50,962 bases of DNA, taken from contig JAEUMK010000023.1 of assembly GCA_016792565.1 (NCBI GenBank), positions 1-50,962 on the forward strand, given 5' to 3'. The notes under the pieces are model-generated. The model was given only the letters and a program-made list of their open reading frames with translations. It was not told the DNA's origin and made no database searches. The DNA comes from Alphaproteobacteria bacterium (GTDB taxonomy: Bacteria; Pseudomonadota; Alphaproteobacteria; Micropepsales; Micropepsaceae). This document shows, piece after piece, positions 1 to 50,962 of the stretch (positions are counted from its first letter, which is position 1; every line of letters begins with the position of its first letter). The translations under genes were made by a program, and so were the position numbers.

Positions 1-414
1 GGCCTTCACCGCAATACCTTCATCAACAGTCCCCGCCTGCTGACCGGCGATCTGCGGCTGAAGGCGATGCCGCGGCTGCGCTTCGCAGGCCAGGTGACCG
101 GCGTCGAGGGTTACGTCGAAAGCGCGGCCATCGGCCTGCTCGCCGGGCGGTTCGCCGCCGCCGAGCGGCTTGGCGGCACGCCGAATCTGCCGCCGCGCGA
201 AACGGCGCTGGGCGCCCTGCTCGGCCATATCACCGGCGGCGGCGACGCGAAGACCTTCCAGCCCATGAACGTCAATTTCGGCCTCTTCCCGGAGATGGAA
301 GTCGGCAAGCTGCCGCGCGGTCAGGATCGGGGCAAGGCACGCAAGCAGGCGATGGCGCGGCGGGCCATCGCGGCGCTTGAACACTGGCTGGGTCTCAAGT
401 CGGAAGCCGCCTAG
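1..414 (+). CDS. trmFO: TrmFO, methylenetetrahydrofolate-tRNA (uracil-5-)-methyltransferase, C-terminal part
   Basis: This is the last 137 residues of a folate- and FAD-dependent enzyme that methylates U54 in the T-loop of tRNA. The reading frame is open from base 1, so the start and the N-terminal FAD-binding region lie outside the window. The visible part has the family's C-terminal pattern: [12 protein letters not shown] at the edge, then [23 protein letters not shown] and [12 protein letters not shown]. These are typical of the GidA-like TrmFO family. It ends in TAG whose bases overlap the stop codon of the opposite-strand gene (shared CTAG at 411-414). Family assignment is firm; nothing can be said about its promoter. 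Confidence 0.93.
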
Positions 415-1013
415 AAGCGATTGCGCAGCGCCATCGTCAGCGCGCGCCAATGCAGACGCAGGGCCGTCACGGGGTGGCGCGCGTCGACGTAGGTCGCAGG
501 CAGGTAGGCGGGCAGTTCCGCCTTGCGGGCCTGCCGCTCGGCGCGCCACAGCCGGCGCGCCTCGTTCAGGAAGGAAATTTCGCCGGTCACAATAGCAACG
601 CCCGCCGCGGCGGCGATGGGGTTTGGGCCGGCCGGGGCCCCGCAGCATCTTGCGGCGAGGGCGATCAGGTCGCCCTCCGCCATGGCCGGTTCGGTACCGC
701 TTTCGCGCGCCGCGACGCGGGCGAGCAGTGCATCCGTCCCGACACCGGCCGCGGCAAGCTCGATGAGGACCGGATGGCCCTTCGTGACCTCGGGCAGGCC
801 CGTCAGCGCGTCGCGCCACCACTGGAACCGCATCGCCACGATCAGCGGTTCGCGCGCCGCCTGCCGTATGCGCCGCAGCTCAACGTCGAATGCATAGAGG
901 GCCAGAAGCCGGCGCCTCACTTCTCCCGGCGCGAAAAGCGCGCTGACGAAGCGGACGTGATCCGCCTCCTTCACGAGCGCCGCGCAATGGTCCGCTGCCG
1001 TTGTGCTGTCCAT
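411..1013 (-). CDS. squalene/phytoene synthase family protein (NDUFAF6-like)
   Basis: A 200-residue protein of the squalene/phytoene synthase fold. It has the N-terminal segment [20 protein letters not shown] and then [10 protein letters not shown], which are typical of the shorter relatives found in Alphaproteobacteria next to secDF and trmFO. I do not see the paired Asp-rich motifs (DxxxD) of true prenyl synthases, so it is more likely a relative of the mitochondrial complex I assembly factor NDUFAF6 than a carotenoid enzyme. That is an inference from family knowledge. The start is the ATG at 1013. A TTG one codon upstream is possible, and no clear ribosome binding site precedes either. Its stop overlaps that of trmFO. 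Confidence 0.75.
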
Positions 1014-1021
1014 CAAAGCAA

Positions 1022-1047
1022 CAGGCCGCCCGTCGCCGGGCGGCCTG
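1022..1047 (-). terminator. perfect hairpin downstream of the PuuD-like gene
   Basis: An 11-bp perfect stem (1022-1032 pairing with 1037-1047) with a 4-base loop lies about 20 bases after the stop at 1069. On the minus strand it is followed by the T-rich stretch TGTTGCTTTGATG. The position and shape fit an intrinsic terminator for the PuuD-like gene, although the T tract is interrupted. It also abuts the start of the next minus-strand gene. Confidence 0.6.
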
Positions 1048-1068
1048 CCTTTCCGATCGATCCCGGCC

Positions 1069-1719
1069 CTAGAGCCCGGAATTGCCGTAGTTCATGCCGC
1101 CGCCGGTCATGGCGAGCAGCATGGGAATGGACAGCATCACATTGGTCCGCGAGAACAGCATGGCCATCCGCGCCGCCTTGTCCTTGTCCGCCTGCGGCAG
1201 ATCCGGATAGGCGTTGGCGATGTTCAGCGCCTTTTTCTGGTTCGGCCAGATCACGAACCAGACGTTGAACCACATGATCGTGGCCAGCCACATGCCCGTG
1301 CCGATGAAGAAGCTGGGCAGATCGAAGCCTTCCGGCCCGGCGAAACCGAGCGCGTAGGCATCGTGCAGGTAGCCGCGCAGCCAGGCGACGACGAGGCCTG
1401 TGATAATGGTCAGCATCGCGGCCCAGCGGAACCACCAGAGCGCCTCGGGCGCGATGAACTTCGACACCGCCGGCTTCTGCTCGGCCGGGATCTTCGGCAT
1501 CTGAATCATCTGCACGAAGTTGAAGTAGTAGAGGTGTCCGATCCACATGATGCCGGCCAGGACGTGGATCCAGACGAAGAGATACGCCCAGGCGTACCTG
1601 CCGCCAAACGCCGAGCCGATGTCGACCTCGCCCAGAACGACGACCGCCGCAAGGAGCACGAGCGCCAGCACGACACCGGCCGTCACGGTGCGATAGAGAT
1701 TTGTGAGAATGACCGCCAT
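1069..1719 (-). CDS. PuuD-type (urate hydroxylase N-terminal domain, DUF989-like) membrane protein
   Basis: A 216-residue integral membrane protein with about five hydrophobic segments. It carries the family's motif around YLFVWIHVLAGIMWIGHLYY, and WLATIMWFNVWFVIWPNQKKAL further on. It resembles the membrane domain of urate hydroxylase PuuD, but the C-terminal cytochrome c domain (CxxCH) of full-length PuuD is absent, so urate oxidation cannot be assumed. The start is the ATG at 1719, preceded by GGGGGAAGGT; an in-frame start at 1785 would overlap secD by 40 bases. It sits directly downstream of secD, in the place where secF normally lies, and was probably co-transcribed with it. Its real substrate is unknown. 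Confidence 0.8.
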   Translation of the reverse strand: MAVILTNLYRTVTAGVVLALVLLAAVVVLGEVDIGSAFGGRYAWAYLFVWIHVLAGIMWIGHLYYFNFVQMIQMPKIPAEQKPAVSKFIAPEALWWFRWAAMLTIITGLVVAWLRGYLHDAYALGFAGPEGFDLPSFFIGTGMWLATIMWFNVWFVIWPNQKKALNIANAYPDLPQADKDKAARMAMLFSRTNVMLSIPMLLAMTGGGMNYGNSGL

Positions 1720-1745
1720 TACCTTCCCCCTGTTTTGCCTTCGGA

Positions 1746-3356
1746 TCAGATTGGCAGAACCTTCGGCTTGCGCCAACGATACCACGACACGACCATGATG
1801 CGCGTCAGCAATACTGCCGTGAACATCGAGACGGCGACGCCGATCCCCAGCGTCACCGCGAAGCCGCGCACCGGTCCGGATCCCAGATAGAAGAGGATGA
1901 CGCAGGCGAGCACCTGGGTGAAGTTGGCGTCGAGAATGGCCGACATCGATCCGGAGAAGCCGCCCGACAGCGAGCTGGCCGCCGCCTTGCCGAGGCCGCG
2001 CTCCTCGCGCATCCGCTCGTAGAAGAGGACGTTCGCATCCACGGTCATGCCGATGGAGAGGATGAGGCCCGCGATACCCGGAAGGGTGAGCGTTGCCCCG
2101 ATCATCGTCATGATCGCGATCGTGATGACGAGATTGAGCAGCAGCCCGACCACGGCGAAAAAGCCGAACAGGCCGTAGGCGGCGAGCAGAAGCAGGATCG
2201 TCAGCGCGACCCCGACAACGGCCGCGACCGATCCCGCGGCGATCGAGTCGGCCCCCAGTTCGGCGCCGACCGTACGTTCCTCGACCACGGTCAGCGGCGC
2301 CGGCAGCGCGCCGGCCCGCAGCAGGATGGCGAGGTCGTTGGCCGATTCGAAGGTGAAGCCGCCGCTGATCTGACCCGAACCGGTCAGGATCGGTTCGTTG
2401 ATGACGGGCGCGCTGATGACCTTGGCGTCGAGGACGATCGCAAACCGGCGACCTACATTGGCAGCCGTCGCGTCGCCGAAGCGCCGCGCGCCCTGCGCGT
2501 CGAACTGGAAGGAGACCACCGGGCGGCCGTTGCGCTGATCGACCGACTGCTGGGCGTTGACGAGGTTTTCGCCCGTCACGATGACGCGCCGCTCGATGAG
2601 CAACGGTATCTGCTGGCCGTCCCGTTCCTCGTAAAGCAGTTCGCTGCCCGCCGGGATGCGGCCCTGAAGTGCCGCCTCAAGGTCGCCGGCCTCATCGACC
2701 ATGCGGAACTGCAGCTTGGCCGTCTTGCCGATCAGCGCCTTGAGGCGCTGCGGATCGTCGAGGCCGGGCACCTGGACCAGAATGCGGTCCTCGCCCTGCT
2801 GCTGGATCGTGGGTTCCTTGGTGCCCAGTTCGTCGATGCGGCGACGCACGATCTCGATCGATTGCGAGACGGTCTGCGTGCGGTAGTAGGTGCGCGCGCC
2901 ATCCGTCATTTTCAGCGAGAAAACGCCGTCTGGGCCACGGGTCAGGTCATAGTTGTTGGCGCCCCCGCCAAGAAGGCTTGCCTCGACTGAAACGATCAGG
3001 CTCTGGATCTTGCTGGCTGCATCCTCGATCTTTTCGGCGTCGCGGATCTTCACCTCGACCGTGTCGCTGCCCTGGATGACGAGGCCGGTATACCCGATAT
3101 CGGCGCTTCGCAACGCCTGCCGGATATCGTCGCGCGTGGTCTCAAGGCGCTCGCGGTAGACGGCGTTCACATCGGCTTCGAGCAGAAGGTAGGAGCCGCC
3201 CTGAAGATCGAGGCCGAGGTTCAGTGTCTGCTTCGGCAGCCACTCGGGCATGGCATCGCGCACCCATTGCGGCAGCACATTGGGCGATGCCACGAGGATG
3301 GCGAACAGGCAGACGAGAATGCTGGCCCAGATCGTCCAGCGCGAGTAAGTGACCAT
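1746..3356 (-). CDS. secD: SecD, protein translocase subunit
   Basis: A 536-residue inner-membrane protein of the SecDF-YajC complex, which uses the proton gradient to help pull exported proteins through SecYEG. It has an N-terminal membrane segment, the marker LGLDLQGGSYLLLEAD near residue 50, a large periplasmic P1 domain (DELGTKEPTIQQQGEDRILVQ region), and C-terminal membrane segments with GMTVDANVLFYERMREE. It ends at a normal SecD terminus (RIMVVSWYRWRKPKVLPI), so it is SecD only, not a SecDF fusion. It follows yajC by 12 bases on the same strand. secF is not next to it, which is odd because SecD needs SecF. Confidence 0.95.
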   Translation of the reverse strand: MVTYSRWTIWASILVCLFAILVASPNVLPQWVRDAMPEWLPKQTLNLGLDLQGGSYLLLEADVNAVYRERLETTRDDIRQALRSADIGYTGLVIQGSDTVEVKIRDAEKIEDAASKIQSLIVSVEASLLGGGANNYDLTRGPDGVFSLKMTDGARTYYRTQTVSQSIEIVRRRIDELGTKEPTIQQQGEDRILVQVPGLDDPQRLKALIGKTAKLQFRMVDEAGDLEAALQGRIPAGSELLYEERDGQQIPLLIERRVIVTGENLVNAQQSVDQRNGRPVVSFQFDAQGARRFGDATAANVGRRFAIVLDAKVISAPVINEPILTGSGQISGGFTFESANDLAILLRAGALPAPLTVVEERTVGAELGADSIAAGSVAAVVGVALTILLLLAAYGLFGFFAVVGLLLNLVITIAIMTMIGATLTLPGIAGLILSIGMTVDANVLFYERMREERGLGKAAASSLSGGFSGSMSAILDANFTQVLACVILFYLGSGPVRGFAVTLGIGVAVSMFTAVLLTRIMVVSWYRWRKPKVLPI

Positions 3357-3368
3357 CGCGGACGTGCC

Positions 3369-3728
3369 CTATTCGGCGGTTTTTTCGGTGGCCTTGGCCT
3401 CGCGGAGCGGTTCGGTCTTCGCCTTCACGTCGGAAATCGAGCTGCGCACCACCCGGACTTCGACGCCCTTGGCGAGTTCGACGACAATCTCGTCATCGGT
3501 TTCGTTGACCGATCGCACCTTGCCGATCAGACCGCCGGAGGTGATCACCACATCGCCCTTGCGCACGGCGGCGATCATGGCGCGGTGGGCCTTCATGCGC
3601 TGCTGCTGAGGACGGATCAGCAGGAAGTACATGATGACGAAGATCAGAACGAAGGGGACGAGCTGGATGACGATATCCATGCCCCCGGGCGCGCCCGCAG
3701 TCTGGGCATACGCCGGCGTTACAAACAT
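3369..3728 (-). CDS. yajC: YajC, preprotein translocase accessory subunit
   Basis: A 119-residue protein with one N-terminal membrane helix (DIVIQLVPFVLIFVIMYFLLIRPQQQR) followed by a small cytoplasmic domain containing KGDVVITSGGLIGKVRSV, all typical of YajC. It accompanies SecDF at the Sec translocon. The ATG at 3728 is chosen because GGAG lies about eight bases upstream; an in-frame TTG four codons earlier would lie over this Shine-Dalgarno. It is the first gene of the yajC-secD transcript and has a good sigma70-type promoter 45 or so bases upstream. Confidence 0.95.
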   Translation of the reverse strand: MFVTPAYAQTAGAPGGMDIVIQLVPFVLIFVIMYFLLIRPQQQRMKAHRAMIAAVRKGDVVITSGGLIGKVRSVNETDDEIVVELAKGVEVRVVRSSISDVKAKTEPLREAKATEKTAE

Positions 3729-3779
3729 GAAGGACTCCAAAGACAGGGCGCGGGCGAACCCCGGCGCAAATCGGCGCGG

Positions 3780-3807
3780 ACTATAGCGGCGGTTCGGACT
3801 TTTTCAA
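3780..3807 (-). promoter_or_regulatory. sigma70-type promoter for yajC-secD
   Basis: On the minus strand TTGAAA (3802-3807) and TATAGT (3780-3785) are separated by 16 bases. Transcription would begin near 3773, giving a leader of about 45 bases before the yajC ATG. Both hexamers differ little from consensus, which is notable in this GC-rich sequence. The site lies in the divergent gap between yajC and the DUF815 gene. Confidence 0.6.
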
Positions 3808-3863
3808 ACGCCGATAGAGGGTTATAGCGGCGTCCTCAGCGGGCGGAAAAGCGCGGAAAATTC

Positions 3864-4718
3864 ATGGACACCGAAATCGTGCGCGAATTGCGGCGGATCG
3901 CCGACGCGCTGGAGCGCCTGGCCCCTGCCGCGCCCCGGCCCGCCGAATGGGCGGTCGCGGATGCCTTCGCTTGGGACGCGGAGGGGCTGGCCGCCGTCCC
4001 GGTTGCGGCGGTCGCCGCGGTGCCGCTCGACCTGTTGCGCGGTATCGATCGGGTGCGGGACCTGCTGGTCGACAACACACGGCGGTTTGCCGACGGCCTG
4101 CCGGCCAACAACACCCTGCTGTGGGGCGCCCGCGGCATGGGCAAGAGCTCGCTGGTCAAGGCGGCCCACGCGACGGTCAAGGCGACCGCCGCCGTGCGGC
4201 TGGTGCTGATCGAGATCCACCGCGAGGATATCGCCACGCTGCCGCACCTGCTGCGCCAGCTCAGGGCGTCGCCCGGGCTGCGCTTCATCGTGTTCTGCGA
4301 CGATCTCTCGTTCGAGGCGCAGGACCAGTCTTACAAGTCCCTGAAGGCGGTGCTGGAGGGCGGCATCGAGGGGCGGCCGGAGAATGTCGTGTTCTACGCC
4401 ACCTCGAACCGGCGCCATCTCCTGCCCCGCGACATGATGGAGAACGAACGCTCGACGGCGATCAATCCGGGTGAGGCGGTCGAGGAGAAGGTCTCGCTGT
4501 CGGACCGCTTCGGCCTGTGGCTTGGCTTCCACAAATGCAGCCAGGACGAATACCTGGAGATGTGCCGGGGCTATGCCCGCCACTACGGACTGGCGGACGG
4601 CGAAGGCATGGTCGCGGCGGCGATCGAGTGGACGGCGACGCGGGGCAGCCGGTCAGGCCGCGTGGCCTGGCAGTTCATCCAGGACTTCGCCGGGGCCCAG
4701 GGCCGCCGGCTCGGCTAG
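3864..4718 (+). CDS. DUF815 family AAA ATPase
   Basis: A 284-residue ATP-binding protein of the DUF815 (COG2607) family. Walker A is visible as GARGMGKSS near residue 90, and the Walker B-like strand is FIVFCDDLSFE near 150. Later motifs are KAVLEGGIEGRPENVVFYATSNRRHLLPRDM and SLSDRFGLWLGFHKC, which are the hallmark of the family. Its biological role is not established. In Alphaproteobacteria it usually lies beside yajC, as here, but on the opposite strand. Its stop codon overlaps the stop of the NlpD-like gene (shared CTAG at 4715-4718), so the two messages converge without a terminator. Confidence 0.88.
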   Translation: MDTEIVRELRRIADALERLAPAAPRPAEWAVADAFAWDAEGLAAVPVAAVAAVPLDLLRGIDRVRDLLVDNTRRFADGLPANNTLLWGARGMGKSSLVKAAHATVKATAAVRLVLIEIHREDIATLPHLLRQLRASPGLRFIVFCDDLSFEAQDQSYKSLKAVLEGGIEGRPENVVFYATSNRRHLLPRDMMENERSTAINPGEAVEEKVSLSDRFGLWLGFHKCSQDEYLEMCRGYARHYGLADGEGMVAAAIEWTATRGSRSGRVAWQFIQDFAGAQGRRLG

Positions 4719-5767
4719 TTCATCGCCACCAGGTGCTTGCGCGGATCGACCGATTCCGTGCCCTTGCGGATCTCGAAATGGACCTGCGGCGTCTTCACGT
4801 TGCCGGTCTTGCCCGACAGGGCGATCACGTCGCCCCGCGCGACCTTTTCGCCGCGTTCGACCTTGAGTTCGTCATTGTGGGCATAGGCGGTGACGTAGCC
4901 GTTGCCGTGCTCGATCAACACCAGATTGCCGTAGCCGCGCAGCTCGTTGCCGGCATAACGCACGGTTCCGGAGGCGGAAGCCCGGACCGGCGTCCCGACC
5001 GGTACCGCGATGTTGATGCCTTCGTTGTAGAGACCGTCGCCGCTGGCGCCGAAGTTCGAGATGACCTTGCCCGAGACCGGCCAATCGAAGCGCGGCCCTT
5101 CGGCGCGGGCTTCCCTGGACGGCTTGGCCGGGCGGCCCTCGCCGAGGTCGGGCTTCTCGTGCGGCACGACGACATCGCCGGCGGTGACATAACCGCCTTC
5201 GCGCGGGGCCTCGCCGGTGTCGCGGGCGGGAATCTCGAGCTCCTGTCCGCTTTCCAGCTCATAAGGCGGGCGCAGACGATTGACGGCGATGATGTCGACC
5301 TCGCGGACGCCATAGCGGTCGGCGATGTCGCTGAGCGCCTCGCCGCGGCGCACGCGGTGGATCGTGCCGGACGCCGAGGCGCTGCGATCGGCCGATGAGC
5401 GCGAAGTTGTGAGGGTGCGTTCGCGGTCGTCGCGACGGCTGTCGGCGCGTGGCGCCGGCTCGTCGTAATAGGGATCGGGCGGCTCCAGTTCGGCGGACTC
5501 GACGCGGTTGGTGCCGTAGCTGCGGTCGTAGTCCGAGCGGGTGTCCGGCGCGGCGCGGGCGACGCGGACGTCTTCGCGCGCGACCCGCTTGGGGCGCGGC
5601 TGGTCGTCGCCTGCATAGGCGCCGTCCCACATATGGGGCGCCGGCGGCGGGCCGCCCGGGTCGCCGTCGAACGGGTTCATGGCGGTGAAGCCGCCGGCGC
5701 AGGCGCTGGCGAGCTGGGCTGCGGCGGCGACGATCAGGAGACGGAGCAAGCGGCTGGGGGTGCGCAT
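4715..5767 (-). CDS. nlpD: NlpD-like LysM / degenerate LytM (M23) envelope protein
   Basis: A 350-residue exported protein: N-terminal hydrophobic signal ending in ASACAGG (probable but imperfect lipobox), a long charged low-complexity linker, a LysM domain (HRVRRGEALSDIADRYGV, about residues 140-185), and a C-terminal M23/LytM domain (from about 245). The usual zinc-binding HxGxD pattern is NEGIN here, while AYAHND and VHFEIR are kept. Such degenerate LytM domains activate N-acetylmuramyl-L-alanine amidases during cell separation rather than cutting peptidoglycan themselves. The start is the ATG at 5767 behind AAAGG. It follows pcm by 33 bases, as in the classic surE-pcm-nlpD order. Confidence 0.85.
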   Translation of the reverse strand: MRTPSRLLRLLIVAAAAQLASACAGGFTAMNPFDGDPGGPPPAPHMWDGAYAGDDQPRPKRVAREDVRVARAAPDTRSDYDRSYGTNRVESAELEPPDPYYDEPAPRADSRRDDRERTLTTSRSSADRSASASGTIHRVRRGEALSDIADRYGVREVDIIAVNRLRPPYELESGQELEIPARDTGEAPREGGYVTAGDVVVPHEKPDLGEGRPAKPSREARAEGPRFDWPVSGKVISNFGASGDGLYNEGINIAVPVGTPVRASASGTVRYAGNELRGYGNLVLIEHGNGYVTAYAHNDELKVERGEKVARGDVIALSGKTGNVKTPQVHFEIRKGTESVDPRKHLVAMN

Positions 5768-5800
5768 GTCGGACCTTTGCAAGCGAGGCCACGCCCCGGG

Positions 5801-6448
5801 TCAGACGTCACGCGCCACCCCCTGCACCAATGGCACGAACGCGACGAACCCGAGGTTCTCGACCTCTTTGCCGGCATCATGCTTGGTTACCCTTAACAGA
5901 ACCTGACTGGCGTCCGGCGGGCCGACCGGGCAGACCATGATGCCCCCGGGCTTGAGCTGTTCGACCAGCTTTTCCGGGAGTTCCGGGGCGGCGGCGGTCA
6001 CGATGATGCGATCGAAGGGGGCCTGCTCGGGCCAGCCCTCGCCGCCGTCGCCATGCCTCGTGACGATGTTGGAGAGGCCGAGCCGGCGGAAGCGCTCCTC
6101 GGCCATCTTCATCAGCGGACGGTGGCGCTCGACCGTGTAGACCCGCAGCGCCAGCCTGGAGAGGATCGCCGTCTGGTAGCCGGAGCCGGTGCCGATCTCG
6201 AGCACCTTCATGCGGTCGCCCAGCTTCAGGGCGTCGGTCATCAGGCCGACGATGAAGGGCTGGCTGATCGTCTGGCCGAGGCCGATGGAGAGCGGCCGGT
6301 TCTCGTAGGCGCTGGCCTGCTGACGCTCGTCGACGAAGGCGGCGCGGGGGACGCGCTCCATGGCCGCCAGCACGCGCGCGTCCGTCACCCCCTGCCCGCG
6401 CAGCTCCATGATGAGCCTGACGAGATCGGGAGAGGGCGTGTCGGTCAT
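5801..6448 (-). CDS. pcm: protein-L-isoaspartate O-methyltransferase
   Basis: A 215-residue cytosolic enzyme that uses S-adenosylmethionine to methylate isoaspartyl residues in damaged proteins, starting their repair. The family motifs are clear: ENRPLSIGLGQTISQPFIVG near residue 45-65, the SAM-binding loop VLEIGTGSGYQTA near 80, and FDRIIVTAAAPELPEKL near 145. Length is normal for the family. It starts eight bases after surE ends, in the conserved surE-pcm pair. Confidence 0.96.
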   Translation of the reverse strand: MTDTPSPDLVRLIMELRGQGVTDARVLAAMERVPRAAFVDERQQASAYENRPLSIGLGQTISQPFIVGLMTDALKLGDRMKVLEIGTGSGYQTAILSRLALRVYTVERHRPLMKMAEERFRRLGLSNIVTRHGDGGEGWPEQAPFDRIIVTAAAPELPEKLVEQLKPGGIMVCPVGPPDASQVLLRVTKHDAGKEVENLGFVAFVPLVQGVARDV

Positions 6449-6456
6449 GGCGGGCC

Positions 6457-7341
6457 TCAGGTGCGGCGGGTCTTGGCCGGCGCCGGTTTGGGCTTGCGCG
6501 GCGCCTTTGCCGGCTTGCCGAGGATCGCCTCCAGCGCCGGGAGCGAGGCGGCCTCGGTGAGGTTCATGTGCAGCGGCGTCACCGAGACATAGCCGTCATA
6601 GATGGCGCGCAAGTCGGTGCCGTCGGGCGGGTTGGAGAGGATGCGCTTGAAGCCGATCCAGAAGTAGGGATTGCCGCGCGCGTCGATGCGGCGATCGACG
6701 TTGAGCGTCGCCTGGTCGCGCTTGCCCTGGGAGGTGACGCGGACGCCCTGCACCCGGTCGGCGTTGCGGTCGGGGAAGTTGACGTTGATGAGCACATCCT
6801 TCGGCCAGCCCGCCGCGAGCAGCTTGCGGATGACGATGGGGCCGTGGTGCTCGGCGCAGTTCCACTTCACCTGGATGTGCTCGTCGAAATTGAAGGCCTG
6901 GCTGAGGGCGATCGAGGGAACGCCCAGCACGGTTCCTTCCATCGCGGCGGCGATGGTGCCCGAATAGGTCACGTCGTCGGCGATGTTGGAGCCGCGATTG
7001 ACGCCCGAGAGGACGAGATCGGGCGGCGTCTCCTTCATGACGTGGAGCATGCCCATCATCACGCAGTCGGTGGGCGTACCGTCGACGGCGAAGCGGCGGG
7101 CGGAGATCTGGCGCACCCGGAGCGGGCGGCTGAGGGTCAGCGAGTGCGAGGCACCGCTCTGCTCGGTCTCGGGCGCGATCACCCAGACGTCGTCGGAGAG
7201 GGCCTTGGCGATCTTCTCGGCGGCCTTCAGGCCCGGCGCGTGGATGCCGTCGTCGTTGGAGACGAGGATGCGCAGGGGCCGCCAGCCTTCCTTGTCCTTC
7301 ACGCCGGCAGTCTTCGCCCTGCCCTTTGCCGCCTTAGCCAC
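6457..7341 (-). CDS. surE: 5'/3'-nucleotidase SurE
   Basis: A 294-residue nucleotide phosphatase of the SurE family. It shows the metal-binding [13 protein letters not shown] near residues 26-38 and the catalytic region [26 protein letters not shown]. It is longer than the usual 250 or so residues: about 24 basic residues precede the core and a Lys/Pro/Ala-rich tail ([16 protein letters not shown]) follows it. The chosen start is GTG at 7341, which overlaps the end of serS by eight bases. A second GTG 13 codons later (7302) is possible and would remove half of the basic extension. Confidence 0.93.
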
Positions 7342-8611
7342 CGATGACCTCGATCCCGCCCATATAGGGCTTCAATGCGTCGGGCACGGCGATGGTGCCG
7401 TTGCCCTGCTGATAATTCTCCATCACCGCGATCAGCGTGCGCCCGACCGCGAGGCCGGAGCCGTTGAGGGTGTGGACGAAGCGCGTGCCCTTCTCGCCCG
7501 CGACACGGTAGCGGGCGTCCATGCGCCGCGCCTGGAAGTCGCCGCAGTTCGAGCAGGACGAAATCTCGCGGTAGCGGCCTTGCCCCGGAAGCCAGACCTC
7601 GATGTCGTAGGTCTTGCGGGCCGAGAAGCCCATGTCGCCGGCGCAGAGCGTCATCGTCCGGAACGGCAGGCCGAGGCGGGTCAACACCGTCTCGGCGGCG
7701 CTCGTCATGCGCTCGTGTTCCTCGTCGGACTTCTCCGGCGCGGTGATGGAGACGAGTTCGACCTTGGAGAACTGGTGCATGCGGATCATGCCGCGCGTGT
7801 CGCGCCCGGCCGAGCCCGCCTCGGAGCGGAAGCACGGCGTCCAGGCGGTGAGGCGCAGCGGCAGTTCGGCCTCAGTGAGGATGCTCTCGCGGACCAGATT
7901 GGTGAGCGAGACTTCGGCGGTCGGGATGAGCCAGAAGCCGTTGGTCGTGCGGAACAGGTCTTCCTCGAACTTCGGCAGTTGCCCAGTACCGAAGGCCGCG
8001 TCGTCGCGGACCATCATCGGCGGGTTCACTTCGGTGTAGCCGAACTCGCCGGTGTGCAGGTCGAGCATAAAATTGGCGAGCGCCCGTTCCAGGCGCGCGA
8101 GCTGGCCCTTCAGCACGACGAAGCGGGCGCCGGACATCTTCGCCGCCGCCTCGAAATCCATCTGCCCCAGAGCCTCGCCGAGGTCGAAATGCTCCTTCGC
8201 GGCGAAGTTCGGCTGACGCGGCTCGCCGGCGCGGCGGATTTCGACATTGTCATCCTCGCTCTTGCCCGGCGGCACGTCGGCGGCGGGGAGATTGGGGATC
8301 GCGGCGAGGGCGTCATGGACGGCCTTCTGGGCGTCGCGCTCCTTCTGCTCCTCAAGCGGCATCGTCTCCTTCAGCGCCGCGACCTCGGCCATCAGGGCGG
8401 CCGCCGCCGCTTCGTCCTTCTTGGCCTTGGCCTGGCCGATCAGCTTGGAGGCCTCATTGCGGCGGGCCTGCATCTCTTGCAGGCGGGTGGTGACGGCGCG
8501 CGAGGCGGCGTCGAGGGCGAGGATGTGGGACGAAAGGGGCGCGAGGTTGCGGCGGGCAAGCCCGGCGTCGAACGCCTCGGGCGCTTCGCGGATCAGTCGG
8601 ATGTCGTGCAT
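7334..8611 (-). CDS. serS: seryl-tRNA synthetase
   Basis: A 425-residue class II aminoacyl-tRNA synthetase that charges tRNA-Ser. It begins [21 protein letters not shown] and has the N-terminal coiled-coil arm (about residues 30-100), motif 2 ([24 protein letters not shown]) and motif 3 ([19 protein letters not shown]). Length is standard. It overlaps surE by eight bases, so the two are translationally linked. It is preceded by a 386-base gap with repeats and a weak promoter candidate. Confidence 0.97.
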
Positions 8612-8668
8612 GGCGGAAACTCTGTCCAGGATGTCCGGCGAGTCGCCCCCGATGCGCCGGCGGGCAGA

Positions 8669-8698
8669 GCTATAGGGGGGCGGCCGGACGGGGTCCAG
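8669..8698 (-). promoter_or_regulatory. weak sigma70-type promoter candidate for serS
   Basis: On the minus strand CTGGAC (8693-8698) and TATAGC (8669-8674) are 18 bases apart. Transcription would start near 8663 and leave a leader of about 50 bases. The spacing is good but the -35 box is poor. Confidence 0.3.
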
Positions 8699-8870
8699 AT
8701 TGGCGGCGGGGAAATCGGGGTGGCTGCGGCGAAACGATATTTCACGGGAGTAGAGAAAAGCATCTTCGTTCCTCGCCCTCCCCCGGGGGGCCTCCCCGGC
8801 CCCTTTGAGACCCGTCGCGTATGGGTGTCCGAATATAGGAATTATATCCGTCTCTTCAAGGGGCGGTGCG

Positions 8871-8911
8871 TCCTTCGAGACGGCCGCCTTGCGGCCTCCT
8901 CAGGATGAGGA
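8871..8911. repeat. dispersed two-hairpin repeat, copy 1
   Basis: A unit of about 41 bases made of TCCTTCGAGA, then the palindrome CGGCCGC-CTT-GCGGCC, then TCCTCA-GGA-TGAGGA. Each of the last two parts can fold as a hairpin. Further copies follow at 8917 and lie near 16413 and 16529. Confidence 0.85.
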
Positions 8912-8916
8912 AGACC

Positions 8917-8951
8917 GAGACGGCCGCTTTGCGGCCTCCTCAGGATGAGGA
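8917..8951. repeat. dispersed two-hairpin repeat, copy 2 (5' shortened)
   Basis: The same unit without its leading TCCTTC: GAGA, then CGGCCGC-TTT-GCGGCC, then TCCTCA-GGA-TGAGGA. It lies six bases after copy 1 in direct orientation. Confidence 0.85.
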
Positions 8952-8997
8952 AGGCCGGAGATGAGGATGAGGAGGACCGCGCGGCTAGGGCCTGGGG

Positions 8998-9801
8998 TCA
9001 GGTCTTGGCGGGTTCGGGTTTGGCGGGGGCGCCGCGGGCTTTTTCCATGCCCCTCACCAGCAGGATCGAGATTTCGTAGAGCGCGAGGACCGGGATCGCC
9101 AGGGCGAACTGGCTGAGCATGTCGGGCGGGGTGAGGACGCCCGCGACGACGAAGACCGCGACGATGGCGTAGCGGCGGCCCCTGGAGAGCTGTTCGGCGG
9201 TGATGAAGCCGACGCGGGCCAGCAGGGTCAGCGCCACCGGCAGCTGGAAGCAGATGCCGAAGGCGAACATCAGCGCCATGGTCAGGCCGAAATACTCCGA
9301 GACGCGCGCCTCGAGCTGGATCGGCATCTGGCCAGGTCCCGCCGGGGCCTGGAAGCTGAGCAGGAAGCCGAGCGCCATCGGCATGATGAGGTAGAGCACC
9401 AGGGCCGCGCCGGTGATGAAGAGGACCGGGGTCGCGATGAGATACGGCAGGAAGGCGCCGCGCTCGTTGCGATAGAGGCCGGGCGCGACGAACATCCAGA
9501 GCTGCGTCGCCAGCACCGGGAACGAAATGCAGAGGCCGCCCCAGGCCGACAACTGGAGATAGGTGACGAACGTCTCCTGCGGGCTGGTGGCGATCAGCCG
9601 CTGGTTCGGCTGGCCCTCCAGCGCGTGATAGAGCGGCTGGGCGAGGAACGCATAGAGCTGCTGGGCGAAGAAGTAACAGACCAGGAAGCCGACGAAGAAC
9701 GCGATGACCGCGTAGAAAAGCCGTCGCCGCAGCTCGATCAGGTGTTCGAGCAGAGGCGCGCGCGTCGCCTCGATCTCGGCCTCGTCGCGGTCCGTCGTCA
9801 T
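8998..9801 (-). CDS. tatC: TatC, twin-arginine translocase subunit
   Basis: A 267-residue inner-membrane protein with six hydrophobic segments. It is the receptor subunit that binds twin-arginine signal peptides for export of folded proteins. The family pattern is clear: PLLEHLIELRRRLFYAVIAF at the N-terminus, SPQETFVTYLQLSAWGG in the middle, and VLTPPDMLSQFALAIPVLALYE near the end. It overlaps tatB by four bases (ATGA). Confidence 0.97.
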   Translation of the reverse strand: MTTDRDEAEIEATRAPLLEHLIELRRRLFYAVIAFFVGFLVCYFFAQQLYAFLAQPLYHALEGQPNQRLIATSPQETFVTYLQLSAWGGLCISFPVLATQLWMFVAPGLYRNERGAFLPYLIATPVLFITGAALVLYLIMPMALGFLLSFQAPAGPGQMPIQLEARVSEYFGLTMALMFAFGICFQLPVALTLLARVGFITAEQLSRGRRYAIVAVFVVAGVLTPPDMLSQFALAIPVLALYEISILLVRGMEKARGAPAKPEPAKT

Positions 9802-10139
9802 GGCGCGGGCTTCGGTTCGGAAGCCGGCGGCAGGGGCAGCGGCGCGGGCGCCTCCAGCGCGACCATCTTGTCGGGCGGCGGCGTCGTGGTGGTGCGCGGA
9901 TCCATCTCGACGGGGGCGCGGAGCTCGCGCTTCATGGCGCCGAGGTCCTTGCGCAGGTCCTCAAGCTCGGCCTGGCGGATCATCTCGTCGACGCCGGACT
10001 GGAAGTGCGCCGCCATGCGCCGCGCCTTGCCGACCCACTGCCCCACCGTCTTCATCAGGCGCGGCAAGTCCTTGGGGCCGACGACGAGAATCGCGACCAC
10101 GGCAATGACGAGCAATTCGCTCCAGGCGAGATCGAACAT
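9798..10139 (-). CDS. tatB: TatB, twin-arginine translocase subunit
   Basis: A 113-residue protein with one N-terminal membrane helix (MFDLAWSELLVIAVVAILVVGP), the conserved GPKDLPRLMKTVGQWVGKARRMA amphipathic helix, and a polar Pro-rich tail. It forms the substrate-receptor complex with TatC. It lies between tatA (28-base gap) and tatC (four-base overlap) in the usual A-B-C order. Confidence 0.95.
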   Translation of the reverse strand: MFDLAWSELLVIAVVAILVVGPKDLPRLMKTVGQWVGKARRMAAHFQSGVDEMIRQAELEDLRKDLGAMKRELRAPVEMDPRTTTTPPPDKMVALEAPAPLPLPPASEPKPAP

Positions 10140-10167
10140 GACGGCTCCGCCGGACTGCCGGCCGGCT

Positions 10168-10380
10168 TCAGACCTTGGTCGCGTCGCTCTTGGCCGCGTC
10201 GGCGGCCGGGGTCTCGACCTGGCTGGTGACCTGCGGCTTGGGTTCGTCGGCCATGCCCTGGCGGAAATTCTTGATGCCCTTGGCGACGTCGCCCATCAGT
10301 TCGGAAATCTTGCCGCGGCCGAACAACACCATCACCAGAACGACGATGACGATGAGATGCCAGATGCTGAAAGCGCCCAT
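10168..10380 (-). CDS. tatA: TatA, twin-arginine translocase pore subunit
   Basis: A 70-residue protein with the classic TatA form: [24 protein letters not shown], then the amphipathic helix [18 protein letters not shown], then a short acidic/polar tail. It oligomerises to form the Tat pore. The start at 10380 is chosen over an ATG two codons upstream because AAGGAG sits eight bases before it. First gene of tatABC. Confidence 0.95.
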
Positions 10381-10464
10381 GCGCATCACTCCTTGAGGCG
10401 CAATCAAGGCTGCGCCGTTCGCGTCTATTTTAGGGGCCCCTGCGCGATGCCGCAATCGGCGTTA

Positions 10465-10490
10465 CGCCGGTCGCGCGACGGAGACCGGCG
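10465..10490 (-). other. stem-loop between the putative micropeptide and tatA
   Basis: An eight-base perfect stem (10465-10472 with 10483-10490) encloses a ten-base loop, 14 bases after the small reading frame at 10505-10567 stops. There is no T tract on either strand, so it is more likely an RNA stabiliser or processing site than a terminator. Confidence 0.35.
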
Positions 10491-10504
10491 CCCCGCGGAC
10501 AGGG

Positions 10505-10567
10505 TTACAGGAAGAACATCGTCAGCAACACAAAGGCGATCACCAGCCAGAATCTGAAGTCGTACAT
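10505..10567 (-). CDS. putative 20-residue single-span membrane peptide
   Basis: A small reading frame encoding MYDFRFWLVIAFVLLTMFFL followed by TAA. GGAG lies eight bases before the ATG (CTTGGAGCGCAGCGC), an ideal Shine-Dalgarno position. The product is almost all hydrophobic after residue 5 and would span the membrane once. It lies 109 bases downstream of the ABC ATPase gene and 124 bases upstream of tatA, on the same strand. I do not recognise a family. The evidence is only the ribosome binding site and the composition, so it could be chance, but the base composition drops from its GC-rich surroundings exactly over this frame. Confidence 0.5.
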   Translation of the reverse strand: MYDFRFWLVIAFVLLTMFFL

Positions 10568-10676
10568 GCGCTGCGCTCCAAGGGCGCCGCGATCCGCGCG
10601 CCCGTTCCGCCGTTCCGCATCCATTCCTGACAGCCGCCGCGCGCCGCCGCAACGCCCCTTGCCGGTCGTGCGCCGG

Positions 10677-11729
10677 TCAGGACGCTGGCGCTGCGGTATC
10701 GGCGAACACGAAGCCGCGACCCGATTTCAGGCGCACGGGCAGCGCATCCCCCGGGCGGACGGCGGCGGCGGCGTCGAACACCGCATCGAGGGCCGGGCCG
10801 CCGCCCGGCATCGCGCACTGAACGTGGAGCCCATCGGAGGCGATCTGCGCGGCGAGGACGTCGACGCTGGCCCCGCCCGCTCCGATCTCCAGATCGGACG
10901 GGCGGATGGCGACGAGCACCGCCTCGCCCTCGGCACGGCCGGAAGCGGCGACCGGGCCGAACGGCGTCGCAGCGCGGCCGCCCGCGATCCGGGCGGCGAC
11001 GCGGTTGACGGGCGAAAAGAAGGCGGCCGTCTCGAAGTCGGCCGGGGCGCCGAGCAGCGCGGCGGGCGGTCCGCTCTGCACGATGCGGCCGGCCCGCAGC
11101 AGGACGATGCGGTCGGCGCAGCGCAGCGCCTCGTCGGGATCGTGGGTGACCAAGAGGGTCGCCGCGCCCTGCCCCCTCAGCACCGCCAGGACGTCGCGCC
11201 GGACGCCGTCGCGCAGCCTGGCGTCGAGGCCCGAGAACGGCTCGTCGAGCAGCATGGCGCGGGGTTCGGGGGCGAGCGCCCGGGCGACGGCGAGGCGCTG
11301 CTGCTCGCCGCCTGAGAGCTGGTGCGGCCAGGCGTCGGCGTGCGCGGCAAGGCCGACCATGGCGAGCAGCGCGTCGGCGCGGGCGCGGGCCTCGGCCTTC
11401 GCCAGGCGGAAGAGGCCGAAGGTGACGTTGGCGCGGGCGGTCAGATGGGGAAAGAGCGCGAGATCCTGGAAGACGAGCCCCACCCGGCGCTTCTCGGGGG
11501 GGGCGAACACCCCGGCGGCATCGACGACTTCGCCGTCGATCGCCACTTCGCCGGATTCCGGCCGCTCGATGCCGGCGGCGATGCGCAGCGTGGTCGACTT
11601 GCCGGAGCCCGAGCCGCCGAGCAGGCAGACGACCTCGCCCGCCCCGACCTCGAGCGTGACGCCATCGACGACCGTGCGGCCGGCGAAGGACTTGGTGATG
11701 GCGCGCAGCGCCAGGACGGGGGCGTTCAT
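10677..11729 (-). CDS. Fbp/Pot-type ABC transporter ATP-binding protein (orphan)
   Basis: A 350-residue ATPase of the importer type used for iron(III), spermidine or similar solutes. Walker A is GGSGSGKSTTLR near residue 38, the signature LSGGEQQRLAVARALA near 135, Walker B AMLLDEPFSGLD near 160, and the H-loop LLVTHDPDEAL. A C-terminal TOBE-like region (about 250-345) is present. The closest general match by layout is FbpC. No permease or binding protein gene lies nearby, so its partner must be elsewhere. It interrupts the usual neighbourhood of scpB and tatA. Confidence 0.85.
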   Translation of the reverse strand: MNAPVLALRAITKSFAGRTVVDGVTLEVGAGEVVCLLGGSGSGKSTTLRIAAGIERPESGEVAIDGEVVDAAGVFAPPEKRRVGLVFQDLALFPHLTARANVTFGLFRLAKAEARARADALLAMVGLAAHADAWPHQLSGGEQQRLAVARALAPEPRAMLLDEPFSGLDARLRDGVRRDVLAVLRGQGAATLLVTHDPDEALRCADRIVLLRAGRIVQSGPPAALLGAPADFETAAFFSPVNRVAARIAGGRAATPFGPVAASGRAEGEAVLVAIRPSDLEIGAGGASVDVLAAQIASDGLHVQCAMPGGGPALDAVFDAAAAVRPGDALPVRLKSGRGFVFADTAAPAS

Positions 11730-11771
11730 GGCGGCGGACGCTATCTGCGAGACAATCGCAAATCCAGCGCT

Positions 11772-12548
11772 TTAGGCGTCGTCGTCGGACGCCGTGGGGG
11801 CCAGCAGCTCGGCGATGTCGGCCTCGTCGAGCGGGTCCTCGTCAGGACCGAGGACGTCGGAGGGGCTGGGGACGATGAAGCCGGTCGGCACCGAGGAGTC
11901 GAGAAGGCCCGCGGCCTTCAGCTCATCCATGCCCGGCAGATCCGCCACCCGGTCGAGACCGAAATGCTGGAGGAAGGCCTCGGTGGTGCCGTAGGTGACC
12001 GGGCGTCCCGGGGTGCGGCGGCGGCCGCGCAACCTGACCCAGCCGATCTCCAGGAGGAGGTCGAGCGTGCCCTTGGAGACGCCGACGCCCCGGATCTCCT
12101 CGATCTCGGCGCGGGTGACCGGCTGGTGATAGGCGACGATCGCCAGGGTCTCGATGCCGGCGCGCGACAGGCGGCGCTGCTCGGTGGTCTCCTTGCGGAG
12201 CAAGAAGGCAAGATCGGAGGCCGTACGAAGCGCCCACTTTCCCGATATACGGACGAGGTTTACGCCGCGATGTTCATAACTTGCCTGAAGTTGGGCGAGC
12301 AGCGATCCGAGATCGGCGCCGTGCGGCAGACGGGCCGTCAACGTATCCTCGTCCAGCGGTTCGGCGGCGGCGAAGAGCAGGGCTTCGAGCATGCGCAGGT
12401 GCTGCACGGCGTCGGCGGCAGCCTCCCCGGCAGCCTCGTCCGAGACCTCGGCGTCGTCCGCCCCGGCGCCGTCGAGGGCCTCATCGTCACGGTCTGCGAG
12501 GGCATCGGTCGGTTCGGGCATCGGCACTGCGGCGGTGGCGCGGGTCAT
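11772..12548 (-). CDS. scpB: ScpB, segregation and condensation protein B
   Basis: A 258-residue partner of SMC and ScpA in the condensin complex that organises the chromosome. After an acidic N-terminal stretch of about 50 residues come two winged-helix domains, with LRMLEALLFAAAEPLDEDTLTARLP, then LSRAGIETLAIVAYHQPVTRAEIEEIRGV, GRRRTPGRPVTYGTTEAFLQHFGL and LPGMDELKAAGLLD. The ATG at 12548 is chosen because GGGAGG lies about ten bases upstream; longer in-frame starts would run through scpA. It follows scpA by 35 bases. Its C-terminal tail is also acidic. Confidence 0.95.
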   Translation of the reverse strand: MTRATAAVPMPEPTDALADRDDEALDGAGADDAEVSDEAAGEAAADAVQHLRMLEALLFAAAEPLDEDTLTARLPHGADLGSLLAQLQASYEHRGVNLVRISGKWALRTASDLAFLLRKETTEQRRLSRAGIETLAIVAYHQPVTRAEIEEIRGVGVSKGTLDLLLEIGWVRLRGRRRTPGRPVTYGTTEAFLQHFGLDRVADLPGMDELKAAGLLDSSVPTGFIVPSPSDVLGPDEDPLDEADIAELLAPTASDDDA

Positions 12549-12583
12549 GGGTTTCCCCTCCCTGCGGGCTAGGACGGCCCGCG

Positions 12584-13420
12584 TCAAGCGGGCTGGTGAT
12601 CGTTGGCGGCGTCGAGACGGGAGGCGCTGCGCAGGTAGATCGGCCCGAAGGCGTCGGCCTGGCGAAGCTGAAGTTTGCCGTCCTTGGCCATTTCGAGACT
12701 GGCCGAAAAGGTGCTCGCCAGCGCGCTGCGGCGCAGTTCGCGGAATTCCGGCAGGTCGGGCAGGAAGGCGTCGAGGCGGCTCCAGTCCATGGCAAGGCCG
12801 ATCATGCGCTCCAGCCGCTTGCGGGCCTCGTCGATGGCATAGACCGGGGCGCGCGGCATCGACAGCCGCACGCCCAGCGTGCGCTTGCGCTGGTCGGCAT
12901 AGGCGCGCAGCAGGTCGTAGGTGGTGTCGGCCCATTGCGGCAGCTTGACGATGCGGACGCCCTCGGGCTCGCCCCTGAAGAACACGTCGCGCCCCAGCCG
13001 GTCGCGCGCCATCAGCCGGCCGCCGGCCTCGCGCATCGCCTGGAGGCGCTGGAGGCGGAAAGCGAGCCGCGCCGCCATCTCCTCGCCCGAGGGCTCGCCA
13101 TTGGCCTTTTCCGGCTTGGGCAGCAGCAGGCGGGACTTGAGGTAGGCGAGCCACGAGGCCATGACCAGATAGTCGGCCGCGAGGTCGAGATCGGCCTTGG
13201 CGAGGTGGCCGATGAATTCGAGGTACTGGTCGACGAGGCGCAGGATGGAAATGCGCCTGAGATCGACCTTCTGCGAGCGGGCAAGCGTCAGGAGCAGGTC
13301 GAGCGGCCCCTCGAAGCCGTCGACATCGACGATGAACGCCTCGTTGGCGCCCGCGGCCGGCATGGTCAGTTCGAAGATCGGGTCTTCGCCCTGGACCTCG
13401 GCGTCGGGGGTGTCACTCAT
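12584..13420 (-). CDS. scpA: ScpA, segregation and condensation protein A (kleisin)
   Basis: A 278-residue kleisin subunit that bridges the SMC heads. It has the family's FIVDVDGFEGPLDLLLTLARSQKVDLRRISILRLVDQYLEFI at residues 28-70, the middle region ASWLAYLKSRLLLP, and the C-terminal winged-helix region with TFSASLEMAKDGKLQLRQADAFGPIYLR. It overlaps nagZ by four bases (ATGA), so translation is coupled, and scpB follows. Confidence 0.95.
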   Translation of the reverse strand: MSDTPDAEVQGEDPIFELTMPAAGANEAFIVDVDGFEGPLDLLLTLARSQKVDLRRISILRLVDQYLEFIGHLAKADLDLAADYLVMASWLAYLKSRLLLPKPEKANGEPSGEEMAARLAFRLQRLQAMREAGGRLMARDRLGRDVFFRGEPEGVRIVKLPQWADTTYDLLRAYADQRKRTLGVRLSMPRAPVYAIDEARKRLERMIGLAMDWSRLDAFLPDLPEFRELRRSALASTFSASLEMAKDGKLQLRQADAFGPIYLRSASRLDAANDHQPA

Positions 13421-14439
13421 GCGATCGCGGTTCCGCCTGCCATCAGGTGGGCCAGCCGGGCGGCGCCCTTCCCTGCGTCGAAGTCGGACGGCGGGGCGAT
13501 TCTGTCAAGCGCGGCGGCGGCCCGGCGGGCGGCCTCGCCATCGAGCTTCCGGGCGCCGCGCAGGCACTCCTGCATCTCGTCCATGTTGCCCGAGCAGTGC
13601 AGCACCACGTCGCAGCCGGCGACCAGGGCGCGATGGGTCCGCTCGTCGAAGCCGCCCGAAAGCGCGTTCATGCCGACATCGTCGCTCATCAGCAGGCCGT
13701 CGAAGCCGATCTCGCCCCGGATGACGTGGTGGACGACGCGCGAGGACAGCGTGGCGCAGCGCTCGGGGTCGAGGGCGCTGTAGACGACATGGGCGGTCAT
13801 CGCCATCGGCATGTCGGACAGGCTGCGGAACGGGACGAAGTCGGTGCGGCTGAGTTCCTCGTGCGCGGTGGCGACCTCGGGCAGCTCCAGATGGCTGTCG
13901 GTGCGGGCGCGGCCGTGTCCGGGAATGTGCTTGACGACCGGCAGCACCGCGCCGTCCAGCAGGCCTTCGGCGACGGCGCGGCCGAGCTCGGCGATCTGGT
14001 TGGTCTCGCTGCCCAGCGCCCGGTCGCCGATGATGCCGTGCCCCTCCTCGTGCAGCAGGTCGATGCAGGGCGAGCAGGAAACGTTGATGCCGACCTCGCG
14101 CAGCTCGGCGGCGATCAGCCGGCTGTTGAGAAAGGCGGCCTCCATCGCGGTCTCCACGTCGCGGCCGTAGATGCCGGCGAAGGCGGCGGCCGGCGGCGGA
14201 TGGCGCCAGACGGGTTCCTTCAGGCGGGCGACGCGACCGCCTTCCTGATCGATGAGGATGGGAACGTCGGCCCGCCCCGACACCTCGCGGAGCCGGTCGG
14301 TGAGGCGCAGAAGCTGGGCCTTGTCGGCGATGTTGCGGGCGAAAACGATGTAGCCCCACGGATCGGCCTCGCGGAAGAAGGCGCGCTCGTCGGCCGTGAG
14401 GTCGAGGCCGGACATGCCGAATATCAGGGCGGAGGTCAT
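13417..14439 (-). CDS. nagZ: beta-N-acetylhexosaminidase NagZ
   Basis: A 340-residue glycoside hydrolase family 3 enzyme that removes N-acetylglucosamine from muropeptides during cytosolic cell-wall recycling. The substrate loop VVKHIPGHGRARTDSHLELP is intact (the catalytic His of NagZ lies in GHG...DSH), and the nucleophile Asp lies in LLMSDDVGMNALSG. Length matches the family. It lies between the SPOR gene (111-base gap) and scpA (overlap) in the order found in many Alphaproteobacteria. Confidence 0.95.
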   Translation of the reverse strand: MTSALIFGMSGLDLTADERAFFREADPWGYIVFARNIADKAQLLRLTDRLREVSGRADVPILIDQEGGRVARLKEPVWRHPPPAAAFAGIYGRDVETAMEAAFLNSRLIAAELREVGINVSCSPCIDLLHEEGHGIIGDRALGSETNQIAELGRAVAEGLLDGAVLPVVKHIPGHGRARTDSHLELPEVATAHEELSRTDFVPFRSLSDMPMAMTAHVVYSALDPERCATLSSRVVHHVIRGEIGFDGLLMSDDVGMNALSGGFDERTHRALVAGCDVVLHCSGNMDEMQECLRGARKLDGEAARRAAAALDRIAPPSDFDAGKGAARLAHLMAGGTAIA

Positions 14440-14550
14440 GAGAGCCGTTCAGCTTGGGATCGGGATGCGTCGGAGATGGCTGCGCCGGCCGCGCTGAGGC
14501 GGCCGGCGCGGTTCACCATAGGGGCTTTCGCGGGCGCGCGAAATGCGGCG

Positions 14551-15438
14551 TCAGGGCTGGCCGACCATGCAGGACCCGCCGCGGGTGCGCAGGACCTCGC
14601 ACATCGCGACGGCGTCGGCACGGGTCGCGAAGGGGCCGACGCGCAAGCGATACCAGACGCCCTTGCTGCCGAGGTCGACGCGCTTGATGTCGGGCTTGAG
14701 GGCGCCCAGCAGGTCGCCATTGCGCTTCTTCATCGCCTGCCAGTTCGTCGCGGCCTCGGCGTCGTCCTTGTAGGCGCCGACCTGGACGACGAAGGCGCCC
14801 GAGGCGGCCGACTTGTCGGCGGCGGCGTCAGCGACGCCGGGATCGACCTTGTCGATCTCGGCGGCGAGCGCGGCCGACTGTTCCTTGGCCTTGGCTTCGG
14901 CGGCGAGCTGTTCGGCGGTCGGGGCGGCGGTTTCGGGATCGGCGGCGGCAGCGAGGGCGGCGTCGCCCTCCTCGGCCGCGCCCGGCGTCTCGAAAGGATC
15001 GGCGGCCGGCGGCGCGGCCGCCATCGCGGCGGCAGGCGCGGGCGGCAGATCGACGGGGGTTTCGGGCGGCGGCGCGAGTTCTCCGGCGGGGGCGTCGGCG
15101 GCGGCTTCGGCCTCGGCGCCGGCGATGCGCTCGTAAATGAGCTTGTCCTGGTCCGGCACCGTCGTGCCGCCGGGGTTCTCGGGCGGGATGCGGATCGGGC
15201 CGGATTCGGCCGCGATCACCGGCGGCGTGCCGCGGTCGCCCTGGCGCACGCCCTGCTGATAGGCGACCCACACGACGGCGCCGAAGGCCAGGAGCACCAG
15301 GCCGGTGAGGACGATGAAGAGCGGGCTGCGCGTGCCGCCGCCTTCGTCGTCCTCGAGCGTCGCGTCGTACATGAAGTCGCTGTGGAAGCGGCGATCATAC
15401 TCGGCCTGATCGAAGCCTCCGCGGTCGACATTGGTCAT
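14551..15438 (-). CDS. SPOR-domain membrane protein
   Basis: A 295-residue protein with a cytoplasmic N-terminus, one membrane segment (SPLFIVLTGLVLLAFGAVVWVAYQQG, about residues 38-63), a long Ala/Pro/Glu-rich periplasmic linker, and a C-terminal SPOR domain (FVVQVGAYKDDAEAATNWQAMKK to the end). SPOR domains bind glycan strands stripped of peptide stems at the division site. Such a gene commonly lies between argS and nagZ in Alphaproteobacteria; here the argS partner is missing. Confidence 0.88.
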   Translation of the reverse strand: MTNVDRGGFDQAEYDRRFHSDFMYDATLEDDEGGGTRSPLFIVLTGLVLLAFGAVVWVAYQQGVRQGDRGTPPVIAAESGPIRIPPENPGGTTVPDQDKLIYERIAGAEAEAAADAPAGELAPPPETPVDLPPAPAAAMAAAPPAADPFETPGAAEEGDAALAAAADPETAAPTAEQLAAEAKAKEQSAALAAEIDKVDPGVADAAADKSAASGAFVVQVGAYKDDAEAATNWQAMKKRNGDLLGALKPDIKRVDLGSKGVWYRLRVGPFATRADAVAMCEVLRTRGGSCMVGQP

Positions 15439-15593
15439 CGTCTGCGTCCCCTACGCAAGCTCGCGGGCGTTGCCCGGCCTGCGATTCGATTCATTCTGCA
15501 GTCTAGCAGTGCGATCACGGCAGAATACGGGCGATCGCGAGGACGGTTGCGCCTCATTGGTCAACGAAGGGTTAAGGGCGGGCCTGCCGTCGC

Positions 15594-16319
15594 TCAGTCG
15601 AGATAGAAGGTTACGTTGGTGACGACGCGGACGTTCTTGTCGATCGCGCGGTCGTCGCTGCCGTATTCGCCGGCGTCGGCGTCGCGGATCTCGAAGCCGC
15701 CCTGCTGGGCGGTGCGGATCGAGCCGACGCTGACGCCGGCGTTCTTGGCGAACTCGTCGGCGGCGAGGCGCGCGTTCTGGGCGGCCTCGCGCAGCATGTC
15801 GGGCTTGATCGCATTGAGGCCGGTGAAGAGGTAGCGCGGCTGGCTCTCGGTGAGCAGCAGGCCGGCGGCGATCAGGTCCCCGGTCTTCTGGCTGGCGGCA
15901 TAGACCGCCTTCACGTCGGGCGTCGTCACGACGAGGGCGCCGGAGATCTCGTAGCGGGTTTCGATCAGCGCGCCGTTGGCGTCGCGGAACTCGCTCTGGC
16001 CGACCGATGTCTGACCGGCGAGGACGGCTTCGGCGGCGAAGCCGTTGGCGGCGAGAAAGTCGCGGATGATGCGCGCATTGGCCTCGGCCTCGGCATAGCC
16101 GGCCTTGAGGTCGGCATTCGAGACCTTGTAGCCGATGGACCAGATCGCCTGGTCGGCCTTCACGCTGCGCTCGGCGAGGCCCTTGACGTCGGCGGTGTCG
16201 ACAAGGGCGGAGTTCACGGTGGTGCGGCTGACGAAATAGCCGCCCGTCGCGATGCCAAGCCCGATGGCGAGGCCTGCCGCGACGAGGGCGCCGCCGCCGG
16301 TTCTGATCGAGTCGCTCAT
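15594..16319 (-). CDS. SIMPL (DUF541) domain protein
   Basis: A 241-residue envelope protein with an N-terminal membrane segment (GGGALVAAGLAIGLGIATGGYFV) followed by a SIMPL domain: AERSVKADQAIWSIGYKVSNADLKAGYAEAE and, near the end, RTAQQGGFEIRDADAGEYG...VRVVTNVTFYLD. The function of the family is not settled; members are called periplasmic or secreted and linked to stress. GGAG lies seven bases before the ATG. It sits in the gap where argS normally lies, with a repeat cluster between it and dgt, and looks like a replacement at a rearrangement point. Confidence 0.85.
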   Translation of the reverse strand: MSDSIRTGGGALVAAGLAIGLGIATGGYFVSRTTVNSALVDTADVKGLAERSVKADQAIWSIGYKVSNADLKAGYAEAEANARIIRDFLAANGFAAEAVLAGQTSVGQSEFRDANGALIETRYEISGALVVTTPDVKAVYAASQKTGDLIAAGLLLTESQPRYLFTGLNAIKPDMLREAAQNARLAADEFAKNAGVSVGSIRTAQQGGFEIRDADAGEYGSDDRAIDKNVRVVTNVTFYLD

Positions 16320-16412
16320 GGGTATTCTCCGCCGGCGGATGATCGCGGCCAGAGATGAAAGCGCGGCGATTGAGGCCGGTTTAGGGCGGCCCTTCGAGGC
16401 GGGCGCGGTGCG

Positions 16413-16492
16413 TCCTTCGAGACGGCCGCTTTGCGGCCTCCTCAGGATGAGGACCGCCGTGGATTTCTCAGGATGAGGACCGTTGGGGGTTG
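16413..16492. repeat. dispersed two-hairpin repeat, copy 3 with extension
   Basis: The unit seen at 8871 (TCCTTCGAGA, CGGCCGC-TTT-GCGGCC, TCCTCA-GGA-TGAGGA), followed by CCGCCGTGGATT, a second TCTCAGGATGAGGA and CCGTTGGGGGTT. The extended copy is about 80 bases. Confidence 0.85.
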
Positions 16493-16528
16493 ATCGGGCT
16501 GAGAAGGGTTTGGGGTGAACGCGGTGAG

Positions 16529-16630
16529 TCCTTCGAGACGGCCGCTTTGGGGCCTCATCAGGACGAGGACCGCCGTGGATTTCTCAGGATGAGGACCGTT
16601 GGGGGTTCCTCAGGACGAGGACCGTTGGGG
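16529..16630. repeat. dispersed two-hairpin repeat, copy 4 with extension
   Basis: A direct repeat of copy 3, 116 bases downstream. It has a few changes (TTTGGGGCC for TTTGCGGCC, CATCAGGACGAGGA for CCTCAGGATGAGGA), which weaken its palindromes, and it adds one more TCCTCAGGACGAGGACCGTT unit at the end. Confidence 0.85.
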
Positions 16631-16650
16631 GTGGCTGAGGGCGCGAGGGG

Positions 16651-17856
16651 TCAGAGCGGGTCGGTGTCGAGGCCGAAGAGGCGCTTGTGCTCGATGAGGG
16701 CGAAGCGGTCGGTCATGCCGGCGATGTAGTCGGAGACGACGCGGCCGGTCGCCGTGGAGCGCGGGCCATCGGTGATGTTGCGCCATTCGTCGGGCATCAG
16801 GCGCGGCTCGTTGATGAAGGCCTCGAACAGCTCGCGCACCACGCGGTGGGCCTTGCCGACCATGCGCATGACCCGCCAGTGGCGGTACATGTTCAGGAAC
16901 AGGAAGTCCTTGAGCGTTCGCATCGAGCGGTCCATCTCCGGCGTGAAGGCGGCGAGCGGCCGGCCGAGGGCGCGCACGTCCTCCACCGAGGCGACGCCGC
17001 TCTCGATCGCCCGGCGGCGGGTCTCGCCGATCAGATCCTCGATCATCAGGCCGATGAGATCGCGCACCGCCTCGTGCGCCAGGCGGCTGCGCTCGACGCC
17101 CGGCCAGCGTTCCTCGACCTTGCGGAAGGCCTCGCCCACCATCGGCAGCGACATCAGGTCGTCGATGGTGAAGAGACCGGCGCGCAAGCCGTCGTCGATG
17201 TCGTGGTTGTTGTAGGCGATGTCGTCGCTGAGCGCGGCGATCTGCGCCTCCGGTCCGGCATAGGTGCCGAGCTCCAGCGGATGGATGGCGTCGTAGCCGG
17301 CGATCGCCTCGGGCAACGGATCGTTGTCCAGGCGGGGAATGAGCGGCCCGTTGTGCTTGGCGATGCCTTCCAGCGTCTCCCAGGTCAGGTTGAGGCCGTC
17401 GAAGGCCGGGTAGCGAGCCTCAAGCCTGGTCACCAGGCGGATCGCATGGGCGTTATGGTCGAAGCCGCCATAGGGCTTCATGCACCCGGCGAGCGCATCC
17501 TCGCCCGCATGGCCAAAGCAGGTGTGGCCGAGATCGTGCGCGAGGGCGAGCGCCTCGGCCAGGTCCTCGTCGAGGCCGAGGACGCGCGAGATCGAGCGGG
17601 CGATCTGCGCGACTTCGAGCGAATGGGTGAGCCGCGTCCGGTAGTAGTCGCCCTCGTGATAGACGAAGACCTGGGTCTTGTGCTTCAGGCGGCGGAAGGC
17701 CCCGCAATGGATGATCCGGTCGCGGTCGCGCTGGAGCGGGGTGCGGGTTCGGCTTTCGGCCTCGGGATGGAGGCGGCCGCGGGTGGCGGCGGCCTTGGTC
17801 GCCCATGGGGCGAGGCCGTCCGGGGTGTCGAACTCGGTGACTGACGGCCGCGCCAT
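16651..17856 (-). CDS. dgt: deoxyguanosinetriphosphate triphosphohydrolase-like protein
   Basis: A 401-residue HD-domain enzyme that splits dNTPs into deoxynucleoside and triphosphate. The metal-binding residues are visible in RTRLTHSLEVAQIARSI (His) and ALAHDLGHTCFGHAGEDAL (HD), with SDDIAYNNHDIDDGLRAG supplying the later Asp. FRRLKHKTQVF near residue 55 is also typical. The length matches the short bacterial type-2 form. It is divergent from erpA with an 84-base gap. In Alphaproteobacteria argS usually follows it; here repeats follow. Confidence 0.94.
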   Translation of the reverse strand: MARPSVTEFDTPDGLAPWATKAAATRGRLHPEAESRTRTPLQRDRDRIIHCGAFRRLKHKTQVFVYHEGDYYRTRLTHSLEVAQIARSISRVLGLDEDLAEALALAHDLGHTCFGHAGEDALAGCMKPYGGFDHNAHAIRLVTRLEARYPAFDGLNLTWETLEGIAKHNGPLIPRLDNDPLPEAIAGYDAIHPLELGTYAGPEAQIAALSDDIAYNNHDIDDGLRAGLFTIDDLMSLPMVGEAFRKVEERWPGVERSRLAHEAVRDLIGLMIEDLIGETRRRAIESGVASVEDVRALGRPLAAFTPEMDRSMRTLKDFLFLNMYRHWRVMRMVGKAHRVVRELFEAFINEPRLMPDEWRNITDGPRSTATGRVVSDYIAGMTDRFALIEHKRLFGLDTDPL

Positions 17857-17940
17857 AGGGCCCGCTCCCGTTTGAAATTCGCATTCTCAAGCCCCACTCT
17901 ATACAGGTCCGTCTGCGAGAAGATGAAGGGCTGCCACGCC

Positions 17941-18285
17941 ATGACGACCCAAACTGCCGCCCTGCCCGTCACGATTTCCCAGAGCGCCGCCCGGCGCGTC
18001 GCCGAGATCCTGGCCCGCGAAGCGCCCGGCACGATGCTGCGGGTGGCGGTCAACGGCGGCGGCTGCCAGGGATTTTCCTACGACTACAGCTTCACGGCCG
18101 AGCGCGCGGCGGACGATTTCGAGCTGCGCGAGGGCGGCGCGGTCGTGCTGATCGATCCGATGTCGGCGGAGTATCTGGCCGGGTCGGTGCTGGACTGGGT
18201 GGACGAGCTGATTGGCGCGTCGTTCCAGATCCGCAACCCCAACGCGAAATCCTCCTGCGGCTGCGGAACGTCGTTCTCGCTGTAG
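17941..18285 (+). CDS. erpA: A-type iron-sulfur cluster carrier (ErpA/HesB family)
   Basis: A 114-residue protein that passes Fe-S clusters to target enzymes. The three cluster cysteines are present: NGGGCQGFSYDY and the C-terminal SSCGCGTSF (CxC). The start ATG at 17941 gives the usual length; another in-frame ATG six codons earlier (17923) has a closer GAGAAG and cannot be excluded. It is divergent from dgt and is followed 77 bases later by a small secreted protein and xth on the same strand. Confidence 0.92.
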   Translation: MTTQTAALPVTISQSAARRVAEILAREAPGTMLRVAVNGGGCQGFSYDYSFTAERAADDFELREGGAVVLIDPMSAEYLAGSVLDWVDELIGASFQIRNPNAKSSCGCGTSFSL

Positions 18286-18362
18286 GAGCTGCGAAGGGAC
18301 AGCGTTTGCAGACAGGGCGAAGCGCGCTAGGAGTCCCCCGGCTCAATCCTGGGAGGGGTTCC

Positions 18363-18731
18363 ATGCGTTACGTCGTTCTTTCTGCGCTTTGCGCCGTTCT
18401 GTCCGGCGCGGCATCCGCCGAATTCTATCGCAGCCCGTCCGTCGAGGCCTGCCATGAGGCCGTCGTCGCCAGCCTGGCGACCAACACGACCTACGACGCC
18501 TTCATTCCGACCGAGTTCCTGGACGATGCCCGCATCCTGCGCTGGGAGGCGCCCTACAGCGACGCCGACAAGACCGAGGTCGCCACCATCGTGCTGCTGG
18601 AAGGCAAGGCGCGGCTGCTCGCCGACCGCTCGAAATCGGAGGACGTGACCGCGAAATGCGGCCTCACCGACGACAAGGTGATCGCCTCCGACATCCTCAA
18701 GGGGCACGGCCTGCCGGACGAAGCCCAGTGA
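18363..18731 (+). CDS. small secreted protein of unknown function
   Basis: A 122-residue protein beginning MRYVVLSALCAVLSGAASAEF, a clear signal peptide with cleavage expected after ASA. The mature part is charged and has two cysteines (in VEACHEAV and AKCGLTDD), which may form a disulfide in the periplasm. GGGAGG lies about nine bases upstream of the ATG. Its TGA overlaps the GTG start of xth (GTGA), so it is translated together with xth. I do not recognise a family. Confidence 0.72.
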   Translation: MRYVVLSALCAVLSGAASAEFYRSPSVEACHEAVVASLATNTTYDAFIPTEFLDDARILRWEAPYSDADKTEVATIVLLEGKARLLADRSKSEDVTAKCGLTDDKVIASDILKGHGLPDEAQ

Positions 18732-19510
18732 AGATCGCCACCTGGAACGTCAATTCGGTCAAGGCGCGGCTCGATTCCGTGCTGACCTGGATGAAGCAGG
18801 CCGAAGCGGACGTCGCGGGGTTCCAGGAGATCAAGTGCATCGACGACGCCTTCCCGCGCTTCGAGTTCGAGGCGATGGGCTACAATGTCGAGACGCACGG
18901 GCAGAAGACCTATAACGGCGTCGCGCTGCTCTCGAAGCATCCGATCGAGGACGTGGTGCGCGGCCTGCCCGGCTTCGCGGACGAGCAGGCGCGCTACATC
19001 GAGGCGCTGATCGCCCCCAGGGGCCAGGCAGCGGTGCGCGTCGCCTGCCTCTATCTGCCCAACGGCAATCCCGCGCCGGGCGACAAGTACGACTACAAGC
19101 TCGCCTGGATGGAGGCCTTGCAGGCGCGGGTGGCGCATCTGCTGAGGCTGGAGGAGCGGCTGGTGGTGATGGGCGACTACAATGTCATCCCGACGCCGGA
19201 CGACGTCCACGACCCCGCCGCCTGGGCCAAGGACGCGCTGTTCCTGCCGGCGAGCCGGGCAGCGTTGCGCAAGCTCGTCCATCTGGGGCTGACGGACGCG
19301 GTGCGCGCCTGCAACCGGCAACCGCATCAATACACGTTCTGGGACTATCAGGGCGGCGCCTGGCCCAAGAACAACGGCATCCGCATCGACCACATCCTGC
19401 TCTCGCCCCAGGCCGCCGACCGCCTGGAGGAGGCCGGGATCGACCGCCACGTGCGCGGCTGGGACAAGGCGTCCGACCACGTTCCCGTCTGGTGCCGCCT
19501 CTCCGGGTAA
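18728..19510 (+). CDS. xth: exodeoxyribonuclease III (AP endonuclease)
   Basis: A 260-residue DNA repair nuclease that cuts at abasic sites. The exonuclease-endonuclease-phosphatase motifs are all present: KIATWNVNSVKARL at the start, FQEIKC (catalytic Glu), GDYNVIPTPDDV, KNNGIRIDHILLSP and SDHVPVW (catalytic Asp-His). The start is GTG at 18728, overlapping the preceding stop; the enzyme motif begins directly after it, which rules out the longer open frame upstream. Confidence 0.96.
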   Translation: MKIATWNVNSVKARLDSVLTWMKQAEADVAGFQEIKCIDDAFPRFEFEAMGYNVETHGQKTYNGVALLSKHPIEDVVRGLPGFADEQARYIEALIAPRGQAAVRVACLYLPNGNPAPGDKYDYKLAWMEALQARVAHLLRLEERLVVMGDYNVIPTPDDVHDPAAWAKDALFLPASRAALRKLVHLGLTDAVRACNRQPHQYTFWDYQGGAWPKNNGIRIDHILLSPQAADRLEEAGIDRHVRGWDKASDHVPVWCRLSG

Positions 19511-19602
19511 GCCGGGGGCGATATGTCGCTGGCGGCGGGCATGACCCTTCCCCCGCCCTGTGACAGCGTGGCCGCCGGATTCAACCAGACCGGGGTTTCA
19601 CC

Positions 19603-21663
19603 ATGTTCACGATCCGCCGACTGAGCGCGCGCCTGGCAGGCGGCGCCACCGCGCTGGCGCTGCTCAGCCTCTCGGCCGCGGCGGCCGAACTGCAATTGAA
19701 GCGCGTGATGCTGTCGGCCGGCGGCGTCGGCTATTTCGAGTATCAGGCCGAGGTCGATGGCTGGGAGACGCTGGACGTGCCGGTGCGCCTCGACCAGGTC
19801 GATGACGTGCTGAAAAGCGCGGTCATCTTCGACGATGCCGGCGGCAGCGGGACGATCGAGCTGCAGGGCCGCGATTCACTGACCGAGATCTTCCGCACCA
19901 TGCCGATCGGCCCCGAGGCGTTCTCCTCGCCCGGCGCGCTCTACAGCGCCCTGCAGGGCGAGGAAGTGTCGGTCTCCGAGCCGCTGAGCGCCCAGGGCAA
20001 GATCGTCTCGGTGGTCGAAGAGGCGGCCTGGAAGGACGGCGTGGCGGTGACGCGCCACCGCATGTCGCTGATGACCGAGAACGGTCTCGTCCAGTTCGTG
20101 CTGGAGGACGCCCGCGACATCGCCTTCACGAACGAGGCGCTGAACGCCAAGGTGAACGACGCGCTGAGCGCGCTCGCCGCGAACCGCCAGCGCGAACTGC
20201 GGACGCTGAAGATCACGGCGCGCGGCGACGGCAGCCGCACTGTCACGGTCGGCTTCGTCATCGAGGCGCCGCTGTGGAAGACGTCCTACCGGCTGGTCAC
20301 CGCCGCCGACGGCAAGGCGCGGATGCAGGGCTGGGCGATCATCGAGAACGCCAGCGGCACGGACTGGACCGATGTCGAACTGACGCTGGTCAGCGGCAAC
20401 CCGGTGACCTTCCGCCAGGCGCTTTACGACAAGTACTATGTCGACCGGCCTTCGGTGCCGGTCGAGGTGCTGGGCCGCGTGACGCCGCGCCGCGACGACG
20501 GCAGCACCGGCGGCGAGGAGACGGACTACTACAAGAACGGCCAGGGATCGCCGATCGAGCCGGCGCCCCCACCAGCGCCGGCGCCGGCGACCCGTGCGCC
20601 GGCTCCTCTGGAGGAAAGCGCCGAGACCGAGGACATCGTCGTCACCGGCTCGACGATATCGGGAAAGCCGGGACAGGTCGCGGCGGAAAGCACCGAGGCG
20701 GCGACGTCGGTCATCTTCACGCTGTCGAACGCCGTGACGGCCGGGTCAGGACAGTCGCTGACGGTCCCCATCCTCGACCGCGAGATTCCGGCGCAGATGA
20801 TCTCGTTCTTCCAGCCCTATACCCATCCGACGCATCCCCTGTCGGCGGTGAAGCTGACCAACGAGACCGGAACGGGATTGCCGCCCGGCATCACAACGCT
20901 GTTCGATACATCGAGCGGGCGCACGGTGTTCGCGGGCGATGCGATCCTCAGCGTGCTCCCGGTCGGCGAGGACCGCATCCTCTCCTATGCCGTCGACCAG
21001 AAGGTGCGGATCGACCAGAGCGAGGCGCAGGAGAGCACGTTGAGCGGCGCAAAGCTGACCAACGGCGTGCTGGAGACCCAGACGGTGCAGCGGGTGACCA
21101 ATAGCTACACCGTCCAGGGCGCCGCGAACGAGGACCGCACGGTGCTGATCGAAACCCCGCGTTACGACTGGGAGCTGAAATCGCACGACCTGGCGACCAC
21201 CGAGACGACGGGCGCCTATCTGCGCATTCCGGTGTTCGTCGGGGCGGGCAAGACCGAGACGCTGAACGTGGTGTGGGAGCAGGTCGCCTCGTCATCGGCT
21301 GAGGCGATCGACCTCGACGAAAACGCCATCGCCTACTACGCCAGCGCCGACGGCAAGCTGCCCGATCCGATCCGCGCCGCCTTCGCGCGGATGGGCGAAT
21401 TGAAGGCCGAGGTCTCGCGGATCGACGCCGCCATCGAGCAGGCCACGGCCGAACGTACGCGAATCTACGAGGAGCAGGAGCGCATCAGGGCCAACCTGGA
21501 GGCGGTGCCGGAGGGCAGCGATCTGCAACGGCGTTATCTCGCCACGCTGGCGGCGCAGGAAGACCGCCTCGCGGCGCTTGAGGGCGAGATGGTTCGGCTG
21601 ACCGGCGAGCGCGCGGCGGCCGAGGAGACGCTGCGGGCCTATGTCATGAGCATCAATCTCTAG
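19603..21663 (+). CDS. secreted DUF4139 domain protein (MuiA-related)
   Basis: A 686-residue exported protein. A signal peptide (LAGGATALALLSLSAAAA) is followed by an N-terminal region, a DUF4139 beta-rich domain with APLWKTSYRLVTAADGKARMQGWAIIENASGTDW, and a C-terminal helical coiled coil (LKAEVSRIDAAIEQATAERTRIYEEQERIRANLEAVPEG). A linker of Pro/Ala repeats near residues 325-340 leads into EDIVVTGS (343-350), a motif otherwise familiar from TonB-dependent receptors. DUF4139 proteins have no settled function. The start ATG at 19603 is followed at once by the signal peptide. The EthD gene follows 17 bases later. Confidence 0.82.
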   Translation: MFTIRRLSARLAGGATALALLSLSAAAAELQLKRVMLSAGGVGYFEYQAEVDGWETLDVPVRLDQVDDVLKSAVIFDDAGGSGTIELQGRDSLTEIFRTMPIGPEAFSSPGALYSALQGEEVSVSEPLSAQGKIVSVVEEAAWKDGVAVTRHRMSLMTENGLVQFVLEDARDIAFTNEALNAKVNDALSALAANRQRELRTLKITARGDGSRTVTVGFVIEAPLWKTSYRLVTAADGKARMQGWAIIENASGTDWTDVELTLVSGNPVTFRQALYDKYYVDRPSVPVEVLGRVTPRRDDGSTGGEETDYYKNGQGSPIEPAPPPAPAPATRAPAPLEESAETEDIVVTGSTISGKPGQVAAESTEAATSVIFTLSNAVTAGSGQSLTVPILDREIPAQMISFFQPYTHPTHPLSAVKLTNETGTGLPPGITTLFDTSSGRTVFAGDAILSVLPVGEDRILSYAVDQKVRIDQSEAQESTLSGAKLTNGVLETQTVQRVTNSYTVQGAANEDRTVLIETPRYDWELKSHDLATTETTGAYLRIPVFVGAGKTETLNVVWEQVASSSAEAIDLDENAIAYYASADGKLPDPIRAAFARMGELKAEVSRIDAAIEQATAERTRIYEEQERIRANLEAVPEGSDLQRRYLATLAAQEDRLAALEGEMVRLTGERAAAEETLRAYVMSINL

Positions 21664-21680
21664 AGGAGCCGGGTGAGAGA

Positions 21681-22046
21681 ATGATCAAGCTGACCTTCTG
21701 TCTCGTGCGGCTGCCGCACCTGACGCGCGAGGCCTTCCAGGACTACTGGTTCAACACGCACGGGCCGCTGGTGCGCAGCGTCAAGGACGTGCTGCGCATC
21801 CGCCGCTATGTCCAGCTTCACTCCCTCGATCCGGAGATCAGCAAGGGCGCACGGGCCTCGCGCGGCGGGCCGGAGCAATACGACGGCGTCGCCGAACTGT
21901 GGTGGGACAGCTTCGAGGACATGGCGCCGGGCGGCGACCAGGCGGCGGCCGACGCCGCCCTGATGCTGCTGGAGGACGAGAAGCGTTTCATCGACCTCTC
22001 GCGCTCGCCGCTGTGGTGGGGCGAGGAGAAGACGATCATCGGGTAG
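21681..22046 (+). CDS. EthD-like dimeric alpha-beta barrel protein
   Basis: A 121-residue protein of the EthD fold. Typical features are MIKLTFCLVRLPHLTREAFQDYWFNTHGPLVRS at the N-terminus, with the usual YW..HGP pattern, and VAELWWDSFEDM later. Members sit beside monooxygenases and help in degradation of ethers or polyketide-like compounds, but often their reaction is unknown. GAGGAG precedes the start. It shares a strand with the DUF4139 gene and converges with the flavin monooxygenase gene across a strong hairpin. Confidence 0.8.
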   Translation: MIKLTFCLVRLPHLTREAFQDYWFNTHGPLVRSVKDVLRIRRYVQLHSLDPEISKGARASRGGPEQYDGVAELWWDSFEDMAPGGDQAAADAALMLLEDEKRFIDLSRSPLWWGEEKTIIG

Positions 22047-22058
22047 GCCCCGAACAGA

Positions 22059-22087
22059 CTCATGGCCGGGGGCGACCCGGCCATGAG
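22059..22087. terminator. bidirectional terminator-like hairpin
   Basis: A perfect 12-bp stem (22059-22070 with 22076-22087) and five-base loop lie between two convergent genes that end at 22046 and 22112. No strong T tract follows on either side, though TCTGTTC follows on the minus strand. Its central position and strength fit a shared terminator. Confidence 0.6.
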
Positions 22088-22111
22088 GCGCATCGGCCGG
22101 GGAACCCGGTC

Positions 22112-23614
22112 CTATTTGTAGACGAACTCCTTGCCGTCGAGATCGATCGCCGGCAGCGACTTGGTCTCGGCCCAGTAGTCCTGGGTGTGCGCCCACTCGG
22201 GCTTGTCGCCGCGCTTGGGCAGGAGATGCATCGAGCGCATCAGATAGCCAGGATTGAAGTTTTCCGGGTCCATCCAGGGCAGCAGCGGCATGTCCTTGTC
22301 TTCCGGCCTCAGCGCGACCTCGACCCGCCTGGCGCCCTTCGCGTCCATGTGCTGGAGCAGGCGGCAGACGAAATCGCCGATCAGGTCGGCGCGAAGCGTC
22401 CAGCTGGCGCGGAAATAGCCGAAGATCCACACCATGTTCGGCACGCCGGTGAACATCATGCCGCGATAGGTCACGGTGTTCGCGAAGTCGAGCGGCTTGC
22501 CGTCGATGGTGAAGGCGATGTCGCCCAGCACCGACAGGTTGAAGCCGGTCGCGGTGATGATGATGTCGGCCTCAAGCTCCTTGCCGGATTTCAGCAGGAT
22601 GCCCTTCGCGGTGAAGCGGTCGATCTCGTCGGTCTCGACCGAGAGCTTGCCCTTCGCGGCGGCCTGGAAGATGTCGCCGTCGGGGACGAAGGCGATGCGC
22701 TGACGCCACGGGCGGTAGGACGGCGTGAAGTGCTTGTCCACCACCTCCTCGGGCAGGAACATCTTCACACCGGCCAGCAGTTCCTGCTTGACGGTCTCGG
22801 GTTCCTCGAACGAGCGGCGGGTGAACTCGGCCTGGTCGAACAGCACCTTGCGGCGGACGATTTCGTGGATCCAGGTCTCGTCGATCTCGAGCTGGCGCAG
22901 CGTGTTGGCGAGATCGTTCTCGTTGCGCCCGGGGATGAAATAGGTCGGCGAGCGCTGCAGCAGCGTGACATGGGCGCAGTCATCGGCCATCGCCGGGACG
23001 ATCGTCGCCGCCGTCGCGCCGGAGCCGATCACCAGGACGTTCTTGCCCTTGTAGTCGAGATCCTCGGGCCAGGTCTGCGGATGGACGATGCGGCCCTTGA
23101 AGTCCGACATGCCCTTCCATTCGGGGGTGTAACCTTCGGAATGGCGGTAGTAGCCCTGGCACATCCAGAGGAAGTTGGCGGTGAAGCGCAGATCCTCGTT
23201 GGTGTCGGTGCGGACGGCCTCGATGGTCCAGAGGTTGTCCTTGCTGGACCATTCCGCCGACACGATCTTGTGCTGGTAGCGGATGTGGGAACCGAGATCG
23301 TTCTCCTCGATCACCTCGCCCATGTAGGTGAGGATTTCCTCGGCGGTGGCGATCGGCGGGCCGACCCACGGCTTGAAGCGGTAGCCGAAGGTGTAGAGGT
23401 CGCTGTCGGAGCGGATGCCCGGATAGCGGTGCATCAGCCAGGTGCCGCCGAAGCTCTCGAGCCCTTCGAGCACGACGAAGGTCTTGCCCGGGCACTGGGT
23501 GGACAGGTGATAGGCGCCGCCCACGCCGGAAATGCCCGCACCGACGATCAGCACGTCGAAGTGCTCGGTCTTGCCGGGTGCGGATTTTGGACGGCTGGCT
23601 TCGGTGACGGTCAT
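22112..23614 (-). CDS. flavin-containing Baeyer-Villiger-type monooxygenase
   Basis: A 500-residue FAD- and NADPH-dependent monooxygenase. The FAD motif VGAGISG lies at residues 24-30, the BVMO fingerprint FKGRIVHPQTW (FxGxxxHxxxW) at 172-182, and the NADPH motif VIGSGATA at 195-202. The C-terminal half has ATGFNLSVLGDIAF. The layout matches EthA/MymA-like enzymes that insert oxygen next to ketones or oxidise sulfur compounds; the substrate cannot be told. The ATG at 23614 follows AGGA by about nine bases. The next gene, ilvD, is divergent, with an FNR/FixK-like box in the gap. An EthD-like gene converges on it. Confidence 0.9.
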   Translation of the reverse strand: MTVTEASRPKSAPGKTEHFDVLIVGAGISGVGGAYHLSTQCPGKTFVVLEGLESFGGTWLMHRYPGIRSDSDLYTFGYRFKPWVGPPIATAEEILTYMGEVIEENDLGSHIRYQHKIVSAEWSSKDNLWTIEAVRTDTNEDLRFTANFLWMCQGYYRHSEGYTPEWKGMSDFKGRIVHPQTWPEDLDYKGKNVLVIGSGATAATIVPAMADDCAHVTLLQRSPTYFIPGRNENDLANTLRQLEIDETWIHEIVRRKVLFDQAEFTRRSFEEPETVKQELLAGVKMFLPEEVVDKHFTPSYRPWRQRIAFVPDGDIFQAAAKGKLSVETDEIDRFTAKGILLKSGKELEADIIITATGFNLSVLGDIAFTIDGKPLDFANTVTYRGMMFTGVPNMVWIFGYFRASWTLRADLIGDFVCRLLQHMDAKGARRVEVALRPEDKDMPLLPWMDPENFNPGYLMRSMHLLPKRGDKPEWAHTQDYWAETKSLPAIDLDGKEFVYK

Positions 23615-23711
23615 GGCCGGCTTTCCTGATTGATGCGACCGCCGCGTCTGCCGCGTGCCGGCCGCCTGTTTCCTCGACGCGATCAACCTAGAGGCACATC
23701 GCCAGCGATCA

Positions 23712-23725
23712 TTGATCGAAGTCAA
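23712..23725. promoter_or_regulatory. FNR/FixK-family-like binding site
   Basis: TTGATCGAAGTCAA fits the FNR/FixK pattern TTGA-N6-TCAA and differs from TTGAT-N4-ATCAA at one base. It lies in the 271-base divergent gap, about 98 bases upstream of the monooxygenase start and 160 upstream of ilvD. A TTGACT (minus strand, 23720-23725) inside it could serve as a -35 box for the monooxygenase gene. I see no strong -10 box, so the direction of control is open. Confidence 0.5.
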
Positions 23726-23885
23726 AAGGATTCACGAGTGACGCTGCGTCAGCCCGGCTGCGGCGCAGGGCTCCGAATATCCCCAATGCGCGCCGGGTGG
23801 TTCCGACAGCGCCGCGGCGCTATACTATTGCGACGCGGTGCGCCCCGATTTCCCCGCGGAAACCGCCAGATATCAGGATTTCGCC

Positions 23886-25778
23886 ATGCCGCCCTATCGT
23901 TCCCGGACCTCGACCCACGGCCGCAACATGGCCGGCGCCCGCGGGCTGTGGCGTGCCACGGGGATGCGCGACAGCGATTTCGGCAAGCCGATCATCGCCA
24001 TCGCCAACTCCTTCACCCAGTTCGTGCCCGGCCATGTCCATCTGAAGGACCTCGGCCAGATGGTCGCCCGCGAGATCGAGCAGGCCGGCGGGGTCGCCAA
24101 GGAGTTCAACACGATCGCGGTCGATGACGGCATCGCGATGGGCCATGACGGCATGCTCTACTCGCTGCCCTCGCGCGAGCTGATCGCCGACAGCGTGGAG
24201 TACATGGTCAACGCCCACTGCGCCGACGCGCTGGTGTGCATCTCGAACTGCGACAAGATCACGCCCGGCATGCTGATGGCGGCCCTGCGGCTCAACATCC
24301 CCACGGTCTTCGTCTCCGGCGGACCGATGGAAGCCGGCAAGGTCGTACTCAGCACCGGCACCCGCAAGGTGGACCTGATCGACGCCATGGTCGCGGCCGC
24401 CGACGAAGCGGTCTCCGACGAGGACGTGAAGGTCATCGAACGCTCCGCCTGCCCGACCTGCGGCTCGTGCTCGGGCATGTTCACCGCGAACTCGATGAAC
24501 TGCCTGACCGAGGCGATGGGCCTCTCGCTGCCCGGCAACGGCTCGGTGTTGGCGACCCATGCCGACCGCAGGGAGCTGTTCCTGGAAGCCGGGCGCACGG
24601 CCGTCAGGCTGGCCAAGCGCTTTTACGAGGGCGACGACGCCTCGGTGCTGCCGCGCTCGATCGCCAGCTTCGCCGGCTTCGAAAACGCCATGACGGTCGA
24701 TATCGCGATGGGCGGGTCGACCAACACGGTGCTGCACCTGCTCGCCGCCGCACACGAGGCCGGGGTGGACTTCACCATGGCCGACATCGACCGGCTGTCG
24801 CGGCGGGTACCGTGCCTCTGCAAGGTCGCGCCCAACAAGGCCGACGTCCACATGGAGGACGTCCACCGGGCGGGCGGCATCATGGCGATCATGGGGGAAC
24901 TCGACCGCGCCGGACTGCTGCACCGCGACCTGCCGACCGTGCACAGCGCGACGCTCGCCGAGGCGCTGGATCGCTGGGACATCGCCCGCGCGCCTTCCGA
25001 GGCGGTCCGGACCTTCTACCGCGCGGCGCCGGGCGGCGTGCCGACCCAGACCGCGTTCAGCCAGGATCGCCGCTACGACGACCTCGACACCGACCGGGCG
25101 GGCGGCGTGGTGCGCGCCGTGGCGCACGCCTTCAGCGCCGATGGCGGCATCGCCGTGCTGTTCGGCAACCTCGCCGAGGACGGCTGCATCGTGAAGACGG
25201 CGGGCGTCGATGAGAGCATCCTGACATTCGCCGGTCCGGCCCGCGTCTATGAGAGCCAGGACGCGGCCGTGTCGGGCATCCTGACGGGCGAGGTGAAGGC
25301 CGGCGACGTGGTGGTGATCCGCTACGAGGGGCCGAAGGGCGGTCCCGGCATGCAGGAGATGCTCTATCCGACGAGCTATCTGAAATCGAAGGGCCTGGGG
25401 AAAGCCTGCGCCCTCATCACCGACGGTCGCTTCTCGGGCGGCACGTCGGGCCTGTCGATCGGCCACGCCTCGCCGGAAGCCGCCGAGGGCGGCGCGATCG
25501 GCCTGGTCGAGACCGGCGACCGGATCGAAATCGACATTCCCGCCCGCTCGATCCGCCTGGCCGTGACGGACGCCGAACTGGAGCGCCGGCGCGCGAGGAT
25601 GGAGGCGCAGGGCGAGACCGCCTGGCAGCCGCCGGTGCGGCCGCGCCGGGTTTCGCCGGCATTGCAGGCCTATGCCGCGATGACGACCAGCGCGGCGCGC
25701 GGCGCGGTGCGCGACGTCACCCAGCTGCGCCGCGCGGCGCGGCCGGCCAAGCGCCCCACCGCCGAGGCGGCGGAGTAA
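23886..25778 (+). CDS. ilvD: dihydroxy-acid dehydratase
   Basis: A 630-residue Fe-S enzyme of valine, isoleucine and pantothenate synthesis, converting 2,3-dihydroxy acids to 2-keto acids. Cluster cysteines are visible in [13 protein letters not shown] and [19 protein letters not shown], and the C-terminal part has [26 protein letters not shown]. Length is close to the E. coli enzyme (616). The ATG at 23886 is preceded by AGGA at seven bases; the protein begins [26 protein letters not shown] as usual. Two in-frame upstream codons would add 16 residues without homology. It is not in an operon with other ilv genes here. Confidence 0.97.
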
Positions 25779-25787
25779 AGGCGCGTC

Positions 25788-26384
25788 TCAGCCGGGATCG
25801 AACAGCGTGTGAAGCAGGTCGATGTGCAGCGCGCGCCGGTTGAGCGTCTGGCGCTTGCGCAGCACGACCAGCGTATCGACCGCCTCGACCGTGTCGAAAT
25901 ACTTCTCCGCGTTGGAGTAGCGATGACGCAGCGCGTAGTCGTGACAGATGATCGTCGCGGCGTCGTCGGCCATCACCGCGCAGGTCAGCAGCGCCGCCGC
26001 CCGAAATCTGCCGTCCACGAGAATGAGATCGAAGCGGAAATCCGTTAGGGCGAACGGATCGATGCAGTAGGACGGCCAGTTGCGAATTCTCCCCTCGGTC
26101 GCCGGCCAACCCCAAGCGCCAACGGGTCCCACGTCCACGTGGCGGAATGTCAACCTGCCTACCGCTATGGCCGCCTGAACATCCTCCTGATCTTTCAACC
26201 TCTCGATCCAGCCCAGGTCGGTATCGACCGAGTATATGGTTGCCTTGCTCGAACTGGCGGCCATCACCGTGCTGCCGCCGCAGCCATACTCCAGATAGTG
26301 CCGCGCACCGGCGAGATGCCGCCGCAGAATGTCTGCCTCGGGCGGCGTCATCGCGATCGGATAGTCGGCCATACGATACATCAT
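25788..26384 (-). CDS. SAM-dependent methyltransferase-like protein, lower GC
   Basis: A 198-residue protein with a possible SAM-binding loop (YLEYGCGGSTVMAAS) and the following acidic strand end YSVDTDLGWIERL, then FDLILVDGRFRAAALL and IICHDYALRHRY. This arrangement resembles small class I methyltransferases found with surface polysaccharide genes, but the target is unknown. The start is uncertain: ATG codons at 26384, 26381 and 26372 are all possible and none has a good ribosome binding site. Its base composition is visibly lower than its neighbours, suggesting transfer. It converges on ilvD with nine bases between stops. Confidence 0.65.
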   Translation of the reverse strand: MMYRMADYPIAMTPPEADILRRHLAGARHYLEYGCGGSTVMAASSSKATIYSVDTDLGWIERLKDQEDVQAAIAVGRLTFRHVDVGPVGAWGWPATEGRIRNWPSYCIDPFALTDFRFDLILVDGRFRAAALLTCAVMADDAATIICHDYALRHRYSNAEKYFDTVEAVDTLVVLRKRQTLNRRALHIDLLHTLFDPG

Positions 26385-26430
26385 CCCAGCGAAGTCAGGT
26401 CCATGGCAGGCGCAAACTAGGCGGCGGCGT

Positions 26431-27750
26431 CTAGCCCATCGCCGCCGCCCGTGCCGCCCAGGCACGGTTGACGGGGCTGCCGGCCTTCCAGGACAGGCGC
26501 TCGGCGGTCAGCGCGGCGGCGAGGGCGCGGTCGCCCGCGCGGATCGCCGCCTCTGTCGCGGTCCAGTGCACCGCGTCGCGCTGAGCGTGGCTGCCGCCGC
26601 CGATGGCGAGCTTGGGCAGCGCCGGGACGAGATGGTCCAGCACGCCCTGCCAGTCGCCGCGTCCGAACGCCCAGACGCCCCGCATCACCGGCAGACCGGC
26701 CTCGCGCGCGGCGAGTGCGTTGACGAAGCGGCCCTCGGCGACCCTCGCTGCGGCGCGTTCCAGACGGCCATAGGCCGCATCGCGTCGGGTCGCCGCAAAG
26801 GCCATCGCGGCATGCATGTCGTTGAAGGCGTAGAGCCCCTGCTCCGCCCGCGCCTCCCAGGCATCGGCGACGGCGGTCCAGCGGTCGCCGACATCGTGGC
26901 CGAGGGTCCACACCCGCCAGAGCAGCGCAGCGGCGTCGCAGAGCTGCATGGCCTGGGCGAGACCGAGGGTCAGGATGCGCTCGTCGTAGATGGCGAGCAG
27001 CGCGCCGAGGTCGCCGCGATCGAGCTCGGCGACCGCCATGTGCCACCAATTGTGGCAGGCGAGCAGGCCATCCCGGTCCCAGCCGGCCTGCGTCGCGCGC
27101 AGCCAGGCGACGCCTTCATCGGCGCGGCCCTCCATCTCCATGACGTGGGCGACGGCGTGGGCGCCCCAGGCGTCCTGCGGGTCGCGGGTGACCGCCTCGC
27201 GGCCCGCCGCCTCGGCGCGGCGATAGTCGCCCGCCTCCTCCAGCCCGAAGGCGTGCATGCCCAGCATGAAGCCGTAGCCGGGGACGCTCTCGTTCCAGTG
27301 CGGCAGGACCCGGGCCACGCGGTCGCGCAGCATGATCGAGTGTCCGAGAAAGAAGTCGCCCTGCTGCGCCATCTGGACGGCGAAGATGTCGCGGGGATGA
27401 TCGATGGCGATGCGGCCCCATGTTTCGGTGGCGCGCTCGAAATCGCCATCGGCGAAGAGGCGTGCGGCGGCGACATGGGCGCGCTCGCGTTCGTTGGCGT
27501 GCGGCAGCAGCGGCCCGGCGGCGCTGAGCGCCCGGTCGGTGTAGCTTTCGAAGGTCCGGTCCATCGCGGTCGCGAACACCGCCGCGAGGAAGGCGTGGCC
27601 CATGATGAAGTCCGGCTCGGCCTTCAGCGCGGCGACCAGCGTGCCGACCGGATCGCCGTGGAAGGCGTTGAGCTGCGCCGTGGCGCTGTCGAGCGCGGCG
27701 ACGGCGGCCGGGGAGGCGGTGGAGAGCGCGTTGCCGCGGCAGTCTTGCAT
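26431..27750 (-). CDS. TPR-repeat protein, TTC38-like
   Basis: A 439-residue all-helical protein resembling the tetratricopeptide protein TTC38 family. Helical pairs start after about residue 20. Recognisable stretches include AHVMEMEGRADEGVAWLRATQ and the histidine-containing LACHNWWHMAVAELDRGDL, both common in this family. No signal peptide or membrane segment is seen, so it is cytosolic. The family has no known reaction. It begins four bases after nnr ends, so it belongs to the same transcript as amidase and nnr. Confidence 0.8.
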   Translation of the reverse strand: MQDCRGNALSTASPAAVAALDSATAQLNAFHGDPVGTLVAALKAEPDFIMGHAFLAAVFATAMDRTFESYTDRALSAAGPLLPHANERERAHVAAARLFADGDFERATETWGRIAIDHPRDIFAVQMAQQGDFFLGHSIMLRDRVARVLPHWNESVPGYGFMLGMHAFGLEEAGDYRRAEAAGREAVTRDPQDAWGAHAVAHVMEMEGRADEGVAWLRATQAGWDRDGLLACHNWWHMAVAELDRGDLGALLAIYDERILTLGLAQAMQLCDAAALLWRVWTLGHDVGDRWTAVADAWEARAEQGLYAFNDMHAAMAFAATRRDAAYGRLERAAARVAEGRFVNALAAREAGLPVMRGVWAFGRGDWQGVLDHLVPALPKLAIGGGSHAQRDAVHWTATEAAIRAGDRALAAALTAERLSWKAGSPVNRAWAARAAAMG

Positions 27751-27754
27751 GGGC

Positions 27755-29236
27755 TCAGGCCTGACCTGGAAGGGCGGAAAGAACGGCGGGGATCACGGGC
27801 GGCAGGTCGTCGGCGATAAGGCCCGGCCCGACGCGGCGCGCCGCCGCTCCGTGAAGAGCGACGCCGGCGCAGGCGGCCGCGAAGGGATCGAGCCCCTGCG
27901 CGAGCAGGCCGCCGATCAGTCCGGCGAGCACGTCGCCGGTTCCGGCGGTGGCCAGCCAAGGCGGGGACAGCGCGTCGATGACGGCACGGCCGTCCGGCGT
28001 GGCGATGACGGTATCCGGCCCCTTGAAGACGACGGTCGCCCCGGCGGCGCGCGCGGCGGCGCGGGCGGCCTCCAGCTTGCCGCTGCGCGGTATCTCGGCG
28101 GCGATGGCGGGAAAGAGCCGCGCGAACTCGCCGCCATGGGGCGTGAGGACGCAGCGATCGTGAGTCTTCTGAATCGCTTGCGCGCCGGTCTTCGCAATCA
28201 GGGTCAGCGCGTCGGCATCGAGCACGGTGGCGCGACGGGCGGCGAGAACGGCGTTCACCTTGGCGGCGGCGGTCTGGTCGAGACCGAGGCCGGGTCCGAT
28301 GACGACGGCGTTGCGGCGCTCGTCGGCAAGCGCGGTTTCGAGGAGCTCACTGCGCACCATGACGGCATCGAGCCGGGCGGCGTGGATGCGCGCGGCCTCC
28401 AGCGGCGCGACGATCGTGGTGAGCCCCGCCCCGGCCCGCGCGGCGGCGCGCGCGGCGAGGCGCGAGGCGCCCGTCGTCTCCGGCCCGCCCGAGACGACGA
28501 GGCAATGGCCGCGGGAGTATTTGTGTCCCTCAGGGTCCGACGGCGAGGCGGTCGCGCCCGCCAGCGCAAAGACGGCCGGGTCATCGGCCATCGCCCTGGC
28601 GACCGCCTCGTCCGGCATGCCGATATCGGCGACCGCGATCTCGCCGCAGCGGGCGCGGCCGGGCATGAGCAGATGGCCGGGCTTGCGGCGGACGAAGGTG
28701 ACGGTGAGCGCCGCGTGGAAGGCGAGGCCGCCAAGCGCCGCGCCGGTGTCGCCGTGGACGCCACTGGGCACGTCGATGGCGACGATGCGGTCCTTCAGCC
28801 GGGCCGAGGCTTCGGCGAGACGCGCAGCCTCGCCCTCCAGCGGGCGGGCGAGGCCGGCCCCGAACAGCGCATCGACGAACAGCTCCGCCATCGGGTTCGT
28901 TTCAGCGACCGGCAGCGTCTCGCCGGTCCAGCGGCGGAAGGCCTCGGCGGCGTCGCCCCTTAGGCCGCCGGTGGGCGCAAGCGTCTCGCACCAGACCGGC
29001 CAGCCGCGCTGCTTAAGGATGCGGGCCGCGACATAGCCGTCGCCGCCATTGTTGCCGGGGCCGCAGAGGACCGCCGTGGGACGCGGCGTGAAGCGGCGGC
29101 CGATCTCGTCGGCGACCGCGCGGCCGGCGTTCTCCATCAGCGTCATCGACGGCACGCCGAGAGCGGGCGCGGCGGCGTCGACCGCCGACATCTGCGCGAC
29201 AGTCAGCAGCCGGTCGAGGACCGCCCGGACCGTCAT
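27755..29236 (-). CDS. nnr: bifunctional NAD(P)H-hydrate epimerase / ADP-dependent NAD(P)HX dehydratase
   Basis: A 493-residue fused repair enzyme that restores NAD(P)H damaged by hydration. The N-terminal epimerase (YjeF_N) has MENAGRAVADEI and the glycine-rich CGPGNNGGDGYVAARIL; the C-terminal dehydratase has VVIGPGLGLD, LTPHGGEFARLFP and TAGTGDVLAGLIGGLLAQG, the phosphate-binding motif. Start ATG at 29236 touches the amidase stop (TGATG). An open frame extends further upstream but lies inside the amidase gene and is not needed for either domain. Confidence 0.96.
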   Translation of the reverse strand: MTVRAVLDRLLTVAQMSAVDAAAPALGVPSMTLMENAGRAVADEIGRRFTPRPTAVLCGPGNNGGDGYVAARILKQRGWPVWCETLAPTGGLRGDAAEAFRRWTGETLPVAETNPMAELFVDALFGAGLARPLEGEAARLAEASARLKDRIVAIDVPSGVHGDTGAALGGLAFHAALTVTFVRRKPGHLLMPGRARCGEIAVADIGMPDEAVARAMADDPAVFALAGATASPSDPEGHKYSRGHCLVVSGGPETTGASRLAARAAARAGAGLTTIVAPLEAARIHAARLDAVMVRSELLETALADERRNAVVIGPGLGLDQTAAAKVNAVLAARRATVLDADALTLIAKTGAQAIQKTHDRCVLTPHGGEFARLFPAIAAEIPRSGKLEAARAAARAAGATVVFKGPDTVIATPDGRAVIDALSPPWLATAGTGDVLAGLIGGLLAQGLDPFAAACAGVALHGAAARRVGPGLIADDLPPVIPAVLSALPGQA

Positions 29237-30654
29237 CAGAAACCCGGCGCCGTGCGGTGGTGCTCGGGATGGGCGGCCTCGAAGGCGTGAGCGGCGCGGA
29301 GCACGCCGGCGTCGTCGAACATGCGGCCGACGATCTGGAGGCCGATGGGCAGTCCGGCGCTCGTGAAGCCGCCATTGATCGAACAGGCGGGCTGCTGCGT
29401 CAGGTTGAAGGGATAGGAGAAGGGCGTCCACGGCATCCAGAGCCAGTAGGGGTCGGTATCGCCCGGCGACATGCGATCGACGCCAAAAGCCGGGACGGCG
29501 GTCGCGGGGGTGAGGATGAAGTCGAAATGCTCCATCCATTGCCGCATCGCCGCGCCGTAGCGGCCGCGCGCCAGCTGCGCTTCGAAGAAGCGGGGGAGAT
29601 CATATTTCAGCCCCTCCTCCACCATGTGGCGCAGCCAGGGATCGAGCAGGGCCTTCTTTTCCTCCGGCAGCGGGCCGAGATACTGCCCGGCGGCGCCAAA
29701 CCAGAGCGTGCGGAAGATCTCGGACGGGTCTTCGAGCGGAGGATCGACCTCGTCCACCTGCGCGCCGAGCGCCTGGAAGGCCAGCGCCGCGTGGCGGACC
29801 GCTTCCGCGACTTCCGGATCGACGCCCTTCGCCCAGCCGAGCGTCGGGCAATAGGCGATGCGCGCGCCCTTCACGCCCTGCTCCAGCGCGGCGAGAAAGT
29901 CCGGCACGGTGTTGGGCACCTGGTACCAGTCGCGAGCGTCGGGCTTCGCCATCTCGTTCAGCAGCAGCGCCGCGTCCTCGACGGTGCGGGTCATCGGGCC
30001 GACATGGGCGAGCGTGCCGAAGGGCGAGAGCGGCCAAGCGGCAACCCGGCCGAAACTCGGCTTCAGCGCGAAGGTGCCGGTGAAGCTCGCCGGGATGCGG
30101 ACCGAGCCGCCGCCGTCGGTGCCGAGGGCGAGCGGCGCGAAGCCGGCCGCCAGCGCCGCCGACGAGCCGCCGCTGGAGCCGCCCGGCGTCTTCGACAGGT
30201 CCCAGGGATTGCGGGTTGTGCCGGTGAGCGTGTTGTCGTTGGTGCCCTTGAAGCCGAACTCCGGCGTCGTAGTCTTGCCGATGAAGACCGCGCCGGCCTC
30301 GCGCAGCCGGGCGACCGAAGGCGCGTCGTCGCCCCAGGGCTGGTCCCTCTCCACGGTGCGCGAGCCGCGCAGCGTCGGCCAGCCCTTCGTGACCAGCAGG
30401 TCCTTGATCGCCACCGGCACACCGTCGAGCGGCGAGAGCGGGGCGCCCGCCATCCAGCGATCCTGGCTGGCTTCGGCCTGGGCGATCGTCGCGCCGCTGT
30501 CGATCACGCAGAAGGCGTTGACCTTGGCGTCGAGCGCCTCGATGCGGCCGAGCAGTCCTTCGGCGATCTCGACCGGCGAGACTTCGCCCGAGGCGTAGGC
30601 GCGCCCCAGCGCCGCGGCGGACAGCCATTGGGGATCGTCGAGATCGTCGGTCAT
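29236..30654 (-). CDS. amidase (amidase signature family)
   Basis: A 472-residue hydrolase of the amidase signature family. Its triad is visible: Lys84 in AIKDL, cis-Ser160 in GGSSGGSSAAL, and nucleophile Ser184 in GTDGGGSVRIPASFTG. It could act on a short amide or a secondary amide substrate; GatA is unlikely because no gatB or gatC is near. No signal peptide is seen. It is followed directly by nnr (one-base overlap) and lies 68 bases after the phosphatase gene on the same strand. Confidence 0.93.
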   Translation of the reverse strand: MTDDLDDPQWLSAAALGRAYASGEVSPVEIAEGLLGRIEALDAKVNAFCVIDSGATIAQAEASQDRWMAGAPLSPLDGVPVAIKDLLVTKGWPTLRGSRTVERDQPWGDDAPSVARLREAGAVFIGKTTTPEFGFKGTNDNTLTGTTRNPWDLSKTPGGSSGGSSAALAAGFAPLALGTDGGGSVRIPASFTGTFALKPSFGRVAAWPLSPFGTLAHVGPMTRTVEDAALLLNEMAKPDARDWYQVPNTVPDFLAALEQGVKGARIAYCPTLGWAKGVDPEVAEAVRHAALAFQALGAQVDEVDPPLEDPSEIFRTLWFGAAGQYLGPLPEEKKALLDPWLRHMVEEGLKYDLPRFFEAQLARGRYGAAMRQWMEHFDFILTPATAVPAFGVDRMSPGDTDPYWLWMPWTPFSYPFNLTQQPACSINGGFTSAGLPIGLQIVGRMFDDAGVLRAAHAFEAAHPEHHRTAPGF

Positions 30655-30722
30655 GGGCGAAGGTTAGTGCGGGGGCGGCAAAAGAAGAAGGCGTCTCGTG
30701 GGCCGCGGCCTCGACCCAGGCC

Positions 30723-31271
30723 TCAACGGACGACCGTTTCGGCCTCGCGGCCCTTTTCGATCAGCGTCAGCGTGCGGCCATCGGTCTCCAGGATGGTGAT
30801 CGAGCCGTTGGCCGGCGAGAACAGTGTGGCTCGGTCGTCGCCTTCCGCCGCGCCGACCGCGACGTTGATCGCCACGAAATGGCTGAAGATCGCGCAGGGG
30901 CGCGGCTGGCGGACCAGCGTCGCCACGACACTGTCGCGCCAGGCGCGGCGCATGGCGTCCGCCTCGCTCCAGCGGCCGGTCATCAGGGCGCGCAACCAGA
31001 CGCCGCGCGTATCGAGCGGGATGTCGGGCGACGGTACTTCCGCAACACCCGGCTCGATGCGGGCGTGAGTCTCCCACAGCCGCTCCAGCGGCGCGGCGGT
31101 CTCGCGGGCCCGGGCGAGCGGGCTGGAGAGGATCGGCATCGGCGGCAGCGCGGCAAGCGTGCGCGCCGCCTCCTCCGCTTCGGCGCGGCCCTGGTCGTCG
31201 AGACCGGGATCGGCGGCCTCGGCCCAGCTCGCCGAGGCGCGGCCGTGCCGGACGATGTAGATCCGGGGCAT
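30723..31271 (-). CDS. histidine phosphatase family protein
   Basis: A 182-residue phosphoglycerate-mutase-like phosphatase. The catalytic RHG motif is at the start (MPRIYIVRHGRASAS), and the second histidine lies in CAIFSHFVAINVAVG. The substrate is unknown; short members of this family often hydrolyse small phosphoesters. The start ATG at 31271 lies only four bases from the upstream thiolase-like stop, so the genes are probably translated as a pair. A longer frame starting in the thiolase gene is not needed. Confidence 0.88.
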   Translation of the reverse strand: MPRIYIVRHGRASASWAEAADPGLDDQGRAEAEEAARTLAALPPMPILSSPLARARETAAPLERLWETHARIEPGVAEVPSPDIPLDTRGVWLRALMTGRWSEADAMRRAWRDSVVATLVRQPRPCAIFSHFVAINVAVGAAEGDDRATLFSPANGSITILETDGRTLTLIEKGREAETVVR

Positions 31272-31275
31272 GGGG

Positions 31276-32829
31276 TCAGGCCGCCACGAAGATGTTCTTG
31301 CCGTTCTCGTGGCGCACGGTCCCTTTGCGGCCGAGGCCTTCCTTCGCCATGAGGTCCTCCATCGCGGCGACATCGCCGGCCGGAGTGTTGGCCAGGAAGC
31401 GGCTGCCGTCGGCGAGGCGGCCGACGACGATGCCGAGCATCGGGCCGTTGCGGTCGTGGACCACCGTGTAGGTCTCGATGGTCGCCGCGCCGTTCGCCTC
31501 GACGACGACCTTGGGGCGCGGCAGGGCGTCGATCTGCTTCTGGTAGTCCTTGGGGTTCTCGCGCTTCCAGGGGCCTTTCGTCGGCGCCGTCGAATAGATG
31601 CCGCAGGCGTGCTTGGTGGCGTACATGCCGTTGGCGGTGACGAGGCCGAAGGCGCCGGGCTTCTCGCGCACCTTGTCCATCATCGTGACGATGGAGTGCA
31701 TGACGTAGTTGTTCCCGGCGCCGCCGAAATACGGCAGGCCGCCGGTGACCGTGAAGCCGCGCGGGTCGTCCTCGGCAAGGCCGAAGGCGTCGAGCGCGTA
31801 TTCGACCGCGCTCGGGAAGCAGGAGTAGAGATCCATCAGCGCGATATCGGCGATGGTGAGGCCGGCCATCGCGAAGGCCTTCTCGCCCATCAGCTTGATG
31901 GCCGGCGAGACGGTGTAGTCGGCGCGCTCGCTGAGGTGCCAGATGTCGGTCGCCTCGGCGCAGCCGTGGAGATAGACCCACTTCTCCTCCGGCACGCCAA
32001 GCTCGCGCGCCTTGCCGACGCTTGTCATCACGACCGCGGCGGCCTGATCGACCTCGATCACCGCGTTCATGTACTTGGTGTAGGGGAAGCCGACATAGCG
32101 GTTCTTCGGTCCCGGCGTCGCGATCTCCTCGGCGCTGCGGCGCGTCGGGAACCAGGACAGCGGATTGGCTGCCGCGACCTCGTTGTAGCGGGCGAAGAGT
32201 TCGCCCAGCTTCTTCTGGTGCTCGGCGACCGTACGGCCCTTGGCGCCCCGGATGGCGTTCTCGAACAGGGGGTAGTTGTTCACCGGGAACCAGACCCCGT
32301 GGGCCTTTTCGTAGTCGTTGACGCCGCGGCGATAGTCGCCGAACTCCTCGGGCGTGCCGCCCGCGTCCTCGCCCCATTCCAGCTTGAGGCCGGCCTTCAG
32401 CGCGCCCAGCAGCGTCGCCAGGTTCTCGCAACCCGCGAGCAGCGCGACCTCGGTGCGGCCGGCGGCGATTTCCTCGGCGAAGTGGTTGACCAGCTGCTGC
32501 GGCGTGTTGCCGCCGGGTGCGGTGTAGATCTCGCGCTTCGCCGTGACGCCGAGCTGGCGCGCGACCGAGCGCGGCGGGTTGGTGACGGCGCCGACCGGCA
32601 GACGGCCGGCCTCGGAGGAGTCCGCGATCAGGCGTACGATGGCGATGGCATCGATCGCCTTGACCACGGCGTCGGCCGCGCAGGTGTCGTCGGCGGCAAG
32701 GCGCGCGGCGTGGGTGAGCATCGGCACGGGCGCCTCACCCTCGGCGAACTTGCCCTGCTGGGCCGTGCGCTGGGTGAACTGGCCGCCGCCGATCAGGATG
32801 GGAGTGCGCGGATCGATGCTGTCGCTCAT
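31276..32829 (-). CDS. thiolase-like protein (acetyl-CoA acetyltransferase family)
   Basis: A 517-residue protein of the thiolase superfamily with a C-terminal extension. It begins with PILIGGGQFTQRT, and has TAPGGNTPQQLVNHFAEEIAAG at residues 103-124 and VTANGMYATKHACGIYST in the second half. The nucleophilic Cys of biosynthetic and degradative thiolases (NxxCxSG) appears to be replaced by GGNTPQ; the CxG and HAC elements near the C-terminus remain. Such thiolase-like proteins occur in mycobacteria and many Alphaproteobacteria and their reaction is not established. The start ATG at 32829 gives the normal N-terminus. Confidence 0.83.
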   Translation of the reverse strand: MSDSIDPRTPILIGGGQFTQRTAQQGKFAEGEAPVPMLTHAARLAADDTCAADAVVKAIDAIAIVRLIADSSEAGRLPVGAVTNPPRSVARQLGVTAKREIYTAPGGNTPQQLVNHFAEEIAAGRTEVALLAGCENLATLLGALKAGLKLEWGEDAGGTPEEFGDYRRGVNDYEKAHGVWFPVNNYPLFENAIRGAKGRTVAEHQKKLGELFARYNEVAAANPLSWFPTRRSAEEIATPGPKNRYVGFPYTKYMNAVIEVDQAAAVVMTSVGKARELGVPEEKWVYLHGCAEATDIWHLSERADYTVSPAIKLMGEKAFAMAGLTIADIALMDLYSCFPSAVEYALDAFGLAEDDPRGFTVTGGLPYFGGAGNNYVMHSIVTMMDKVREKPGAFGLVTANGMYATKHACGIYSTAPTKGPWKRENPKDYQKQIDALPRPKVVVEANGAATIETYTVVHDRNGPMLGIVVGRLADGSRFLANTPAGDVAAMEDLMAKEGLGRKGTVRHENGKNIFVAA

Positions 32830-32986
32830 GCCGGTTGTCCGATCTTGGGTTCCTGGGTGATGTCCGGTTTGGCGCGGTGCGCCGGGCTTGTCCAGTTTCC
32901 GGGGCGGAAACCGCTTGGCGCGCCCCGCCGGGTCGGCTTTGATGACGGAACAAAGACACTCGTATCCGCCCCGGGAGGGCACCAGG

Positions 32987-34081
32987 ATGACCGCCGACAC
33001 TCTCGCCCGCACGCCGGGCGACGTGACGCCCGCGTGGCTGACTGCCGCCTTGCGCCGGGCCGGCACGCTGCACGATGCGACCGTAACCGACATCGCCTCC
33101 AGGCGCGTCGGTCACGGCATGCTGGGCGACAGCGTGCAGTTCACGCTGAGCTATGATCGCGCCGAGGACGGGGCGCCCGCCAGCGTCGTCGGCAAGTTCG
33201 CCTCGTCCGATCCGGTCAGCAAGGCGACCGGGGCGTCGATCGGGCTCTACGCCAAGGAGGTGAATTTCTATCGCACGCTGCGCGACACCGTGGCGGTGCG
33301 TTCGCCCCACCCCTACGTCGCCGAGATCGATCCGGCGACGTCCGACTTCACCCTGATCCTGGAAGACCTCGCCCCGGCGCGCGGCGGCGACCAGATCGCC
33401 GGTTGCTCGCTGGAGGATGCCGAACGGGCGATGGACCAGGCGGCGGCGTTGCACGGGCCGCGCTGGAACGACCCCAGCCTCTTGGAGATCCCCTGGCTGA
33501 TGCCCAGCCCCGATCTCAGCGGGTTTCTGGTGAACAATTTCCCAGCCACCATCGCCGCCTTCCGCGAGCGCTACGACGACATGCTGGAGCCGGAATACAT
33601 GGCCGAGTGCCTGCGTTTCGCCGAGCGAGTGCCGGCGTTCTTCACGCCGCGCGCGATCCCCATCGCGCCCCAGCACACGGACTTCAGGCTCGACAACATG
33701 CTGTTCGATGCGCGGGACGGCGCCGATCCCCTGGCGGTGCTCGACTGGCAGTCGATCGCCGTCGGCTTCGGCATGCTGGACGTCGCCTATTTCGTCGGCG
33801 CGGGACTGCTGCCCGAAGATCGCCGGCGGCACGAGCAAGCGCTCTTCGAGCGTTATCTGGAAGCGCTGAAACCCTATGGCGTCAAGGACTACGACCGCAA
33901 CGCCGCCTGGCGCGACTACCGGGTCGGGATCCTGCAGGGCGTCTTCACCTCGATCTTCGCCTCGGTCGGCACGGTGCGGACGGAGCGCGGCGACCGGATG
34001 TTCATGACCATGGCGCGCCGCCATTGCCAGCACGCCATCGACCTGCAGTCGCTGAAGGCGCTGTCCGAAGCGGCTGACTAA
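32987..34081 (+). CDS. aminoglycoside/choline kinase-like phosphotransferase
   Basis: A 364-residue protein with the phosphotransferase fold. The catalytic loop is HTDFRLDNMLFD and the metal-binding Asp is in VLDWQSIAVGFGMLDVAYF; an ATP-binding region is around SVVGKFASSDPVSK. It resembles ecdysteroid-kinase-like (DUF1679) proteins that are common in Alphaproteobacteria with fatty-acid or steroid genes. The substrate is unknown; antibiotic resistance should not be assumed. GGGAGG lies about nine bases before the ATG at 32987. Its stop overlaps the stop of the NTF2-like gene (34078-34081). Confidence 0.85.
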   Translation: MTADTLARTPGDVTPAWLTAALRRAGTLHDATVTDIASRRVGHGMLGDSVQFTLSYDRAEDGAPASVVGKFASSDPVSKATGASIGLYAKEVNFYRTLRDTVAVRSPHPYVAEIDPATSDFTLILEDLAPARGGDQIAGCSLEDAERAMDQAAALHGPRWNDPSLLEIPWLMPSPDLSGFLVNNFPATIAAFRERYDDMLEPEYMAECLRFAERVPAFFTPRAIPIAPQHTDFRLDNMLFDARDGADPLAVLDWQSIAVGFGMLDVAYFVGAGLLPEDRRRHEQALFERYLEALKPYGVKDYDRNAAWRDYRVGILQGVFTSIFASVGTVRTERGDRMFMTMARRHCQHAIDLQSLKALSEAAD

Positions 34082-34440
34082 GCCGCAGGCGCCAGCATGT
34101 GCACGTAGACCTCGTTGAGGGCGATCTTGCCGTCTTTCAGGACCACGAGATCGAAGCCGCGCATGGCGGGGGCATCGGCGTTGTCGATGGTGCAGTACCA
34201 GCGGCCGCAGAAGCCGTCGCCGGTCGCCCAAGTCTCCTCCGGATCGTAGCGCATCGGCGGCGTCGCCCCGAAGAGGCCGGTCAGATAGGCGCGCAGCGCC
34301 TCGTGGCCGGTCAGTCCCTGCGGCACCTGCGGGTCGAAGTAACGGCAGTCGGCGGCGTAGAAGCCGACAAGGCGCTCGACGTCCTTGTCGCTCCAGGCCT
34401 TGAGCCAGCGTGCGTTGAGGTCGACGATGTCGAGACTCAT
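34078..34440 (-). CDS. NTF2/SnoaL-like protein
   Basis: A 120-residue protein with the cone-shaped NTF2-like fold, suggested by ARWLKAWSDKDVERLVGFYAADCRYFDPQ and the aromatic, charged later strands (ETWATGDGFCGRWYCTID). Members act as small hydrolases, isomerases or binding proteins, and the reaction here is unknown. It overlaps the FAD monooxygenase gene by four bases (ATGA), so the two are translated together and may act on the same substrate. Confidence 0.8.
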   Translation of the reverse strand: MSLDIVDLNARWLKAWSDKDVERLVGFYAADCRYFDPQVPQGLTGHEALRAYLTGLFGATPPMRYDPEETWATGDGFCGRWYCTIDNADAPAMRGFDLVVLKDGKIALNEVYVHMLAPAA

Positions 34441-35678
34441 GCGGGTTCTCCCAGGACGCGGGCGCGGTGTTCGGGGGTAAAGAATTCGGCCGGCACGTTC
34501 TCCGGTCCGGCCATGATGGCGAGGCCGTGGATGGCGAGCAGCGGGTTTTCGGCCTTGCGCTTGTCGAAGCTGTGACGGCGCGCCCGCGCCTCCGGTCCGA
34601 ACTCGGCATCGAGGCTGGAGGTGAGCGACGCCGCGAAGCGCAGGCGACGCAGCCGCTCGGCGCGTTCCTCCGCATACGGAGCGAAGGCGGCGGGGCTCCA
34701 GTCGTCGGACGCCTTGAGGATGTCGGTCACCATGCGGACGTCGCGATAGGTGATCGACAGGCCGAGGCCGACGATCGGATCGTTCCAGCCGGCTGCGTCG
34801 CCGACCAGCACCACGCCCTCGGCGAACGGCCGGTCCGTCCAGGCGTCCGCATTGACGTAAGCGAGCACCGGACCGGCCGGCGTTCCCTCGGCGATATGGC
34901 GGTTGGCCGGCGCACAGCCCATGCGGAAGGCGTCCAGGAAGGCGCGCGGCCCGTCCGGCCCGGCGAAGCGGCGACGCTGTTCGAGCGGGAAGCTGCCATA
35001 GACGCGGACGCGGCCCCCGCCTTGCGGAAAGGCGAGAAAGCCGAATTCGCCTTCCGTGCCGATCGCCTGAAGCCTGTCGTCCCAGCCGGAGACGCCGTCC
35101 ACCAGCATGCCGGCGAACATGTGGTGCGGCTTGTCCTGGTGCAGCACGATGGCCGCCGCCTCGCGTACCATCGAGGTGCGGCCATCCGCGCCGACGACGA
35201 GGCGGGCATGGACCGTGCGGGTCTCGCCCGCGTGAGCGTAGGTCACCGACGGCGCGGCGCCCGCTACGACGCGGGTCACGTCGACGCCTCGCAGCATGAC
35301 CGCCCCTGCCCGCCCGGCAGTGTCAAATAGCGTCTGGCAGTGGTGCGGATGGCCGAGGCAGAGCGGTCCCGGGACGCCGGGAATGAACATGCCGAGGGGC
35401 ATGGGCATGGCGTCCGCCTCCTCCGGCGGCTTGCTTTCGTCGTAGGTGACGTGGCGATCGAGGTGGTGCCCTCCCGCGGCGACCAGCAGGTCGTAGAGGC
35501 CGAGACGCTTCACCTCGGCGACGCCCCACGGGGCGATCCATTCGCCGCGCACCCGGTCCTCGAACGCCTCGGACTTCTCGAGCACCAGCACGCTGCGCCC
35601 GGCCCGCGCCATCGTTGCTGCCAGAGCGCTGCCGGCAATGCCGCCTCCGACGACGACCAAGTCGAATGTGTTGTCCAT
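34437..35678 (-). CDS. FAD-dependent aromatic-type monooxygenase
   Basis: A 413-residue flavoprotein of the group A (p-hydroxybenzoate hydroxylase-like) family. It has FDLVVVGGGIAGSALAATMARAG at the N-terminus, ADGRTSMVREA near residue 160, and the second FAD motif VVLVGDAAGWNDPIVGLGLSITYRD near 290. Hydroxylation of a ring or related compound is expected; the substrate is unknown. The start ATG at 35678 is chosen because upstream in-frame residues lack homology. It is the first gene of a two-gene unit with the NTF2-like gene. Confidence 0.88.
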   Translation of the reverse strand: MDNTFDLVVVGGGIAGSALAATMARAGRSVLVLEKSEAFEDRVRGEWIAPWGVAEVKRLGLYDLLVAAGGHHLDRHVTYDESKPPEEADAMPMPLGMFIPGVPGPLCLGHPHHCQTLFDTAGRAGAVMLRGVDVTRVVAGAAPSVTYAHAGETRTVHARLVVGADGRTSMVREAAAIVLHQDKPHHMFAGMLVDGVSGWDDRLQAIGTEGEFGFLAFPQGGGRVRVYGSFPLEQRRRFAGPDGPRAFLDAFRMGCAPANRHIAEGTPAGPVLAYVNADAWTDRPFAEGVVLVGDAAGWNDPIVGLGLSITYRDVRMVTDILKASDDWSPAAFAPYAEERAERLRRLRFAASLTSSLDAEFGPEARARRHSFDKRKAENPLLAIHGLAIMAGPENVPAEFFTPEHRARVLGEPA

Positions 35679-35721
35679 GATCCCAGCCGTTCCCGCAGGG
35701 CCGATATCCGGCCGCATTCTT

Positions 35722-35733
35722 GTGCGGCCGCAC
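35722..35733. promoter_or_regulatory. 12-bp perfect palindrome upstream of the FAD monooxygenase
   Basis: GTGCGGCCGCAC reads the same on both strands. It lies 44 bases upstream of the FAD monooxygenase start and overlaps a weak -10 candidate (CAAAGT, 35732-35737, minus strand) paired with TTGACA at 35754-35759 and a 16-base spacer. It may be an operator, but GC-rich palindromes arise easily in this genome. Confidence 0.35.
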
Positions 35734-35851
35734 TTTGGGACACCGCTGCGGCGTGTCAACGGCGCCGGCTGAGAAACCTGACGATCCGTTCAGGAAGCCC
35801 TCGCGGCGTCTTGTTTTGAGTTCGGCACGCCGCCGCGCGATTGTCAGTCGT

Positions 35852-35869
35852 GCCGGTGGCGACACCGGC
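35852..35869. other. small hairpin in the exporter-monooxygenase gap
   Basis: A seven-base perfect stem (35852-35858 with 35863-35869) with loop GCGA. It sits in the 266-base gap between the FAD monooxygenase and the ABC ATPase gene; nothing else in that gap is recognisable apart from the palindrome and the terminator-like hairpin. Confidence 0.3.
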
Positions 35870-35910
35870 TTGGGGCCCGAACATCCCCCGCAACGCGAAA
35901 GCCCCAAGAA

Positions 35911-35937
35911 CGCGCCCGCCGACCCCCGGCGGGCGCG
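35911..35937 (-). terminator. terminator-like hairpin after the DevBCA-type operon
   Basis: An 11-bp stem (35911-35921 with 35927-35937) and a five-base loop lie seven bases beyond the stop of the ABC ATPase gene. On the minus strand TTCTTGGGG follows. The stem is strong and the T tract weak. Confidence 0.55.
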
Positions 35938-35944
35938 CTCGCGT

Positions 35945-36649
35945 TCAGGGCGCGGCGCCGGCCGTTTCGGCCACCTTGCCGTCCAGGATATGGATCCGCC
36001 GGTCGCAGAACGCTGCCACACCCTCGTCATGCGTGGTGATGAGGAAGGTGGTCCTGAGTTCCTTGTTCATCTCGCGCAGCAGATGCAGCACCTGGTCGGA
36101 GCTCTCGCGGTCGAGATTGCCGGTCGGCTCGTCGGCGAGGACGAGCTGCGGCTTGTTCATGAGCGCCCGGGCGAGGGCAACGCGCTGTTTCTGGCCGCCG
36201 GAGAGCTGGGTCGCGCGGTAGGCGCGGCGATCTGCCAGACCGACCCGCTCCAGAAGGCTCGCCGCCCGTGCCCTGTCCGCTGCCCGCTCGAAGCCCGCCC
36301 GGCCGGCGGCGGGAAAGCAGACGTTCTCCTCGGCGGTGAAGTCGGGCAGCAGATGGTGGGCCTGGAAGACGAAGCCGAGATAGGAATTGCGGAACTCGGT
36401 CAGTTCGTCCTCCGCCATGCCGATCAGGCTGCGGCCCAGCATCGACAATTCGCCCGAGGTCGGGCGCATCAGCGTGCCGATGATCGACATGAGCGTGCTC
36501 TTGCCCGAACCGGACGGGCCGAGCAGCGCCACGAACTCGGCCGCCTGGAGATCGAGATCGACGCCCTTGAGCACGCGCGTCGCCGTCTCGCCCTCGCCGA
36601 AGGTCTTGACGAGATCGCGGATTCTGACGAGGGGCGAGGCGATGATCAC
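35945..36649 (-). CDS. ABC exporter ATP-binding protein (DevA/LolD/MacB type)
   Basis: A 234-residue ATPase with Walker A GPSGSGKSTL near residue 44, the signature QLSGGQKQRVALARALM near 145, and Walker B LVLADEPTGNLD. VFQAHHLLPDFTAEENV is typical of the MacB/LolD group. It energises the adjacent permease. The start is GTG at 36649, which overlaps the permease stop (GTGA). It is the last gene of the adaptor-permease-ATPase operon. Confidence 0.92.
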   Translation of the reverse strand: MIIASPLVRIRDLVKTFGEGETATRVLKGVDLDLQAAEFVALLGPSGSGKSTLMSIIGTLMRPTSGELSMLGRSLIGMAEDELTEFRNSYLGFVFQAHHLLPDFTAEENVCFPAAGRAGFERAADRARAASLLERVGLADRRAYRATQLSGGQKQRVALARALMNKPQLVLADEPTGNLDRESSDQVLHLLREMNKELRTTFLITTHDEGVAAFCDRRIHILDGKVAETAGAAP

Positions 36650-37857
36650 TGGTTGATCGCATCCATCGGGTCGATCCGCGCGGCAGCCCGGGCCGGCAGC
36701 AGCGCCGCCAGCAGGCCGCAGAGCGTAGTGACCAGAATGCCCTCGATATAGGAACCTTCGGCGGCGTCGATCGGCAGGCCGGTTCCGCCGTTCTGGATCG
36801 CATTGAGGCCGAGCAGGCTGGCCAAGGCAAAACCCGACGCGGCGCCGAGCAGCGCGCCGCCCAGACCGATGAAGACGCCCTGCAGAAGGAAGACGCCGAC
36901 GATGAAGCGGCGGCTGAGACCCATCGCGCGCATGATCCCGATCTCGGCCCGGCGGCGGAACGTCGTCAGCAGCAGAGCGCTCGCCACGCCGATCATGATC
37001 GTCAGCATTGCGAAGAACTTGATCATCGTGCCGGTGCGGGCCTGGTTGTCGAGTGCGAGAAAGATCTGCTTGTTGCGCGAGATCCAGCTGGTCGCCTTGA
37101 GGCCGGTCGCGGCGCCGAGACGCGCGGCATACTCGTCCGCAGCGTTCAGATCGGCGAGCTTGATGTCGATCTCGCTCACGCCCTGCGGCAGGTCGAACAG
37201 CGTGCGGGCCGTCTTGATGTGAACGTAGGCCGTGCGTTCGTCGAGATTGCCGAGGCCGGTGCGGTAGATGCCGCGCACGACCAGGGTGCGCTCGCGCCCC
37301 CGGTCGGAGCGCAGCACGACCGGCTGACCGACGCGCAGGCCGAGATCGTCGGCCAGCGTGACGCCGATCAGCAGGGCTTGCAGATCGACCATCGCCGACC
37401 CGGCGACGATCTTCGGGCTGATGGGCGAGATCGCGTCCAGCTTCTCGGGCTCGACGCCCTGAACGCTGACCGGCGCCAGCGCCTGACCGCGCAATACGAA
37501 GCCGCTGCCGAAGATCAGCGGCGCCGCCGCTGCGATGCCGCCCGTGCGGCCGACGATCGCCATGGCGGAACGCCATTGCAGGATCTGCTCGCGCCGGTCC
37601 TTGGTCTTCAGCCGGACATAGATCTGGCGCGCAGCCGGGTCGCCGGGCAGGAAGGTGGCGAGCTGGTCAGGCTGTTCCAGCGTGACGTGGGGAATGTTCT
37701 CGGTCGTCTGGCGGATCAGGTAGATCTTAAGGCCGCCCAGCAGCGCGGTGATGAAGACCACGGCGATGACGCCGATGGCGACGCCCGACAGCAGCAGCGC
37801 CGTCTGCAGCCGGCTGCTGAGAAGGTAGCGCCAGGCGACCTTCACGACGAAGGGCAT
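36646..37857 (-). CDS. ABC exporter permease (DevC/FtsX type)
   Basis: A 403-residue membrane protein with one N-terminal span (ALLLSGVAIGVIAVVFITALLGG), a large periplasmic domain (about residues 45-270), and three C-terminal spans that include the FtsX-like region FFAMLTIMIGVASALLLTTFRRRAEIGIMRAMGLSRRFI. This layout belongs to the type VII ABC (MacB/DevC/LolC) group, which moves substrate from the periplasm outward through an adaptor. It starts one base after the adaptor stop. The substrate is unknown. Confidence 0.9.
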   Translation of the reverse strand: MPFVVKVAWRYLLSSRLQTALLLSGVAIGVIAVVFITALLGGLKIYLIRQTTENIPHVTLEQPDQLATFLPGDPAARQIYVRLKTKDRREQILQWRSAMAIVGRTGGIAAAAPLIFGSGFVLRGQALAPVSVQGVEPEKLDAISPISPKIVAGSAMVDLQALLIGVTLADDLGLRVGQPVVLRSDRGRERTLVVRGIYRTGLGNLDERTAYVHIKTARTLFDLPQGVSEIDIKLADLNAADEYAARLGAATGLKATSWISRNKQIFLALDNQARTGTMIKFFAMLTIMIGVASALLLTTFRRRAEIGIMRAMGLSRRFIVGVFLLQGVFIGLGGALLGAASGFALASLLGLNAIQNGGTGLPIDAAEGSYIEGILVTTLCGLLAALLPARAAARIDPMDAINQ

Positions 37858-37858
37858 G

Positions 37859-38938
37859 CTACTGCCCCATATTGGCAGGGATGACGTCGGTCATGCGCAG
37901 CGTTTCGGGATCTGCCGCGCCCGCCACCGTGGCTATCACGTCGCCGGCCGCCAGACCCGACGAGATCGTCACCCGCTCGGCCGGCCAGTCGACGAAGGCC
38001 ACCGGAGTCCGCTCGAAACCGCCCGGCGCCTGCTTCAGCACATAGGGCGCGCCGCCGGGATCGCCGATCGCCGTACGCGGTACGGTGATCGCCGCCTCCA
38101 GCACCTCGACGACGATGTTGACGTCGACGGTCAGGCCCGGCGGCATCTCGATCTGGGGCGCGTCGAAGGCCAGGCGAACCGTGCGTCCGCCGGTCGCAAC
38201 GTCGACGCGGGGCGAGATGAAGACGATCTTCGCCGTCTCGATGCGGCGGCTGACCCCGGCCGGCGAAAGCCGCGCCGCCATGCCCGGTTTCAGGGTCTGG
38301 GCGTAGGTCTCGTCGATATCGGTCTCGACCTCGAACGCATCGCCGGCCGCGATCTCGAAGATGACGGTCGAGGTGGCTACCACCTGCCCCGGATCGACCG
38401 GGCGGGTGAGGACGCGCCCCGCAGTGGGCGCGCGGATCGTATAGTCGGCCAGCAAGGCGGCGCTCTGATCGCGGGCGGCGCGCAACCGCGTGACGTTCTC
38501 TTCGGCGTTGCGCAACGCAGTCTCCGCCTGCTCAAGCTGGGCCTGCGTGGCGACGCCCTTGCGGCGCAACTCGCGCACGCGGTCGAGGTCGCGCGCGGCC
38601 TGGTCGCGCGTCGTCGCGGCTGTCGAGAACGCGGCTTCCGCCTGCGCGAGGGCCGCCTGCGGCACGCGGTCGTCGAGCGTCGCCAGGACGTCGCCCGGCG
38701 CCACGCTGGCGCCCTCGTCCACCGGCATGGTCGCGATCTGACCGGCGACCCGCGAGAGCACCGTAACGCTTTCCTTGGGCTTGATGCGCCCGACGGCTGC
38801 GAGGATCCGTTCGACCTTTTCCTGCCGCACCGCTTCGGTCGCCACGGCGGGATCCGCCGTAATTCGGGTCCAGGCCAGATAGGCCGCGGCCACGACCAGC
38901 AGCGTGACGATGACGGCAATGATGCGGGCGAGTGTCAC
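37859..38938 (-). CDS. periplasmic adaptor (DevB/HlyD-type membrane fusion protein)
   Basis: A 359-residue membrane fusion protein: a signal anchor (IIAVIVTLLVVAAAYLAW), a lipoyl-like half (GRIKPKESVTVLSRVAGQIATMPVDEGASVAPGDVLATL), a long coiled coil (FSTAATTRDQAARDLDRVRELRRKGVATQAQLEQAETALRNAEENVTRL), the second lipoyl half and a beta-barrel. It links the ABC permease to an outer-membrane channel such as TolC, which is not encoded here. The start is GTG at 38938 with AGGAG five bases upstream. The order adaptor-permease-ATPase matches DevBCA. Confidence 0.9.
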   Translation of the reverse strand: MTLARIIAVIVTLLVVAAAYLAWTRITADPAVATEAVRQEKVERILAAVGRIKPKESVTVLSRVAGQIATMPVDEGASVAPGDVLATLDDRVPQAALAQAEAAFSTAATTRDQAARDLDRVRELRRKGVATQAQLEQAETALRNAEENVTRLRAARDQSAALLADYTIRAPTAGRVLTRPVDPGQVVATSTVIFEIAAGDAFEVETDIDETYAQTLKPGMAARLSPAGVSRRIETAKIVFISPRVDVATGGRTVRLAFDAPQIEMPPGLTVDVNIVVEVLEAAITVPRTAIGDPGGAPYVLKQAPGGFERTPVAFVDWPAERVTISSGLAAGDVIATVAGAADPETLRMTDVIPANMGQ

Positions 38939-39000
38939 GGCTTCTCCTGACGTCGATGTCGTGTCTTCGTCGCCCGATGCTCGCCTTTGGCGCCCACCTG

Positions 39001-40908
39001 TCAATCGTCTCCGCCGGCCAGTGCCGCAAGCACGTCGCGGCCGTAGCGGTCGAGCTTGGCCTGGCCGACGCCCTGCACATCGGCGAGATCGGCGCGGCGC
39101 GCCGGATTCGCGCGGGCGATCTCGATCAGCGCTGCGTCGTGGAAAATGACATAGGGAGGCACGCCCTGTTCGGACGCCCGCGCCCGCCTCCAGGCCCGCA
39201 GGCGCTCGAAGCGTTCGCGCGCGGCGGCGGAAAGCGAGTCCATCGCGGCGGACCGGGCCTCGCGGGCCGCGCCATCGCCCCTGCCCCGCCGGCGCGGATC
39301 GCCCGAGCGAGTCGAGGGATCGTGCGCGTCGAGAGCGCGCCGGATCGCGATACGCCGCTGGCCACGATAGACCTCGCGCACGGCATCGCCATCGCCGAGG
39401 GCGAGCAGCGGCTTGCCGTCGTTTGGATCCTCGGCCAGCAGGCCCTCGAAGAGCAGATGGTCGATCACGTCGCGCCAGCCTCGCGGGGCGATGTCGCGGC
39501 CGATGCCGTAGGTGCTGAGCGCCGCCTCTTCCGGGCGCACGTCCTTGGTGCGGCCCGTGAGATGGTCGATTACCCGGCCCCGCCCGAGCCGGCCGCCGAG
39601 CCGCTGCACCGCCGCCAGCGCCTTTTGCGCCGCCTCGGTGACGTCGGTGAGGGCCGGCGGATCGCGGCAGATGTCGCAGACGCCGCAGCGCCCTGCCCCG
39701 GCCTCACCAAAATAGTTGCGCACGGCAGCCGCGCGGCAGACCGCGCCGTCGAGCATGGCGTAGAGCTGGCGCACCTTGCGGACCTGGACCGCCTTGACCT
39801 CCGGGCGCATGTCGCGCCCGTCGATCCGGCGCAGCGCCCATGCGATGTCGGACGGGCCGTAGAGCGTGATGCCTTCCGCCGGATCGCCATCGCGACCGGC
39901 CCGCCCGACCTCCTGCCAGTAGGCTTCGATGGAGCCCGGCGGGTCAGCATGGATGACGAAGCGGACGTCCGGCTTGTCGACTCCCATGCCGAAGGCGATG
40001 GTCGCGACCATCACGCCGGCATCGTCGCTGAGGAACTGCGCCAGCCGGCGGTCGCGCACCGCGGCGTCGAGACCCGCGTGATAGGCAAGCGCCGGCACGC
40101 CGGACATTGCCAGCAACTCCGCCAGCCGCTCCGTACCGTCGCGCGAACCGCAATAGACGATGCCGGCTTTGCCGCGCCTGGCGGAAACCAGCTCCGCGAC
40201 CCTGCGGTCAGTGGCGAGGCGGCCGCTGCTCTGCTTGCGTTCGCTGCGCAAGGCGAGGTTCGGTCGCGCAAAGCTGTCGACAAAGACGTGGGCTTCGTCG
40301 AGGTGCAGGCTGGAGAGGATGTCGTCGCGGGTGCGCGCGTCGGCGGTCGCGGTGAGCGCGAGGCGCGGGACGCCCGGGAACAGCTCGGAAAGCCGGCCGA
40401 GCGTACGGTAGTCGGGGCGAAAGTCGTGGCCCCACTGGCTGACGCAATGGGCCTCGTCGATGGCGATGAGCGAGAGCTCGAGGCGCTGGAGTCGATCGAC
40501 CAGATGAGGCTGCGCAAGACCCTCCGGCGAGACATAGAGGAGATCGAGCTCACCGGCCTCGGCGGCCCGCCAGACGGCGGCTCGTGTCTGGGGATCGAGG
40601 CCGGAGTCGAGACGCGCGGCGGCGACGCCCAGCTGCTTGAGGCCTTCCACCTGGTCGGCCATCAGCGCTATCAGCGGCGAAACGACAAGACCTAGGCCGG
40701 GCCTGAGGATCGCCGGGATCTGGTAGCAGACGCTCTTGCCTCCGCCGGTGGGGAGGACCGCCAGCACGTCGCCGCCCTTCATCACCTCGGCAACGATGTC
40801 AGCCTGAAGCCCGCGAAACTCGGCATGGCCCCAGATCCGGCGCAGCGCCTCGCGCGCGGGGTCGGCAGGATCGGCCTCGGGGCAGACTCTCGTGACGGCG
40901 ACTCGCAT
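39001..40908 (-). CDS. recQ: ATP-dependent DNA helicase RecQ
   Basis: A 635-residue superfamily 2 helicase that unwinds recombination intermediates. Walker A is LPTGGGKSVCYQIP at residues 52-65, then IDEAHCVSQWGHDFRPDY, the C-terminal helicase motif FGMGVDKPDVRFVIHADPPGSIEAYWQEVGRAGRDG, the zinc-binding cysteines in GRCGVCDICRDPP, a winged helix, and a C-terminal HRDC domain. The ATG at 40908 is used; an open frame continues upstream into the glnA terminator but carries no helicase homology. Confidence 0.96.
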   Translation of the reverse strand: MRVAVTRVCPEADPADPAREALRRIWGHAEFRGLQADIVAEVMKGGDVLAVLPTGGGKSVCYQIPAILRPGLGLVVSPLIALMADQVEGLKQLGVAAARLDSGLDPQTRAAVWRAAEAGELDLLYVSPEGLAQPHLVDRLQRLELSLIAIDEAHCVSQWGHDFRPDYRTLGRLSELFPGVPRLALTATADARTRDDILSSLHLDEAHVFVDSFARPNLALRSERKQSSGRLATDRRVAELVSARRGKAGIVYCGSRDGTERLAELLAMSGVPALAYHAGLDAAVRDRRLAQFLSDDAGVMVATIAFGMGVDKPDVRFVIHADPPGSIEAYWQEVGRAGRDGDPAEGITLYGPSDIAWALRRIDGRDMRPEVKAVQVRKVRQLYAMLDGAVCRAAAVRNYFGEAGAGRCGVCDICRDPPALTDVTEAAQKALAAVQRLGGRLGRGRVIDHLTGRTKDVRPEEAALSTYGIGRDIAPRGWRDVIDHLLFEGLLAEDPNDGKPLLALGDGDAVREVYRGQRRIAIRRALDAHDPSTRSGDPRRRGRGDGAAREARSAAMDSLSAAARERFERLRAWRRARASEQGVPPYVIFHDAALIEIARANPARRADLADVQGVGQAKLDRYGRDVLAALAGGDD

Positions 40909-40951
40909 CGCGCCATTGTGCGGGGCGGCGAGCGCCGCCGCCACAAGGAAA

Positions 40952-40975
40952 GGGCCCGGGATCGCTCCCGGGCCC
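40952..40975 (-). terminator. intrinsic terminator of glnA
   Basis: A perfect 10-bp stem (40952-40961 with 40966-40975) with loop TCGC. On the minus strand it is followed by TTTCCTTGTGG, and it lies 25 bases after the glnA stop. It ends the glnB-glnA message before recQ. Confidence 0.8.
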
Positions 40976-40999
40976 CTGCCTTCGTCCGATCCTCGCGGA

Positions 41000-42409
<1,410 letters not shown>

Positions 42410-42445
42410 AGTCCCATGCTCTCCTGATGGATCGGCTATAGATGT

Positions 42446-42464
42446 CCGGCGCGCCCTGCGCCGG
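42446..42464 (-). promoter_or_regulatory. hairpin between glnB and glnA
   Basis: A perfect seven-base GC stem (42446-42452 with 42458-42464) begins directly after the glnB stop codon and is followed on the minus strand by ACATCTATAG. It is too weakly followed by T to be a normal terminator; it may reduce or stabilise one part of the transcript so that glnB and glnA are made in different amounts. Confidence 0.45.
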
Positions 42465-44181
<1,717 letters not shown>

Positions 44182-44195
44182 AAGGACACAGCACC

Positions 44196-44798
44196 ATGCG
44201 ACTGACGCTTTTCCTCGCCGCGGCGCTCGCCTTCAGCGCCCCGCCCGCTCTGGCCTTCGACGAGGCCGACGCGTTGTTCGGCAAGATCAAGATGCTGTGC
44301 GGCACGGCCTATGAGGGCCGGGTTGTGACAAGCGATCCGCGCGATGCGGACATGGCGGGCCAGCGTCTCGTCATGCACGTAGCGCAGTGCTCGGACGAAG
44401 CTATCGCGATCCCCTTCCATGTCGGCGAGAACCGGTCGCGCACCTGGCGCCTGACGCGGATCGGGAACGGACTTAGGCTCAAGCACGATCACCGGCACGA
44501 AGACGGGACGCCCGACAAGGTCACGATGTATGGCGGCGACACCGCGTCGCCGGGAAGCGAGACGCGGCAGGAGTTTCCGGTCGATGAAGAGTCGAAGGCG
44601 ATGTTCCTCGCCAACGAGCTGACCGCCTCAGTCACCAATGTCTGGGCGATCGAAATCGTGCCGGGCGAGCGCTTCGTCTACGAACTCAGCCGCAAGGACC
44701 GGCTGTTCCGGGTCGAGTTCGATTTGAGCAAACCTGTCGAAGCCCCGCCGCCAGCCTGGGGACACGAAAAGGACAGCGGCGCCAAGGCTCAGCCGTAG
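44196..44798 (+). CDS. secreted protein of unknown function
   Basis: A 200-residue protein with a clear signal peptide (MRLTLFLAAALAFSAPPALA, cut after ALA). The mature part has cysteines in KMLCGTAYEG and HVAQCSDEA that could pair in the periplasm, and a His-rich stretch GLRLKHDHRHEDG that could bind metal; both are inferences. I do not recognise a family. It follows the aminotransferase by 14 bases on the same strand and overlaps the end of the GNAT gene by ten bases. Confidence 0.7.
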   Translation: MRLTLFLAAALAFSAPPALAFDEADALFGKIKMLCGTAYEGRVVTSDPRDADMAGQRLVMHVAQCSDEAIAIPFHVGENRSRTWRLTRIGNGLRLKHDHRHEDGTPDKVTMYGGDTASPGSETRQEFPVDEESKAMFLANELTASVTNVWAIEIVPGERFVYELSRKDRLFRVEFDLSKPVEAPPPAWGHEKDSGAKAQP

Positions 44799-45289
44799 AA
44801 CAGTCTGTGAAACCCGATCACGGTATCGGGGTTGCTCACCCGCAGCGGAAGTATCTGGAAGTACGCGGCCGGTTCGCCCGGCGGCGCCAGATCAGGGAAC
44901 GGCCTGAAGCCGAACCGGCTGTAATAGGCGGGGTTGCCGACAAGGACGCAGCCTGCCGCGTCGCGCTCGCGCAACAGCCGCTCGCCTTCGGCGATCAATG
45001 CCTTGCCGATGCCGCTGCGCTGCAGATCCGGCTCGACCGAAATCGGGCCAAGCGCATACCAGCCGGGCGACCCATCTGCCGCGAAGGCAGGCGAAAAGGC
45101 CGCATGGCCGACGACACGGCCCTTGGAGTCCGCAACCAGCGAAATCTCCAACGCGCCGGCGTCGCGCAGCCTGTCGATCAGGTCCTGCTCGTTTCCGCCG
45201 GCATAGGGCATCGGCGCGAAGGCGCGCTTGGTGATGTCCCAAATGGCCGCGCGATCGGCCGGTGTTTCAGGGCGAATGACGATGTCCAT
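44789..45289 (-). CDS. GNAT family N-acetyltransferase (YhbS-like)
   Basis: A 166-residue acetyl-CoA-dependent transferase. VIRPETPADRAAIWDITKRAF at the N-terminus, LGPISVEPDLQRSGIGKALI (acetyl-CoA binding) and VLVGNPAYYSRFGFRPF are typical of the YhbS/COG3153 group. The substrate is unknown. The start ATG at 45289 is chosen because MDIVIRPETPAD is the natural N-terminus. Its 3' end overlaps the secreted protein gene on the other strand. It lies downstream of the DEAD-box helicase. Confidence 0.87.
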   Translation of the reverse strand: MDIVIRPETPADRAAIWDITKRAFAPMPYAGGNEQDLIDRLRDAGALEISLVADSKGRVVGHAAFSPAFAADGSPGWYALGPISVEPDLQRSGIGKALIAEGERLLRERDAAGCVLVGNPAYYSRFGFRPFPDLAPPGEPAAYFQILPLRVSNPDTVIGFHRLFYG

Positions 45290-45348
45290 GGCGTGCTCTG
45301 GACCCACGGCGGACACCTCCCCCAACAACAGCGCGATGACCGGGCCGG

Positions 45349-47109
<1,761 letters not shown>

Positions 47110-47246
47110 ATAACTCTTCATGGATCGGCGTGGGACCTGAGCGAGCGATGCCGATCCGGGCCTCCGCCAACTCCATACGCATCCGCCAGACTTCGCTTGG
47201 GTCGGGGCCGGGAGCGGGTTTCAAACGCTCGACCGGCAAAGCGCCT

Positions 47247-47263
47247 GGGGGCCGTAGTCCCCC
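47247..47263 (-). promoter_or_regulatory. small hairpin in the helicase leader
   Basis: GGGGG (47247-47251) and CCCCC (47259-47263) can pair across a seven-base loop within the long untranslated leader of the helicase. It is about 20-35 bases from the predicted transcription start. Whether it has a role is unknown. Confidence 0.3.
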
Positions 47264-47289
47264 GCGACTCTCACGTTACGTTGCGCCGC

Positions 47290-47317
47290 AATATGGGAAG
47301 AGACGGTCACAAGTCAA
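47290..47317 (-). promoter_or_regulatory. sigma70-type promoter for the DEAD-box helicase
   Basis: On the minus strand TTGACT (47312-47317) and CATATT (47290-47295) are separated by 16 bases. Transcription would start near 47283, about 175 bases before the helicase ATG. This local stretch is much less GC-rich than the surroundings, as expected of a real promoter. Confidence 0.6.
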
Positions 47318-47341
47318 GGAAATCCGCCGCTCGGACCGGCT

Positions 47342-48061
47342 TCAGTCCTGGCGCGGCGCCGCCGCGCAGGTCAGTCCGAGGCTCTGGAGCCGGCCATCGA
47401 AACCCGAACCCAGAAGCGCATCGGCGGCCGCGCCGTCATGCGGATTGGTGTTCGCGCCGCCGCACTGCACCTGCTGGACCAGCGGTCCGCGCTCCCCAAG
47501 CGCCGGGCCGACCGCAAGCGGTGCAGCGACATCTCCCCCGCAGACGATCTGCACGCCGGTCAGTCCGTCGCCATCGGCCGCCTGGGCGGTGCGGAGCGCC
47601 GTCACCACCTTGCCCGACGGACAAATGAGATCGCCGGCTTCGGCCCGGAAACCCGCGGGCCGCGCCGGAACGTGCGGATCGGGGCGGCGCGGTACGCTGA
47701 TCAGCAGCGCGGTGCTGCCTTGGAAGCGCGCGACTCCGCCTGAACGGGCATTGAGGAGCCGGCCGGCGCTGCGGTTCTCGCCGGAGCCGGCGGCCGGCAA
47801 GGCGCCCGGCGGCCGCGTCCAGACATGCGGCGGGCCGCCGCCGGGGGCGGCACAGATCGCCTCGACGCCCACAATACGCAGTTCCGACCGGAGGCGCAGG
47901 CCGACCAGACGTTCGCTATCGGGGCAGCGCATGATCCAGGCCTCGCCCACCAGGCGGGCGTCGGCTCCCGGCCCGTCGCGCAGGTCAAGCGCCTCTCCCT
48001 CCGCCGCCACTGCGTTGGCGGCGAAGCCGAGCATCGCGATGATCGCCAGTACCACCCGCAC
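47342..48061 (-). CDS. secreted protein of unknown function
   Basis: A 239-residue exported protein. The start is GTG at 48061 behind AGGAGG with nine bases between, giving a signal peptide (VLAIIAMLGFAANAVAA). The mature part is rich in Gly, Ala and Pro and has cysteines at several places (WIMRCPDSE, VEAICAAPGG, GDLICPSGK, VQIVCGGD, VQQVQCGG, LGLTCAA), repeated in a similar context: hydrophobic strand, then a Cys. This suggests two related halves with disulfides. I do not recognise a family. It is divergent from the 2OG oxygenase gene, and lies upstream of the helicase promoter. Confidence 0.7.
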   Translation of the reverse strand: MRVVLAIIAMLGFAANAVAAEGEALDLRDGPGADARLVGEAWIMRCPDSERLVGLRLRSELRIVGVEAICAAPGGGPPHVWTRPPGALPAAGSGENRSAGRLLNARSGGVARFQGSTALLISVPRRPDPHVPARPAGFRAEAGDLICPSGKVVTALRTAQAADGDGLTGVQIVCGGDVAAPLAVGPALGERGPLVQQVQCGGANTNPHDGAAADALLGSGFDGRLQSLGLTCAAAPRQD

Positions 48062-48151
48062 CGACTCGTGCCTCCTGCATCGGCTTGGGGTAAGATCATG
48101 GACGCGGGGCGGCCGCGACACCACGTCTGAGTTTAACCTTAAGAGCGCGAC

Positions 48152-48781
48152 ATGACGGTTCTCGACCTCGACGCTTTCGAGCGCACCCCGGTAGCGGACA
48201 AGCCCTTCCCCTATGTCGTCGTCCCGCATTTCGTGACGGGCGAGGCCTTCGAACGGGCGCTCGCCGACTATCCCAAGATCGGCAAGCCGGGATCGTTCCC
48301 GGTCTTCACCCAGAAGCCGGGACCTGGCCTGCGCGCCGTGCTGGACGCGCTGGAGGGCGACGACTTCCGCGAGGCGGTCGAGCGCAAGTTCGGCATCGAT
48401 CTCAGCGGCAAGCCGACAATGACGACGTTGCGCAGCCGGGCACGGGCCCGCGACGGCCAGATCCATCTCGACTCAAAGACGAAGGTCGTGACGGTGCTCG
48501 TCTATCTCAACCGGGCGAGCGATGCCTTCGAGAGCCATGCCGGATGCCTGCGCATCCTCAACGGGCCGGACAACCTCCAGAACTTCGCAGCCGAAGTGCC
48601 GCCGGTGAACGGCACGCTGCTGGTCTTCCCCTGCGTCCCGAACGCCTGGCACGGACACGAATCCTTCGAGGGCGAGCGTCAGGTGATCCAGCTCAACTGG
48701 GTGACCGGCGAAGACGTGGTGCGCCGCGAGCAGCGCCGCCATGCGGTCTCGGCCTTCTTCAAGAGCCTCAACCCGTTCTGA
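48152..48781 (+). CDS. 2-oxoglutarate/Fe(II)-dependent oxygenase-like protein
   Basis: A 209-residue protein with the double-stranded beta-helix oxygenase pattern. Iron ligands are likely His105 and Asp107 in QIHLDSKTK, and His167 in NAWHGHESF; Arg176 in GERQVIQLNW would bind 2-oxoglutarate. The N-terminal PFPYVVVPHFVTGEAF resembles other bacterial members near surface-polymer genes. The substrate is unknown. It is tail to tail with a second oxygenase-like gene, leaving 18 bases between the stops. The start ATG at 48152 has no strong ribosome binding site (AAGAG ten or so bases upstream). Confidence 0.83.
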   Translation: MTVLDLDAFERTPVADKPFPYVVVPHFVTGEAFERALADYPKIGKPGSFPVFTQKPGPGLRAVLDALEGDDFREAVERKFGIDLSGKPTMTTLRSRARARDGQIHLDSKTKVVTVLVYLNRASDAFESHAGCLRILNGPDNLQNFAAEVPPVNGTLLVFPCVPNAWHGHESFEGERQVIQLNWVTGEDVVRREQRRHAVSAFFKSLNPF

Positions 48782-48799
48782 GGTCCGCCGGGGCGGCGC

Positions 48800-49549
48800 T
48801 CAGCGCAGGCTTTCGATGTTGATGGTCACCGTCTTGCGCAGGCCGGTCGCGGGGCCGGTCATCGGCTGGACCGAGTGCAGCGAGTTGTAGGTCTTGATGA
48901 ACATCAGGCCCTGATTGGGCGTGAAGGGAAAGGTCTTGACCACATCGACCGCCTCGAACGGAAGCTGGCGGTTGACCTGGTTGTAGGTAAGCGCGGGATC
49001 CTTCGGCTTCAGCACGTCGGTGCCGCCGCCCCAGGCCTCGTCCCACTCGCCCGGACGCACGAACGAAAAGACCATCGTCACGATCTTTCCGGGCGCGTCG
49101 GTGTGAGGCAGGATGTGGCCGCCATTGGCGCGCATGACCGAGAACTCCATGCGCGTGCTGAGTACCGGCCGGTTGACGAGGCGGCTGAGCGGCCCGCGGG
49201 TGCGCGCCGTGTGCCGGTGGCCGTAGCCCTTCAGTCCCAGATCGATGTTCCGGCTTTCGAGGAAAGCCAGCACCTCGCCCAGAAAGGCGCGGCTCTTCAG
49301 CGTCTCCACGAAGTCGCGCCAGGGCGGGCACTTGGCCAGAAAGGCGTGGTAGTTCTTCGGGTTATTGCGGAAGGCGAGCGAGTATTTGTCGCCGAGGTCA
49401 GGCATGAACCTGAACAGTTCAAGCGGCGGATAGCTCTCGCTCAGGTCCCGATAGTCCGCATCGCTGAGGATCTGCGGGATGTAGCAGATCGGATACGGCT
49501 CGTAGTCGAATGCCGCATTCGGCCAGTTGAAGGTGAAGACCCGTTTCAT
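48800..49549 (-). CDS. 2-oxoglutarate/Fe(II)-dependent oxygenase-like protein, second copy
   Basis: A 249-residue protein with the same kind of layout: PYPICYIPQILSD near the N-terminus, His149 and Asp151 in HILPHTDAPGKIVTMV, His225 in LHSVQPM and Arg238 in LRKTVTINI. All the expected ligands are there, so it should be an active oxygenase. The N-terminal part resembles the preceding gene only weakly, so the two are distant paralogues. It lies 20 bases downstream of parE on the same strand. The substrate is unknown. Confidence 0.85.
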   Translation of the reverse strand: MKRVFTFNWPNAAFDYEPYPICYIPQILSDADYRDLSESYPPLELFRFMPDLGDKYSLAFRNNPKNYHAFLAKCPPWRDFVETLKSRAFLGEVLAFLESRNIDLGLKGYGHRHTARTRGPLSRLVNRPVLSTRMEFSVMRANGGHILPHTDAPGKIVTMVFSFVRPGEWDEAWGGGTDVLKPKDPALTYNQVNRQLPFEAVDVVKTFPFTPNQGLMFIKTYNSLHSVQPMTGPATGLRKTVTINIESLR

Positions 49550-49569
49550 GCGCCCGTCCCCCCTGGCGG

Positions 49570-50962
49570 CTAGACGTCGATGTCCTCGACGAACTTGGCG
49601 TGTTCCTGGATGTACTGGAAACGCAATTCCGGCTTGCGTCCCATGAGCCGCTCGACCAGGTCGCCGGTGTCGCCTTCCTCGCCCTCCGGAATCATCACCT
49701 TGAGCAGCGTCCGCTTGCCGGGCTGCATGGTGGTTTCCTTCAGCTGCGCCGGCATCATCTCGCCCAGGCCCTTGAAGCGGCCGATCTCGATCTTGGCGTT
49801 CGGCTTAAAGACGGTCTGCATCAGTTCGTCCCGGTGCCGCTCATCGCGGGCGTATGCGATCTTCGAGCCCTGCTGGAGGCGGTAGAGCGGCGGCATGGCG
49901 AGGTAGAGCTTTCCGTCGCGGATGAGGCCCGGCATCTCGCGATAGAAAAACGTGATGAGCAGCGAGGCGATATGGGCGCCGTCGACGTCGGCGTCGGTCA
50001 TCACGATGATCTTGTCATAGCGGACGTCCTCGCCGCGGTACTTCGTTCCCGTCCCCGCCCCGATCGCCTGGAGCAGGTCGGAGAGTTCCTGGTTCGCCTG
50101 GAGTTTGCCGGCGGCGGCGCTGGCGACGTTCAGGATCTTGCCGCGCAGGGGCAGGATCGCCTGCGTGTTGCGGTCGCGCGCCTGCTTGGCGCTGCCGCCG
50201 GCGCTGTCGCCTTCCACCAGGAACAGCTCGGTTCCCTCGCTTGCGTCCCGCGCGCAGTCGGCCAGCTTGCCCGGCAGACGCAGACGCCGCGTCGCCGACT
50301 TGCGTGCGACTTCCTTCTCGGCGCGGCGCCGCATGCGCTCGTCGGCGACCTCGATGACGTGCTGGAGCAGGCGGTCGGCATCGACCGGGCTTTCGGCCAG
50401 CCAGTGGTCGAAGTGATCGCGCACCGCGCTTTCCACGAAGCGCTGCGCCTCGGGGTTGGACAGCCTGTCCTTGGTCTGGCCCTGGAATTCGGGGTCGCGG
50501 ATGAAGACCGAGAGCATGGCGCAGGCGCTCGCCATCACGTCGTCGGCCGTGATGTTACCCGCCCGCTTGTTGTTGGCGAGTTCGGCGTAACCGCGCAGCC
50601 CGCGCGTCAGCGCGCCGCGCAGCCCGAGATCGTGCGTGCCGCCCTGCGGCGTCGGGATCGTGTTGGCGTAGGAATTGACGAAACTGTCGCGGCCGGGCGC
50701 CCAATGAACCGCCCACTCCACCGCGCCGCGCTTGTCCTTGGCCTCGATGCGTCCCGCGAACGGGCGCGGGGTGACCGTCGCCTCCTTCTCCAGGGCGGCA
50801 CCCAGGAAGTCGGCGAGGCCACCGGGAAAGTGCAGCGTCGCTTCGGCCGGAGTCTCGTCGCCCTCGCGGATCAGAGACGGATCGCACGACCAGCGGATCT
50901 CGACGCCGCGGAAGAGATAGGCCTTCGAGCGCGCCATGCGGTAGAGGCGCGCCGGCTTGAAC
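49570..50962 (-). CDS. parE: DNA topoisomerase IV subunit B, C-terminal part
   Basis: The last 463 or so residues of the ATPase subunit of topoisomerase IV, which unlinks daughter chromosomes. The frame is open to base 50962, so the N-terminal ATPase domain lies outside. The TOPRIM motifs are visible: LFLVEGDSAGGSAKQARDRNTQAILPLRGKILN and MTDADVDGAHIASLLITFFYR. The end FQYIQEHAKFVEDIDV and the fragment YRMARSKAYLFRGVEIRW point to ParE rather than GyrB. No second topoisomerase gene is near, so the choice of ParE rests on these motifs alone. Confidence 0.9.
   Translation of the reverse strand, partial: FKPARLYRMARSKAYLFRGVEIRWSCDPSLIREGDETPAEATLHFPGGLADFLGAALEKEATVTPRPFAGRIEAKDKRGAVEWAVHWAPGRDSFVNSYANTIPTPQGGTHDLGLRGALTRGLRGYAELANNKRAGNITADDVMASACAMLSVFIRDPEFQGQTKDRLSNPEAQRFVESAVRDHFDHWLAESPVDADRLLQHVIEVADERMRRRAEKEVARKSATRRLRLPGKLADCARDASEGTELFLVEGDSAGGSAKQARDRNTQAILPLRGKILNVASAAAGKLQANQELSDLLQAIGAGTGTKYRGEDVRYDKIIVMTDADVDGAHIASLLITFFYREMPGLIRDGKLYLAMPPLYRLQQGSKIAYARDERHRDELMQTVFKPNAKIEIGRFKGLGEMMPAQLKETTMQPGKRTLLKVMIPEGEEGDTGDLVERLMGRKPELRFQYIQEHAKFVEDIDV

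Follow-up and report, generated by a model that had tools for sequence, protein, structure and literature searches.

Upstream of tatA in the window (the whole stretch of 50,962 nucleotides that was analyzed), a minus-strand frame of 20 codons lies in a region that is well supported, by DNA comparison, as a truncated tandem duplicate of the tatA 5' end. On balance, and with some reservation, we favor reading the whole as a tandem duplicate of the start of tatA that persists as a still-open remnant without an essential role; the peptide itself is probably dispensable and possibly translated. The first-pass annotation had described a hydrophobic frame of 20 residues with a clean stop and a well-placed GGAG, located between an ABC ATPase gene and tatA on their strand. 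All of these elements are present, and the strand, which had been left unstated, is the minus strand. The frame (10567..10505) comprises an ATG start, 20 codons in all and TAA and encodes MYDFRFWLVIAFVLLTMFFL, while the opposite (plus) strand of 10505-10567 reads LQEEHRQQHKGDHQPESEVVH. The GGAG (10579..10576) lies 8 nt 5' of the ATG, and an in-frame upstream ATG at 10624 would extend the peptide to 39 aa. On the minus strand the gene order is ABC ATPase, micro-frame, tatA, tatB, tatC, serS and surE; 124 nt separate the micro-frame from tatA, and 187 nt its start from tatA. The features concerned are the following.

10677..11729, minus strand: ABC transporter ATPase gene, upstream of the duplicate (PF00005)
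10511..10676, minus strand: repeat copy 1, with promoter-like block, leader, ribosome-binding site and 20 codons (alignment score 75; z 14.0)
10624..10652, minus strand: degenerate copy of the tatA promoter-like block, TTGCGG (10652..10647), 17 nt, CAGGAA (10629..10624) (consensus likeness only)
10576..10579, minus strand: GGAG ribosome-binding site, spaced from the ATG as in tatA (sequence)
10505..10567, minus strand: micro-frame MYDFRFWLVIAFVLLTMFFL plus TAA, putative duplicate of the TatA transmembrane helix only (repeat with tatA; translation)
10465..10490, minus strand: stem-loop 3' of the stop codon, with 8-bp perfect arms 10490..10483 and 10472..10465 (folding)
10321..10481, minus strand: repeat copy 2, with the tatA promoter-like region, leader, ribosome-binding site and tatA codons 1-20 (alignment with copy 1)
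10427..10455, minus strand: tatA promoter-like block, TTGCGG (10455..10450), 17 nt, TAAAAT (10432..10427) (likeness; kept motif)
10168..10380, minus strand: tatA, putative parent of the duplicate (PF02416; NF001940 above its cut-off)
9798..10139, minus strand: tatB (PF02416 and position; named from gene order)
8998..9801, minus strand: tatC (PF00902)

None of the 25 NCBIfam models shown for the ABC ATPase reached its cut-off. In each of the five genomes of the genus that we compared, its gene is the immediate upstream neighbor of tatA, and it lies near tatA in some other members of the family; in one of the five (G004, loci L045 / L076) the match to the orthologue runs across one TGA, which may reflect a pseudogene, a match that extends beyond the real stop or an assembly error. 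Farther upstream, a minus-strand frame at 11772-13154 (460 codons from GTG) bears an ScpB domain confined to residues 255-408. Translation probably starts inside this frame, and the frame 12584-13420 that overlaps it may be part of another gene.

The first-pass claim that the frame is too unusual for chance was borne out when the 293-nt intergenic region was shuffled with its dinucleotide composition kept. In 1 of 5000 shuffles there was an ATG-initiated frame of 18-60 codons at least as hydrophobic as the micro-frame, and in 0 of 5000 when a ribosome site was also demanded; no other frame with both properties occurs on either strand of the window. The hydropathy of residues 6-20 is 2.76, compared with 3.1 for TatA, and an N-terminal transmembrane helix is predicted.

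The evidence on origin comes from a repeat in the DNA. Positions 10676..10511 align with 10481..10321 at a local score of 75, where shuffles average 24.5 and the best of 500 attains 38. Taken alone, the non-coding part of the repeat scores 46, a value reached by none of 500 shuffles. The repeat takes in the promoter-like block, the leader, GGAG-N8-ATG and the first 20 codons, and extends no farther than tatA nucleotide 60. GGAG-N8-ATG is identical in both copies in the window, and the micro-frame matches tatA codons 1-20 at 37 of 60 nt. A stop takes the place of tatA codon 21, in the window as well as in the corresponding copy of a relative, strain SO-S41. Any product would thus be the TatA membrane helix, lacking in both genomes the hinge glycine, which we take to be TatA residue 21, and the amphipathic helix. 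To gauge how common such repeats are, 50 tatA loci were taken, of which 39 were distinct once 11 duplicates had been dropped. Two of the 39 had a repeat at z above 7 and stood out as outliers, namely, the window (z 14.0) and SO-S41 (z 7.7), with locus L033 next at z 4.4. The L033 signal (genome G020) is a weaker non-coding repeat between 183 and 110 nt 5' of tatA, reached by 2 of 200 shuffles. A class-wide search with the first 20 residues of TatA matched 149 of 385 genomes and, among the matches listed, gave no second copy near tatA; this search misses copies that have diverged like that of the window, which it did not itself recover. The tandem repeat with the tatA 5' end and the 39-locus comparison together rule out a stand-alone, de novo frame.

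The genus sample consisted of the window genome (G000) and four relatives (G001 to G004), of which G003 is Alphaproteobacteria bacterium SO-S41 (AP024629.1), a cultured strain from forest soil (PMC8297455). When 61 genomes were searched with the window peptide at E values up to 10, two of them gave a match: the peptide itself and one weak match within a frame of 662 codons. Since such a direct search is too insensitive, the region upstream of tatA was compared instead. Across 30 loci, including those of the five genus genomes, a TatA-like hydrophobic micro-frame was found in two, the window and SO-S41. Conservation at the same position, which the first-pass annotation had proposed as a check in relatives, was therefore partial, extending to one of the four same-genus relatives and not found in the other three. 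The SO-S41 frame, MNSFSLWHGLIILLLVMFLL, is 20 codons long and starts 173 nt before tatA. In G001, G002 and G004 the scan found no TatA-like micro-frame, and in the alignment the tail of the ABC gene runs straight into the tatA promoter-like block. Six other loci of the 30 (L012, L026, L031, L033, L034 and L038) have frames with a hydrophobic stretch; judged by eye, none resembles TatA, and they were set aside. In a plasmid search, the sole match was one 78% stretch in Shinella (query positions 369-461).

The SO-S41 copy has lost the promoter-like block and the GGAG, and its micro-frame begins 10 nt after the ABC stop codon. It retains, 3' of the micro-frame and in another frame, RRGFVFSAL followed by a stop (read by eye), a second ABC-gene tail. 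This tail scores 47 against the ABC tail of G001 (best of 500 shuffles, 33) and shows no likeness to the present ABC tail of SO-S41 itself (17, versus a shuffle mean of 17.9). The corresponding stretch of the window yielded no detectable second tail (score 17; shuffle mean, 20.3). A second tail is what would be left as a relic if the junction between the ABC tail and the tatA start had been duplicated.

At the residue level the two copies differ in how plainly they resemble TatA. The SO-S41 peptide is identical to its own TatA at 11 of 20 residues (42 of 60 nt), with an alignment score reached by none of 100,000 shuffled peptides. Searched against 96 genomes of the family, it gave 22 non-self matches, of which 21 were TatA N-termini (14 coinciding with independently located tatA genes and seven recognized as TatA separately) and one lay inside a 737-codon frame in G100. 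It also matched the start of the TatA model NF002813 (E 0.0013; 18.9 bits, below the cut-off of 83); a Pfam match to SecD-TM1 (E 0.23, below cut-off) was taken as chance. The hydropathy of its residues 6-20 is 2.67. The window peptide shares 7 of 20 residues with its own TatA, and 0.25% of shuffled peptides score as high. Its score of 31 is tied by an unrelated frame at one other of the 39 loci (L098), and the residue-level scan thus cannot separate it from a chance frame. It matched nothing in Pfam, even at E values up to 10, or in NCBIfam, TatA profiles included. Residue-level likeness alone is therefore insufficient to establish that the window peptide descends from TatA, and the case for such descent rests on the DNA repeat.

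We propose that an ancestor shared by the window bacterium and SO-S41 underwent a tandem duplication of the stretch where the ABC ATPase gene adjoins tatA. The copied block would have run from upstream of the tatA promoter-like region through tatA codon 20, and the upstream copy would for this reason start as tatA does, with a ribosome-binding site, an ATG and a membrane helix; stopping at residue 21, it would encode a 20-residue TatA helix with neither hinge nor amphipathic helix. Transcription of the copy may arise from read-through of the ABC gene or, at a low level, from its degenerate promoter copy, and the peptide may then be translated, as the GGAG-N8-ATG of the window copy suggests, and inserted into the membrane. 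It could not replace TatA, because the amphipathic helix is missing, and the copy would have drifted in sequence yet stayed hydrophobic. At eight sites the two peptides share a derived state that neither tatA gene has, consistent with a single ancestral duplication. The concatenated gene tree groups G000 with G003 at 75%, while the tatC and scpB trees differ. As the gene trees conflict over which of SO-S41 and G001 is closer to the window genome, a loss in G001 is possible, and on the weakly resolved five-genome tree an older event followed by such a loss is indistinguishable from an event in the ancestor of G000 and G003.

The first-pass annotation had also taken the sharp fall in GC over the frame as a sign of selection. 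The fall itself was measured (0.46 in the micro-frame, versus 0.78 upstream, 0.686 downstream and 0.685 in the whole window), but GC dips comparably over tatA codons 1-20 (0.517), so that low GC alone is no evidence of selection. Between the window and SO-S41 peptides, dN is 0.47 and dS is 0.48, giving a dN/dS of about 1 and no sign of purifying selection on residues; in six neighboring genes dN is 0.08-0.21. In power simulations with 20 codons, such a ratio arose in about 1% or less of cases if the true ratio was 0.2 or lower, in 13% at 0.5 and in 41% at 1.0, which makes strong constraint on the residues unlikely; weak constraint on hydrophobicity is possible. When neutral decay was simulated, about 6-8% of runs ended with an open frame in the two lineages, and about 0.1-0.4% with open frames that were also no less hydrophobic than the real ones; the model had no indels, an inferred ancestral sequence and a hydrophobicity threshold set after the data had been seen. 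This low joint probability hints at some selection and, like the good ribosome-binding site of the window copy, counts against a mere remnant. Taken together, the dN/dS of about 1 and the absence of the frame from three of the five genus genomes argue for a dispensable copy.

The hint of selection also counts for a second reading, to which we give tentative weight, clearly below even chances. The peptide would act as a functional decoy of the TatA helix that inserts into the membrane and either pairs with the TatC TM5/TM6 site used by TatA and TatB or joins TatA clusters; with no amphipathic helix of its own, it would thereby reduce or adjust Tat activity. Both genomes have exactly the helix-only length and a hydrophobic frame that has stayed open, with the joint neutral probability given above. 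In PMC5201420, residue 8 of TatA is described as normally polar, as binding the TatC polar cluster and as mediating binding at the TatC TM5/TM6 site. The SO-S41 copy keeps W7-H8, with a polar histidine; the window copy, against this reading, has leucine at position 8. The same paper describes TatA oligomers that form without residue 8, so that an interaction with TatA only would remain compatible with Leu8. The dN/dS of about 1 and the three genus genomes in which no such frame was found also speak against a decoy. The specific form in which the peptide, a naturally shortened TatA born by tandem duplication, competes as a bare 20-residue helix with TatA or TatB at the translocase, we regard as doubtful.

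Regulation of tatA or of the ABC ATPase, which the first-pass annotation had suggested, was supported by none of the tests. A leader peptide or cis-regulator of tatA is very improbable. The micro-frame does lie upstream of tatA on its strand, but the tatA promoter-like block TTGCGG-N17-TAAAAT sits 3' of it, so that tatA could be transcribed without it, and three relatives manage without the micro-frame. The TTGCGGC of this block is aligned in all five genus genomes; a stricter promoter scan did not call the block (10427..10455). The stem-loop noted after the frame exists but is unexceptional (z -0.43; 59 of 200 shuffles fold equally well or better). A terminator scan found no terminator-like site there and an Rfam search no match, and both readings, terminator and leader, were dropped. 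A small partner of the ABC ATPase is similarly hard to credit: in SO-S41 the 10-nt distance from the ABC stop is near enough for coupled translation, but the peptide derives its sequence from tatA, not from transporter parts, and G001, G002 and G004 have the ABC gene beside tatA without the peptide. A chance frame in non-coding DNA, for which one could cite its mere 20 codons and the weak residue-level likeness of the window peptide to TatA, is scarcely credible given the intergenic shuffles, a repeat with tatA far outside its own shuffles and the 39-locus comparison.

The favored reading, a still-open remnant of a tandem duplication, would mean that a promoter-like stretch, a ribosome site and a membrane helix were copied from a neighbor in one step, a route to the birth of short membrane-peptide genes. 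If the peptide is translated, it offers a natural test of the TatA helix alone at the translocase, and if it competes there, it would modulate the export of folded proteins in a dominant manner. If it is a remnant only, it carries a caution, namely, that a hydrophobic frame with a good ribosome-binding site and low GC is the signature of a partial copy of a membrane-protein gene.

Compared with TatA (PF02416), the peptide copies residues 1-20, the membrane helix, with the same ribosome-binding-site spacing; it ends before residue 21, without the hinge glycine or the amphipathic helix, and in the window it also lacks the polar residue 8. According to PMC13186574, the function of TatA and TatB requires both the membrane anchor and the amphipathic helix. 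Tandem tatA genes are already known, as in Aquifex aeolicus, whose tatA1 and tatA2 represent extra TatA copies; according to PMC1550398, these tandem copies have 50 residues in common and can sustain Tat function in Escherichia coli, whereas the window copy is helix-only. Campylobacter jejuni tatA1/tatA2 and enterobacterial TatE are likewise reported as additional copies of TatA. We found no report of a helix-only tatA duplicate in the open-licence PMC literature. The closest likeness in form is to the small single-helix membrane proteins of bacteria, which, like this peptide, consist of one hydrophobic helix of about 20 residues and are easily missed in annotation; the present peptide, predicted from sequence, differs from them in that its source is a recognizable partial duplication of the neighboring gene.
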